Made by a program: the position numbers and the translations under genes. Under the pieces are notes generated by a model. That model was not told the origin of the DNA. It did no database searches and was given only the letters and a program-made list of their open reading frames with translations. Below are positions 1 through 64,000 of a DNA stretch of 64,000 nucleotides, in pieces; position 1 is the stretch's first letter; each line of letters opens with the position of its first letter. Origin of the DNA: Halichondria panicea (Eukaryota; Porifera; Demospongiae; Suberitida; Halichondriidae); NCBI RefSeq assembly GCF_963675165.1, contig NC_087393.1, forward strand, positions 4,097,502 through 4,161,501. Direction: 5' to 3'.

Positions 1-81
1 TGTACACCATTAATTGACTATTATTACGGCCATGAATATAATTATACCTATGATTGTACGCATAGATATTGGCTTAAGTCT

Positions 82-1711
82 TCAGTTTCCTTGGTAACCA
101 TCATGGTCGTTATCAGTGTCGGTATCGAGCTTGACTCGCTTGGTTTGGGGTCCTTCGTCACTGGCAGCTGGCAGCAGGGCCGGAGGGGGAGGGAGGGAGT
201 TGTAGATAGGGAGGGATATAGAGTCGGGCGTCTTCAGATGAACTGATTGGATATTGTGTAGTCCTCGTGGTATGTGCGAGGAGACTCCTTTAATTGCCGC
301 TAGTGTACGTGTTAGTGACCAGGTGCTCACAAGTGAACCCCACCCTTCCAATGGAGACGTTGCTATGGTGTGTGTGGGAGGGTGTGTGTGTGTGTGAGTG
401 GGTGAGGGTGTGTGTGTGGGGGGGAGGGGGATATCACTATATAACTCAGGTGAGTACGGAAAAGTTAATTCATACACATACCACATTGTGACGTAATTAC
501 ACAAACTGTCAGTATTTCAACGTACACATAGCATGGTTTACAAATTATACGACAGTACTATAATTATACGGACCCTACCAGCACGAGCCTAGACCAATGT
601 GCAGGTAGGTGGAGTTTCTAGCTTGCTGAATCTCCAGTGCCAAATCTTTCTTCAACATGTCCACAGGAATTGGCAGCCTGCAAGAGAATTGGTAGTACTC
701 AATGGTCATTCTTAAGTATGCTACGTTCACTTACTTTTTCGTTTCGAAGAACCTCTTTCCCAGTAATCGGGGGAGCATCTGGTAGACACGTTTATCAGAT
801 AAGAAGATGTCGTAGTTAGAGCAGAGTTGACGTTTGGACTCAAATGATTTGTAGTTAGTCTTTAGCTTGCTGATGGAATCACCTGTGTACGCAATCACAA
901 AGATGAAGGGGAACACTATGTACAAAAGTTAATACAAATAGGATCTTTAAAGGGCCATAGCTTTAGTTTTGATGGTCCAACTTGAATAATCCCGAAAATT
1001 GTAGGCTATGCATGTAGGTAAGGGAATGTGGGCTGTGACCGAAAATCACAAAAATGTTGTGATTTTAATTACTGCAATCAGACAAACTGGCGACTAGTTA
1101 TGGCCACTCAAAGAAATAATTTCTGCCAATGCTTTCCGGCTTAGACATACATAAATACACATCATGCATGTACGTTTGCAGTGTGCAACCAACCTACCTT
1201 GTTGACGCCTTCGACTTTCTTCTCTTTCAAGAATTCCTTGGCTTCTCCTTTCTCTCTCTCAGTGATGAGGCACAGGTCAGTGCCAGCGACGGGGTAGAGG
1301 GTGTGTGGGAGTGGCCTGGGTGGGTCACATGATACCGTGCGGTTACATAGGAACAATGATGATGGCATTTTACCTAGCTTGATTATAACCAATTGAAATA
1401 TAGTGTGTATCCTAAGTGTGCAACAGGTGATGAATGTATAACAAAAACCACATCAAAGAGATTATCTCCTTTTGTGTAGGGTTGCCAACTCACACTCTCA
1501 ATGATCGGACAGTCCTGTCAGGGATCTTCTTGAGTGCCACCACCATGGAGACAAGAGAATCTTCATCAACCAGCTTAGGCTTGCTCTTCTTTTGCACAGT
1601 ACTGTGATATGTCTGGAGTGCTGCTACTGCCTTGCTCACCTGTGCAAGCAACAACAGGTTAAGTAGCAGCATACTATTATTATACAGTTCCCTCACCAAA
1701 GTCTCATCCAT
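82..1711 (-). CDS. RSL1D1: Ribosomal L1-domain protein, RSL1D1/Utp30-like (6 exons, one frame break)
   Basis: Exons on the minus strand: 1711-1697, 1639-1494, 1315-1194, 882-735, 677-579, 362-82. All junctions are GT-AG and the phases agree. The predicted ~268-residue protein aligns along its length with animal RSL1D1: MVVALKKIP early, then LPHTLYPV, then the KSFESKRQL/YDIFLSDKRVYQMLP block, KLPIPVDM and the EHLVTN/LAAIKG helix. The family acts in the nucleolus in 60S ribosome assembly through an L1 fold that binds rRNA. The C-terminus has a basic KRVKLD motif (nuclear-localisation-like) and an Asp-rich tail. It is shorter than vertebrate RSL1D1 and near yeast Utp30 length. In exon 6, at about 301-314, there are four surplus bases relative to the family alignment; removing four restores the frame from EHLVTN into LAAIKGV and to the stop. 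This could be an assembly error, an allele or a real lesion. Confidence 0.85.
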
Positions 1712-2832
1712 GATGCTGGTTTGCTCAAGCCTATTATTTTTGGCTGGGTTGCAACCACGTGGCTTTACCTCAGTATAAACAAGCCCTTGCAAACGGCTAG
1801 ATATCTATTCCGTTCTATTAAGGAAACATCGGCCTCTATTTATTTCATCACATATCGACGACCTTTGCCCACATTTCAATGTCTTATAACAAATTCTCAA
1901 TCTGTACACACATATATAACAACATGATATCTAGGCACATTATAATTATACAATGATCAGCAAGGTAGAAAGTTATTGGATAATAACGTCATCAATCATG
2001 CACTCCACTGTTCCCAATGCAGACATCTCGATCTGTGTGCATTGTGCATGCATTGTGTACATCGTAATTATCTCCAAGCATATAGAACATAGAACGAAGA
2101 CTAATCAGTATATACTTATTTTTGTCCACACTTTCAATTTCAGTTTACTTACCTGATTTGTCCTGAGAGTATATCATAGTAAAGCGAACCCATAGTCAGG
2201 AGCAGTAACGTCAGGAATCTTGAACCGCTGCCAGTAACACATTAGTACTTGACTTAAAAGTCGCTTTCGATTCGCACTGTGACTTGCCCTGAGGGTACAT
2301 CATAGTGATGTTGAAAGCGAACCCATATTCAGGAGTAGTAACGTCAGGACAACTACTAGTATTTCAACTTCCTCCATACCATACATCAATTAGTTTGGGA
2401 AACACTATATGTATGAAACACACCTACACACATACAGATGCAACAAAGCATACACATTAGTCTATAAAATATGTATGGAACGATAACAGATGACCAAAGA
2501 TACATGATCACGTACGTCTCACGGCACCACTCAGTCAGGTATACATGTAATACCCGAAACGTTATAAATAGCACTATGCAACAACCAAACCATAGCACAC
2601 AGTCATCATTATGTAAGCCATTGTTATGTATTTCCAGAGCTAGTTTTTCACCCTATAATTTAATTGTAGAGCATTACCTCAACACGATATGGTAGTTGCA
2701 AGACGGTCTATTTATGTTTGGCTATCACACACTGATCAACTGCAAAGAACCAATATATTAAGAGTGGCTTGTTCAAGCCGATAGGATTCTAAAGTTCTCA
2801 GAATACTACATGAACATGTTTTGATATCACAG
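1712..2832. other. Intergenic region with an imperfect direct repeat
   Basis: No convincing coding exon. A ~60-bp unit occurs twice, at about 2161-2216 and 2287-2349, sharing AAAGCGAACCCATA and AGTAACGTCAGGA. It lies between the start of the minus-strand L1-domain gene and the plus-strand NTPase-like gene, so the promoter of the former should lie near its left edge. No core-promoter motif is clear. Confidence 0.4.
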
Positions 2833-5462
2833 TGTTGTCGGAGAAGTCACCAACATTCCATCACGAGACCTGCTTCCAGTGATCAAACTTCCCCTGACCA
2901 ACACAGGGCTAGCAATAAAACGCTTGGTTTCTGCTCTGAAGCTCACCATCAGACACTGCTGACAGTTGCTGGAGGGGTCATGGCCATGCATTACATGCAC
3001 CTATCTGATCAAGGTGTATAAAGGATGCCCCATAGTGTATGCCGTTGGTCCTTCTGAGACCGGAAAGTCTACATCAATTAGGGCTGCTCTTGCAATCTCT
3101 GGTTAGTATATCATGCATGCAATTTGTGATACTATTTCATCCCTACACTTGCAGGATGTTCTCAGGCGATGTATGTCAAGGGTTCCAATGCATTCTTTCT
3201 CGAAAGATCGGCGGTATCTTCCTTGCCGTATGCCATTGATGACCCCCCCAAGGCTAGGTCCAAGAACAACTCTGTGGATGTGGATGACCTCATTGTGGAC
3301 TTGCACGATGGCTGCAAAACAGCAAACCTCAGGAGTGGGCCCCTGAAACCTATCTCGATTCCATTGGTGGCATCCAACTTCAGCCAGAAGCAGGAAGATA
3401 GGTTACTACGTATATATATATAATTCAGGGTGTCATACAGGGGAGGGGGAAAGGGGGATATCTCCCCTCTAGCTCCAACCCCCCTCCCCCCCTAAAATTT
3501 GCATTCAGGTACTAGTTGGGGTCGGCAATTTTACATACTAACAGGGTAACAATAACAGTTTACCTTTTTTTAGCAAGTTACTTATTTCCCCCCTCTATAC
3601 TCAAAATCCTGTATGACACCTTATAATTATGTGTGATTTTCTACAATAGAGTAACTACACGTACGTGCACCATGTCCTTTGTCCTGCCCACCGTTGGGCC
3701 CACAACAATGGAGGAAGAGGAAAGTTGGGCAGAATTGGATGACATCATTAGTGGAGGGGAGCTGTCATCATGTATCGGTTGGGCTATTTCTATCGGAGAA
3801 TGCCCAACCCTGCAGGAAGAAGTAATGGCCATCAAAGACAAGCTTAACTCGGTTGAGGGGAGAAAGTTAAAGAATTGGGCCATTCTTCTCTACTTTGTGA
3901 AGAAGGTGAAATAAATTATATATATCTCGTAAATGTTTAATTGTCGTTGCACATTAATTTTATTAGCTTCTTTGTGTTGGCAATGAACATGAGGACGAGG
4001 AACCCCAAGAATTCCTAAACATTTTGGATTATGTCCGAGAAGGTGTGCGCTCCACACAGTCACCGACCACTCTGCCGACTATTCTGGACCCAGACAGTGT
4101 GTTAAGCACAACATTAACCAACATTCTCAACTTCTGTCGCACCAAAAGTCTGAAAGATGTAAGGACCTATGTTTTTTCCCTGTTTGGTTGGTATATTACT
4201 GTATGTGATGTGATGGGCCATACGCCACTACAGACTTATAATTGAAACTTTGTGTATACGTAATAGGTGAACGTGTTCGCTCGCTGTGGGTGCTATGTCC
4301 GGAAGCAAAACAATCAACGAAAGGAAGTTTTGCTGTCGTACTTGAAGATGTAGGATCTGCTCTTACGTATTCTCGTGCCAAAGTGAAACATATTGTGGAA
4401 ACCTCGAATTATGGGACGTCGAGTTCCTACCGCTTCCTGCAGGGCACTCATGATTCAAAGAAGAGAAGATGTCTAGCGTTTTATGTCGACAACATTCCTG
4501 AAAAGCTAAGAAGCAAACTGTTGGACGGTAACTGCCAGCTAGTTTTTTGCATGCATGACAATTATATTGGGTTAACCCCTTTCAGTCACAACAAAGGAGT
4601 CGTACAACATTCATTGGAGCCTCGATGACGATGATGGTGTAGGTGAGTGCTAGGAGTTATTGCAATAACTGTTGCATTGTGACGTCCCCATAGTATTACT
4701 AGTTTGACTAACCTTTATTAGGCTGGTGGAAAGTATCTCGACCCTGTTGACATTATAATATCTCAAACTCTCACTACCGTGCAAGGTTCAGGGGTTGTAG
4801 CCAGGTGGTATACGTGTGCAAAGTGCCTGTCAAAATTGTTTGGACTACGCCTGCAGCTTGTTTTTAACTATTTTCATCATAAAACACATAATTAAAGTGT
4901 ATTATATGTATGTCATTATAATTATGACTGCATGCAGAGGATGGCAAGGATGATGATCCCAGTGACAAGGAGGACGACGACCCCTTCCCCACCGATGGTG
5001 AGAAGAAAAACGATGATCCTCCCCCCAGTAACAAGGAGGACGACGACCCATTCCCCAGCTTAGGTGTCAAGAATCTTCCCCCCAGTGACAAGGAGGACGA
5101 CGACCCCCTCCCCAGCGTGGGTGACACTAAAGATGACGATCTTCCCCCCAGTGACAAGGAGGACGACGACCCCTCCCCAGCGTGGGTGACACTAAAGATG
5201 ACGATCTTCCCCCCCGTGACAAGGAGGACGACGACCCCTCCCCAGCGTAGGTGACACTAAAGATGACGATCCCTCCCCCAACGACAACAATCCCCCCCCT
5301 AGCGACAAGAAGGCCAAACGTAAGAGAATCACTGCAGAACCTGCTGCTGCAAAGAAAAAACGTTTGGGGGAAGCAAGTCTCTTACGTGATGGCCTCGGGA
5401 AGTCGTACACACCCAAAAATCTGAAGAGGCGCACCCGCAACTCTGCATTGTCTGATTTCTAG
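2833..5462 (+). pseudogene. P-loop NTPase family gene, copy 1 (broken)
   Basis: Recognisable exons are 2833-3101, 3155-3401, 3650-3905, 3967-4158, 4267-4642, 4722-~4785 and 4938-5462, most with GT-AG ends and matching phases. The first carries a Walker A motif, GPSETGKST. The next has SSLPYAIDDPPKAR, a likely Walker B/acidic region, then LIVDLHDG and PISIPLVASNF. The last encodes Asp/Glu-rich repeats followed by a basic, nuclear-localisation-like tail (KKAKRKR) and a stop at 5462. The first exon needs two frame changes between ~2955 and 3015. The fifth shows a frame change or stop near 4350, and the repeat exon loses one base near 5170. The arrangement recalls DUF927/superfamily-3-like NTPases, but that is a guess. 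A second copy lies at 14317-15586. The 5' end was not found. Confidence 0.55.
4938..5290 (+). repeat. Coding minisatellite of acidic repeats
   Basis: A degenerate unit containing AGTGACAAGGAGGACGACGA recurs about six times. The last three units are ~60-70 bp and nearly identical. It encodes Asp/Glu/Pro-rich repeats inside the last exon of the NTPase-like gene. A C-run is one base shorter in the unit near 5170 than in its neighbour, which breaks the frame. This suggests replication slippage. Confidence 0.75.
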
Positions 5463-5773
5463 TATTACGTGCAACGTACCCCTTACTTTTGTTAGCTACA
5501 ATGACATTCTTTATTGCTGGCTGATTCAGCGATAGTTTATCTATATGCAAAATATTATACGTACAACCCCTTTGCTACTTATTATTATTATTGCTGGCTG
5601 ATTCAGCGATAGTCCAGTATTATTCTTTACGTTAGGCTGTGTAATGTTCAAAAAATTTATGATCATAACAAAATGATTTTTCTCCTTACAATGTCTAGTA
5701 ACCTTCAAAACAAGCAATGTCCGGTTTACAATTGACCCTTCTTTACTTAAGCTTATAACTTGCCACTTGAGAT

Positions 5774-6711
5774 TTAGTTTTCGAAGTGAATACAGCGTAT
5801 ATATGTAGGCAGTTTATGTTCGCAATAGGGAGCTATAGAGTAGTCCACCACATCATTGTATACTTTCTTTATTTCTCCAACGTTTTTTTCTGTTGAAACA
5901 ATTTCATACAATGTGATTGTCTCGAATTCAGACCACTGCCCTTTAGCCACGTCTTTGTTGCGATCCACAGCAAAACGTTTGCTGCTAGGTAAACTCATTT
6001 GTAAGTGATGTTTTCTACCCATCCTCTTAGCTGTTGTTGGTGATTCTGAAATAGGTTTCTTTCCATTTGGGTTGTGGCAATTTACACATTGATAATGTGA
6101 AGTACATTGCCGATTGTTTTTTAAACAGCAACACCTGGAAGCGTAAAATGGGCTGTTCTTGCAAGATGTGGAGCTAATTTTCTTGTTTGTCCCACATCTG
6201 CAGGAAATGTTAGTGCTGTTTTCTGTGTTTGCTGAAATTGGTGTATTTGCTGTGTTACTAACGAATGGTAGTGCAGCATCATAGTGTCCATTACGTAGAT
6301 CACGAATGCAGTAGCGCATGAATCTATGCTGCTTGTACATGTAGGCGTAACATCGGTAGTTGGAAGTCTGGTATCAGCCGAAAAAATCACAATAGAACAC
6401 TGTAGACTATTAGCAATTGCAAGAGGCATTGCATTGACTGATGTGAAAATTGGGCTGTAGAAATTTGTTGACCTCCGTCTCATAATCATCAACTAATGGG
6501 TCTATAAATGGTTCGTATTCAGCACGTTTACAACCAAGCATCTCAGTAACAAACTTTCATAGCCAGTTTGCTGATATTTTCAGTTTCAATGCCATTGCTA
6601 ATTCCCATGTTGCTGAGTATTGAATGCCACTCTTTCGATTGCGTTACCACGTTTTTCGCAATGGCTGAGAAAAAACAGTTGCCGTCTCCTATTATAGGAG
6701 TGAAAAATTAA
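5774..6711 (-). pseudogene. OTU-type cysteine protease with Cys-rich tail, frame-broken
   Basis: Reading on the minus strand, GDGNCFFSA (6676-6690 encodes GDGNC) is the catalytic Asp/Cys motif of OTU deubiquitinases. It is followed by PLAIANSLQCSIVIFSAD and then GHYDAALPF, which holds the catalytic His. A Cys-rich segment follows (CRCG...SRCCCLKNNRQC...CVNCHNPNG), resembling a CXC-like zinc region. The family would cleave ubiquitin chains. The parts lie in at least three frames: one switch near 6550, one in the middle and one near 6340, so the locus is probably dead. The OTU plus CXC arrangement is one I associate with repeated, transposon-linked cnidarian and sponge genes (memory, not checked). 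Confidence 0.6.
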
Positions 6712-6738
6712 TAAGCCCATTTGATTGCAATGTTTGAC

Positions 6739-7068
6739 TTAGTTGTGATTCTGAAGATACATCAGCAGAGCAGCCCTGTTTTCTAACCCACTGTTCGAAG
6801 CAAAATGTTTAACAAGTTCTCCTAGCTTAACGAGACCCATGTACTTGAGTGACGTTAGGACGTGAAACTTTGTTAATGCATGTAGATAAATAACTTTTAC
6901 CTCATCAAAATCAAACATGCAAGAGGATACATCAATCTCGCATTGGGTGTCAGTTTCTCGAGTTTCTCTGTCTTTGGGTAGTATTCCAATCGGTTGTAAT
7001 GGCCCACAAGTAAGGTCATGTCTGAACCTACTGTTACAAACTGGTTCAGACAAAGTCTTTGATTTCAC
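6739..7068 (-). CDS. Unrecognised ORF upstream of the OTU-like pseudogene
   Basis: An open frame of 109 codons, directly upstream of and co-oriented with the OTU-like pseudogene. It has no motif I recognise. The middle is alternating hydrophobic/charged (FDFDEVKVIYLHALTKF) and could be a helical linker. It may be an upstream exon of the OTU gene or a chance ORF. Confidence 0.2.
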   Translation of the reverse strand: MKSKTLSEPVCNSRFRHDLTCGPLQPIGILPKDRETRETDTQCEIDVSSCMFDFDEVKVIYLHALTKFHVLTSLKYMGLVKLGELVKHFASNSGLENRAALLMYLQNHN

Positions 7069-7375
7069 TGTTTTGGCAGAGTTGTACGAATGAATTACAA
7101 CGGCCTGCGTTTATCAAAGATATAATTATTAATGCTCTGGAGTGTACATAAAGGAGGGCCACTAATTAAGTTATGAGTCTAATAATTATGACCTACAAAG
7201 AAAGACTCACCAAGTTAAAGCTGTATCACTTTGAACTGGCTGACATAATATTTTTTTTAAGTCTTATAATAACCAGTCCTGTCGATTCAAATCAAAAACT
7301 TTATTTCGTGACAGTCAAACCTTAATACTCGCTCCTCTGTAAAATTTACTCTTTGTCACACTCGTTCATACTCAA

Positions 7376-7620
7376 ACCAGTCACGTCACTTTTATTTTAA
7401 TCGCCTTCCGAGACTCTGGAACTCCCTCCCTGCCATTAGTCATACGAGTGTATCAAATCAAAAGTCAAAGAGTTTTTGTGGGCTCACTTTTTCACCAACT
7501 TTAATATACTGTTCATTTCACTTCCACTGGTCCTTGTAGCAAATGCACAGCTATTCCTTTCCACAACGGTTTTTAGCTGTGTTTGTGCTTCGCTTAAATC
7601 CTCCCTTTAGTTTAGAGGCA
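7376..7620 (+). pseudogene. Non-LTR retrotransposon 3'-end fragment
   Basis: The plus strand encodes a stretch resembling the end of LINE reverse transcriptase ORFs, including FNRLPRLWNSLPAI (compare the usual 'WNSLP' motif), with later stops. It is not collinear with the next two fragments at 7951-8065 and 8727-9135, so several truncated LINE insertions or rearrangements are present. Confidence 0.55.
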
Positions 7621-7727
7621 TTCTGACTATTACCCTTCATGCAGTCATACATTAATACTTTGTCCTACCTCATGTCAGTGTTGTCAAAATACATGTGTGC
7701 AGTGAAACCATAATTATTAATACTGTA

Positions 7728-7842
7728 CTCGAGACCAGCCATTCGTTATCTAACGAACGGTTGGTCTCGAGGCTAATGTATGTAACCACCGTAGACTCGC
7801 TGACCAGTCCAATCTAGGGATTGGACTGGCCAGCGAGTCTAC
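7728..7842. repeat. Two adjacent near-perfect hairpins
   Basis: 7728-7771 folds as CTCGAGACCA...TGGTCTCGAG with a short loop. 7791-7842 folds as GTAGACTCGCTG...CAGCGAGTCTAC. Both have stems of about 20 bp. They look like two tiny foldback (MITE-derived) elements about 20 bp apart. Confidence 0.7.
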
Positions 7843-7950
7843 GTAATGACGACTCTTGCAGTGTAGTGTATACTTGGATCTAAGTAGAGGAAGACCTCAT
7901 CAGGTGGTCTAGGCTGTTCTGGATTCCTCACTATATCTATGATCTAACAT

Positions 7951-8065
7951 ATGGATCTAGCAAAGGCCTTTGACAAGGTTCCTCACAAAGAGCTTTTATT
8001 TAAATTCTGGACTGGACTGGTATAACTGGAAATGGTTTAGAAACTACCTGATAGGTGTCACTTGT
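7951..8065 (+). pseudogene. LINE reverse transcriptase core fragment
   Basis: The plus strand encodes MDLAKAFDKVPHKELLFK, the conserved 'D-x-x-KAFD-x-V-x-H' block of non-LTR reverse transcriptases. Stops follow within 20 codons. A second frame continues the homology (WFRNYLIG), so the fragment is frameshifted. Confidence 0.7.
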
Positions 8066-8194
8066 TCAATCATCATGCTTGGTGCTCGGAGGCTCTATAT
8101 AAGGTGGAGTACAGCTGTGCAGAGGAGGCTGGAACCACTGAGCTTAGCTAATTAAGGTCACTAATTGAATTTATCCCATTTTCTCTTGCATTAA

Positions 8195-8408
8195 AACGTT
8201 ATTTTTCAGGGGGGGTCAAATTTTATTGTCGCCAATTTTGCTCAGAAGCAGAGATACAAGTCTCAAAGCCAGCTATGGCTATACAGTGACCTCGAGAACA
8301 AGCCGCTCATGATATCGAGGCTAGTACAAGAGCAAGACTTTTGATTGCAATTATATCTCTGCAAAATTGGCGAAAATAAAATTTGACCCCCCCCTGAAAA
8401 ATAACGTT
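8195..8408. mobile_element. Short TIR element (MITE) with TTAA target duplication
   Basis: The two ends are inverted copies for about 45 bp, starting AACGTTATTTTTCAGGGG and ending with its complement. Both ends are flanked by TTAA (8191-8194 and 8409-8412). TTAA duplications are known for piggyBac and Kolobok superfamilies; I cannot choose between them. It sits between two LINE fragments. Confidence 0.7.
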
Positions 8409-8726
8409 TTAATTTAAACTTTTTAAACGGATATAGACATGATATATGATTTAAACTGATATAGACACTAAAAACTAGGCTTGAAATATTAAATGGGGTT
8501 TAACAGTGCGGAGCAGGTCAAAGGGGCTCGCACATGTGCAGCAATGGGCAGTCAGTACCTCGTGGCTTGTGCTCACATTGGAACTTAGACACATGCGCAG
8601 CAACATTCGTTACCTCGTGGCTTAAGTCAGCAGCAACCAGGACGAGTGTGCTATCTCTTTCGCTATCTCTTTCGATCGAGTGTCATCTCTTACCATCCTC
8701 ATCCATGGCCTCTCCCGTCGGAACCA

Positions 8727-9135
8727 GCAGTGGACGCCTAAGTTAGACTATTGCGGTGCAGTCTGGGACCCTCATCACCACACAGATATAGAAAAACTGG
8801 AAAGCGTTCAAAAATTTGCAGGGAAAATTGTAACGAAGCAGTGGAGGGCAGAATACCCTGACCTGCTTGCCTCCTTAAACTGGAAACCTCTGTCATCTCG
8901 AAGGAAGAACCAAAAACTGAAAGTCTGCTTTAATATACTTAATAATTTATCTATAATAATTATCTCCCAATGTTTTCACCCTCCATCCTCGCCCTTCCCC
9001 CCCCCGTCACCCTCATAATCAAATTATTTTTAAACCATTTGTTAAAACCCTAGCCCATAGACATTCCTTTTTTGTAAGCGTAATCCCTATTTGGAATCAA
9101 CTTTTTAAAGATGAGAATGCTCCATTCGACCTGGG
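8727..9135 (+). pseudogene. LINE reverse transcriptase C-terminal fragment
   Basis: Encodes KLDYCGAVWDPHHHTDIEKL followed by the 'LESVQ..A' region and, after an interruption, HSFFVSVIPIWNQLF. This is the usual thumb/C-terminal layout of CR1/jockey-like LINE ORF2. A frame break lies near 9015. No intact ORF2 or 3' tail is seen. Confidence 0.65.
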
Positions 9136-9655
9136 GAATTAGACTTGGTGCACAGAAAGTGAGTGAGAAGCTAACTTCAGTACTGAAATATGATTCTTCC
9201 CCCTCTCCCCAGCTCTTAATCTTGAGAATGAAAGAATCTGCAACCTCCTGTGATGAGATTGAAGTCAGAACTTGCAGCATTGATGTGAGGAACTTCGAAT
9301 CACTGGTACCGCTATTAGTGGCCGCCTTTTGTAAGTTAAAAACATTACATTGCATAACTTTTTTGGCATGCAGATGCGATTGATGACGTGCACTCCGGTA
9401 CTGGGCTATAGTACCACCATCAACTTGAAATTATAGAATGATCAAAGGTACAGGGTTTTGCAGAATTCTTGCAACAGGCAGAGCAATGACTTCCATATAT
9501 GGAGTTGTAATTGTGTAAACAGCTGTAGACCACAGATGCATGGTTTTATTTTAAGAGCACCAAAACTAGCTAGCTATAGCTAGTTGTACACTCATTTCTA
9601 TAGCTCTGAATTCTGATCTGTGACTAAACACTAGTACTAAGAACTAAGACTGACT

Positions 9656-10480
9656 GTGATTGAGAAGAGTGCTGACATGGATCAGTTTAACTGGTTTGGT
9701 GGCATGAATTCAGGACATTCTGAATGGAGTTATTGTCCAACTCAGTTCAATTCCTACAGTTTTGCTCGTGAGGGTGACACCTACCCTAACCCGTCTACAA
9801 GGCAAGATTCAGTGTCCAGCTGTATCACCTATCATGTAAAAATCATTAATCCAAGGAAGAAAAGTGACTTTATTGTGCGTTTGTGGCATGGTGTAACTGA
9901 AACATTTATGTCACCATCAACACTGCGAGCAAGGCTACAAGAATCATTTCCATATGATGTGCCTGGCACCACAACTTTTCAGTTGGGTTATCTTGAACGC
10001 AACACAAAGCGGTGGGTAGTCGAAGAGAAGGATCTGGACGTTATGTATGGTACTTTAGGGCAAAATTCTAAAATAACTTTGTGGTGTGATGCTAAGATTG
10101 AAGTGGATGATGAGCCAGCTAAAAAAAAAAGGAAACGTGATGAAACTAATCCGGGACCTCCTAGCTGCTCTGACTCTTGCAAGGTGGATTCTGTTGATCT
10201 TATTTTCAAAGAATTGAAAAAGAAACACCCTGACATGCATTGTCCTAAACTAAGATTGTGGGCTAAGATGATAGATAAAGGACGCCATGATGATTACGAC
10301 AACCCCCCACAAATTCCACTTATTACTGGATCAACTGTTCCTGCAAAGAAGAAATCTGGTAATGTGGCAGATGCACTGGCTAGTGCAGCCACAGCAATTG
10401 CTAATGCATTTCAGGCACCGAGTACACCACAAAAGAGAGGTAGTAATACAACTGATGTGTCGCCAAATTCTCACCCATGA
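9656..10480 (+). CDS. Accessory ORF of the mariner element, unknown function
   Basis: An open frame of 274 codons; the second methionine (MDQFNWFGG) is the alternative start. Residues ~55-145 form a compact domain ending in KITLWCDAK, followed by a basic AKKKRKR segment (nuclear-localisation-like). A second conserved-looking block, CPKLRLWAKMIDKG, lies near residue 200. The natural C-terminus appears to continue in another frame, from ATG 10477 to the stop at 10635 (52 codons, helical, LDDLKLLKDLLQ), so the gene has probably lost one base near 10466. Related 'ITLWCDG' fragments occur at ~19440-19500 and ~20125-20290. I do not recognise a named family. It sits inside the element's TIRs and is convergent with the transposase. 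Confidence 0.6.
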   Translation: MIEKSADMDQFNWFGGMNSGHSEWSYCPTQFNSYSFAREGDTYPNPSTRQDSVSSCITYHVKIINPRKKSDFIVRLWHGVTETFMSPSTLRARLQESFPYDVPGTTTFQLGYLERNTKRWVVEEKDLDVMYGTLGQNSKITLWCDAKIEVDDEPAKKKRKRDETNPGPPSCSDSCKVDSVDLIFKELKKKHPDMHCPKLRLWAKMIDKGRHDDYDNPPQIPLITGSTVPAKKKSGNVADALASAATAIANAFQAPSTPQKRGSNTTDVSPNSHP

Positions 10481-10725
10481 GGAGTGCAAAGCTTAGGAGG
10501 AGCTGTTTAGATGACTTAAAATTGTTGAAAGACCTATTACAAGAGAATGTGTTAAGTGAGGCTGAGTTCTCTGAGCAAAAAGAGAATATCCTACACGCAC
10601 TCTTAAAGAAATTCATGATTAACGTCCAGCAATAATAATAATTATCTATTATAGTACGGTACAATTACTAATACAATGTATGGTATAAGTATAGTGAGAC
10701 TATCGTGTTCAATATTCTGTTCAAG

Positions 10726-11653
10726 TTAACTGTATCCAGCATGTTCAACCCAGTGCATGCAATCTGTCTGAGTAATTGCTGAAAATGAGTGAAGTACAAC
10801 TGATTCACAGTCCATTGTATTGAGTAAAGATTCATTTGCTCGCAATGTTGATTTAAGCTTAGAAAACGCTTCCTCGATAGGATTGAGATCTGGGCAATAA
10901 GGCGGTAGGTAATAAAGAAGGGCACCAGTTGATTCAATTAGTGGAGCTACACCATAAACATGATGGATGGACGCATTATCCATGACGACCACACTGTGGG
11001 GATTGACTCCATCAAATGGCTGAAGATGTGGAAGTAGAATGTTTTGAACAAAGTAAATAAATCTATCACCATCCACAGACGATGTTACAGAATGACAATC
11101 AAGGACACCACTGGTCGATATAGCTGCTATTGCATTTACTCGCTGGCCTCGTACTAACAGCTTCTTTGAGACAGGAGGCTTGCCCCTTATGCTGTAACCG
11201 AATCTCCTCAGGCAATTTCTTCTGTCAGCTCCCGTCTCGTCAACAAAAATTAACATTTCAGGATGACCGTTGAAAATCTGCATATCTTGAAGGTATACTC
11301 CTCTCAGAAATTCACTTCTTGGCAACAAGAACCATCTTCTGTCTGGTTATATTTTATGAATGTAAAAACCTCCAAATGGTACTAACATCAACATGTGTAC
11401 CAGTCTCGTTAACAAGAACCTCAGTGATTTCTCGTAAGTAAATATCTGGCCTCTCTGAAATTGTTTCGATGATGATAAGCTTATCAATATCAGTCAATAC
11501 AGCTGTGCCACTGTTTGGAGGGTGTTTACGTTTATCAACTGTTCCTGTGTCATTGAAAAGAGCAACAGTTCTGCACACAGTTGAAGCGTTGACATTCAAA
11601 TTTTCACCAACTTCACGACAAGATTTGCGCTGCATTTCCACCTGGTACACCAT
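10726..11653 (-). pseudogene. IS630/Tc1-mariner DDE transposase, broken
   Basis: The N-terminal half (11653-11354) has a helix-turn-helix region (SCREVGENLNVNASTVCRTV). The C-terminal half (11328-10726) has the catalytic aspartates in VDETGADRR and MDNASIHH, then LNPIEEAFSKLK. Thirty-four residues separate the second Asp from the Glu, giving DD34E. Between the halves are an in-frame stop after FLHS and a frame change within ~30 bp. The enzyme would cut and paste at TA sites; this copy cannot make a full-length product. Confidence 0.85.
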
Positions 11654-12036
11654 CCGCCACCTTAAATCTTGTGAATAAGCTGATGCTCTCTTATAGGCTC
11701 ACAGGACATCTTTCAATTCAATTCAAGCTATTCAAATAATTATAATTATGTGCATGCACATGTACTACAAGTCAGCAGTGACTTCCATATATGAAAGTCA
11801 TTGCTGTGTCTGTTTAGCCCTGTTGCAATTCAAATAATTATTGTGCATTGCATATGTACCGAGCCCAGTGACTTCCATATATGGAAGTCATTGCTGTGTC
11901 TGTTTAGCCCTGTTGCAAGGATTCTGCAAAACCCTGTACCTGGAGGGTTGTGTTGAGGAGAAACAAGAAAAATTGGTGCCTGGGAATATACTTTTGAATT
12001 ACCAAAACGTTTTTCCCGCTCTACCATGAAATCTAT

Positions 12037-12400
12037 ACAAGACGGTGCATGTAATCATTTCATCGGCACGAATTGAAGTGATTAGTGCAATGTATACATA
12101 TATCCTTCAGCACCAAGAAAACCTTATCCCGGACGATTACCTCGAACTTTGTAGGCGGCTGGTAGAAAAGTATCCATGCTTTGCTGATGCGACAGACTCT
12201 GGCTTTGTAAGTGTTGTAGTGATCTTGACTCGTGCATATACACCAGTATAATTATGATAACACTGGAAAATTTATTCGCATAATTATTTAACCATCACCC
12301 CTTCTATACATATATATAGCTCTCTTGTTGGAGAGAACAACTAAAACAAAAGTTTTGAAACGGACGTCGAAAGGAAGACAAGGAAAGGGATATAATTCCT
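12037..12400 (+). pseudogene. Host-like gene fragment, two exons
   Basis: One exon-like stretch encodes YLELCRRLVEKYPCFADATD and ends at 12206 before GTAAGT. A second follows an AG near 12319 and encodes a Trp/Lys-rich stretch (LKQKF...KRTSKGRQGKG) that changes frame. The pattern resembles a repeated sponge/cnidarian domain whose name I do not know. It lies just outside the right end of the mariner element. Confidence 0.35.
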
Positions 12401-12678
12401 AGACATTCGTCTGAGAGCAGTGCAGCTAACAACAAAAGTATACTTATTATAATAGTGCATGTTACAATGATTAGCCATCTGTTCTCCGGTTGCAGTTTAT
12501 AACTAATTTACACCCCGAAGGAAAGATAATTATTTACTGCACTGGCAGAGTTAGGGGTGTTATCTGGCTGTATCCAGATACTCTGGAGCACCTTGAAACA
12601 GCTGTGTCCCGAATAGAGAGGGGAATGGGTCACGATACCCTGCAGATCGCTAGGCGATTGGATAAGTGGCTGGATCTG

Positions 12679-13045
12679 TACAAGGCAAGGTTGGTCGCAC
12701 AAGGTTTCACACAGAAATAATTATGGAACTGATTTTGACGAAACATTTTGCCTGTGGTGAGGCAAAAATTACTGTCTGGAACAGAATTTGAATGAAGAGG
12801 TGTTCATGTGTCAACCTGAAAGTAGTTTGTAAACTAAAGAAAACATATCTTCGTTGTTCGAACAGAAGAAACTTAAAACAGGAAAACTGGACGTTGGTGT
12901 TTATGTAGATGACATCCTTCTAGCGGCAAATAACATATCGACAACTCCAAAATAATATAAAATAAAGTTTGATCTAGATACTTCAGTATATACATTCTCG
13001 GAATGAAGGTTGTCCAGAACACAGATAAAAAGTCCATATGCCCTT
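12679..13045 (+). pseudogene. Ty1/copia reverse transcriptase remnant
   Basis: Encodes YKARLVAQGFTQK, then in another frame YGTDFDETF, then VGVYVDDILLAAN with the copia-type YVDD catalytic motif, and GMKVVQNT. The spacing between the first and second blocks is normal, but the section before YVDD is shortened. Several stops interrupt it. No LTRs were found nearby. Confidence 0.75.
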
Positions 13046-14316
13046 GCTGCGACAAATTATGCTTACTTATTATTATTATTCTGAAAAGACAATTTATTTG
13101 TAGTTGTATTGTAGCATCACAGAAAAAAGTGATTTATACCGATAATCCTCTATAGTGCTGTTGAGAAAAAGAGTTTTGTTAAAAGAGTCGCAGCTGAGGA
13201 GGGTTGCACAAGCAAGTAGATATCTAGCACCAGACTCTGAGGGTCTAGTTTAGTGCCCTATTATGCTAGTTCCTAGAATTCTCTCAACTAGCATAATTTG
13301 CCAAGCCCTATAGTGGAAAGTTGAATTTACTTTATGCTACATGTTGGATTGAGAGAGCAACTGGTGCATGTTAAATTAAGGCCCAGTATAATATGTAAAA
13401 CGTCCATCGAGAGGTGACTTGTTAGAATATTGAGAGGATAATGGTGTTGTTTAGATATGGGATCACTCTTGTGTTGCAAGGCCCTATGTAGATCCGGTTT
13501 AACGCCGAATTTGTGTTGATGTCCGGCTCTTCTTGCACATGCCGGCTGTCCAATCCACCCGAGACTTTCCTCACCACAGGACTATCTTATGTACTATTAT
13601 AAACGGGTATTAATTTTAGCGAATTTGTAATTAACGCTAAATTAAGGACGCGCTAATAACAAAACACATTAAAATCTAAAATAAATAAAAAAGTTGTTTT
13701 TTAACTCCAAACTTTCCATTATACAGTGGAACCTCTGTTACAACTACCTCTGAATAAAGGCCAGTTGCTAAATTACATGTCAAGTACTCATGGTATAAAT
13801 AATTTTGTGGAATTGATGTGAAATCGCATGTTTTCTTTCTGCAACAAGTTATTCCCTCGCTCAAATACACTCCCAAAGACTGAGTATTTGATGCCATGCT
13901 GTATATTTATTATAGAAAGGAGCAAATAATAAAGTTGTAAAATATGCAATAACAAAACAAGATTGAGTATTGTATTATAGCGACATGACAAAGGAGCAAA
14001 CATATCAAATATGTTATGTAGATAACAAAACACATAGCGCTACGTATTAGTTATTGCATGGTTTCGAGTGCACAGTGCTTAACAGACTTGAATCAATGGT
14101 ACTATTTTCGATTGGATCGTGTATCTGGAAGAAGAAAAGTACATGTCATGTATAAAGAATTTCGGATGTGAAACCGCATGTTTTCTTTCTGCAAGAAGTT
14201 TGTGGTAGGATGGGGTCCGATAAGGTAGAATGTGGTTGTGGTAACTAAGATATACGACAATTAAGGTAGGTGTAGAGGATGTATGATAGGGTACGATAAG
14301 GTATAGACAAGTACGG
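13046..14316. other. Intergenic, repeat debris
   Basis: No coding signal. A small palindrome lies at ~13263-13300 (ATGCTAGTTCCTAGAATT region). A short phrase containing GCATGTTTTCTTTCTGCAA is present at ~13826 and ~14176. The last 150 bp is a GGTA/GATAAGG-rich low-complexity stretch similar to ones near 15690 and 18260. Confidence 0.35.
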
Positions 14317-15586
14317 TGGTTGTGCTGTTACGGTTGCGACAGGAGAATCAGGGACTGGCAAATCGACTGCTATAAAGGCAGCACTTGCACTCTTTGGTTG
14401 TGCTCATAATGGAATTTGTTCCAAGGGGACGAATGCTGGCATGCTAGAGCGATTATCCAGATCCACCTTGCCGTATGGCATAGACGATCCTACAAAAAGT
14501 AGGGGGTCACGATCGAACCAATTGGATTTAGGGGAGCTGTGTATCGACCTCTACAATGGGCAGAAAACCATAAATCTGAGAAGCGGTGCACGCAAGCCAT
14601 TCAGCATTCCCATTGTCGCTACAAACTTTGGAGCAGACGAGATGGACAGGTGGGTGCCAATTGATTATAGTTGCAGGCATGCACTGTTATTATTAATTGT
14701 CGTCATTATAGTAAATGCATGCAGTGTCATGCACTCTTGGTTATACAACAGCTATTTACACTATATATACATGCAGAGTGCTATCCAGAGTACTCCTGAT
14801 CCCATTTGAGCTCCCCTCTTGTGGGCCAGTAACGGCAGAGGAATGCACTGTGTACGGGGATTTCCAGAGAGCTTGTGAAAGTGGGAAGTACTCATCCCTT
14901 GTCGGATGGATCATCAAACAGGGTAAGACAATGCTGGAAAGTGGTGAAGAGAGAATCCAGGAGATCAGGGAAGTGAGTCCCACTCTATGGTCTCCCGTAA
15001 TGTTTTGAGCTGGGCAATCTCCTTCTACTTTCTGGAGAAGGTATACATGTATATATGTTGCACGTGCACTTGTAAGAATTTTAGCAATGTACTCAGTGCA
15101 TGCATGGCCCTTTTTAATTTATTACGTGTCAGTTAATCATCATGACAATTAATATGCAGTTTATCAACATGGTGTATGAAAGTGATACAAATGAGCTGCA
15201 GAAAGAAGAGGATGGTGATGAAGAATGCAACAAGGTACTTTCTAATGTGTTATAAGTTGTAGGTGCGCTTTAAAATTAAAACACATGCATCATTGTCAGC
15301 CTGCGTGGATACTTAATGATCAAAATATGCATGCATGGTATATATACTCGTGCCGTACTCCAGTATTATTCATGCAGGCCGAGTGTGTTATAGTACTATT
15401 GTTGCTGAGGCGATGCACTTCATTGCATGTACACAAAGCATCAAAAAGAGTTCAATCAACAGCCAAATCACAAACAAAAAGAGTTCAATCAACAGCCAAA
15501 TCACAAACTTCGTGCTCAGCCTCAAGTTTCTTCGAAACAGTGCAGAGCATCTGCTTGGTCACAGCTATACACTGCAAAAACACGAG
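14317..15586 (+). pseudogene. P-loop NTPase family gene, copy 2 (broken)
   Basis: Paralogue of 2833-5462. Exon-like segments are ~14317-14649, 14777-15040, 15160-15234 and 15378-15586. The first encodes ATGESGTGKSTAIKAALALF (Walker A) and STLPYGIDDPTKSR, then DLYNGQKTINLRSG and FSIPIVATNF. Unlike copy 1 there is no intron after the Walker A helix: the reading runs straight through from ALALFGC to the LERLSRS block. The second segment changes frame near 14990, before a stretch similar to copy 1 (WAISFYFLEK versus WAILLYFVKK). The acidic-repeat tail is missing, and a duplicated 32-bp unit (15447-15509) interrupts the last segment. Almost certainly inactive. Confidence 0.6.
15447..15509. repeat. 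32-bp tandem duplication
   Basis: AAAGAGTTCAATCAACAGCC plus 12 more bases occurs twice in tandem with almost no change. It falls within the last exon-like part of NTPase copy 2. The length is not a multiple of three, so it shifts the frame. Confidence 0.8.
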
Positions 15587-16720
15587 GTATGCACATGCAT
15601 GCACGAGTTATAATGTATTATGCATGCATGTATATAGGCTCCGAGTATAGGATAGCTGAACAATCCAGTGTATAGAACGAAAAAGGTTGTAGTAGGATGG
15701 GTAGGATGGATGAACAATCCAGTGTAGGACGTGGTAGGATGTTGTCGTACATCTTATGTATATAGAGTAATAGATATGCTTACCAGACATTATTGTATTT
15801 ATTATTTAGGACAAGATGACTGCAATCAAAATGTGCTGCTGTGCGCTCTTTCGTCAAAAAGGAAACGTGTGATATGCTGTCATTAACAGTAGTGTGTTGT
15901 AATAATCCGTATAACAATTGTTATTATAAATATAGTCGCTGTTATATATGTGTTTTTGCAATCAAAATGTGCTGCTGTGCGCTCTTTCGTCAAAAAGGAA
16001 ATGTGTGATATGCTGTCATTAACAGTAGTGTGTTATAATAATCCGTATAACAATTGTTGTACTATGGTTGCACCAAAGATCAAAGGCTTCAGTTGTAGTT
16101 TATACTACTTATACAACCTGTCTGACCACAGCCATGGTATATGGCAGTTATACCCTAGTGTATAACTGCCATATACCATGGCTGTGGTCAAACTACATGT
16201 ACAGCTAGAACTGAATACAGTATCCCACCTTTGCAACAAAATCGACACACTGTTTCAATTAAAACAATGACACACTACTCAATTCAATCAATATTAGCAA
16301 TATTAGAGTTAGAGAGAATTCAATACAAAACAGACTACTAATGATTTTAGTCAACATAAAAAGAGCCAAGTTTGAGCGATGAATAGTTCCAAAAAGGAGG
16401 CAAATTTCGAAGAACTCCGTGATCGTGAATCGAACGATACTGGTTTGTTTGTGTTGCTTTTTTTCAACTTTCAACATTGGTTGTCACAACCTGCTTATTA
16501 CATTGCTGCATGGGACCAGGAGCAGTAAGAAGGGTCCAGACTGCCAAGTGTTTCTCAGACTAAAGAGACTGCACTGCACTGGGCCAGTACAGTAGGCTTG
16601 TGGAATGATATTTTGGGGTACATTTGCACTCTTTGTAGACAAGTAGCACCAGTGTACTTTCTTGAAGTGCCTTCTATAAAGATGCAGAAACACAGCCTTC
16701 ACAATTGCTTGCTTGAATCA
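15587..16720. repeat. Repeat-rich interval: 100-bp direct repeat and a 68-bp hairpin
   Basis: A ~100-bp unit starting TGCAATCAAAATGTGCTGCT is present at 15823-15922 and 15957-16056, nearly identical. 16123-16190 is a near-perfect palindrome (TGACCACAGCCATGGTATAT and its complement, short loop). No coding region is supported. Confidence 0.7.
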
Positions 16721-17482
16721 GAGATACAAAAGATAGGGGATTGGAAACGACCGCCCACGCCCTATGTAAAAGGACTGACATCCGGTGAAGCACTCCGTGT
16801 AATTATTGCGCTCGCAAATAATTACATGGAAAAGTTTTATATCCCTGGTTTCTAGCTCTCCTATCCACTAGAGATCACTCAGGGCCTGGGAGATACTTGA
16901 GAGAAGTAAGCTTATACCACTGACAAGCTCTAAGTCCGTTGTCTTTACTCTGTTTCCAATTTTTTTGAGTTTAGCTTGAATTACTCTATGTCAACTTTTC
17001 TCTGTCCCTCCTGTGAAGTCAAAACAGCAAAGGACATTGCTTGACTTGGTTATTATGTATCTAAGTGCTACATAGAATGGCTTCATGCTATAGATAAGCT
17101 GTACTGTTCATAAACGTTTGCAGTATAGTCCTTCAAACTGCTTTAGTATACTTTTAGACACGCCACGGGCCTGTCCCTCCTACGACTTCATAGTAAAGGC
17201 TATTTCTTCTTGCATAGCATTTATTTGTCTAGTAATAGTGGCTGCATGGCTTAGTCGACTTTTTAGAGCTAAATTCTCTTTACTTTTTAGAAAAATCAAC
17301 ATTAAAAATGATCAATTTCACTGTTTCTATGTACAGCACATTGTAGAGCAGTCAAGACTGGTAATGAGCATGCTGACTATAAATATAATCCTTTGTAGTT
17401 TTAGCCACGCCCTATAACGCGGAATGCTTCACGCAAAAATTTTGTAAAAATTTCGTTTCCAATCCCCTTTCTTTTGTATCTC
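16721..17482. mobile_element. TIR element, 11-bp target duplication
   Basis: Ends are inverted copies: left GAGATACAAAAGATAGGGGA, right the complement, about 30 bp ending in the shared core GGGATTGGAAACG. TGCTTGAATCA flanks both sides (16710-16720 and 17483-17493). The interior has no recognisable gene. The same terminal core appears in the elements at 57377-60004 and 62077-62633, defining a family. Confidence 0.75.
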
Positions 17483-17657
17483 TGCTTGAATCATAGACGC
17501 TTGCTTGAATCAGCCATCGCTTTTTAAAAAAATAGCAAATTCATTGCATAGCTATAGCAACAGTGACGTCAAACAGTAGTTATAAGCATATTCATTGAAG
17601 AAGCATGACAGGAAGTAGCTAAACATAGTAGTACAGTTCTAAACATAGTACAAGCCA

Positions 17658-17793
17658 GTTAAACTATGGCCTCTCGTGGTATATTTGCTTTACACGCTCG
17701 AGTAATCAGATAAACCAACTCGGCTGCGCCTCGTGGTTTATCAGATTACTCTCGCGTGTAAATCAAATATACCACTCGAGGCCATTGTTTAAC
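17658..17793. repeat. Foldback palindrome ~136 bp
   Basis: AGTTAAACTATGGCC at the left is mirrored by GGCCATTGTTTAACT at the right, and the arms stay complementary to a loop near 17720-17735. It is probably a foldback MITE. Confidence 0.75.
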
Positions 17794-17982
17794 TATAACT
17801 TATTATAAATATAGTCGCTGTTATATATGTGTTTTTGATTTGTGTTAAATGTACAGTCATTTCGTTGAAATTGCAATTTAAAATCAACACCAAACTAAAT
17901 AACATAGAGCAACTACACTATAAAAGTAATCTTACCGTCCTGAAAATAACCCAAGTTACGAGGTGCACATGCACATAGACAA

Positions 17983-18141
17983 CCATTTTTAGTGTGCTTG
18001 AAGGCACTGTATGCATGTGCTAGACAACACATTTACCATTTTTAGTGTGCTTGAAGGCACTGTATGCATGTGCTAGACAACACATTCACCATTATTAGTG
18101 TGCTTCAAGGCACTGTATGCATGGGCTAGATAACACACTTG
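17983..18141. repeat. 53-bp tandem repeat, three copies
   Basis: Units begin at 17983, 18036 and 18089, each starting CCATTTTTAGTGTGC or a one-base variant and containing GGCACTGTATGCATG. Short inverted stretches (GTGTGCTTGAAGGCAC) give each unit some hairpin potential. Confidence 0.8.
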
Positions 18142-19186
18142 CCAATGTGTTCAGCAACACACAACAGCTATGTGTTACGAAACACCTTTAGGGGTGTCAA
18201 ATTTAAACAGTTATCCCAACATCCCAAAAGTGTGTTCCAGAACACATCATTTTTAACAGTGTATACCCCGTCCTATCCTATCCTACTACAAACATCTACC
18301 CTATCATACATCCTACCATGTCCTACACGCTGAGGAGGCAGATGTCAACCATTAGGTCAAGAACATGTGAAGAATAGGGTAAGATTTTCATGGTGCTTGT
18401 TGAAACACCCTTGCTACCTCGTGGCCTCAGTCTACAGTTCGACACGTCATGGCATCTCCTGGAATCAGTAGCGGACCCCCAACGCTATAAAGGCTTCTTA
18501 GCAGCCTGGATCTCACTCTACTATACTAAGAATTTTTAGTATAGCTGCAACAGAAGGCCCTCACTAGTACTGGTGCCCCGGTGACTGGCCATAGATCGTA
18601 TCAGGACTGATTTTGCACGAACTAATTAAACGTGTGACCAAGTTCCGTGGCAGTCCACTACAACCCAGCTCAGAAATGAGCTTGGCGCTGGCCCCTACTG
18701 TCGGACACAATCACAGGGAGGGGAAAAGCTGCTCACGAGAAAATACGCCCCCAGCCAAAGGGGTGCAGTCCTCCGATGGACCGCTTATAAGTATTGTATC
18801 TCTATCATACCGGAAATTACCGGCTACAAAATAAATTCAAAATTTGCAAACAACTACTATAGCATTACCACATCTGGTATACGTGAGCAAAGTTCTAGCA
18901 GAAGCCAGCTCGGCGTTGATTAAGCATTACCACATCTGGTATACATGAGCAAAGTTCTAAGAAACCAGCTCGGCAGTGATGAAGCTGAGAAGCGTCTGCC
19001 TGCATGGCGTTGATTTAAGACTGGTTATGTGTACTGGTTATGGAGTACACTGTTACACTAGCCTCAGCTTTGGTAATAACACTTTATTGATCTCAGTATA
19101 GATAGATGTATGCATGTCATATTGTGTCCTCATAATTATACATACCATCGACCCCAATCAAAACCACCATCGCCGGACCCCCCAGT
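18142..19186. other. Intergenic with a 64-bp tandem duplication
   Basis: No supported gene. At ~18861-18985 a unit containing GCATTACCACATCTGGTATA occurs twice. The flanks are unremarkable. Confidence 0.35.
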
Positions 19187-20850
19187 TGTGTATATAATTA
19201 TTATGTGTGCATAATTTTATTAGGGTACCTGCACTACATAGAACACAAACACAACAAGATAAAGAACACATCTCGCCTCTGCTCTCAAAGAAGGAAAGAA
19301 TTTTCCCACCAGTTCCTCCTCGTAAGCCTTTCATTCAAGTAATCCATGCTGATGAGTGCCATTAGATAATTGTGAACCTCGTGTATACTGTTTCCCTTTT
19401 TCTACTGAGATACTATGAAGGAAGTTAAAATGTGGCTGGATGACATTGAAATTATGTATAATCCAACACTTTGGTGTGATGGAAGTGTGGAAAAGCGTGA
19501 TAGCCGAACGCCAGGAGCAAGAAGACGTTGAAGCCAAGTCGAGCATTAAATTACAAATAAAATAAATAAAAGTATGCATGACACCCTATACTGTACTTCA
19601 AGCAGGAGGAGGTTGAAGACAGTGACCTATACTATATACAATTGCTGAGAACTGATCAAGCCTGTCATTGTTATACTCGTGTCTGGTGAAGGAACTGGTT
19701 GAGCAGGACAAAGTTGACTCGTATCTGGTGCGTCAACGAGAGACCAAAGCAAAGCGATAAATTGTTGTACATTTATAATGACTCAGCGATGACTCAGATG
19801 TGAGTTATGCTGATGATATTCCATGCACATAGGATCATCCCTGTTCCAATCGTCATACTAACCACCAACGAAGAGGACATTGTTTATAGGCCAATGAGGA
19901 AACCAGCAGTTACAGTACGTGAACTGAAGAAGCCTCGCTGGGGCAACACTTCTAAAGTAAGTTGTGTGTATATAATTATTATGTGCATGTGCATAATTTT
20001 ATTAGGGTACTTGCACTACATAGAACACAAACACAACAAGATAATTTATAAGCATCTTGTGAATCTCTTGTGAATCTCATGTATATATATACAGTTTCCC
20101 TTTTTCTACTGAGACACTATAATTATGAAGGAAGTTAAAATGTGGCTGGACGACATTGAAATAATAATCCCAAATGGGAAAACAATAACACTTTGGTGTG
20201 ATGGAAGGATGGAAAAGAGCGTTGAAGAGAGACCATGCAGGAAAGAGAAAGCGTGCATGATAGTGAAAATGCCGAACGCCAGGAGCAAGAAGACGTTGAA
20301 GCCAATTAAGTCGAGCATTAAATTACAAATAAAATTTAAAAAAGTGTCTACTTCATGCAGGAGGAGGTTGAGACGTTAAAGACAGTGACCTATACTATAT
20401 ACAATTGCCGAGAACTGATCAAGCCTGTCATTCATGTCTGGTGAAGGAATTGGTTGAGCAGTACAAAGTTGACTCGTAAAACAGATGGAAAAGGAACTAG
20501 TCAACTTGATCCATCAACAGGTCTGTGAGGACAAAATCTTAGTATCTGGTGCGTCAACAAGACCAAAGCAAAGCAAAGCGGTATTTTTATAATGACCCAT
20601 GCAGTGATGACTCAGATGCAAGTTATGCTGATGATATTCCACACAGGATTGTCCCTGTTCCAATCGTCATACCAACTACCAAAGAAGAGGACATTGTTTA
20701 CAGGCTAATGAGGAAACCCATGAAGAGCAGTTATATACAGTACGTGAACTGAAGAAGCCTCGCTGGAGCAACACTTCTAAAGTGTGTGTATATAATTATT
20801 AAGTGTGCATATAATTTTATTATGTACCTGCACTACTTATTGCCAATGCA
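19187..20850 (+). repeat. ~0.8-kb tandem duplication containing decayed 'LWCD' ORFs
   Basis: The phrase GTGTATATAATTATTATGTG with adjoining bases recurs near 19187, 19965 and 20785, marking two full units and the start of a third. Each unit holds an ATG-led fragment (EVKMWLDDIEI...TLWCDG) related to the C-terminal part of the mariner accessory ORF domain. A second exon-like stretch encodes SYADDIP...IVPVPIVIPTT...EEDIVY and, in one unit, ends at a GTAAGT donor. Frames are broken in both. This is either a tandemly duplicated gene part or a decayed repeat family. Confidence 0.55.
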
Positions 20851-21774
20851 GTGAGTGGGCAGATCAAAGCAATCCAGTGCTCTGTATATGGCATGTTGCA
20901 TCACTACCATAATAGCAATCATAATTATATTGCACTGCATTATATGTATGGAATTAAAAGTTGCAAAAAAATAGCCAGGAGGTTTCAGCCTGCATGGTTA
21001 TTAAGGTTGCAACAAGGTGGTTTCAACCTATATATAGTTCAACAGTGAAATCCATGAAAGCACCGTGGGTGCTGATGCCTCGGTGCAGGTGCAAGCTACA
21101 TAACATAAAATGAGCATTTTGCACCAATTAATTTGCTGCATGCAGGAAAAATTCAGTCACAGGGAAACTCGAAGAGTGCATGGGTAATGATGGACCTGAT
21201 GTTGTTACAAACGATTGATGCCAAAAGTGCTCTACGTTCTATTGCTAAGCATAATTATACATAATTGTATTTATGCAGATTCGCCCACTCCCTGCCAAAA
21301 AGCATGAAAAATTAGTGTGGTTACATATAAACTCATGAAAAAGGTGCGTGGTTACATGTGTCCGCCATTTTTGAGTGGCAAAAAATACCTTGATACATTG
21401 ACTAAATGCTAAAAAAGTTGAGCTACGGTTAGAGCTGCTACACTGTTGGTATAGTGCAATCAGACACTCTAAAGGATCAAGACTACAGTATATATAGCGG
21501 CCAAAAAAAGTACCCGTTCCGTTTACATAGTACGTCCGTAATACGCTGATACGGCGCAAAATAAACGCTGAAAATACTCTTACGGTATGCAAATTTTTGA
21601 ATAGTGAACTTGACAAAGCAAAATGAAAGGTAAAGGGTACAAAAATAAAATGGAAGGGTACATACAAAGGTTTAGTTTGTTGGTGGGGGTGGGCCTCCGA
21701 CATCACCAGGTCGATAGCCCCAGATCTGAAGGGGTGTCCACATGATGATCTGGACCCTCTAATAGCTTGAATGG

Positions 21775-22152
21775 ATGAGCGAAGCTAGGAGGGAAAAGGT
21801 TAGCTGGCAACAGAGCCAGCATAGTGTGCTGCTGTACGATTGGATAGACCAGTCTAAATTAATAACTGTTGAGAATGTGATGGCCAAATACTCAAACATG
21901 CGGGGCGAATCGAAGGCGGAGAGATTGGCATGTAAAGTGGCAAAGGAGGCTTTATTTGACCCAGACGTGATGAAATTATGTACCCCAATTGGGTCGAGGG
22001 ACAAGCCTGGGCTTCCAGCAAAGAAGTTTGGTGAGGCTACCGTCACCCAATTTCCGCAATACTGGAAAAATCCGATCGAGTTCGAAGGGACATGGAAAAA
22101 ATGTGTTGAAGCGGTACAGCAATGCTGCAAGCGCTTGGGCAAAGAAAAATAG
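21775..22152 (+). CDS. BEN-domain-like accessory ORF
   Basis: An ORF of 125 codons. From residue ~50 the pattern ERLACKVAKEALF, CTPIGSRDKPGLPAKK, FPQYW, NPIEFEGTWKKC and QCCKRLG matches my recollection of BEN domains (helical DNA- or protein-binding modules of chromatin factors and some viral and transposon proteins). An upstream ATG at 21771 is out of frame and stops after five codons. The opposite strand is also open, but its sequence has no family pattern. It lies inside mariner-type TIRs, so it may be an accessory protein of that element. Confidence 0.5.
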   Translation: MSEARREKVSWQQSQHSVLLYDWIDQSKLITVENVMAKYSNMRGESKAERLACKVAKEALFDPDVMKLCTPIGSRDKPGLPAKKFGEATVTQFPQYWKNPIEFEGTWKKCVEAVQQCCKRLGKEK

Positions 22153-22465
22153 GTTGCACGTCTTGAGTTTAGACTGATGTACGTAGCTGTTACACATATT
22201 TATTCATCTCTATACATCTACATGCATACAAAATAATTATAATAATTAATTGTAATGTGCTGTATAAATTCCTTTCTTTGTATTACTTTTCTCAGGTGTC
22301 TGATGTACCGGGTGTATTTAGCAACATCAACAGCCGCCCAAAATGCTATTATACCTGCGGTGAGGATAATACGTGTCAGACAGCGTACTTCCAAAAAATG
22401 TTCCTATGCCAACTAATCAGTAGTACATGTACATAATGTAGCCTAAGTGCACAATTTTTATACAT

Positions 22466-22995
22466 AGATAACCTTGTACCTTGGCTTATTCTTTGGTCGC
22501 TGACCAATCTTCCTGCAAGAAAAGTGCAGGTGTGTTTCCAATTGGACCGTTGTTTCATCAGTCCAAACTACATCAAGAAATCCCGTTTCAGCTTCGTGCA
22601 GAGATTGATGTGCCTATTCCAATCTTTTTGTTTTATTGACATGTCTGATCAATTAACAATAGGAGCTGCCACGAAAGGTCCATCCTAGAGCGGTTCTGCA
22701 GCGCAAAATAGTTCTCGAGGATAGTGAGTAACCCTTGCGAGTTAAGAGAGCATAATTATAACTGGTGAGCAGTGGTTTCATCATCCAAGTCCATCTGTTC
22801 GTCAACAATTTTCTCTATTTCTTCCGTAATTTTAGATGGCCGACTACTTCCTGGCTTCCTAGCTATTGTACTTTTGTGCGGATAGTGCAGAATGAACTTA
22901 TAAATACCACTTCTGCTGGCACTCATTCCTTCTTGCTTCAAGATCTCGAGAATAGTGGATGGTTGGTTTGTTGCCGTGATTGCATGTGCAAGCAT
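22466..22995 (-). pseudogene. Tc1/IS630 transposase remnant
   Basis: Minus strand: an HTH region ending GSSRPSKITEEIEKIVDEQM and DDETTAHQL, then after a short A/T-rich insertion LTRKGYSLSSRTILRC...LGWTF, then DVVWTDETTVQLE with the first catalytic Asp, and RKIGQRPKNKPR. The second Asp and the Glu are absent, and stops occur within. It is not closely similar to the transposase at 10726-11653. Confidence 0.75.
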
Positions 22996-23826
22996 ATAAG
23001 ATCCTCATCTTTTTATAGTGAGAGCACACCATCTCAGCTAGCTGGAAGCTCACGACTGTCAGCTATAGCTAGCTAGCTTGTGAGTGAGTAACCATAGCAG
23101 TAAGCATTGTTTAGGTGTAGTCAAAAAAACCACAGATTATTATTAGAACTTTTTATTTTTAGAACAGTCGAAGTTTTGCTGAGTTTAGTAAAACCACGCC
23201 CCTTTTCGTCTCAGCCATGGAGCCGTGTATCCGTCATGATCCGAATGAGAAAAGAAAAGCTAAGGTACCACATAGATCTAAATGTTTTCTGTAGCTCTAT
23301 AAAGCTTATAGCTAGCTAGACGTATACCTATATATACATGTACATGCTAGAAGAAACCTAGATCTAGGAGATGACTGTCAGACTAGCCAGTGCAGTACAG
23401 TTTGACCGCAAAACGCAACGCCGTTTTCTTCCAATTGCAACGGTACGGAAATTAAACCCTACTTCAACGGTTTCAAAACGAAACGTACTATACGAACTAC
23501 ATAAACGGAGCGGGTACTTTTTTTTACCGCTACTGAATCATTGTATTGCTTTCTTCTATATCGAAAGAATAGGGAGCACAAAAGTTGCAAAACTACCGTT
23601 TTGGTAATCACTCTATCACAGGCAGAAAGAGTCAAGACCCTCTCTCTCCAGAAATACTGAACACAAACATGATATGGAAACAGAAATCAGTGCAATAGAC
23701 AAACATTGTCATGTGTATGCAGCTCTATAAATCTACAATTCAGTCCATTGGTTTGTATGGTTTATACATTGTCTTGTCCGTGCTCCTTTTTTTGACATGA
23801 TAGCTTTATAGCACCCTGTTCTAGTT

Positions 23827-23948
23827 CTTGAAAGTAATTGGAAACTTTCCTTGCATCACACTCAGCCATAGTAGAGCTGCAACTTTTCTTGAAAGTAATT
23901 GGAAACTTTCCTTGCATCACACTCAGCCATAGTAGAGCTGCAACTTTT
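23827..23948. repeat. 61-bp tandem duplication
   Basis: CTTGAAAGTAATTGGAAACT begins both units (23827 and 23888); the two are almost identical. It lies just outside the right end of the BEN/mariner element. Confidence 0.85.
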
Positions 23949-25833
23949 GCAAATAACATTGCTACTGCTTACCACTCAAAATGGCGGACATATGTAACCC
24001 CATGTCATGAATTTTAGGGAGTTTTGGCCGGAAGTGGGCGGATCTGCATATAACCTCTATAATTAACATTTTGTTTAGTGTGGCAAAACGCGCCAAACTA
24101 GAATTATAGCTTTTTTTAGTGGGCCACTGGAAAATCATAGTGGTGCTGTAATTAGGTAGATATAGTAGTTTCTCATCACATGGTTTTTGTAAATTGAGGC
24201 CATGAGGCCATTATTCCATATTCATTATGCTGACAGTGCAATTTTATGACACAAACAAAAATGTTTCTCATTATTTTGCTGGGTGCAACTTGTTAATTTA
24301 GACCACGCCCTGAAATACAATGGGTATGGCCCATTAATTTAGGCCACATCCCCAGCCATGAGGGGGATGATGAGAAACTAATCTGGCCATAGAAGAAAGA
24401 CAGTACCGTACTTATTCGATATAAGGCGACACTTAAACATATTTACGCAGCCAGAGGTCGTCTCTGGTCGTTTCTTTTGAAGGTTGAAAGATTACGTTGA
24501 AGTGCATATTTAGAGGGTCGCATCTAATTGGAGGTAATCGTAAGACCTCAATTTAAGGTGACCCTCCAAATATGCGACACCCAGGAGCTTCTGACCTCTA
24601 AAAATAGCGACAGCTGCGTTGACAATTATTTTTTCATGTCGCGTTATAAATGGAGGTAATTAGATGCGACCCTCTAAATATGCACTTCAACGTAATCTTT
24701 TAAATGTAGTCATTTCCTAGCCTTGATTGTAGCCCACTGGAAAATCAGTGTTTGCATGAAATCGAGGCAAGTAGACTCTGTAAAGTTACCTCCAATTAGA
24801 TGCGACCCTCTAAATATGCGACACCAGGACTTCAATATAATTTTTCAACGTCCAAAAGAAGCGACCTAATTTGTTAGCTTCAAAGAGACAAAATCCCTAC
24901 CCAGCTGTAATGGAAGATGCAGGCTATCTTTTGCATCAATTCGCTCTGCAATAATGTGCATTCGAGGAAGCCGCTCATCGTTGCATAGACCAGTTTACAT
25001 GTATCTCAGGAGGGGCGCGTCCCCCGCCTGAATACATAATTCCTCAAAGAACTACTTATGATATTCGCTTTGTTTTTTATTTTCCCCATCCTTAACTTTT
25101 GACTGCTACATAATTACCATCACTTAACTACTTTAACTACTTCTTTCTTTTGTACATTGTAACCAAAATCATGTATCTAGATTGAAAGCCAATTTAGAGT
25201 ACCATGCAAGTAGTACTCTTTTTCTAAGACAACAAGAAGCAGCCAGCTATCCCAGTCTGGCTGTTTGGTGTTACTCGAGTGTTATCACTTCAATTTTGAG
25301 ATAATAAATATATGTACGGGAATCTGTCGCACACACTGGTAATTTTTCTTAGCCTCGAGATGGAGAGCTTTCACGCCCCCCCCCCCCAAAAAAACCTAAA
25401 AAGGTATTACGGTACTATACTCTACTACCCTCGATTATAGGCCGCTTAAATTAGGAATCGAGGCTATGGCTCTTTAGGACGCGACATAAAAAAATAATTG
25501 TCAACGCAGCAGTCGCTAGTTTTAGAGGTCAGAAAATTGGAAAAGATCGAGGGTGTCGCATGTTTGGAGGGTCGCTTTAGTTACGGTATGTGTATTAATA
25601 AATTTCTACGTGATCTTACAGTATCGTTTTCTTCCATCTTCTCACAAACTGATCGCTGCCATTCTTCAGCCCTCTTCAGTCCTCTTCACACTATGTTTTT
25701 TGTTGTCTCCATCATAATTATTGATACTGCACTGTACACTCTGACATCGACACACGATCGAGTACCTCGACGCAGAGACCTCGTGTCGACGCAACAATGA
25801 CTTGAGTTTTGCACGTGATCAAGCCTGGAATTG
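23949..25833. repeat. Non-coding repeat field
   Basis: No gene seen. The phrase GATGCGACCCTCTAAATATG or close variants recurs near 24500, 24660 and 24800. A block around 24600-24660 (AGCGACAGCTGCGTTGACAA) is found inverted near 25490-25530, so 24.4-25.6 kb may be one large inverted-repeat element. A C-run lies at 25377-25388. Confidence 0.45.
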
Positions 25834-25841
25834 ACTTTGAA

Positions 25842-26099
25842 TCAAAAATCTTGATGAACAAGGACATAGATCTAGTACATAGGCGTAGGAACCAGGGGGG
25901 CAAGGGGGGCAGTTGCCCCCCTCAGCCAAATATTTTGCTTTTTCGCCCCCCTTAGCCAGCACTGCTCTCTAATTGAAAAAATATTGAATTTTAAATTGTG
26001 TCTCAGTGATATTGGTATAACATATTGTTTGCCCCCCTTAGGTAAAACATCTTCCTACCCCTATGTAGTATCTATGCCCTTGTTCATCAAGATTTTTGA
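25842..26099. mobile_element. Small inverted-repeat element
   Basis: TCAAAAATCTTGATGAACAA at the left is mirrored at the right over ~45 bp. The loop holds G- and C-runs. No clear target duplication was found. Confidence 0.6.
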
Positions 26100-26259
26100 A
26101 AGCTCCTCTTCTGTAATGACTGCATGCTGTGTGTGGTTCAGTGTCAACAATTGCATAACAACGTATAAGTATTTTTTGCCAGCGAAAGCAAACCATGGCA
26201 AGAGGCGCACAGCGCAGCTTGCATCACTCGTTATGCTAATAGGTATATATATACTGATA

Positions 26260-26340
26260 TACAGTAGACTCTCGTTAATACGGCCACCGGACCTTGGGAC
26301 AGTGCAGCGTGGCCGGAATAGCCACTCTCCAAATTAGTTG
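26260..26340. mobile_element. Possible pogo/Tigger-type TIR remnant
   Basis: TA followed by CAGTAGACTCTCGTTAATAC and CGGCCACCGG resembles the terminal repeat of pogo-like Tc1/mariner elements. Only one end was recognised. Confidence 0.3.
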
Positions 26341-26690
26341 TCAGATTCCTTTTACAGCTGCTTTGAGAGGGAGGAACTGTTGGTATGTTAACTTATAGTT
26401 CGTATTGGTCGATGTCGTGTGACTGGTCAGGTGATGGTGGGTCATGTGAGTCATAGCGATATAGATCAACGTTGTACCCAATTTGGTACACACACGCTAG
26501 GCGCCATGATCTTGTGACACTTGCATGTCAGTAGCAAACGTACATTCCATACAGCCTCTCCAGTTGGAACGCCACATCTTGCATGCACTGTGTGCATGTG
26601 TGGGGGATACCACATGATGACATACATGTATATTCACAGTGCATGTGCATGACTACTGCATGTACACTACATTTTTAAAGATAACTTTAA

Positions 26691-27119
26691 CTAGTGTTCA
26701 AGCTGGCGCTGTGCTAATGCCTCTCGCCATGTTTTTGCTTTCGCTCAAAAGCATTAAAGTGTTATCTATAATGAATTTTATATTAAAGTTAGCTTATCTA
26801 TATAAAGTCACTGAGAAGAAAAGACTTATTTACATGCATCTATTGTTGTTATTTATTGTATTATGTGGCTTACAAGGACCTCAAGAAAGAAGAAAATTGA
26901 TTCTTCCAGGATCTGTAGTCCAGTGTATATAATATCTAAGAAGAAAAGACCTGTGTACATGCATATTGTTATCTATATGGTAGTGTTTTGTGGCTTACCG
27001 GGCCCTCAAGACAAAGATGATTCTGCCAGGAGGATCTGGATCTGGATCTTGGATATTATTTTCTCACATGGGGAATGAGCGCGCATGCGCATTACATCCA
27101 CAAGAATAATTAAAGGGTG
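26691..27119. repeat. Dispersed repeat, copy 1 (copy 2 starts near 52195)
   Basis: Starts ACTAGTGTTCAAGCTGGCGC and includes TTAGCTTATCTATATAAAGT. The same sequence returns at 52201-53160, where it is opened by a 592-bp TIR element (52292-52883) and by the MULE (53170-56913). This copy lacks both, so it shows the pre-insertion state. It contains an internal ~75-bp approximate duplication (GAAGAAAAGACTTATTTACA and GAAGAAAAGACCTGTGTACA). Confidence 0.8.
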
Positions 27120-27128
27120 TGTCCAAAG

Positions 27129-27766
27129 CAGAGGAGGGAGGACACGATTAACCTTAGCTCTAATTAGCTAATTATTGTGACATTCTTTGAACAATTCATC
27201 TTTTCTTTCTTTATAACCTCTACATATTGGACACAAGAGCTAGAGCAAAGTAAGCCTTTTCTCCTACTGGAGGTACCCCTATGGCCAAGTTGTCAGGACC
27301 TGAAGGTAATAGGACCCCTATAAGAAGCACCTCAAGTACTCCTATCTCTAAGATCCCTGTGAGAAGCATCCCAGGCACTCTGATCTTGTCTCTGTGAGAA
27401 GCACTCTTGATCCTGGAGACAGGATCCCTATGAGGAGCACCCCAGGCACTCCTGTCTCCAAGATCCCTGTGAGAAGCACTCCTGTCTCTGTGATAAAGCT
27501 GCAACATGGAATTGTTTAGTTCAGAGCGTCTCCAACATGAAGAACATCAATGACACTAACAGTCTCAGCTTCTAGCACCCCTTTATTTGTATGGTTTGCT
27601 CTGTGCCTGCAAGAATTGCCTGTCACTCATACTACAGTACTGTACTGTGTGTCCCAATATGTAGAGGTTATAAAGAAAGAAAAGATGAATCATTCAAAGA
27701 ATGTAATTAAAAGGTCGCGACAATTAGCTAATTAGAGCTAAGGTTAATCGTGTCCTCCCTCCTCTG
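27129..27766. mobile_element. 638-bp long-TIR element, 9-bp target duplication
   Basis: The ends are perfect inverted repeats for 45 bp, starting CAGAGGAGGGAGGACACGAT, and remain similar for about 120 bp. TGTCCAAAG flanks both ends (27120-27128 and 27767-27775). A related unoccupied site is visible at ~56929-56940. The interior (~27250-27500) carries a degenerate ~40-60-bp repeat (GATCCCTGTGAGAAGCA recurs) that could encode Ser/Thr/Pro-Val-rich peptides. The long TIRs and 9-bp duplication fit the Mutator superfamily; there is no transposase. Confidence 0.8.
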
Positions 27767-27834
27767 TGTCCAAAGAGATCAATTTCAGTAAATATTATTA
27801 TATGCAGAAAATAACTATATAAGATGGTATAAAA

Positions 27835-28755
27835 CTAATCAATTTCAAGTTCAATGTCTTGTAGAGTTGAGCTCCCTTCCACTGAGTGGTTAGGTACATG
27901 TGTTGCCACTAGTTTCTTGTGGAAATCTTCAGCTTTGCTGACGGTGTCTAGTCGCCGTAACACTTGCTGCTTAACTATAGTAATCGCATTCTCAAGCCTC
28001 TTCAAGCTGCTTTTGAGTCCTTTAAGCTGAATTTTCTGATCGAAACTCAGGCTTTCTTTTATTTTTTTCATGGCCAAGATTCTGTCTTGCTTCCATTTAC
28101 GTTTGCTTTCCATCCATATCAACTTTTCTTTGAGCTCATACACTCTGTCCTTCTGAGTAACAGACATATTCATGTATTGTTTGGCGCTCGCTGCTTGCTT
28201 TGGATCCAAGTGCACAGTGTACTTGTCTGTGGAATATCTGTTTTCTTCCCAGCACCTTGGTGCTAAGAACTCCGGTGCCGCAAAGCCAGGTGTCTCGTTT
28301 GATGTCTTCTTTTTGCTGACATCAATCCCAAGCAGGTTGACGGTGATTCGTCTTCGGAGGAGCTCAGTGTTCACAACAAATATTTTGTCCTCCAACCTCT
28401 TTGAGCTGTTCTTGAGAGCTTTGAGCTGTATTTTTTCATCAAAAGTGAGGTGCTTGTCCTCCATGTCTTCGATTCTCTTCTCTTTTCCTTCTTGCTTTCT
28501 CTCCATCCATTTCATTTTGACCAGGAGCTCAGCAATCTTTTCCTTTTGAGAGAGGTACACCTGATAATCAGCCTCCTGCTCTTCTTTGAGCTTTGTTTCA
28601 GGATCAGTGCATTTTTTGTGCTTTGTTAGGACCCCCTTCATCATCGATTTGAGAGACTTCTTTTTCTTCTCTAGTACAGAATCCACCTCGTGAATCTCCT
28701 CGATGACAGTGACTTTATTGGATTTGCGATGAAACAGTTTGCTGCCACGACCCAT
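27835..28755 (-). CDS. Coiled-coil protein with internal duplication
   Basis: A single-exon reading frame of 306 codons. I choose the methionine of MGRGSKLFHRKSNK over one 17 codons upstream, because that extension is A/T-rich repeat sequence. The protein is Lys/Glu-rich and helical. Two ~65-residue blocks are homologous: LTFDEKIQLKALKNSSKRLE in the first and LSFDQKIQLKGLKSSLKRLE in the second, each preceded by a WME(R/S)K motif and followed by a leucine/valine-rich stretch. They are separated by a Pro/Ala linker (GFAAPEFLAP). No family is recognised; a cytoskeletal or scaffold role is only a guess. It is head to head with SRP68, 288 bp between starts. Confidence 0.6.
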   Translation of the reverse strand: MGRGSKLFHRKSNKVTVIEEIHEVDSVLEKKKKSLKSMMKGVLTKHKKCTDPETKLKEEQEADYQVYLSQKEKIAELLVKMKWMERKQEGKEKRIEDMEDKHLTFDEKIQLKALKNSSKRLEDKIFVVNTELLRRRITVNLLGIDVSKKKTSNETPGFAAPEFLAPRCWEENRYSTDKYTVHLDPKQAASAKQYMNMSVTQKDRVYELKEKLIWMESKRKWKQDRILAMKKIKESLSFDQKIQLKGLKSSLKRLENAITIVKQQVLRRLDTVSKAEDFHKKLVATHVPNHSVEGSSTLQDIELEID

Positions 28756-29043
28756 TATTTTTGGTGACAGTATAATTATTATAGCAAAATAATTATAATA
28801 GTTCACAGTTCTAAGCTTCTTTTCAACAGTTTTATTGAGTATTTAGCTGAATATCGAATGAAAATGACTCTATCTGCTAGGTCTTCTTGATCTTGTATCT
28901 AAGCACTACGCGTCTAAAGTAGTCATGCGCAGATTGAGCCCGCGGCGTGACTTTGAACCAAGACTCAAGAGAAGACTACACCCATGCAGTCCCACTAGGT
29001 CTCTTTCACACGTGTGGCAAATTCTAATACTGAGACAATCGCA
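28756..29043. promoter_or_regulatory. Likely bidirectional promoter of the coiled-coil gene and SRP68
   Basis: 288 bp separate two divergent start codons, so both promoters must lie here unless an upstream non-coding exon exists. The left ~50 bp is ATAATTAT-type repeat; the rest is more G+C-rich (CGCGGCGTGACTTTG near 28940). No TATA box is positioned convincingly. Confidence 0.4.
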
Positions 29044-32000
29044 ATGTCTGTGAACGTGAGTGAAGCTCATCTGTCAGAAGCTGTTACTGAGACTGGGGCT
29101 GGAGCAGAACTAGAAGCTGAAGCCTCCGAGGTTCTACATGAACCAGACTTTTGCCTGGAGAGTATCCTTTAAGCATACACCCTCACCTCCACCGCACATA
29201 TTGAAAGCTACTGTTCGCACTGTAAATGCCTTAAGCTACGCTAGCTGTGGGATTTGTAGGTCTCGTCTAGTGCGTACTGTGCTATCACATGTTCTCCTTA
29301 ACACTGTGTAGTCCTCCCTCTGATAAAGGAGGCTCAGAATCAGCATGGACTGCGTCATGGAGATTATCAACGATACAGGTAGCTACGAATGTACATTAAG
29401 ACTATATCAATTGACAATTTATTCTCATCATAGGATGTATTGCAGTCGCCGGCTGAAGAGAATAAGAAAGTCCCTCGGCTTCACTCAGAATCACAGGAAC
29501 AGATTTCAAAAGAAACACATCACCGTTGATAAGATCACGGATATCAGGTAGAGAAATAACTTGTGTGCATATGCAGTCTTCTTTTACACCTGTGTGTTAG
29601 ACCAATACACTGTAACCCAGCTTTGGTGAATACTACATTTTGCTTACAAAACCTACATGTATAACAGTCCCTCACTATCAAAAAGAGAAACTTGGTATTC
29701 ATAGGTACCTTTACATTCCCCTTGTGTGTGCTGAGAGATGTTGGGCAATGGCTATGGAGATCAAACAAGAAGCCAACACGGAACCGAGGAAGAGGTTCCA
29801 TCTGCTCAGACGACTAAATCGAGCGGGGAAGTACGCCCGGGAACTGATGGAGCTGTGTGAGGGATGCGTCCGATGTGACGCTCGTACCAAACTAGAGGTG
29901 CAAGCCTACCAGCTGTGGATGTTGGGAAACATACAGTTTGAGAAGCAGTGCTGGCCGGAAGCTTTGGAAGCTTATGGACAGTGCCAGTAGGTGATATTAA
30001 TGTCTACAGGGAAGTCTAGTTGCAGCAAGCAGCTTTGGTTTTTTATTCCTGTGCTAGCTTCCTTTGGTGTACTGTATAGAGGCTGTGTTCCTTACACACT
30101 GTACAGTAACAATGCTTCAGTCTGAAGTGAAAGTGTGTGTGCGTGTGTGTATAAAAAAAGGTGTCCTAAATTTTAATTATGGCTTTGGCTTACATCAACC
30201 CTTTTCCCCCAGAACCATTTACCAGAAGCTGGGAGGTGCTGTATCCGAGGAGCAGAAGCAGCAGTACACAGGGAGAGTGGAGGAAATGTCCCCAAGCATC
30301 CGTTACTGTGCCTACAATATCGGGGACCTGCCCACGGACGTTAAAGAGCTACAGAAGTTGAAGACAGACGCAGCTGGCTCCGATATCCTAGCCTCAAAGA
30401 TTGATGTGAGTGTGTGAGGGGCTGCATGTTGTATGGTAACTAGAGGTTCTTCATGATGAAGGACTTGATAAGGAAGCCTGCATACACCAAGTACACACTG
30501 CAATTTCTATTCCTGAAAGTGAAGCTATCTACAGTGGTCTCCTTGCCAACAGCGGCTGTAGCTATAGTAATAATACCAGAAAATTGGATTTGGAGCCCAT
30601 TAACTTAATGTTTGATGTACTACTGGTACAGAGTGGGATTAGCTTATTTTTGGTGGCAACAATACATAAAATGTAGCTATAATTATGCCATTGCTATACC
30701 ATGTCACACACACACACACACACTGTCAGCTTGTTCTGGCCAAGACCCAAGAGAAAGCTGCCTCTTCTCTGACTGAGGTCACCTGGCTCGGACAGAAGGT
30801 GCCCGTACGCAGCGAGAAGGTTCGTGTGAGTCTAGTCCGCCTACAACAAGTTGAGGGGGAGTTGGTAAGTGGGGGAGACAAGATGGAGGTGTACGAGAGG
30901 TTGCTCATGGAGTGTCAGGATGCCCTGCAGGTCACCAGAGAGGAGCTGAGCTCAGAGCAGGTGGGGAGAGATAATTTCAGAGATATAGATATAATTATGT
31001 CTATAGATCATTGGGATTCTACTCTGTAGCTTGTATAGCAAAGGCTTGGTAGAGTAATTACTATACATACACGTAAGTCCCTCGTTACATTATTTCTCTT
31101 TCCCCCTCCTAAAGACTGTTGCTGAGAAGAAGAGGTCTGCCAAGAGTGAGGCCCAACGATCGTCTCTTCGTCTGCTCGTCGACTACCTTTCCCATGTCAA
31201 GTTGAACCACGCCCTCAACCGAAACCTGTCCCTCATAGTGGGCATGCGTGACGGTGACCGTGTTGTTAAACCGGAGGAGTTTGTTCGTGTCTACGATATC
31301 CTCTTGCAGGTAGGTACATGTAGGTAGAGTACGAAAAAATGTTTCCGCTTGAACCTGTAATTGTAGATATTGTACATAATTATTATTATAGTGTGTACTT
31401 GTATGCTGTTGAAGCTATCTAAAAAAAAATAACACGTGAAAGAGCAGCTCAAGGCACATGTGCTGGACCTATGCTGAAGCTATCTAAAAAAATGCCACGT
31501 GAAAGAGCAGCTCAAGGCGCATGTGCTGGTATCTACAGCGTGTGCATAGATCAAACACAGCGTGCACAGCGATTTTTTGGGTTGCTAAAGCCGGGATATT
31601 TATATCACGTTATAAGCGTGTAATAAAAGTCATACAGTCCCTTCCGTGTTTTATTTCACGGTCACGTAGCCTAAAGGCATGATTTGGTAAGGGATCGTAA
31701 AACACAAAATTGTGTTTTACATGAGAATCCTCATGTTTTATGGCTATTACATACTGACCTGTACAATGGTATGGAATTATTACCTTTACCTGAATCCTAG
31801 TTGACTCAACTCCCCCTGTAATATTCTTGTAATTCAGTGCTACAATTAAGTATTAGTGTTATCTTTGTAGCATATCTCTGATTTGGGGGAAGTCCCTGGT
31901 TTGGCCGAGGACCACGCCTCCCAAAAACAGAACACTGCTCGGGTATTTGCCTTCAAGGCCCATCGTTGCTTCCATCTGGCCGAGTCTTACGTGGTAATGA

Positions 32001-33041
32001 AGAAATGGCCCGAGGCCATTGCTCTGTTTGATCGTGCCTCAGATCATGTAATCCAGGCTATAGAGCAGTACAGAGTCCTGGAGCACAGCGGAGTGGAAGC
32101 AACAAAGATTGATAAGGTGTTAGTACTTCCAGCCTATCTTTTTCTGCGTGCTACAAGATTACAAATAGCACAATGTCCTGTCATACGTACGTATTGGTTT
32201 CACTTTCACATTACTACATTTCTGTTTCCTTCCTCAGTCAATACCAGACCTGCATAAGCTCCAGGCAACAATCCGTGGTAAAAAGTGTGAGGTTCATGTG
32301 ACCAGTATCGTGGAAGAGCAGCACTTGGAGGAGAAAATGGCCGACATGTCCCTCGCTAGCAAGGTGTGGGAGGGGAGGGGGTGGTATCCTACTTTACTTT
32401 GTATAGCCTCTCATTCATATTTCAATTGTACCCTTTACCAGATACTGTTTGCTTCAAAGTCTACCTATATCCCCCTATTTGTACACCACCAGTGCATGCA
32501 CATGTGATTTATATTCTCCTATTGTCACATTTATCTAAGCACTGGTTGGTAACAGTGTGATGTTCCATAGCTTATTGATTGTTCTGTGTTCTGATCTATC
32601 CCACTACAATATGTAACCGGACACTTTTAGGACCAATACAAATTCATCTCATTGTTCTTGGAGAGGTTGTTCTCTATTTCATTCGCTTTGTATAGGAAAA
32701 TATTTTTGGGGGGACGAGAGCACTGTCAATTAGAAAGAGGTTCTCTTATTCATAATTTCCATACGTAGGTATAGATGTAAGTTTTGGTTGTCCCCAATTA
32801 ATTCCTCTGTTTCCATACACAGCCCCTCACTGAGCGACTGGATCAGTTCGTGCTCCTCCCACCCTCTCACAAGCCGATACTGGCACCCCTCCCCCCTGAC
32901 TATCAACCAATCCCAGCCAAGCCTCTCTTCTTTGATCTCGCTCTTAATCACATTGAACCGCCATCGTTGGAGCACAAGGTGGAGAAGAAGCCATCAGGGT
33001 TCACTGGCTTCGTGAAAGGACTCCTTTGGGGAAACTCCTGA
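29044..33041 (+). CDS. SRP68: Signal recognition particle 68-kDa subunit
   Basis: Ten exons: 29044-29161, 29312-29378, 29434-29547, 29705-29986, 30213-30405, 30730-30960, 31115-31309, 31871-32116, 32238-32363, 32823-33041. All introns are GT-AG, the phases agree, and the total is 1,791 nt (596 aa), slightly shorter than the vertebrate protein. Diagnostic stretches are KEAQNQHGLRHGDYQRYR and KQEANTEPRKRFHLLRRL in the N-terminal RNA-binding domain, SIRYCAYNIGD in the middle, and KPLFFDLALNHI plus the GFTGFVKGLLWG tail that pairs with SRP72. The protein binds 7SL RNA in the SRP S domain and helps elongation arrest and targeting of ribosomes to the ER. No lesion is seen; this is the best-preserved gene in the window. 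Confidence 0.97.
31411..31540. repeat. 65-bp tandem duplication in an SRP68 intron
   Basis: GAAGCTATCTAAAAAAA begins units at 31411 and 31476; both contain GTGAAAGAGCAGCTCAAGGC. It lies within the intron between exons 7 and 8. The intron also holds an inverted A/T-rich stretch (~31560-31760), probably a MITE. Confidence 0.8.
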
Positions 33042-33234
33042 TCTATGAACACTATAGCTAGTTACAGTTAATTATAACAATTAGCAATTATTTGTACAAC
33101 TGAGTCATTAGGTATACATTCTATTTTGTGAGAATAAAAATATTTGTGATGTTGAGCAATATGAAAACATGTTTTGATTATCTATGGGTAGCTTTATCAG
33201 ATATAGCTGGTGTGAAAAGAGATTGATATATAGG

Positions 33235-33335
33235 TGGATGCTAGGAAATGGTTTGACATACAAGCACATCAGGGAAGGCCATGCCATTGACTGTCTTGTG
33301 CATGTCCTTGTCCTCTGCATAGTAACGGTCGGCAC
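33235..33335 (-). pseudogene. Degenerate copy of the last exon of the 2OG dioxygenase
   Basis: Minus-strand bases encoding GCAGAGGACAAGG...GCCTTC...GACGTGCTTGT-type phrases match the terminal exon at 38715-38825 (shared phrases include GTGCTTGT and CAAACCATT), but with deletions that remove the arginine/serine motif. A partial duplication of the dioxygenase gene probably once lay here. Confidence 0.5.
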
Positions 33336-33596
33336 TAGCTAGATGAAACTTAAAGTCAGATCCATAGAATCAATTTTTCATACAGTCAACTAACTCCTGA
33401 AATACTATAGAAAGAGAGAGGTGTGCACGTGGTTATAGCCAGATACACACATTCACACTTACTGGTAACTGGTGTCTGGTATATAATTATGAGATGGTTG
33501 CCAAGGTCAAAAGTGACCCAGTAACGATTTATCAATGGCCACAGCGCCAGTGTAGAACCCATGCATGCATGTACTCTCATGCTCTCTATAGCTGAG

Positions 33597-33690
33597 GATA
33601 TGCATGCAGTCAATTGCAGTTGACATGGTATCGGGAGCTCCTGGGAGGTCCTTGTACCGGGACAGGATGTCTGAGATGATCTGCACAAGT
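33597..33690 (-). CDS. Unassigned exon-like segment
   Basis: On the minus strand an AG after a (CA)-rich tract precedes an open stretch encoding ISDILSRYKDLPGAPDTMST. I cannot tie it to a gene. It could be part of the duplicated dioxygenase neighbourhood or of an unrelated gene. Confidence 0.25.
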
Positions 33691-34065
33691 GTGTGTGTGC
33701 ATGTGCATGTGTGTATGTACAACCATAATATTATTACTACAACATAATTATACTGTGCCGTGCATAAACTTTTATGCTTTATGATAAAGCATATACGGTG
33801 TAATGTCATGAAATGTTGTATGTTTCCTTCCTCGATTTTAAATGTAGGCTCAGTATAATTATGGCATGGAGAGTTTAAATCGCGTATCCGTGATAATAAT
33901 AACAAAGTGCTATGCTACTAAAGTTTGCACTATCTATCTCCTTGTGTTTTTTTCAGTTTGAAATCGTCATGGGGAAAATAATATTATATTGGCCAGCTTA
34001 CACAAAACTAAAAATAGGCGCCCTCTTAGATACAATTATTTTGGAGCATAAATATATCTATAGTC

Positions 34066-37000
34066 ATGAAGACTATGCTACAGTTGGCTATGCTACTCTT
34101 AGCTCTAGATTTAGTACTAGTTTCTTTCCTGTCTATATGTTCTGCTCATGACATTTATGTTGATCAAGATACTGGAAAAGATAACCCATCCTGTTTGGTT
34201 GGAGGGAACGGATGCCCTTGTTTCAGCCTCACTTACATTGCAAAGAATCTCAAAGAACACACCGTTAACGTAACAGTGCATGTAATTGGTGAGGTACAAG
34301 TAGATAGTTTGGTGCAATTTGATTCAATTGTTTTACTCTCTGTTATCGGAGCATTAAATTCTCAAAATGTATCTAGATTGCTTTGTGTACCCCATCTAAA
34401 TGCCTCTGATGGTGTAACGTGTAACGTCAGTAATTGTTTTGCCTCTGGACTGTGGTTTTCGAGAATCAAATCTTTGCTCATATCTGGTCTGGAAATAATA
34501 AGCTGTGGGGTGAAGAGAGATAGCAAAGACTTGAGTGACAAAGTGGCAAACACTAGTGTAGCAATAACACAGTCTTTAAACGTATTTATTAAAGATGTTA
34601 TCATTTCGGCCAGTAGTGAAACTTCATTGCTATTTCACAATACATCTGGTAATATTTCCTTGCTTTCTGTTGTTGTGAAGAATAATGTGCTGCCTTCAAA
34701 AACCGTTCAACCTAGTGAATCATTCGCTAGAGGAATCCAGCTATTCATAAATGGAAATACAAGCACTAATCTAACCTTGAGAAACTGTACAATTCTAAAC
34801 ATTACGACACCTTTCTACGCATTTCTAGATCCTAAGGAGCTTCCTCGTGTATATGACATGCTTGGTTTTGGCCTTGGTGGTGGTCTTTCAATTTTATTTT
34901 ATTCAATTGGCAACTACCTGCTAATAGATAACTGTACGTTTGAGAACAACAGAGCTCCTTGGGGAGCTGGTATGCTTATGACATTTCAACAGGAATCGAC
35001 TGAGAATGTGATAGTTCTCGAAAACACACAATTCAAACAATGCAATGCAACAGCGGCTGGTGGAGGAATACTTATCGGTCTCCCGAAACGATCGACTACA
35101 TCTAATAACAGTGTATACATAAGAGCCTGTTCATTTAGTCATAATATAGCAGAATATGGAGCTGGCACACACATTTATTCGTATTTCACTAATTTATCAC
35201 AAGCAAATGAACTCGTCAGATTCTGCAATTGCTCATGGATTGGAAACACAGCCAGATACAGTCCTGCTGTGGATGTATCACCTGCAATTTTTGATTTACT
35301 TGACACAGGATTACTTCCTACTCCTGAATTTCGAGACTGTACCTTTAAAAGGAATGAAATTATCCCTAAACAAAAGGATAGTAATCTATTTGTCAATTCA
35401 GGCATATTTGTTATTAGTAGGTTTACAGTTCAATTTGCTGGAAGACTCAACTTTGAATCTAATAACAGTACCGCACTACTAGTAAACTCTGGAGGAGTGT
35501 TATTCGAATCTAACACTGCAGCAAATTTTTCCAAGAACAAAGCTTTCCGTGGTGGTGCCATTGCATTGCATGGTTTCTCATCTTTTGTTGCCAATGACAA
35601 CAGCCAATTCAATTTTATAGGCAATAAAGCTCTTGAGTTTGGAGGCGCAATATTCTACTATACAATTGAAGAAAGAGAAATCTTTGAAGGCCGTGATTGT
35701 TTCTTGACTTATGGTGGTAATTTCAGTTATCCAATTGACCAAAGAAACCTCACATTTAGTTTCAACAACAATACAGCAGGGGTTGCTGGGTCAGCAATAT
35801 ATGCCTCATCATTCAACCCTTGCTTCTACGCATTTAGTGGTAAATTAAGAAAAGGACAAAAAATCCAAGAGTTTCTCAATAAGATAGGCAACTTTTCATT
35901 TGATGGAGTATATAATGTGTCTGACATACACAAGTTGGTCTTGTCTACAACTGGTCAAGCTTTTTTTACAACTAAGATAAAGCCATTGCATGCTATCCCT
36001 GGGAAAAGATTACTTATACCTTTAACTTTGGAGGATGAGCTGGATCAAGCAGTTAGCACTGAACTTTTTGTGAGCGCAGGTGGCACTCAAGTGTCTCTGA
36101 AAAAAAGTCATTACACTATCAACAAAACTGTAACACTGTTTGGCAGCGAAAATCAGATGGGTAATATAACAGTAGTATCAATTAGTCCTTACCGAAGAAT
36201 CGAACATTTTTTCGATGTTCAACTCCAGCCATGCATGTCCTCCAGGCTATTACTCTCATGATGGTTCCTGCTCTTGTTCCTCTGAAAACAAGTCACAAGC
36301 TCTTCCTGGGATATCACAATGTAATCAAAACTTCACAGCAAACCTAAAAAATGGATATTGGGTTGGTTATCACAACAATAATACCAGCACATTATACACA
36401 GGACCATGTCCCTTTCAATTCTGTACATCAACAACCTCGACAATGGCAGAGAAATCATTACCTACTTTGAGTGTACAGTTATCAAACTTTGTGTGTGAAA
36501 AAAATCGACAAGGCATACTATGTGGTCAATGTAAGGGAAATAATTCTGTGTATTTTCATTCAATCAGCTTTAAATGCCGTAAAGAGAATAACTGCTCGTA
36601 TGGTGCGATCTATTTCTTAATATCCGAAATTCTGCCAGTATTCATTTTAATCACACTAATCGTTGCCTTTGATGTGAGTTTTTCATCAGGAAGCAAAAAT
36701 GGCTTCATATTGTTTTGCCAAATTATTCGTACTTTACCGTTATATTGGTCAGGAATTGTTAAGTTGAGTAAGGAATATCATCCATTCCAATCAGGCTACA
36801 AGATATTTTATGGTATTTTTAATTTCGAAATTTTTTCAGCAGAGGCGATGTCCTTCTGCCTCTTCAAGGGTGCCACTGTAATTGACGTTCTGGTTTTTAA
36901 GTACATCACTGCCGTTTTTGCTTTTATAGTGGTCATACTCGTTGCTGTTTGTATGAATCACTGCTCTTGCTGTAACAGATTGTGCAAGGCAATGAAAAGA

Positions 37001-37847
37001 CGGGTCTCAACAAAATTATGTGTCTGTTTTGCATGGACTCTCTGCTTGCCTTGTTATTTGCTATACAGAATTAGTACGTGTCTCTTTCTTTATATTACGA
37101 AGAGCCAAACTAACAGGAGCTGGAGGTATTCTTGGCCCTAAAGTGACGTTCTATGGTGGGCTGGAGTATTTGGGACAGGAGCATTTACGATATGCACTCC
37201 CTGCAATTTTAATTTTAGCAACAGTTGTTTCCTTTCCTCCAATTTTGCTGCTGGTCTACCCTTCTGGACTGAAGATCCTGGAGTTTTGTAAGCTGAGCGA
37301 GCATCGCTTTGTAATATTCATCCTTAGGTACACTCGAATAAATAAACTATTGCCCATGTTTGACGTTTTTCAAGGCTGTTTCAAAGATAATTATCGTTCT
37401 TTCTCTGGACTATACTTCATCTATCGTGTCGTTTTGCTATTACCATATCTCTTTTACCAGAACATATTTGGGTATGTGATTCTACTGGAAGTACTTCTTG
37501 TACTAATGCTTTACATTCATTGTATTGTCCAGCCGTACAAGCTACGGAAGCATAATATCATTGATAGTCTTCTATTTGGAAATTTGGCTATGATAAACTT
37601 GCTGTCTATTTTGACTCTGCAAACGGTGCAAGATAGTCAAGCTGCAACCACCGTTCAAGTTATACTGCATATTCAAATAGTACTTATATACATACCTATC
37701 GTTGTAGTGATTGGATTGCTGCTGAAGAAGGTGTTTGGATATTTCAAACGTCTGTTGAAAAAATCTAACCCAGACTTTAGACTAATAGATAGAAATGATT
37801 ACGAATTCAGTGAAGGGTTAGACGATAGAGACAGAATCCTTAATTAA
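34066..37847 (+). CDS. Secreted beta-helix repeat protein with C-terminal multi-TM domain (two frame breaks)
   Basis: Starts with a signal peptide (MLQLAMLLLALDLVLVSF) and DIYVDQDTGKDN...CPCFSLTYI, typical of parallel beta-helix proteins. Residues ~150-600 hold repeats such as NNRAPWGAGML and NKAFRGGAIALHG, with many NxS/T sites, indicating an extracellular pectate-lyase-like fold. A CPPGYY...CSC motif follows, then about seven hydrophobic segments (VFILITLIVAFDV, AVFAFIVVILVAV, LILATVVSFPPILLL and others) and a cytoplasmic tail. No intron is apparent. The frame changes near 36227, where CATGCATG looks like a 4-base duplication, and again near 37016; removing four bases at each site restores one ~1,257-residue protein. 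I regard it as one gene of a sponge-expanded family of unknown function, possibly a receptor. Confidence 0.7.
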
Positions 37848-38714
37848 GTTCTGTAGACCTATGTACACATCTTTCATTATTGTCATTACTATTACTGCAT
37901 GTGACTACTATTGAATGCTATAAGTATAGACTGTAATTTTGGTGTACACTCTCGCCACAAAGTTAAGCTCAAGACTCATAGTCAACATACTATATACAGT
38001 CTTGCTATAATGTCCATTGCTCATTTAATACCTGTACCTGATGTAGCGATTTGAGTGCGAGCACTTGAGCATGTCCTTCAACATCTTTCTTCTGTAAAAA
38101 AAGTTAAGTACGACTACACATGCACTCACTAAATATAAAGAAAACAACAATGTCATTAAATTAATATGTATACATGATCTAGGCTAGCCATTAGCAATTT
38201 TGGTCAGTTGCCCCTATACCCATTAAATTTTTACAGGTGTAATTATAGGCAAATATTAACTCATGCAATTAGCCATAGCTGATTACACTCACGTATGCAT
38301 ATCAAGATACTGTAAAACGAAGCTGTTATAAGATTCCGGTAGGGAGAGGCGTGGTCTGTACACGTGGGGGGGGGGCATTGCTTATAATTATGTGACACAA
38401 TGGTTAGTAATTGAACACAAATTAACATGTACATGTACAGTTGTAGGTATCTTAGCAAGCACTCACCCCAAAGAAACACCAAAGAACCTACTTGCACAGG
38501 GTTGCATGATTGTACATGTGCATTGTTGATCTGATACACCGCATATCATGAACATGTGGGCACCAAAAATGTACAATGTACCACACACTTACAAAGTACA
38601 ATTTTGTGATCAAAAAAGATTATGAAGTGAAACCAAACTTTGATTATCAATATGGGATGCTGCTGCGGTCAGATAGTTGGTTTATACATGTAAAAAGGGA
38701 TGGGTGGATGGTTG
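37848..38714. other. Intergenic; one exon-like segment on the minus strand
   Basis: A minus-strand stretch at ~38042-38095 sits between a good acceptor (TTTTTTTACAG) and a GT, and encodes KKDVEGHAQVLALKSLHQ. It is downstream of the dioxygenase stop and unassigned. A run of ten G lies near 38367. Confidence 0.3.
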
Positions 38715-40850
38715 TTATGGTAATGGTTTGACAAGCACGTCACTGTTGGGGTGCACAAAGAAGGCCATTGACAGTCGAGACAGCTGTCGCGTGTGCTTGT
38801 CCTCTGGTATTGGCACTCGGTGATACTATTGACAGAGAGAGACATGTGTTTAAAAGCCACAATAATTATACCCTTTCACAAGCTTGCACTGACAAAACTC
38901 TCATAGTTTTCCTATAAATATATGCAAACTACATAGGGAATCAGGTGACTCCCATGTCATGAACACTAAGTCTTACTGTTGGTCTGTAGCGATTGTTGGT
39001 CCATGAGCCGAGAGTTCTCCCAGTGATCATGAGAATGTGGTCATCACTGCAGGGGACATTGATATAGCTACCGTCGGAATACCGTACCTATACACAGGGG
39101 AAACACAGAGTGCTGTGTGTGATGATGTAACTAACTAAGATTTTGCTACCTTGCACTAGACTATAGACTGACTGTTATAGCAGTAAGCATAACAATGTCT
39201 TGGGGCACAAACAGGATGTTAAATGAGGCCAGATAAATTAGTGTGTCAATAGTCGTGGCTACAGTAACGGAAAAACCACCAGGCATTGATTGTTATTTTA
39301 GAGTCCCTACATGGGCTGTCTATATGCGTGCTAGGTCTGTCTGTCTACACAGAGGGGTTTTATATTGAGGCTACAAGCAGCCTAAATACCATCCTTCTTG
39401 CAGTAAACACGATTTGTATAATACAGCACTATAAAATGCATCCACACTCATGCAGTTTCTATGCACTCAGTTTCTTTAAGTAGCTACTTCACCCTTCATT
39501 CAAATTAATGTGTCTACAATAGCCGTTCAGTTAATGGTCTCTCCCTGGTACCAATTAGATTTCGAACATCAATGTACCAATACTCATTCTTCCCACACGC
39601 TGTAACTTTGTGGAACAAACTTGTTAGTACACACGATAATTATAGTGTGTTTATCTTTAGGATGCACTCTACATCTAGCTACTTGAGCTAATTGTGTATA
39701 TCCTACATGTATACTGTTATGCTGAATTGTTATAAAATTAAAATAAAATACAGCTGTATAGTGTGCACATGCATACACAACTTTACTAACTTGCAAGCCA
39801 CCTCCTTTGTCTTGAAAGAGGAGGGAGAATGTCCTATAGTCTACATGCTCGGCACATCTGTAGCCAATCTCCGTTGGAGTAACCATGGTAACAGGGGGGT
39901 AATTGAGTAGCCGTAGGAAGGTGTAGTTGTCCATAAACCCCTCTCCCATTTTGGTGTGAGCGAGAGCAAAGAAATCAGGATCCTGTGACAGAGGGTAGTG
40001 ATTAAATGATGCATTAGAGTCAATCAAAGACGTGGACAGTGGCAGAATATCGGGAAAAGCCTTTAATAAATTACGTAGTTATTTTGATGCAAAGTTAGTC
40101 CCATAACAGAGCTATAGCTGACAGAACAGCATCTTTATCGAATTATAACGAATTATTAAGCGTTATCAGTACTGCATGGTACTGCATGTTATAATAATGA
40201 CATTGTGTCAGTCACCTTCAGTTGCAGTGTGAAGCCAAGCATGTGCAGGATTTTCCTCGACAACAGTGAGCACCTACTGTATAGGCTCGTCTTGACAGTG
40301 CCAAAAGCATCCGGAACATCCCATTATGGCCAATATACACATACACAAACAAACATGAATTGTGCACTCAACCAATTAATTGCTGAACAAACCTTGACAG
40401 TTGGGATTGCAAATATCAAAGAATTCCTTCGTATCATTCGGCTGGGAAGAACTAAAGTGTGGTAAGAATGTATAACCATGAAATCGAGTTTGGGGTAGAA
40501 TAAAAAATATGGTTTGGCTTCTCAGTGCTGTAAGATTGATGTCCTGGTTTTAGTTAATTGAGGGGACTTATTTGGTTGAATTTCCTGCCTGATAATAAAA
40601 GGTGTCCTTGTCAGTCCAGGGAGTTCATACTTACCATTTCCATAGTTGGGCGGAGTCCAACCAACTGCGTGGGTTGGTTGGACTCCGCCCAACTACCATT
40701 TTTCCACTGTACACTGGATATGATATAATTATGCTATATACAATTATACCTCTTAGCATTGATAGAGCTGTATCCATTAGGTCCACACCCAGCATTGGTA
40801 GCAAACAAAGCCTTACTCTCTTCAGAGAGAGTAAAGAATTATCTGCTAGC
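38715..40850 (-). CDS. Isopenicillin-N-synthase-like 2-oxoglutarate/Fe(II) dioxygenase
   Basis: Minus-strand exons, in order: ~40819-40750, 40451-40393, ~40330-40216, 39982-39791, 39087-38977, 38825-38715. The last three join in frame with GT-AG ends. They carry the full iron site: the H-x-D of AEHVDYRTFSLLFQDKGGG, the distal His of YHRVPIP, and the 2-oxoglutarate-binding R-x-S in SRLSMAFF. FFALAHTKMGEGF matches the family's substrate-side helix. Such enzymes use 2-oxoglutarate and oxygen to oxidise small molecules; the substrate is unknown. No canonical AG acceptor was found for the third exon (DVPDAF... region), and an in-frame TAA limits the first, so the 5' part may be damaged or mis-modelled. 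It could be recently acquired or decaying. Confidence 0.65.
40643..40695. repeat. Hairpin inside the dioxygenase gene
   Basis: TAGTTGGGCGGAGTCCAACC and its complement are separated by ~9 bases, a 22-bp stem, in the intron between the first two recognised exons. Confidence 0.8.
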
Positions 40851-40860
40851 AGCAAAGCTT

Positions 40861-41970
40861 CCCTCCACCTGCACACACTGAATTACCTATTACACAAGAC
40901 ACACTGATCATGATAATTATATTGAAATACATGTACAGTTATCTTGGGTAGACTTACAAAGTCATTCTATATGGGTAAAAGAAACTTTGTGCGTGGAGGA
41001 AATGATTCTGGGAAAACTGGGTGACTTAATTGAGGAGGTGAGCAAAACCAGGAAGGAGGTTGATCTGAAACAAGTATGCAACTAACAGTGGCCTAAAGAA
41101 TAGCATAAATAGGTAATATCTCTAGCAAATCTACCAACCCCTAATTGCACCTTTTCAGAAGAGTGCGTAGCAAAACTTGTCTATGGAGTGTTGCTACTCT
41201 ATATACATGTACTTTAATAGTAGTTAGCTCTGCACTAGAACGCTACAGCTATTGGTACTGCACAGTTCTAGACTTTTGCTTTTTAGCAACAATTATAGAT
41301 AGTCGATCATTTCCTATACTCTTTGATGTAATTCTGCCTATGCAAAAACTATTCATCATAATAATAAATCATGTGCATGTGTATTAGCAATAGTATAATT
41401 ATATATAATATAATTATAGCTTTATGTTATGCATATAATTATACAGTTAGCATATCCACCGAGGCATCAGCACCCGCGGTGCTTTCATTAGATCCAAGGT
41501 TTTTAGTTATTTTTCATGCACACACAGTGATCATACCCATGCAATGAATGCTGTAGATATATAAGTACTATGGTTGTTGGATTCTTTTTGCAACCATACG
41601 AATTGAGTAGATATAGCTAGACAGGCTATAGTTCTGAGATTGACTGCCAATAAACATTTTAAAATAGTATAGTAAATTCACAATAAGAGAAACTGCAAAT
41701 TACTACATTGCATCAACAACTAAAAAAGGTAATAAATGGACAACTATAGTCAGATCCCCAGGGGACTGATCGAGAATAATCCAGAATAATCTAGAAACAA
41801 AGGGTGCATGATAATCGAAACAAAAAAAAACTGTGATCACACAACGACCATAAAATGTATATGGATAACAAGTGTGATAAATAATTATACATATATAACA
41901 AAGCACAAGTCATCAGGATAGATAAAAATAGATCACGACAGTACACACACCAACAATAGTGTTATGACAA
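40861..41970. repeat. Segmental duplication, copy A (undisturbed)
   Basis: This ~1.1-kb interval is repeated in pieces from 45302 to ~60020. Anchors are GGGTAGACTTACAAAGTCAT, GAGCAAAACCAGGAAGGAGG, CCACCGAGGCATCAGCACCC and the end AACAAAGCACAAGTCATCAG. Copy A lacks the 702-bp segment found between 45453 and 46154. It also lacks every transposon that interrupts copy B, so it is the reference for empty sites. Confidence 0.9.
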
Positions 41971-42055
41971 ATGAGCATTATAAAACAAAAAACACATTTT
42001 CAGACTATTACGAATATGCATGCTGCACTTCTAACACACACTGCTAGTATTGTAC

Positions 42056-43114
42056 TAGCCTCGATCCCAGGCCGAGTTTTCGCTTTTATAACGGTTAGGC
42101 GAACAACTAGGCCTGGTACTAGTTGCATGTCTGCGCATGCGTCAAATTTTCATTGTACATTGTATTTGTGGTCGGCAAAAATATTTATAATCGAAATTTC
42201 TACACAGAAAATGCACAGAGTGAGTACACAAAAGGTGCACATAGAGAGCTGCTTCACAAGGGCCTGGGGAGTTGCCAGTTGTGCTGCAGCACGATTACAG
42301 TGACCCAGGGCAACTTCAAGATGATTGAATGCCTTCAAATTACGTTTCAAAAAGATTTAGCAGGCTGCTGGACTTCTCTGATTCTAGGCCCCAACTCGTA
42401 ATTCTTGAGCTTGATGCCTCTGTCAGTCTAAGCTACCCAGCAACGCTCGAACGAGCAGGTCATACTCCAGTCCTGTAAGTATAGGACAATAATTACAAAG
42501 ACGGTTAAACCCTTACCTCAAACTGTCCAGTCTCGTCCGTTAGTATAGCCAAGCGGAGCACTGTTGGGATAGCTGGATATTAGCCATTGCTCCTGTACAG
42601 AGAAATAGACATTCTAAATACGTGTAGATCTATATTAAATTTCTCGTATTAAACAGGTTATAGTGTCATTGTCGACGAGCTGATGATGGTAGCACAAAGT
42701 TCTCTAGCTCACACTCTTCACTTGATCCACCATATTAATGATGAAACTATAGTCTACCTAGATCTTGCCAAACATGAACAAGATTTGATAGCACAGGGCC
42801 CACACAAAAATGTCTGACCTTAACAAGCTTGACAAAGCTTTATACCTCTTCCCTTGTTGTTCAGTCTTCAGAGTAATGTTTTCTAAGCTTCAGAGAAGAG
42901 AGAAGCTTCAGCTAAGAGCCATTCCAATAATGATAAAACGGAAACTGACTTCTAGTACACGATAGTACACAAATATAAATGTCACGAAAGTGAACGAGAA
43001 TATCCATTTGTCAGAATCTGACGAACGACTGACGCATGCGCAGACAACTAGTACCAGGCCTAGTTGTTCGCCTAACCGTTATAAAAGCGAAAACTCGGCC
43101 TGGGATCGAGGCTA
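42056..43114. mobile_element. TAGCCTCGAT-family long-TIR element, 9-bp target duplication
   Basis: TIRs of ~88 bp start TAGCCTCGATCCCAGGCCGA and differ by only a few bases between ends. GTATTGTAC flanks both sides (42047-42055, 43115-43123). The interior has no clear gene. The same terminal sequence defines the small palindrome at 60212-60317, and a diverged form bounds 57504-58568. Confidence 0.85.
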
Positions 43115-43249
43115 GTATTGTACATTATCTGAAATATTCAGAAATTAAACTTTCTATTATAAGTCTCTATAATATCAATGTTCACACGATACATATATTT
43201 AGCCACATAATTATATAGTTTAACTTGAGAGTCAGTATATGCATGTATA

Positions 43250-44740
43250 TCAGCGAATGTAGATCTCCGCTAGCTTTATAAGTACGTCTTCATTGTTACG
43301 ACCTTCATCAGCACAGATTCTCAATTCGATATCGTCTATAGTTGGCTGAGGAAGTTGCTTGCAGAACCACGGTGGGTTGTTGAACATACAGCAAGTGCTG
43401 GTATCTCCACATCCCTGACCGTCCCAGACTGGGTCGTCAGGGTAAAAGGTGCTAGTAGTAGCTCCTTGTCGGCTTCCAGTTTCACAGAAGTAGTCTTGAC
43501 CGATGAAAGGAGGTACAACTCCAGTGTAGGGGCGGTTAGATCTTGTGCAAGGACAAACCAATTCATTTGAGATAGTTTCATCGTGTGCAGTAGCAAATGT
43601 CCAGATATGCTGACGAGGCGACCGTCCATGGGTTAGGCTCACACCATCAACGTAAGCATCATCAATAGACAGTGTTTTGTTCAAAGAATATGGTCGAAAA
43701 GCATCTGGAGTTTTGTCTTGATAGCCAATCACTCTCCCACAAACTTGGGAGTGCTCCACCCCATACGTTGTGTAGGTAGTAGACACACATTCTGCTGGTT
43801 CAGGTCTGACACAGGCACGTAGTGGATCTGGTGGTGTTGTCTCCAGTCTGAATCCATCTGGGCAGTTTTGGCTGGGGTCAGACATGTCGAGGTTGGCTAC
43901 TCTCATCCATCCTCTTGTAGTGTTGCAGCTACAGCTTGTTTGGTTCATGTCACAGTAGACTTCAACAGGAATTCTAGTACTGTCAGTAGCAATCCAGTAT
44001 TCTCCTGATGATTTGTAATGAGGGATGTCATGGCAGGAGCTGGCTGGTTTGCTTATGCTCCCTATTTGTAGCTCAGTTGCTATGATTTTTTTAACATCTT
44101 GGAAAATACTTTGAATCTGTTGGTTGGAGACGTTTAATTGAGCTTGTAACACTTGGTTTGATTCATCTAGTTGAGCTTGCAAAAGTTGGTGTGTGTCGTT
44201 CAGTTGGGCATGCAATTCTATAATCTTAATTTTACACTGTTCATTTGATATTTGAATCTGATGGTTTGAGGCGTTTAATTGAGCTTGTAACACTTGGTTC
44301 GATTCATCTAGTTGAGCTTGCAAAATTTGGTGTGTGTCGTTCAGTTGGGCATGCAATTCTATCTTAATTTTACACTGCTCATTTGATATTTGAATTTGTT
44401 GCTTCAAGTTGTTGATCTGGGATTTCACCCCCTGACTGGAACTGCTTAGTTGACCTTGCTGGTTGTTCAATTCTATTAGAGCATAGCCCACTCCTACCAA
44501 AGCCACTATCAGAGAAAGAATAGCCATCACTAGAGCTAAGATGGTGACAATAGCATAGCAATTCACTTGTACTTTCCTCACTTTAACCGACATTTCTCTT
44601 GTTGCTGGCTTGAGGTCTTTCTTTTCGTTATCTTGTGGCAGGATGCTTAGTGGTGGCATTGTTTCGTAAGTATCCTCCAGGACCTCTCCTTTGCAAGAAA
44701 TACCATACGCACAATTTCTCTGATTAATAGCTTCATCCAT
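43250..44740 (-). CDS. Type II membrane protein with coiled coil and fibrinogen-related ectodomain
   Basis: A single-exon frame of 496 codons. Residues 1-60 are cytoplasmic, 61-88 a hydrophobic membrane anchor, ~95-220 a coiled-coil stalk, and ~230-496 a Cys-rich ectodomain beginning CHDIPHYKSSGEYWI. That domain includes VYCDM, GWMRVANLDM, QVCGRVIGYQ, YVDGVSLTHG, QHIWTFA, CCMFNNPPWF and DDIELRIC, the pattern I associate with a sponge/cnidarian family distantly like fibrinogen or intelectin domains, so carbohydrate binding is plausible. The stalk holds two near-identical 48-residue units (NEQCKIKI...LHAQLNDTHQ), duplicated at DNA level with a 144-bp period. No frame lesion. Likely a surface recognition protein. 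Confidence 0.8.
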   Translation of the reverse strand: MDEAINQRNCAYGISCKGEVLEDTYETMPPLSILPQDNEKKDLKPATREMSVKVRKVQVNCYAIVTILALVMAILSLIVALVGVGYALIELNNQQGQLSSSSQGVKSQINNLKQQIQISNEQCKIKIELHAQLNDTHQILQAQLDESNQVLQAQLNASNHQIQISNEQCKIKIIELHAQLNDTHQLLQAQLDESNQVLQAQLNVSNQQIQSIFQDVKKIIATELQIGSISKPASSCHDIPHYKSSGEYWIATDSTRIPVEVYCDMNQTSCSCNTTRGWMRVANLDMSDPSQNCPDGFRLETTPPDPLRACVRPEPAECVSTTYTTYGVEHSQVCGRVIGYQDKTPDAFRPYSLNKTLSIDDAYVDGVSLTHGRSPRQHIWTFATAHDETISNELVCPCTRSNRPYTGVVPPFIGQDYFCETGSRQGATTSTFYPDDPVWDGQGCGDTSTCCMFNNPPWFCKQLPQPTIDDIELRICADEGRNNEDVLIKLAEIYIR

Positions 44741-44831
44741 TTGATTATTGATGCAACGTTCTGTATATACAAACGTATTAGTTGGCTTGTTTTGCCAATG
44801 TATTGTAGTAACTTTGCCTAGCTATATGATA

Positions 44832-45095
44832 TGCAGTCTGAACATCTGCATCAAAACCATTGTTCAGCAGATGTTCTGGGGATAATATATCATTGTGCTC
44901 TCACTATATAGGCTACATAGTGAGAGCACAATGATACTATCACCAATCTGAACATCTGCATCAAAACCATTGTATAATTATTCAGCAGATGTTCTCAGCC
45001 TGGTGATAGTTATCATTGTGCTCTCACTATAGGCCACAATGATATACTATCACCAGAATATCTGCAACAAAACCATTGTATAATTATTCAGGTAG
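44832..45095. repeat. Tandem duplication made of hairpins, upstream of the fibrinogen-like gene
   Basis: A ~120-bp unit containing TCTGAACATCTGCATCAAAA occurs two to three times with indels. Each unit contains an inverted pair (ATCATTGTGCTCTCACTAT and its complement) and CAGCAGATGTTCT. It starts ~90 bp upstream of the minus-strand start codon at 44740, so it may overlap the promoter. Confidence 0.75.
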
Positions 45096-45571
45096 AGTGT
45101 GATCAGGTCCTCTGCTCCTCTGGTATAGTATAGCTGCACAGCAGAGAAGTCTTTCAGTGCACGGTCTAAGAGAATAAAGACAGCAATACAATTACACAAA
45201 ACAATCGACTGACTAGACTATGCCGTCTTCTACACATAGTGATACACTGTGAAAAATACCTGATATAAATGCATGGTACTGATATCTTCGTGATTGTTGC
45301 TTCCCTCTACCTGCACACAATTACCTATTACACGAGACACACTGATCATAATATATTGAAATACATGTACAGTTATCTTGGGTAGACTCACAAAGTCATT
45401 CTATATGGGTAAAAGAGACTTTGTGCGTGGAGGAAATGATTCTGGGAAAACTGGGTGCTATACATTTGGCGTATCACTATAATCTCGTAGGTGTTGCACA
45501 CTAAAAAAAAAGCAGCTCAGGTTTCCTACCCAGGTTTCTACCATTTGTTTGTCAATTTCATAATTTTTCAG

Positions 45572-45694
45572 GAAGACGAAGCCGACAGTACTCAGCGAAG
45601 AATGGAGCTCCTTCACTTGAGGGCAGCTGCCCAGATCCTTGGAGCCAGAGAGGGTGTCCCTGAGGTCAACCACAGGGATCCTATTGCTTGCTGA
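45572..45694 (+). CDS. Candidate terminal exon of an unknown gene
   Basis: After a good acceptor (TAATTTTTCAG) an open stretch encodes EDEADSTQRRMELLHLRAAA and ends with a stop at 45694. It looks like real coding sequence (acidic then helical) but no upstream exon was found. It lies in the 702-bp segment lacking from copy A. Confidence 0.35.
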   Translation, partial: EDEADSTQRRMELLHLRAAAQILGAREGVPEVNHRDPIAC

Positions 45695-46131
45695 CGTCAG
45701 TGATAGTCCCTAGGCTTAGCATGCACTGGTACAACAACTTAGCTTCATATGTTAGGGAAACCCCCATACATACCACAGCACGATCTTGTGGTTAATTTAT
45801 TTGTTTACATTTTTTAGCAATCAACACTTATACAGTAACACATATAAATAATACTGAAACACATGCATGAGGCCACTGTTAGTTGCATACACATGTTTCA
45901 GATGAGAATACTAGCTCGACCCCGATGAGGGAGGGAGTCCTTCATTACCCATTACCATTATTAATTTGATGACATCATATCCTGTTTTTTAACTGACGAA
46001 AATACACAAAAGGACGGAGTCTGAACAATGTATAAACATTTTTTTTACGCACTGGCTCTTTGGTGCACAACTTACCCTGGCACATGGTAAAATAATGCAA
46101 TGTCAGCAAAAAAGGACTTTGACCTCAAATA

Positions 46132-46203
46132 ATGGCTGACATCAGCAATAATGACTTAATTGAGGAGGTGAGCAAAACCAGGAAGGAGGTTGATCTGAAA
46201 CAA
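46132..46203 (+). CDS. Candidate first exon
   Basis: ATG at 46132 opens 24 codons (MADISNNDLIEEVSKTRKEV and four more) ending at GTATGC. The next AG, near 46285, leads to a stop after three codons, so the rest of the gene is missing or non-functional. Copy A lacks the start codon. Confidence 0.3.
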
Positions 46204-46342
46204 GTATGCAACTAAGTTACAGTGGCCTAAAGAATAGCATAATAGGTAATATATCTCTACCAACCCCTAATTGCACCTTTTCAGAAGAGTGCGTAGCAAA
46301 ACTTGTCCATGGAGTGTTGCTACTCTATATACTTAGTAGTTA

Positions 46343-46835
46343 TGCACTTGTCAAAGTAATGCCCCACCTCCCCCCTACCGGGGATAAGTGGGGATTAGTT
46401 GGGGATTAGACTTGAAGTTGCTCCCCTACCTAGGGGAATTAGACAGATCACCTGATGCATGCATTGGGTCAAAGGTCAATTAAAGATCACATGATGTCTG
46501 CCACACTCTTCCTTCCAACACATGCTGAGTACAGTGAGAGCAAAATTTACGGTTTATTGATCCTGAGCAATCTCTGCCTTCTTGACTTCACTAGCTCTAT
46601 AGGAGTATAGCTGTCAATATTTATATAGTAATTCTGATACTTCAAATAATCTGTTTATCTTCTCACTAGAGTGTGATACAGGTCTAATCCCCACATCACC
46701 CCCATGTTGTACTAGGGGCTACCAGGGGATTAGACCAAATAACATGCCCAAAGGTAGGGGTATTAGATCAGGTGATTGGTCTAATCCCCACCTATCCCCG
46801 GTATGGGGGGGTGGGGCATTAGATTGACAAGTGCA
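46343..46835. mobile_element. PIF/Harbinger-like MITE, 3-bp TTA target duplication
   Basis: TIRs of ~55 bp start TGCACTTGTCAA and contain TAATGCCCCACC and GGGGATTAG. TTA is present on both sides (46340-46342, 46836-46838). Copy A near 41220 reads AGTAGTTAGCTCTG with a single TTA, giving a direct empty-site comparison. Three-base TTA/TNA duplications are typical of PIF/Harbinger. It has no coding capacity. Confidence 0.85.
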
Positions 46836-47017
46836 TTAGCTCTGCACTAGAACGCTACAGCTATATATTGGTACTGCAAAGTTCTAGACTTTTGCTTTTT
46901 AGCAACGATTATAGATAGTCGATCATTTCCTACTCTTTGATGTAATTCTGCCTATGCAAAAACTGTTTATCATAATAATAAATCATGTGCATGTGTATTA
47001 GCAATATATAGTGTATA

Positions 47018-47200
47018 TGTAACACAGGCTATCTGGCCTGCTATTTAGTTAGATTCAACTAGATTACTTTCACAGTAAATATTGACATTAACATGTGTTC
47101 TTATCACCCTCATGTGTCAATCACATGACACTTACATAATACATAAATTAAATGAATAAGATTACAATGAATAACATAACTAGAATAGGCTATCGTCACA
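47018..47200 (-). repeat. 3' LTR of the gypsy element (183 bp)
   Basis: On the plus strand it begins TGTAACACAGGCTATCTGGC and ends TATCGTCACA. It has 27 bp (TTAGATTCAACTAGATTACT and seven more) that the 5' LTR lacks, bordered by a short AGT repeat. That suggests slippage deletion in the other LTR. Confidence 0.9.
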
Positions 47201-47275
47201 ATTCCCCCTCCTGAGAGAAAATCTCATTACCGAACAAAAAAAAATAAAAACAAAAACAAAACACAGTTATACAGT

Positions 47276-48729
47276 TTAGTTACCAGCCGAAGCTGTTCGG
47301 GATCTCGTCATCGGTCCAGTATAGGGATCGGGTACAACTTGAGGTGTAGTGCGGTGTTGCTGGTCACTAGCAATCTGGGCGTACTTGCGTGGAGTAGATC
47401 CTCGCCACGACTGATCAGAAAGTTCTTCATAACATTTTCGAACACGGTTTAGGGAACAAAGATTGATTGAGACTTGGGTTCGTCGACAAGTCGAACTTCT
47501 GCATTCGTCGGTGTCAAACTCAAGACACGAAACGGTCCATGGAATGGTCTTGCAAATTTCCAAGTTTTGCCCTGAACTTCGCTTGGCATGTGAACCATGA
47601 CGCATTGACCAACTTCGAGGTTAGGTTCTTTGGCTGACCTGTCATATATACTTTTCTGATGTTTCTGTTTGTCTGTAATGCACTCTTGGGCTGTTTGCCA
47701 TGCACTGGACAGTCCTGCTACCAATTCTGTTTTATAATCGTCTAGATCTACCACATAAGGTGAGCGCTCGCGCGAGAGAGCTTCTAGCACTGGCAACGTG
47801 GGGTCTCTACCGTAAAGCAAAAAGAAAGGCGACTCCCAAGTAGACTCTTGTACCGAAACACGGTAAGCATACAAAACATACGACAAATGCCGATCCTAGT
47901 CATGACCAAAGCGCTCAACTGTCTTGGCCAACATCTGAATGAGAGTGCTGTTAAACCGCTCACACAAGCCATTAGTTTGCGGGTGGTGCCCAGATGTGTT
48001 GAGTTTTTGCACATCAAACAATTTGCATACCTCCGCTACCAGCTCCGAAAGAAAGTTAGCACCACGATCAGAAAGAAGCTCGTGTGGTGCTCCATGCTGA
48101 CAGACAACATACTCCACAAACATCCTCGCAATAGTTTCAGCTTTCTGATCTGGAAGAGCAACAACTTCCACCCATTTGGTAAGATAATCAATGAATACCA
48201 ATGCATATTGATTTCCATCAAGAGTTAAAGGCAACTGCAAAACATCAACCCCAACTTTCGAAAACGGTCCTCTAACAGTAATAGGTTGTAGTGGTGGCTT
48301 GATAGACCGACTCTGACCCTTCCTAGAAGCACAAACCAAACATGACCGACAATAGTGTCTGACTGCTGCTCGCATCCCTGGCCACCAATACCGACGGCGA
48401 AGTAGCTCATAGATTCTCTTTTCTGCAAAGTGCCCTGAAAATCTACCATCATGTGCCTCCTGAATTAAACCCTCTCGTCTCTCCTGTGGAACAACTAGAC
48501 ACCACCTGCCAGGAGTATTAGCACACTCATGATAAAGAAGGCCATCTGTCAAATCAAAAGCCTCACTGTTAATAACCACCTTCCTCGCCTCTGCATCAAC
48601 ACCTGGCAACGTACCATCTTCAAGATAAGCAATAATTGGCTTGAACTGAGAATCTTTACGCTGTTCGAGTCCGACCCCCTCACTCTCTGCAACTACACAT
48701 GATACCGATGCCACTGGATTCCTTGACAA
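47276..48729 (-). pseudogene. Gypsy integrase, interrupted
   Basis: The frame from 48729 encodes an H2C2 zinc region (HDGRFSGHF...CRSCLVC) and the catalytic core with VDVLQLP, LSDRGANF and NGLCERFNSTL (D, D, E). A single TAG at 47896-47898 stops it after RFGHD; the same frame then continues to 47449 (SYVLYAYRVS, PFFLLYGRDPTLP). A frame change near 47455 leads to the last stretch, ending at 47276 (PYTGPMTRSR). The entry is also out of frame with RT: one T is missing in the RNase H-integrase junction near 48715. Integrase would insert the cDNA; this copy cannot encode it whole. Confidence 0.9.
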
Positions 48730-50135
48730 GCGTCTGCACAGCTATTTGTTTTCCCTGGCCGATATTTGATATCAAGGTCCATCTCCTGTATAATCAATGC
48801 CCAACGGGCCAATTTAGCAGAAGGGTTGCTAGTACTGAAAAGAGAAGTACAAGCTGCATGATCCGTGAGTACAAGACAATGATGTCCCAACAAGTACGAC
48901 CGATAGTACTTCACTGCCCAGACAATTGCTAACGTTTCAAGCTCTGTGATGTGGTAATTCCGCTCATGCTTGTGAAGTGTCCGAGATGCATATGCCACTG
49001 GGTGTACCTGACCCTTCTCGTCCTCCTGTGCCAAAACCGTACCTAACCCTGCTAAGCTAGCATCAGTTTCCAAAACAAAGGTATGCCCAGGGCCAAACTG
49101 AGGGTAGGCTAGAACTGGGGCAGTACAAAGCAAGTTCTTGAGCTTATCAAAAGCTCCCTGACAATGTGTTGTCCACTCAAACAAAACACCCTTCTTGGTG
49201 AGTGCAGTTAACGGTGACGAAACTGCTGCAAAATTCTTAATGAAGCGTCGGTAGTAAGAAGCTAACCCCAAAAACTGTCGAAGCGTGAGAACATCAGTTG
49301 GTACCGGAAAGTGCTGAACCTTCTCGACTTTGGACACATCTGGAGCAATCCCCTGCCTAGAGATAGTGTGACCCAAATACTTCACCTGTTCCTGCACACA
49401 TTTTCCAACTTTCAGCTTCAAGTTAGCTGCCCGCAACCACTCAAAAACAACCTGCAAATGCTCAAGATGCTCTTCAAATGTCCGTGAACACACCAAGATG
49501 TCATCGATATAGACAAAACAACTCTTCCCATCAATCCCTGCAAGAACCGTCTGCATCAAACGCTGAAAGGTAGAAGGAGCGTTACATAAACCAAACGGCA
49601 TCCGATTAAACTCAAAGAGTCCACAATGCGTGGTAAACGCTGTCTTTTCCTTGGCAGATGAGTCAAGTGGAATCTGCCAAAACCCTGAAGAAAGATCAAG
49701 AGTGGAGAAAAATCTACCCCTACCTAGGGTGTCCAAGATATCTTCTATGCGAGGAATGGGGTAGACGTCCTTTTTAGTGATTGCATTCAACCTCCTAAAG
49801 TCTACACAAAACCGTGTTGTTCCATCCTTCTTGGGGACCAATACGATTGGACTAGCCCAAGGACTCACAGAAGGTGAGACCACACCCTTGGTCTCCATGT
49901 CGGCAACCATCCGTGCTATTCTTTCCCTATGCACAAAAGGAGTACGTCGGGGATACTGCTTGATTGGTGCATGGTCCCCTGTGTCGATCTTGTGCTGAGC
50001 GACTGCAGTGCATCCCAACTCATCATCAGATAAAGCAAAGACATCCCTATAGGCAGCCACCAATGTCTTCAACTTGCCGTCCAACCCTATGCAAAAGTGA
50101 CCGAGAGATAATACTAGATTGAGAACCTGTGTCAA
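48693..50135 (-). CDS. Gypsy reverse transcriptase-RNase H
   Basis: 480 codons. RT motifs in order: CVDFRRLNAIT, DLSSGFWQIPL, FGLCNAPSTFQRLM and CFVYIDDILV with the catalytic YIDD. RNase H follows: VLETDASLAGLG, ELETLAIVWAVKYY and LTDHAACTSL, ending KTNSCADA. It is open throughout. The N-terminus starts abruptly ~40 residues before HKIDTGDHAPIKQ, and the protease's second half and the usual linker are missing upstream, pointing to an internal deletion near 50047-50135. Confidence 0.93.
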   Translation of the reverse strand: MTQVLNLVLSLGHFCIGLDGKLKTLVAAYRDVFALSDDELGCTAVAQHKIDTGDHAPIKQYPRRTPFVHRERIARMVADMETKGVVSPSVSPWASPIVLVPKKDGTTRFCVDFRRLNAITKKDVYPIPRIEDILDTLGRGRFFSTLDLSSGFWQIPLDSSAKEKTAFTTHCGLFEFNRMPFGLCNAPSTFQRLMQTVLAGIDGKSCFVYIDDILVCSRTFEEHLEHLQVVFEWLRAANLKLKVGKCVQEQVKYLGHTISRQGIAPDVSKVEKVQHFPVPTDVLTLRQFLGLASYYRRFIKNFAAVSSPLTALTKKGVLFEWTTHCQGAFDKLKNLLCTAPVLAYPQFGPGHTFVLETDASLAGLGTVLAQEDEKGQVHPVAYASRTLHKHERNYHITELETLAIVWAVKYYRSYLLGHHCLVLTDHAACTSLFSTSNPSAKLARWALIIQEMDLDIKYRPGKTNSCADACQGIQWHRYHV

Positions 50136-51525
50136 CCATCGCCGCTACCTGAACTCCGTCCACAAGTACATCTAACTCCAAGGTGTGACCAACAGCTACA
50201 ACTAGCTGAAACTGCACCAACGTGTACCTCTGTGGTATCAAGTAAACCCTGCTCTTTTTCCTCTGCCTCAAGATATCCTCTACCTGCTCATCTGATAAAG
50301 TCGCTAATGAATCCTTGGCTTCGATAGTTGCGGAAGTGGATCCCGACTGTTTCCCAGGAGCCTCACTCCTGTCTTGAGATTCTGTTTGGCTTGCTCCTTC
50401 CTGTGACTGGGGACAGTTACGTTTGAAATGTCCTAAACCACCACACCCAAAACACTTCCGAGGTGGTTCACCTTTCTCTCCCTGTTGTTTCTCTGTACCA
50501 CTGTGCTTTCTGGGTGAAGAGTCACGTGGTTCCCAACTAGACCGATACTGCTGCTCATGTCGCTCGGCGGTTTCATACAAAGCATTAAACGACTCTCCAA
50601 GTCTAGGTGCTCCCAATTTCCATTGCCATTTGGGTAGCAATGCCTGAAAAAACCTGCCCTTTAACAGCCTATCTAGCTCTGTCGTTTCGAGAGTAGGAAA
50701 AGCTTTCTTGCCTAGTGTCATTAACTCCAAACCCAACTTCTCTACTGACTGATTTTTCTGTGTAAGCTGATGAAACTCCAAACCCCTCAATTCCTCAATA
50801 TCAATAGGTTTAAACCTGTCCTTAAGAGCTTCTATGAGTTGACCGTAGTTGCTGTGCTTGGCGGGCGGCAACAGTTCAAAAACCTGTAAAGCGGTGCCAG
50901 TAAGGTACTGCTTGATGTGATAACATTTAAGCTCATCAGTCCAAGACAACATGGTAGCTCTCTCCTCAAACCTGTCTAACCAATGTTCAAAACTATTAGC
51001 TTCTGCCTCAACATCCTCTCCATCAACATCCTCTCCAGTAAACAAAAGTAGCGGGGGCGCACTCTGCACAGACAACGCATTTGTTTGCATAACCAAAAGC
51101 TTAGCCTGAGACTCCAAAAAGCCTTGAAACACACTCTGAAGACTAGAAGGACCACCACCAGTCAAACCGCCAACCAAATCAGAGACCACACGCGCCTCGC
51201 TATACACTCTCTCACACTCGCCACTCACCCTAGTAAGTTGCTCATCACTGGCCGTGATGGCGTCCTGGGCCTCCCGGAGCTGTACTTGTAGGTCCTCCAC
51301 CATCGCACGCAGCTCTTGCATCTCTCGAGTGACTTCAGCACTTGGCTCCGACTGTTCCTCCGTGTCAGCCATAGTTCCACGTCTCAGAGGTCTTCTTCTG
51401 GTTGTAGTAGTAATAGGAAGGCTCTCTTGACTATCAAGTAGTGCCTTCAATTCACGTCTTGACATAAAATTCTTTGCATCAGCAAAATTCTTCTCCAACG
51501 GACTTCTAACGATAGTAGGTTCCAA
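50047..51525 (-). CDS. Gypsy Gag with zinc knuckle and truncated protease
   Basis: 492 codons. An N-terminal coiled-coil-like region is followed by a capsid-like region (FEERATMLSWTDELKCYHIK...LTGTALQVFELL). A CX2CX4HX4C zinc knuckle (CFGCGGLGHFKRNC) lies at residues 358-371, and an aspartic-protease active site VDTGSQSSI at 464-472. The frame ends 28 residues after the active-site Asp, where complete proteases run on for about 90, so protease is inactive here. It overlaps the RT frame by 89 bases. Confidence 0.9.
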   Translation of the reverse strand: MEPTIVRSPLEKNFADAKNFMSRRELKALLDSQESLPITTTTRRRPLRRGTMADTEEQSEPSAEVTREMQELRAMVEDLQVQLREAQDAITASDEQLTRVSGECERVYSEARVVSDLVGGLTGGGPSSLQSVFQGFLESQAKLLVMQTNALSVQSAPPLLLFTGEDVDGEDVEAEANSFEHWLDRFEERATMLSWTDELKCYHIKQYLTGTALQVFELLPPAKHSNYGQLIEALKDRFKPIDIEELRGLEFHQLTQKNQSVEKLGLELMTLGKKAFPTLETTELDRLLKGRFFQALLPKWQWKLGAPRLGESFNALYETAERHEQQYRSSWEPRDSSPRKHSGTEKQQGEKGEPPRKCFGCGGLGHFKRNCPQSQEGASQTESQDRSEAPGKQSGSTSATIEAKDSLATLSDEQVEDILRQRKKSRVYLIPQRYTLVQFQLVVAVGHTLELDVLVDGVQVAAMVDTGSQSSIISRSLLHRVGRQVEDIGGCL

Positions 51526-51552
51526 AAGAACGTTACTGGCTGGGTCGCCAAA

Positions 51553-51708
51553 TATAACACAGGCTATCTGGCCTGCTATTTAGTAAATATTGACATTAAC
51601 ATGTGTTCTTATCACCCTCATGTGTCAATCACATGACACTTACATAATACATAAATTAAATGAATAAGATTACAATGAATAACATAACTAGAATAGGCTA
51701 TCATCACA
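51553..51708 (-). repeat. 5' LTR of the gypsy element (156 bp)
   Basis: Matches the 3' LTR apart from the 27-bp gap, TATAAC for TGTAAC at one end and CATCACA for CGTCACA at the other. On the coding strand it should hold the promoter; no TATA box is obvious. Confidence 0.9.
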
Positions 51709-52291
51709 TATAATTATATATAATTATAGCTTTATGTTATGTATATAATTATATACAGTTAGCATATCCACCGAGGCATCAGCACCCGCGGTGCTTTCAT
51801 TAGATCCAAGGTTTTTAGTTATTTTTCATGCACACACAGTGATCACACCCAATGAATGCTGTAGATATAATTATAAGTACTATGGTTGTTGGATTCTTTT
51901 TGCAACCATACGAATTGAGTATATAGCTAGACAGGCTAGTTCAGAGATTGACTGCCAATAAACATTTTAATAAATTCACAATAAGAGAAACTGCAAATTA
52001 CTACATTGCATCGCCAACAACTAAAAAAGACAACTAGTCAGATCCCCAGGGGGCTGATCGAAAATAATCCAGAATAGTCTAGAATAATCTAGAAACAAAG
52101 GGTGCATGATAATCGAAACAAAAAAAAAACTGTGATCACACAACGATCATAAAATGTATATGGTATAACAAGTGTGATAAATAATTATACATATAATTAT
52201 AACTAGTGTTCAAGCTGGCGCTGTGCTAATGCCTCTCGCCATGTTTTTGCTTTCGCTCAAAAGTATTAGAGTGTTATATTAGTTTCTATAA

Positions 52292-52883
52292 CCCTTTACA
52301 GGTCAGCCGCACACAATCTGGAACCTGGAACAGTTCCATCACTTTAGTTTGGATCACTTTAGTTTGCATCTGAGCCCAACCCACCAAATTAGCTTGATGT
52401 TATCGCCGCCCCCAATGAAGTGGCTATGGCTTGTAGAGATGGGCGTGGGTCAATGGCTGTGCACAAACTAACCATCGATTTTATGCCTTGCTGCTGCCTC
52501 GATGGAAGTAGCTGCACTCTGGTCAACTAAGCTGCTTAGCAAGCATGTAGACTATTGTAGAGCTTGTGTCCACTTGTGAAGTGCCTGTGTAACACAAATG
52601 GCTTGCTGCTTCTTCCTCGAAAATATTCTATGGCTACCAAGATAGTCCAGAGGGTCTACCAATGGATACTACTCAGTCCTACATGCTGTATAGCTTGTTT
52701 TAAACCTTTTTTTTTTTTTAAGTGTCCTAATTGAACAGCTCAGCAGAACTTCAAAGGATAATCGGATTCATGATACTATCCAATCTGCCACACAATCCAA
52801 TATCATGCAACATTCACAAGTTGATAACACGCTCCCTCCCAGATTGTTGTTGTAAAATTTACAACAATTTGAACGGTAAAGGG
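52292..52883. mobile_element. 592-bp TIR element, 4-bp ATAA duplication
   Basis: It starts CCCTTTAC and ends GTAAAGGG. ATAA is present on both sides (52288-52291, 52884-52887). The related repeat near 26765 reads CTATAATGAATT without the insert, so the ends are well placed. The TIR is short (~8 bp). The interior shows no gene. Confidence 0.6.
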
Positions 52884-53260
52884 ATAATGAATTTTATATT
52901 AAAGTTAGCTTATCTATATAAAGTCACTGAGAAGAAAAGACTTATTTACATGCATCTATTGTTGTTATTTATTGTATTATGTGGCTTACCAGGACCTCAA
53001 GAAAGAAGAAAATTGATTCTTCCAGGATCTGTAGTTCAGTGTATATATATAATATTTAAGAAGAAAAGATCTGTGTACATGCATATTGTTATCTATATTG
53101 TTATATGGTGGCTTACCAGGCCCTCAAGACAAAGATGATTCTGCCAGGAGGATCCACAGGAATAATTAACGCTGTGACTATTCTTACGGCACTGTAAAGG
53201 CTGCTTACCTTGCTATATTTATGGCATAGTGAACTTTCACCTCTGGCTCTGGCAACTTCC

Positions 53261-53362
53261 TAGCCTCGATTCCCGGCCGAATTACAAATGTAATCAAGCG
53301 GCCTGGAATCGAGGCTAGCAACTTCCTAGCCTCGATTCAAGGCCGGCGTGGGATAGAGGCTA
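53261..53362. mobile_element. Two tandem micro-palindromes of the TAGCCTCGAT family
   Basis: 53261-53317 and 53327-53362 both begin TAGCCTCGATTC and end with GAGGCTA. The 9-mer GCAACTTCC stands before, between and after them (53252, 53318, 53363). This implies repeated insertion at the same 9-bp target or duplication of one insertion. They sit between the MULE TIR and its start codon. Confidence 0.85.
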
Positions 53363-53400
53363 GCAACTTCCTGTAGCAAGTTACCCGGGGTATAATCAAT

Positions 53401-56400
53401 ATGGCACTAGACTTGCTCCATCTACAGAATGGCCAGGAGTTCTGCTCTTTCGAGGAACTGGCCGAAATTATTAAGAAGTGGGAAGAGGTTAATTTTGTTA
53501 CTCTTTACACAAGAAGCTCTAGGAGTATTGAAGCAGCTAGAAGAAGGGCTCCAAAGAGAACTTTTCTCGACAAACTGAAGTATTCAGAAATTGATTATGC
53601 ATGTGTACATGGAGGCAGAGAATATAAGTCCCAATCTACACAGAAGAGGCTGTGCCAAAAGTAAGAATTCTGACTGTGCTTATTAATTTTGTACTGTACC
53701 AGTAGACTATAGTTCTAGCTTATTAATACTCTCTGCATTATCAGCTATCAATGCTTTGACAGTGACTATAATTATGACGTCCATGACCTCGTGTACTGTG
53801 CAATAGGCGTATAATTATTCGCGATAATAATTACGATAGTACTTGTTAACGTATACCAAATCACAGGACATTTTTAAAGGATTGCCCATTTGTGATTAAG
53901 ATTAAGACAACACTGGATGGAGAAAAGTTATACATCAAAGAAATTCGTGGAGAGCATAATCATGATTTGTCTGAGGTAAGCAAGTGGGGTTGAATCAGAA
54001 ACATGTCTGCTTAAGTGTTCATGCACAGTATACGTCTTAAATTACACTTATAACAAGCATAATTATACTTAGCTAGCACCTTAATCCATGTAGGAAATAT
54101 TTCGTCATATGCCAAAGCAACGGCGCCTGGATTCTGAAACAAAGGATGAAGCAGTAAAACTCCTCAAACTCAGAGCTAACAAAAAGCTTCTTCAGAATCA
54201 CTTGATGAGTACAACTGGTAAAACAGTGACACTCAAAGATCTTCATAATATTGCAGCGAGAAATGTACCAAAGTTTCGGAATGATTTTCGTGAGCTAGTA
54301 GAAGAAATGAAGAGCATTAAAGGTGAGCTTTAAATAATCATAACTTAATAATGTGTCGAATGTGATCACGTTTTTCTTTTTTCGGTTGTAGATTCAACTG
54401 TTACTGCATTTGTTGACGAAGAGAGTATGTTAAAGGCTATATACTTTCAGACACCTGAAATGAAGAATATATTTGCTTCTTATCCTGAACTCCTCTTGAT
54501 TGATGCTACGTACAAACTAAACGATCTGCATATGCCTCTTTGTATGTTTTAATGGTAGTCGATGGGAATGGTGAGAGTGAGATTGTATGTCTGTGGCTGA
54601 CACAATTTGAAGATAAAGAAACTATTACAAAACTTGTTGAAGAATTCAAGAAGTATAATTCAGATTGGATTTCAACAAAATGTATTATGTCCGACAAAGA
54701 TATGACTGAGAGAACTGTTTTAGGCGAACAATTTCCACAGTCCAAGCTTTTGATTTGCTTATTTCATACTCTGCGCACTATGAAAAGAGAGATATCCTGC
54801 GAAAAGCTTGGCATATCACAGGGAGAAAGGAGTATGTGCTTGGAAATATTGTTGAAAATGGTGTATGCAAGAGACGAAGAAGAGTATAGTAAGCTCTTTG
54901 ATGAGTTAAAGAATGGACCACAACGACTTGTGGAGTACTTTGAAAATAATTGGCATAGCATTCGCCATGAATGGGTGGACGGTTTGAAAAATGCAACTTG
55001 CAACTTTATGAATCGCACCAATAATAGAGTTGAAAGCATCAATCAGAAATTAAAGTCTGTAATTTCTCGGTATTCAGGAGTTACTCAGTTTTTCCAAGAT
55101 TTGATGAAGTGTTTGAACACTCTGAGAATTGAGCGTGATCATAGAGCACTTGAAATAGTAATGAAAAGACGTGTATCATTACATGACTCTGATACATCAT
55201 TTGGATGGTATATGTCTTTTTTGACACCATACTCCTTTGAATTTGTAAAAGACCAACTAGAAAACGCCAGTAAAGTACAGATTATTCAACAAATTGATGA
55301 AAAATCGTGTGTATTGCGATCTCAAGGCCGATCTATAACAACTACTATTGACTCTTGTCCCTGCGGCTTTGTTTCTGCTATGAAACTGCCATGCAAGCAT
55401 ATCTTTGCAGTGCGCACATCCCAGTCTCTATCTGAGTATGAGGAATCTCTCTGTGCTGAAAGGTGGACGCAAAAACATTTTACGAGTCATCATCGGGCAT
55501 ATGTACCAACTGATATGAGTGATTGTGATGTGGAAAGTCATATTGATGATACGATTCAAATCTCTACATTAGAACCGGCAAGAGCAGTGCTCTCTGAGCA
55601 GCAAAAATACAGAAAATCTTTCAATATAGGCCAACGCTTATGCCAGCAGCTCTCTACTTTTGGTATGCACGACTTCAATGAAGGAATAGAAGTCCTGCAA
55701 TCAATAGCGCATCTCTGGGAAAAAGGCAAAAAGGTTGTCGTTGGAGAAGCAGCAGGTGTAATTTCAGTATGAGACTGTTACGCATTTTATTATTGTGTAT
55801 AATTATATACTCACTGTTTTACAAGTGTTTTGGCAATATTTGCCAAATTTTTGTATGTATAGTTCGGCATTAGTAGTAGGCATCTTATAGGGTTTTATAC
55901 AGAGGGGGGGGGCGCTCTAGAAATCTGAAAAATTAATGATTATGTCATAACCTAATGTATGGGCATTTCTCGTTTCTTTTTTCTTACTAGACACTGGTGA
56001 GGATCTATCAAGCGACAGTGACGATTCTATTTCTGATCATATTAAAATCCCACCTCCCATCCTGACAGATAAAGACACAGTTGGTACGTTTTTCGTTGTT
56101 GTAACGTGTGTTGCATCACCCACACTCACCATGTATAGATCTGTTACAGAAAGCACCTGATTCTCGACAGCCATTGTCTACCATTCAAGATAATACTTTT
56201 GCGATAAAAATGCCGCCTGCAATCAAGAAACGAGGTCGACCAAAAGGTGCTGGACTAACAGTGATTGGCCTTCCTAAAAAGAAGGGAAAAGCTTCTTCCA
56301 AACCGAAGGCATTTGTACTAAAATCAGAATGGGAGAAGACAAAAGGTGTGTACTTCCTTTATTCCAGATTCTGTGTTATTTATACAGTCTTCCCTTCTCC

Positions 56401-56770
56401 TTCTGTAGTTATGCTCAACTGGTTTGTCGATGAAGAAGTCACTGAACGAGCAGTGAGAGGTGGGGACCTTATTGAAGAACATGAAGTGGAATGTTGCCCC
56501 GAGAAAATACCCAGAAAGTGCTTGGATGACAATGTTTGCATTGCTCAAATCAAAAAATACTTCACTTTTGACGGCTGGAGTTTACTTCAAAATAGCATAG
56601 ATACTTTGCTTGTTCATGGGAATTGGACTTGCTCAATATGCTGCATTGATTTATCTACAAGTGAAAGCATTGGCTGTGATAGTTGTCTTGGATGGTTTCA
56701 CTTGAAGTGTGTTGGATTGAAGAACGCTCCTAAAAGCAAGCACTGGTTTTGTAGATCCTGTCATATTTAA
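53401..56770 (+). CDS. MULE transposase with SWIM, AT-hook and PHD motifs (8 exons, one frame break)
   Basis: Exons: 53401-53660, 53867-53975, 54094-54322, 54392-~54543, ~54544-55755, 55991-56083, 56139-56345, 56409-56770; all introns are GT-AG with matching phases. The junction at ~54540 is not an intron but a frame change (two bases extra or one missing). Domains in order: a FAR1/GCM-like zinc-binding start (DCPFVIKIKTTLDGEKLY...EHNHD); the MULE DDE core with LLIDATYKLN, CIMSDKDM and NNRVESINQK; a SWIM finger (CPCGFVSAMKLPCKHIF); an AT-hook-like KKRGRPKGAG; and a C-terminal PHD finger (CSICCIDLST...CDSCLGWFHLKC...WFCRSC). It would bind the TIRs and catalyse cut-and-paste transposition. The related vertebrate genes are ZSWIM proteins. 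The ATG at 53401 lies ~150 bp inside the TIR. Confidence 0.9.
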
Positions 56771-56922
56771 TTTTTATGTATAATATTGATTATTAACTCA
56801 TCTATTATAGCGCATGCGCATAAATTATTATTATGGTCAGAGGTGAAAGTTCACCATGCCGTAAGAATAGCAAGGTAAGCAACCTTTACAGTGCCGTAAG
56901 AATAGTCACAGCGAATAATTAA

Positions 56923-57317
56923 AGGGTGTGTCCAAAGAGATCAATTTCACAAATGGCTACTGCTAGCTAGCTGTTTTTTAACAGATATTTTCTGAGTATT
57001 GTAGCTAACAAAAAGCTAGCGCTTTAGTGCAAGGCTAACTCATATGTTGAATAGAAAGTTTGTGCGGACAGATGATGCTATGAAAGATTCTGAAGAGACT
57101 GTAACAGCCTTCAATGTGAGTTAAACTAGCCATAACTCGAAAAAGAAGCTTTAGTTTGCTAATCCACGAATCAAAATCCAAGAGAACGTAGCTAGAAGCC
57201 TATAGAAGCTGTTAGTTTTCGTCGCATTGCAACCGTTGAGCAGTTACTGCTGGAATACACACACACACACACACAGTCAGCTTTACCGTATCCCTCGTGC
57301 GGCTACGCCTCGAGGCA
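56923..57317. other. Continuation of the dispersed repeat after the MULE
   Basis: Starts AGGGTGTGTCCAAAGAGATC, matching the sequence on either side of the 27129-27766 element. A (CA)n run lies at 57259-57276. It ends CGGCTACGCCTCGAGGCAT, where copy-B sequence resumes. No coding region. Confidence 0.5.
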
Positions 57318-57503
57318 TAACAAAGCACAAGTCATCAGGATAGATAAAAATAGATCACGACAGTACACATACCAACCATAGATAGAAAAGGGAGGGATTG
57401 GAAACGAACGACAGTTTCAATGATATTCGTTGAAACACTCTTTGTCTTGTTACGTAATCACGTTCTGGCGGGATTGTAACAAAGATTTTCTCTGACTCAG
57501 TTC

Positions 57504-58568
57504 TAGCCTCGATTCCAAGCCGCTGAGAAAGGCGGCCTGGTATACACTGTTTACGCATGCGCCAGAATTACCAAGAATCTTGGTAATCGTAAATTGCAGT
57601 ATATTTATCAGTATTCTTATTCCGCATTAGTTTGTAAAACATTGATATCCGTTTCATTTATAATGATGTCATTGAAAAAAGAAATCTAGTCCAAGTTGTG
57701 TAATGGCTGCTACCTTCTCTTCTGCTCTTGTGTACGCGTTATCCTGTGTTGGAATACCAGGTCTAGTCTTGAAAGACAAGCAGCTGGAGGCGTTGAAGTG
57801 TCTGTACGCTGGTGTTTATGTGGGTACCGTACCGACCGGCTATGGCAAGTCCTAGTCCCAGAGCAAGTCCATCTGCTTTCCAGACACTCCCTTTCTTGAT
57901 TGATGTGAAGCTTGACAGGACCAGTGCACCTCTCTCTAAAAGAAGTGTTGTGATGGTGATTTCTCCTCTTGTTTCTCTGAGTGAAGCCATCTTCAAAGTG
58001 TTGGTGTGTCTGTTCGACGTTCAGTGCCATTCTCTCTGGAAGGAAGTATTGTTGTGACATTTGCCGAAAATTGGTCACAGAGTAAGTACGTGGTATCTGA
58101 TCCGAGAACTGTGTGGCCTGTTACAATCCGAGGGACTTGTGTGTATCCGATCCGAGGGACTTGTTGCTTGAGTGTGTATCCGGACTTGTTGCTTGAGTGT
58201 GTATTAATGGATAGTGCTTTCAATGGTAAATCTATTGTGTAAATCAATAAGTAGTCCTCACATTATGTTACGTCACAGCCACTGTACTTATCCACATTTA
58301 TTTTTTACCCACAGGTTTAACTAATTTCTTATGAAATTAACTTGTCGCCTTAGTGTGTATCCGATCCAAGCCTCAAGTTAATGAATAAATCTACAGAGCT
58401 GATGTTTTATCTAGCTGTCTCTGTCTACAGTATTATGCAGAGAGGTAGCCTCTTCTTTTTCTTTTTTTTAACAATAAGATAAAATACGGTAAATAATAAA
58501 TTAATTGTCCACCCACACGCCAACAGTAAATACCAGGCCCACTATTCAAGGGGCTGGAGTCGAGGCTA
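57504..58568. mobile_element. TAGCCTCGAT-type element carrying a RecQ-helicase fragment
   Basis: The left end reads TAGCCTCGATTCCAAGCCGC and the right end ends GAGTCGAGGCTA. The 9-mer ACTCAGTTC flanks both (57495-57503, 58569-58577). Only about 12 bp of the TIR is shared, less than in the 42056 element. The interior carries a broken helicase gene piece (57702-58055). Confidence 0.75.
57702..58055 (+). pseudogene. RecQ-like helicase fragment inside a TIR element
   Basis: ATG at 57702 opens a frame encoding GIPGLVLKDKQLEALKCLYA and then a Walker A motif, VPTGYGKS, followed at once by TAG. After an ~18-base insertion bordered by repeated CAAGTCC, another frame gives TLPFLIDVKLDR and VVMVISPLVSL, the next conserved RecQ motif. 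Later frames are disrupted. The fragment covers only helicase motifs 0-Ia. Such enzymes unwind DNA; this piece cannot. Confidence 0.7.
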
Positions 58569-58577
58569 ACTCAGTTC

Positions 58578-60004
58578 TTGCAGACGTTGTTAGAGTCTAA
58601 CTTAGACTTCTGGGTTAGGCCAGATGTCCGTGGCTTAACTGTATTCATACCTGGTAAGTTAGAAACTCACTTCAGTAGAGTTGAAGCAGAATAATAGGCC
58701 AGTTTTGTAGGGTAAGGTGATAGTCAAAATTATGTCTCCCTCTAGCACATATGTAAAGCTGATTTGCAGTTTGTACTTGTGTCAAACTGTATACTTGGGT
58801 CCTAGTGCTTTGCGTAAGTATTACTTTTTGAATGATACAAGTGAAACTTTCATACTATATCAATAAATAAAGTATTTCAGGAGTGTTTTTTATCTCCTTT
58901 TTTCATCTCTAAAAAGGGCTAGTTGAATATATTCTGCTAATATACTGTTAGAGGAGTATTTGAAGTTTTGCATTGTCTTTGTTTGCACTTACAGAAATGC
59001 CGTGAAAATTTTGAATCGTCATTCACGAAAGAATGAATTTAGGATTACTGGTAAGCATGCTATACTGATTATTGCCCACACTATACAATACCTGCAGTGA
59101 GGTCATTTGTGGAGATGGTTAGATATCTGTTCACGATACCTGGAGTCATCAGCAACAGGTTGTGCCAGGACCCCGTTAAATTGGCCAACAAAGACAGAGG
59201 GGTAAATCCAACGAGAACCCGAATGTTAGTGAATTTGCTAAGAACACACAGGCTCTTCGGGTGATCAACAGCACACGTGCAACAATTAGAGGCAACTGCT
59301 GAAAGACAATAGAAGACGACCATTGCAGCTAGGTGATGAGAATAACCCCTTCCCAAAAGAAGGCACAAGCATAATATTGTATAGAGAAATCAATTGTTCA
59401 CATGTTCAATCACATTCACATGTTCAATTCTTAACTGTGATAAATAATTGTTCAATTCTATAAATTTAACTGTGCATGATAATTAAATGATGCTGCAGAG
59501 TGTCACGACTTCAATTCTGTGTAGAATTTCACAGTAAAAGCCCGAACCATCACACTATGTTCAGAACCCTCCAACGAAACTATCAACACAGAAGCTGTGT
59601 TGAGGGCAACTGCTTCCTCTGGTGATGAAGCTTTGAATCTATATACTCTCTGTCAAAACAGTCTTAAAAGCTTCCTTAAACCTACCTGCATTTACATGAA
59701 AAGGAAGAAAGTAAATGGAAAGTAATTAATTATTATTTATTAACAAACAGTTCAACATCACTTACTCTGAAATGGAGCGGGAGCACTACTTTCCATTGTA
59801 CAGTGCAAATGTAGACCTGAGCTAGAAAGCCATTCTTGAGAACTAGAAAGCCATATACTCGAAATCAGCTGGCTTGGAACACAATTTTTATTTTGAGGAA
59901 GTATAAGTATAGTGATCACTTCCCTCTTCTATCTATGCTTCCGGCAGACAAGGAGTGTTCGGCACACGTGATTCGTTTCCAATCCCCTTCCTCTTCTATC
60001 TATG
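58578..60004. other. Right arm of the 57377-60004 element, no gene seen
   Basis: A/T-rich sequence with short ORFs only. Short related phrases recur (GTGATAAATAATTGTTCAATTC near 59440). Nothing supports a coding region. Confidence 0.4.
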
Positions 60005-60211
60005 TACCAACAATAGTGTTATCCGACTAGAAAAACATTTGCAATGTGAAAAATTGCTAGGATTGGCCAGGGGAACCACAAAAAAGCGTGGAAACAAGAA
60101 ATCAGACGAGAGCATAACTCCAATCCGTTACAACGTCAATCACATGTACTTGTAGTTTTCCATTTTTTCCCGGCCAATATACCACGCAATTTTTATTGGT
60201 GGGGTGATGAC

Positions 60212-60317
60212 TAGCCTCGATCCCAGGCCGAGTTTTCGCTTTTATAACGGTTAGGCGAACAACCAGTTGTTCGCCTAACCGTTATAAAAGCGAAAACTCG
60301 GCCTGGGATCGAGGCTA
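60212..60317. mobile_element. 106-bp perfect palindrome, TIR-only derivative, 9-bp duplication
   Basis: Consists of little more than the two TAGCCTCGATCCCAGGCCGA ends joined head to head with a loop of a few bases. GGTGATGAC flanks both (60203-60211, 60318-60326). It shares its TIR with the 1,059-bp element at 42056-43114, of which it is a minimal internal-deletion form. Confidence 0.92.
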
Positions 60318-60352
60318 GGTGATGACCAATCTACGGTGGCCCTGAGTGCTAC

Positions 60353-60551
60353 TCCAGTTGGTAGTTGGCAGTTGGCAGTTGGGAGTTCGCAGTTGGCAGT
60401 TGGTAGTTGGTAGTTCGCAGTTGGCAGTTGGTAGTTGGTAGTTCGCAGTTGGCAGTTGGTAGTTGGTAGTTGGCATGCAGTTGGCAGTTGGTAGTTGGTA
60501 GTTCGCAGTTGGCAGTTGGTAGTTGGTAGTTCGCAGTTGGGAGTTGGCAGT
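60353..60551. repeat. Heptamer minisatellite, left arm
   Basis: About 28 units of AGTTGGN or AGTTCGC in a higher-order pattern (GC, GT, GT, then CGC), interrupted once by a GCATGC near 60473. Confidence 0.85.
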
Positions 60552-60870
60552 TCGTGACCTTTAAACTTTGCAGTTAGCAAATGTTGTATATAGATATATC
60601 TTTGCACTGCCTCTAATCTTTTAACCATAACTTTAAATAGCCTCAATAGAATCTAAAAGTGCCATGCAAAACCTGTTTCTATAATTCCCCCCTCCCTGCT
60701 GCTGGGATCTGGGAATATAGGTACATGAGGATTAGACTTGAAATGATCTCCCTACCTAGATGTGTACATATAAGATTTAATATTGCTGTCTTAGGCCAGC
60801 TAGATGTCTGTGCCAGTATCATAATTTAAAAGCAGGCTAATTATTGTTGCAAAGTTTAAAGGTTACAAAC

Positions 60871-61155
60871 TGCCAACTACCAACTGCCAACTACCAACTC
60901 CCAACTGCCAACTCCCAACTGCCAACTACCAACTGCCAACTGCCAACTGCCAACTACCAACTCCCAACTGCCAACTACCAACTCCCAACTACCAACTCAC
61001 AACTGCCAACTACCAACTGCCAACTGCCAACTGCCAACTACGTGTTTGAACTATCAAGTAGCAACTGTGAACTACCAACTACGCATTTGAACTATCAAGT
61101 AGCAACTGCGAACTACCAACTACGCATTTGAACTATCAAGTATGAACTACCAACT
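60871..61155. repeat. Heptamer minisatellite, right arm
   Basis: Units of CCAACTA, CCAACTG and CCAACTC, complementary to the left arm. The last ~120 bp includes a longer unit (ACGCATTTGAACTATCAAGT) repeated two to three times. Confidence 0.85.
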
Positions 61156-61517
61156 AGAGTAGCGCTCAGGGCCACCGTACCAATCCCTATATCCATTGTG
61201 CGGGTATAATTATAATCATGATGATTTGTGATGAATTGATGTTCCTAATACATGCAGTGTTGAGCACAGGTACACACAGTCCATCCATGCGTAGTAACAT
61301 GCACGGACCGTATTGGTGACCTGCATGGAATGATGTGGTGGATGGAAGCTGGTAGATGGATCTGGAACACAGTCTATACTATGTATTGTACATGTTCATG
61401 ACGTTGTAACGGATTGGAGTTATGCTCTCGTCTGATTTCTTGTTTCCACGCTTTTTTGTGGTTCCCCTGGCCAATCCTAGCAATTTTTCACATTGCAAAT
61501 GTTTTTCTAGTCGGATT

Positions 61518-62076
61518 CCCTTTCTTTTTCAGTACAGAAGTATAAATTTACGTATCATGACATGCATAAGTGGAACGTCAAGAGGCAGTACAGAAGTTCA
61601 AGAAGAGAAGACAGGACTAATCAGATATCTTCTCGAATATCTCTGGACTAATAATTATAGTATATTAATTGCTTGATATGTTGAATTTGTGTTAAATGAC
61701 AGACATTTTAAGAGCACGATATCTAGCCAGTGCATATAGCATGCCTGTCAGAGAAAGGGAGCTAGAGCTGAACAGTGTGAAGTAAAGCAACACCTCAGGC
61801 TCTGGAAAAGCACAGCACTGGGCGCACGGTTTCTTAGCCACGCCTATCTATTATTTGCCCACAACGCAATTGCTGAGTCATTAAAGATGGCGGAATTGTC
61901 TAGGTAAGAGAATAGAGACTGAGAGGTCATCTGCCTCGTGGAAGCAATCGCAAATCTGAAGAAGCGCTTTGTAATCCAGGTTGTAGTCGTTTGGAAACCC
62001 TGTGCAGAATGTCCTGGAGATGGCTGTACTTGGAGCAAATGCTGGGCAAGAAACTTACTTACTCACTTAGACTACT
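61518..62076 (+). other. Intergenic; possible gene start at 61888
   Basis: AAGATGGCGGAATTGTCTAG followed by GTAAGA looks like a start codon in an AAGATGGCGG (YY1-type) context, with a five-to-six-codon first exon and a splice donor. No following exon could be assigned. The rest holds short ORFs only. Confidence 0.25.
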
Positions 62077-62633
62077 TAGATGTAGGAGAGAGGGATTGGA
62101 AACGGAAGTAGATTTCAATGTACCTCACGTATGACCTCGATTAAACATCCGCGCCTCGCCTAATGATGGCTAATCTATTCCCCAGGAACTTCGCGGGTAA
62201 CTGAGATTATTGGAAGTCTAGGATTTTCTGAGTTGTCACTAGTATTCTGTCAAGTTCTCCAGTATCCAGTGCAACTGTGCTTTATATAGATAGTGAATAA
62301 CCATTGTTCAAGCTCTATTTACCGTTGCAACTATCTTCTTCATGGAATTTAGGTAAGTTTAATCTTGTATTGTACACATTTATCCCTTAATTAATGACTA
62401 ATTTTCTTTGGCTTGGGGTGATACCACATGATTTACCAATAAGCAGACCAAAGTATACGACCTAAACATTAATCATTTCAGAGAAAAAGGGATAGACTTC
62501 CAATAATCTCAGTTACCCGCGAAGTTCCTGGGGAATAGATTAGCCATCATTAGGCGAGGCGCGGATGTTTAATCGAGGTCATACGTGAGGTACATTGAAA
62601 TCTACTTCCGTTTCCAATCCTCTCTCCTATCTA
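62077..62633. mobile_element. Foldback element of the GGGATTGGAAACG family
   Basis: Arms of ~140 bp (62077-62220 and ~62490-62633) are near-perfect inverted copies, starting TAGATGTAGGAGAGAGGGAT. The core GGATTGGAAACGG is shared with the elements at 16721 and 57377. The central ~270 bp has no coding content. Confidence 0.85.
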
Positions 62634-62653
62634 TGGTCAGACTAGAGATTATA

Positions 62654-63694
62654 GGGTTGTTATAAAACAGGGAATGAGAAATGAGGAAATGAGAAATGAG
62701 GAAATGAGGAAATAAGAAATAGGAAATGAGGAAATGAGAACGAGAAATGAGCTGTTAGGCAGAGCATATCTATGGGCAGAGCAAGTCTGAAGACGAAGCT
62801 AACATCTACTGAGCTACAGGTACGTACCTCCTGGTGACAAGTCTCCTGGTGCTCTCCCACCATACAGAACTTATGTTCCTCTGGTACACGGTGTGACACT
62901 CTCTACCTACTTGTGTGCCCATGTATGACTGGCATGGTTCAGACGTCAGATCTACCTACGTAACGGTACTTACATGTACTGTCCTACAGTCCCACAGTCT
63001 CAAACAATTTACCTGTGCGTGGCTATACTGGCAATACATACACTGATTTCACAATCCGGTGGGCAAGTGATAGTCAATGGACTGGACTCAATGTCAACAT
63101 CTACATGTAAGTAACAGCAAAGAAACCTCCAAAACTGTTTGTCAAACCAAGCAAATTCTAATGATCTGCCAGTCCTGTCGTAAAGCTGCAGGAAGTAATG
63201 ACATTAGTACACTGTACTGGTACATATCCAATCTCGCTACAGGGTGAAGAAAAATCAATTCCCATTACCATTCTCACAAGCAATGCCTAGTGAAACCTGA
63301 TGCTACCTTTAATGAAGAAAACTCACTGTGCCATCTGAAGCGATGGTAAAATTTAATTCTTACAATGTGTCCGACAACCTGTACTGTGTGGAGGTGCCAC
63401 TATAATTATATATTTGATAACTGAATACTTAGTCACCTACTAGCTTCTTGGCTGATATCAGTCATTACTTTTGTGCATCTATATAATAATTATTATTATA
63501 ACAATGTCATAATTATTGTGATGAAAATTAATGCCATCGTAACCATAAATATATTATTATTATTATTATTATATTATTCTATTATTATTATTCTATTTCT
63601 TATTTCTTCATTTCCTCATTTCCTATTTCTTATTCATTTCCTCATTTCTTATTTCTCATTTCCTCATTTCTCATTCCCTGTTTTATAACAACCC
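62654..63694. mobile_element. 1.04-kb TIR element with minisatellite ends, 9-bp duplication
   Basis: It starts GGGTTGTTATAAAACAGGGA and ends with the complement. GAGATTATA flanks both (62645-62653, 63695-63703). Each TIR runs into a GAGAAATGAGGAAAT-type 7-14-bp minisatellite (62673-62750, mirrored at 63590-63680). There is no transposase. It lies only ~20 bp beyond the foldback element. Confidence 0.85.
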
Positions 63695-63870
63695 GAGATT
63701 ATAGAAGGAGGGGGATAGGAAACACACCTTGAATTTGTTCTATAATTATACCCTCGTTATGGTCACGTGAGCAGGATTCACTCGCGGCTACTCGGATCTG
63801 ATGGCTATTTTACTATACATACTATACTTTTGCTAGACTAGTGCTAGTGCTACCTGTACTTCCACTTTAG

Positions 63871-64000
63871 GACCAGCAGAAAGAGTGAAAACTATTTATT
63901 GTCTTTGTCTTCTACAAAGGAACTGGCTGTTGATTCTCCTAACACGGTACAAGTTCGAGAAATAGTTGAAGACTTGACACAAGCAATTTCTAAGAACCAA
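63871..64000 (+). CDS. Possible exon running off the window
   Basis: After TCCACTTTAG an open frame of 43 codons encodes KELAVDSPNTVQVREIVEDL and continues past the last base without a stop. The composition looks coding. No family recognised; the gene start could be upstream or this could be an internal exon. Confidence 0.35.

Follow-up and report, generated by a model that had tools for sequence, protein, structure and literature searches.

The window analysed here is a 64 000-nt stretch of the Halichondria panicea genome (contig NC_087393.1, positions 4097502-4161501), and searches for further copies covered the whole 131.5-Mb genome (39 contigs). At positions 53170-56913, the window contains a 3744-bp MULE with terminal inverted repeats (TIRs), a perfect 9-bp target-site duplication (TSD) and, elsewhere in the same window, a paralogous empty site (Table 1). 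The element is a MULE on account of its RNaseH-like DDE transposase, its TIRs and its TSD of ~9 bp.

Table 1. Features of the MULE and of its empty site, in window coordinates
Feature	Position	Strand	Basis
Paralogous unoccupied target site, with single AATAATTAA at 27105-27113	27096-27128	+	Flank alignment
Left target-site duplication, AATAATTAA	53161-53169	.	Sequence
Left terminal inverted repeat, 76 nt, begins CGCTGTG	53170-53245	+	At least 18 genome matches
66 nt of nested repeats, both direct and inverted, seen in window copy	53252-53317	.	Alignments
Coding exon 1 (ZSWIM3_N)	53401-53660	+	Pfam, splice model
Coding exon 2, contains HNH; by eye, end of the N-terminal zinc-binding region	53867-53975	+	Splice model
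Coding exon 3	54094-54322	+	Splice model; acceptor at homologous place in L012 and L013
Coding exon 4, RNaseH-like core (IDATYK, MSDKD, NNRVES) and SWIM motif (55353-55412)	54392-55755	+	Pfam, motif
Coding exon 5, acidic linker	55991-56083	+	Splice model
Coding exon 6, AT-hook core KKRGRPKG (56225-56248)	56139-56345	+	By eye
Coding exon 7, element-specific region, then C4HC3 PHD finger (56624-56761) and stop	56409-56770	+	Pfam, PDB alignment
Right terminal inverted repeat, 76 nt	56838-56913	-	Pairs with left TIR
Right target-site duplication, AATAATTAA	56914-56922	.	Sequence

Boundaries, copies and target sites

The first-pass annotation had proposed that TIRs, a 9-bp duplication and an empty site define the element, and each of these was recovered: the 76-nt TIRs are 93 % complementary, the AATAATTAA pair is perfect and a single AATAATTAA is present at 27105. 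The left flank of the element matches window positions 26768-27036 (94.5 % over 273 nt), with ~60 nt of additional sequence in the empty site between the end of this match and 27105, while from the right TSD onward, 24 nt are identical to 27105-27128. When the joined flanks were aligned against 26901-27200, a score of 133.6 was returned, compared with a maximum of 39.6 among 300 shuffles. The 25-mer spanning the site, GAATAATTAAAGGGTGTGTCCAAAG (27104-27128 and 56913-56937), is found at 581 places in the genome (287 + 294) with up to two mismatches; hence, the empty site is one copy of an abundant short repeat. The reversed control of this 25-mer had no genome occurrences at the same tolerance. 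The abundant short repeat containing GAATAATTAAAGGGTGTGTCCAAAG was the target of the window element's insertion.

Matches to the left TIR, of which there are at least 18 in the genome, comprise seven two-ended copies (the window copy and L001-L006) and four single ends (L007-L010). Perfect 9-bp duplications flank the window copy, L002, L003, L004 and L005; that of L001 has one mismatch, and no 9-bp duplication was found at the ends of L006. The 9-bp duplications are likewise perfect at L012 and L013, which belong to a sister family. The association of 9-bp duplications with these TIRs, which the first-pass annotation had put forward as a point on which the element could be challenged, therefore holds, the duplication being perfect in seven of the nine two-ended elements (seven of the window's family and two of the sister family), mismatched at one position in one and absent from one. 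Of 200 000 random pairs of flank 9-mers, 572 were identical. In the eight elements with duplications (L006 excluded), A or T makes up 68 of the 72 duplicated bases; the same flanks would predict 42.9, and none of 100 000 draws reached 68. The element thus displays the hallmarks of cut-and-paste transposition, with A/T-rich 9-mers as its targets.

The window copy and L002 are nearly identical (13 differences over 3668 aligned sites, plus 7 indels); the window copy is a recent insertion, at present inactivated by a single frame break. The 66-nt stretch of nested repeats seen in the window copy is absent from the aligned sequences of L001, L002 and (64 nt) L005, and the BLAST pieces of L003, L004 and L007 are compatible with its absence, with L006 unreadable at that place. 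Readings of the element as a captured host fragment or a domesticated gene were rejected on account of its several copies with TIRs, TSDs and lesions of their own.

Gene structure and domains of the transposase

In the window copy, the gene model has seven coding exons separated by GT-AG introns, one fewer than the eight originally counted. Its single frame break falls in exon 4, at about 54531-54552. One-by-one comparison revealed that all four other near-full copies (L001, L002, L005 and L006) share one difference from the window copy near 54536, and in L002, one frame runs through the point of the break. The claim of a single break stands, and the break is peculiar to the window copy among these five. 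Each of the other four carries further lesions of its own, leaving none of the five near-full copies intact.

The Pfam scan, which covered exons 1, 3, 4, 6 and 7, returned matches over the cut-off for ZSWIM3_N in exon 1 (PF21599, E value 6.9e-11), for the ZSWIM1-3 RNaseH-like domain on either side of the break (PF21056, E values 1.6e-15 and 1.8e-20), for MULE (PF10551, E value 1.1e-14) and for PHD in exon 7 (PF00628, E value 1.8e-6); a MULE match upstream of the break was below the cut-off. A putative SWIM finger is visible as a CxC-x9-CxH motif, with a sub-threshold Pfam match (E value 0.11). Together with the AT-hook core recognized by eye, these matches bear out the description of a MULE transposase with SWIM, AT-hook and PHD domains. 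Within the core, D, D and E residues were located by eye in IDATYK, MSDKD and NNRVES, respectively, and these we take to be the catalytic residues.

Two of the domains link the window transposase to ZSWIM1/ZSWIM3-type RNaseH proteins, which share PF21056 and the N-terminal PF21599 with it, and its putative SWIM finger has counterparts in the SWIM-bearing MULE groups Ghost and Curupira (PMC6446971). The window transposase differs from these two groups in its PHD finger, a domain named in the main text of that paper on two occasions, both for Rehavkus.

The PHD exon in a sister family and PHD fingers in a second MULE lineage

The terminal PHD exon can be assigned to the element, because the TIRs of a sister family enclose it, three splice acceptors are placed alike and its divergence carries a signal of purifying selection. 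The TIRs of L012 start CGCTGTG, as do those of the window's family, and enclose the N-terminal region, RNaseH core, SWIM motif, AT-hook and exon 7, with 36-56 % protein identity to the window's family depending on the exon. Exons 2 and 5 have no match in L012, and the core of L012 is itself broken. L012's family has a further, more degraded copy in L013, while L016 and L018 possess a third TIR type; segments related to the AT-hook exon 6 are present in L012 and L016. Matching places were found for the acceptors of exon 3 (L012 and L013), exon 4 (L012 and L016) and exon 7 (L012, L013 and L019), with no AG at the exon 7 acceptor place in L017.

Between the window element and L012, pN is lower than pS in exon 7 (0.375 and 0.716), in the PHD finger (0.342 and 0.735) and in the core (0.433 and 0.761), values of which only the direction counts since pS is saturated; L012 and L013 differ by too few changes to inform on this ratio. 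The exon 7 changes between the families point to purifying selection. MULEs do acquire host gene fragments (PMC6446971), and exon 7 might accordingly be imagined as a captured passenger of the Pack-MULE kind, a reading that we regard as very improbable given that a diverged family, bounded by TIRs of its own, also has the exon and that the exon appears to have been constrained. In addition, the matches spanning the whole of exon 7 fall in element copies or in fragments that look like the element, whereas alignments to other host PHD sequences are largely confined to the finger, with a few weak exceptions that extend further (e.g. C11:6169729 and C8:4915687).

PHD fingers also occur in a second MULE lineage of this genome. 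PF21056 returned 30 genome matches, and 9 further loci plus three more copies of the L022 family were examined, with the Pfam scan of the further loci covering all except L028 and L029. A strict PHD pattern was present in three of the nine (L022, L023 and L030) and in all three extra L022-family copies; by this pattern, L025-L029 have no PHD. In L022, a single open frame of 809 codons covers the MULE core and closes with a C4HC3 finger at the C terminus. The L022 family includes two elements, 8961 and 8792 bp long, that are bounded by perfect 40-nt end repeats; one of the two has a 9-bp duplication and the other an 8-bp one. An array of 9-bp units follows the L022 frame, with inverted copies of the array near the opposite end; L023 has the same ending as L022, again with arrays downstream, and in L030, the PHD finger lies in the next open stretch.

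The single frame of L022 bears on a further reading of the window gene, in which exons 1-4 or 1-6 would encode the transposase and a separate PHD protein would start at an ATG two bases past the exon 7 acceptor. We consider such a pair of genes unlikely, as the second lineage joins core and PHD in one frame and the exon 7 acceptor is placed alike in L012, L013 and L019 (the exception being L017, as noted above).

The L022 lineage resembles Rehavkus, a MULE-type group of arthropods and annelids (Dupeyron et al. 2019, PMC6446971), since a PHD and a minisatellite are part of the description of Rehavkus in that paper: a 9-bp TSD, TIRs, a PHD in the transposase and a minisatellite before the 3′ TIR. 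The loci of this Rehavkus-like lineage are L022 (with L036 and L037), L033 (with L038 and L039), L031, L032, L023 and L030. The window element shares the 9-bp TSD, the TIRs and the transposase PHD finger with Rehavkus but differs in having seven exons, an AT-hook and no minisatellite before the 3′ TIR (no tandem repeat scoring 50 or more was found in 53000-57000). It is not Rehavkus; in the in-genome tree, the L022 lineage branches apart from the window's family, Rehavkus itself being compared by description only. In the available text of six papers (PMC6446971, PMC13359780, PMC8086355, PMC7204232, PMC12238850 and PMC7221964), Rehavkus is the sole MULE-type group to which a PHD is ascribed; the absence of others carries little weight as subscription papers and Repbase reports fall largely outside this set.

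In an unrooted tree of 11 rows, all from this genome, the two PHD lineages form separate branches (support 99/98 and 100/98). Presence of a PHD is compatible with a single change on this tree (ultrafast bootstrap 89, SH-aLRT 93), with the label of L024 taken from a partial match 0.8 kb downstream. That match (L024:4560-4721), a partial PHD downstream of the MULE frame, has tryptophan, methionine and tryptophan at TAF3-like positions. In the MULE genes L025 and L027, an ALS2CR8 domain comes first, and a SWIM finger lies in the next open stretch. A multi-copy repeat of ~3.4 kb (L034:1200-4622, L035:2161-5606 and L021; 98 % alike between two copies) joins an Ulp1-type protease to a PHD finger. 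No relatives were found in viral contigs scanned with the L002 core and the L022 protein, and a PDB sequence search returned one chance-level match for the window core and none for the L022 protein.

Candidate histone reading and a proposed mechanism

Searching PDB sequences with the window finger yielded 83 matches at E values up to 0.1. Among the best 60 of these, TAF3 and ING1-5 are at the top, followed by PHO23, ORC1B, YNG1, png2, YNG2, CFP1, BPTF and PHF2, with proteins that read H3 in other states, UHRF1 and PHF21A among them, lower down. Most of the top matches are, we presume, H3K4me3 readers. For TAF3 and BPTF, this activity is documented (PMC12238850, PMC7221964). The L012 finger retrieved ING fingers first and TAF3 next. 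The search is not sharply selective, because TAF3 is also among the six best matches of the finger from an unrelated Ulp1-PHD element, after KMT2C, PHF23 and PHF13.

TAF3 holds K4me3 by D877, M882, W868 and W891 and contacts R2 by D889 or E905 (PMC12238850). The C4HC3 zinc ligands are present in the window finger by pattern search, and the tryptophans corresponding to W868 and W891 are kept in the four families with a readable finger (the window's, L012/L013, L018 and L019). At the positions of D877, M882 and D889, the window finger has L, S and L, as read from the alignment. Its likeness to the TAF3 and ING fingers thus lies in the C4HC3 ligands and the two tryptophans, as judged by sequence only. 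Two tryptophans can suffice, as the finger of KDM5A uses two (PMC7221964). Zinc ligands have been lost in two relatives, a cysteine in L001 and the histidine in L019. A structure model of exon 7 built from a 7-row alignment had a mean pLDDT of 42, too low for use. The tryptophans of the L022 finger are arranged differently, one lying three residues before the third zinc ligand and the other one before the histidine's neighbour (HWAQC, LWLH), and its best PDB matches were weak (KDM5B, E value 0.011; KDM5A, E value 0.055).

Reading of methylated H3K4 by the window finger is likely on these grounds. The first-pass annotation had gone on to suggest targeting to particular chromatin marks, a suggestion that is plausible in that TAF3 and ING fingers are the nearest solved PHDs and two cage tryptophans are kept, and unproven in that the two other TAF3 cage positions and the R2-contact aspartate differ.

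We propose that the element is a cut-and-paste MULE whose PHD finger tethers it to methylated H3K4, and as an account of the whole, this is in our judgement somewhat more probable than otherwise. The N-terminal zinc-binding region and the SWIM finger would bind the CGCTGTG-ended TIRs, and the DDE RNase H domain, the residues of which are present, would do the cutting. Insertion takes place into A/T-rich 9-mers, possibly aided by the AT-hook. The C-terminal PHD would then recognize H3 tails methylated at K4 and so hold the enzyme at active promoters, a step to which we give an even chance.

The finger might instead be a general protein- or histone-binding or dimerization module, serving transposase assembly or nuclear retention without reading methylation, with the A/T-rich targets arising from the core and AT-hook alone. 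Only two of the four TAF3 cage residues are kept, a strong A/T preference needs no chromatin, and the Cys-rich domain of the transposase-derived PiggyMac binds H3 whatever the lysine methylation (PMC8086355). Against this, the two tryptophans are kept across families that are about half identical, and TAF3 and ING fingers are the nearest solved domains by sequence; we therefore hold a general module to be possible but rather doubtful.

For the tethering step of the proposed H3K4-guided mechanism, RAG2 offers a precedent (PMC7204232). In RAG1-RAG2 and RAG-like transposons, a DDE recombinase acts with a PHD that reads methylated H3K4, the mouse RAG2 PHD preferring K4me3 and that of sea urchin RAG2L K4me2 (PMC7204232), and a similar arrangement is predicted for the window element. 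The systems are not homologous, and the RAG PHD belongs to a separate, kelch-propeller protein, whereas that of the window element would be part of the transposase itself. PHD-bearing transposases may mark a broader trait, because Rehavkus, tabulated from arthropods and annelids (PMC6446971), appears to have a relative in the H. panicea genome.

The means by which DNA transposons choose their chromatin have yet to be settled. Few transposases are known to us that carry an obvious histone-mark reader, and the element described here may steer itself to active genes via its PHD finger. The prediction is a sharp one, involving two tryptophans, one histone peptide and one insertion-site map. If true, it would parallel the H3K4me3 reading of RAG2 in V(D)J recombination within a single transposase. 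Tentatively, one polypeptide could combine a MULE recombinase with a methyl-H3K4 reader, as a self-contained counterpart of RAG1 and the RAG2 PHD that guides transposition to active chromatin; the trait might be old, with two MULE lineages ending in PHDs that have two tryptophans in two cage layouts, and histone-guided insertion might be basic to a large group of animal MULEs.
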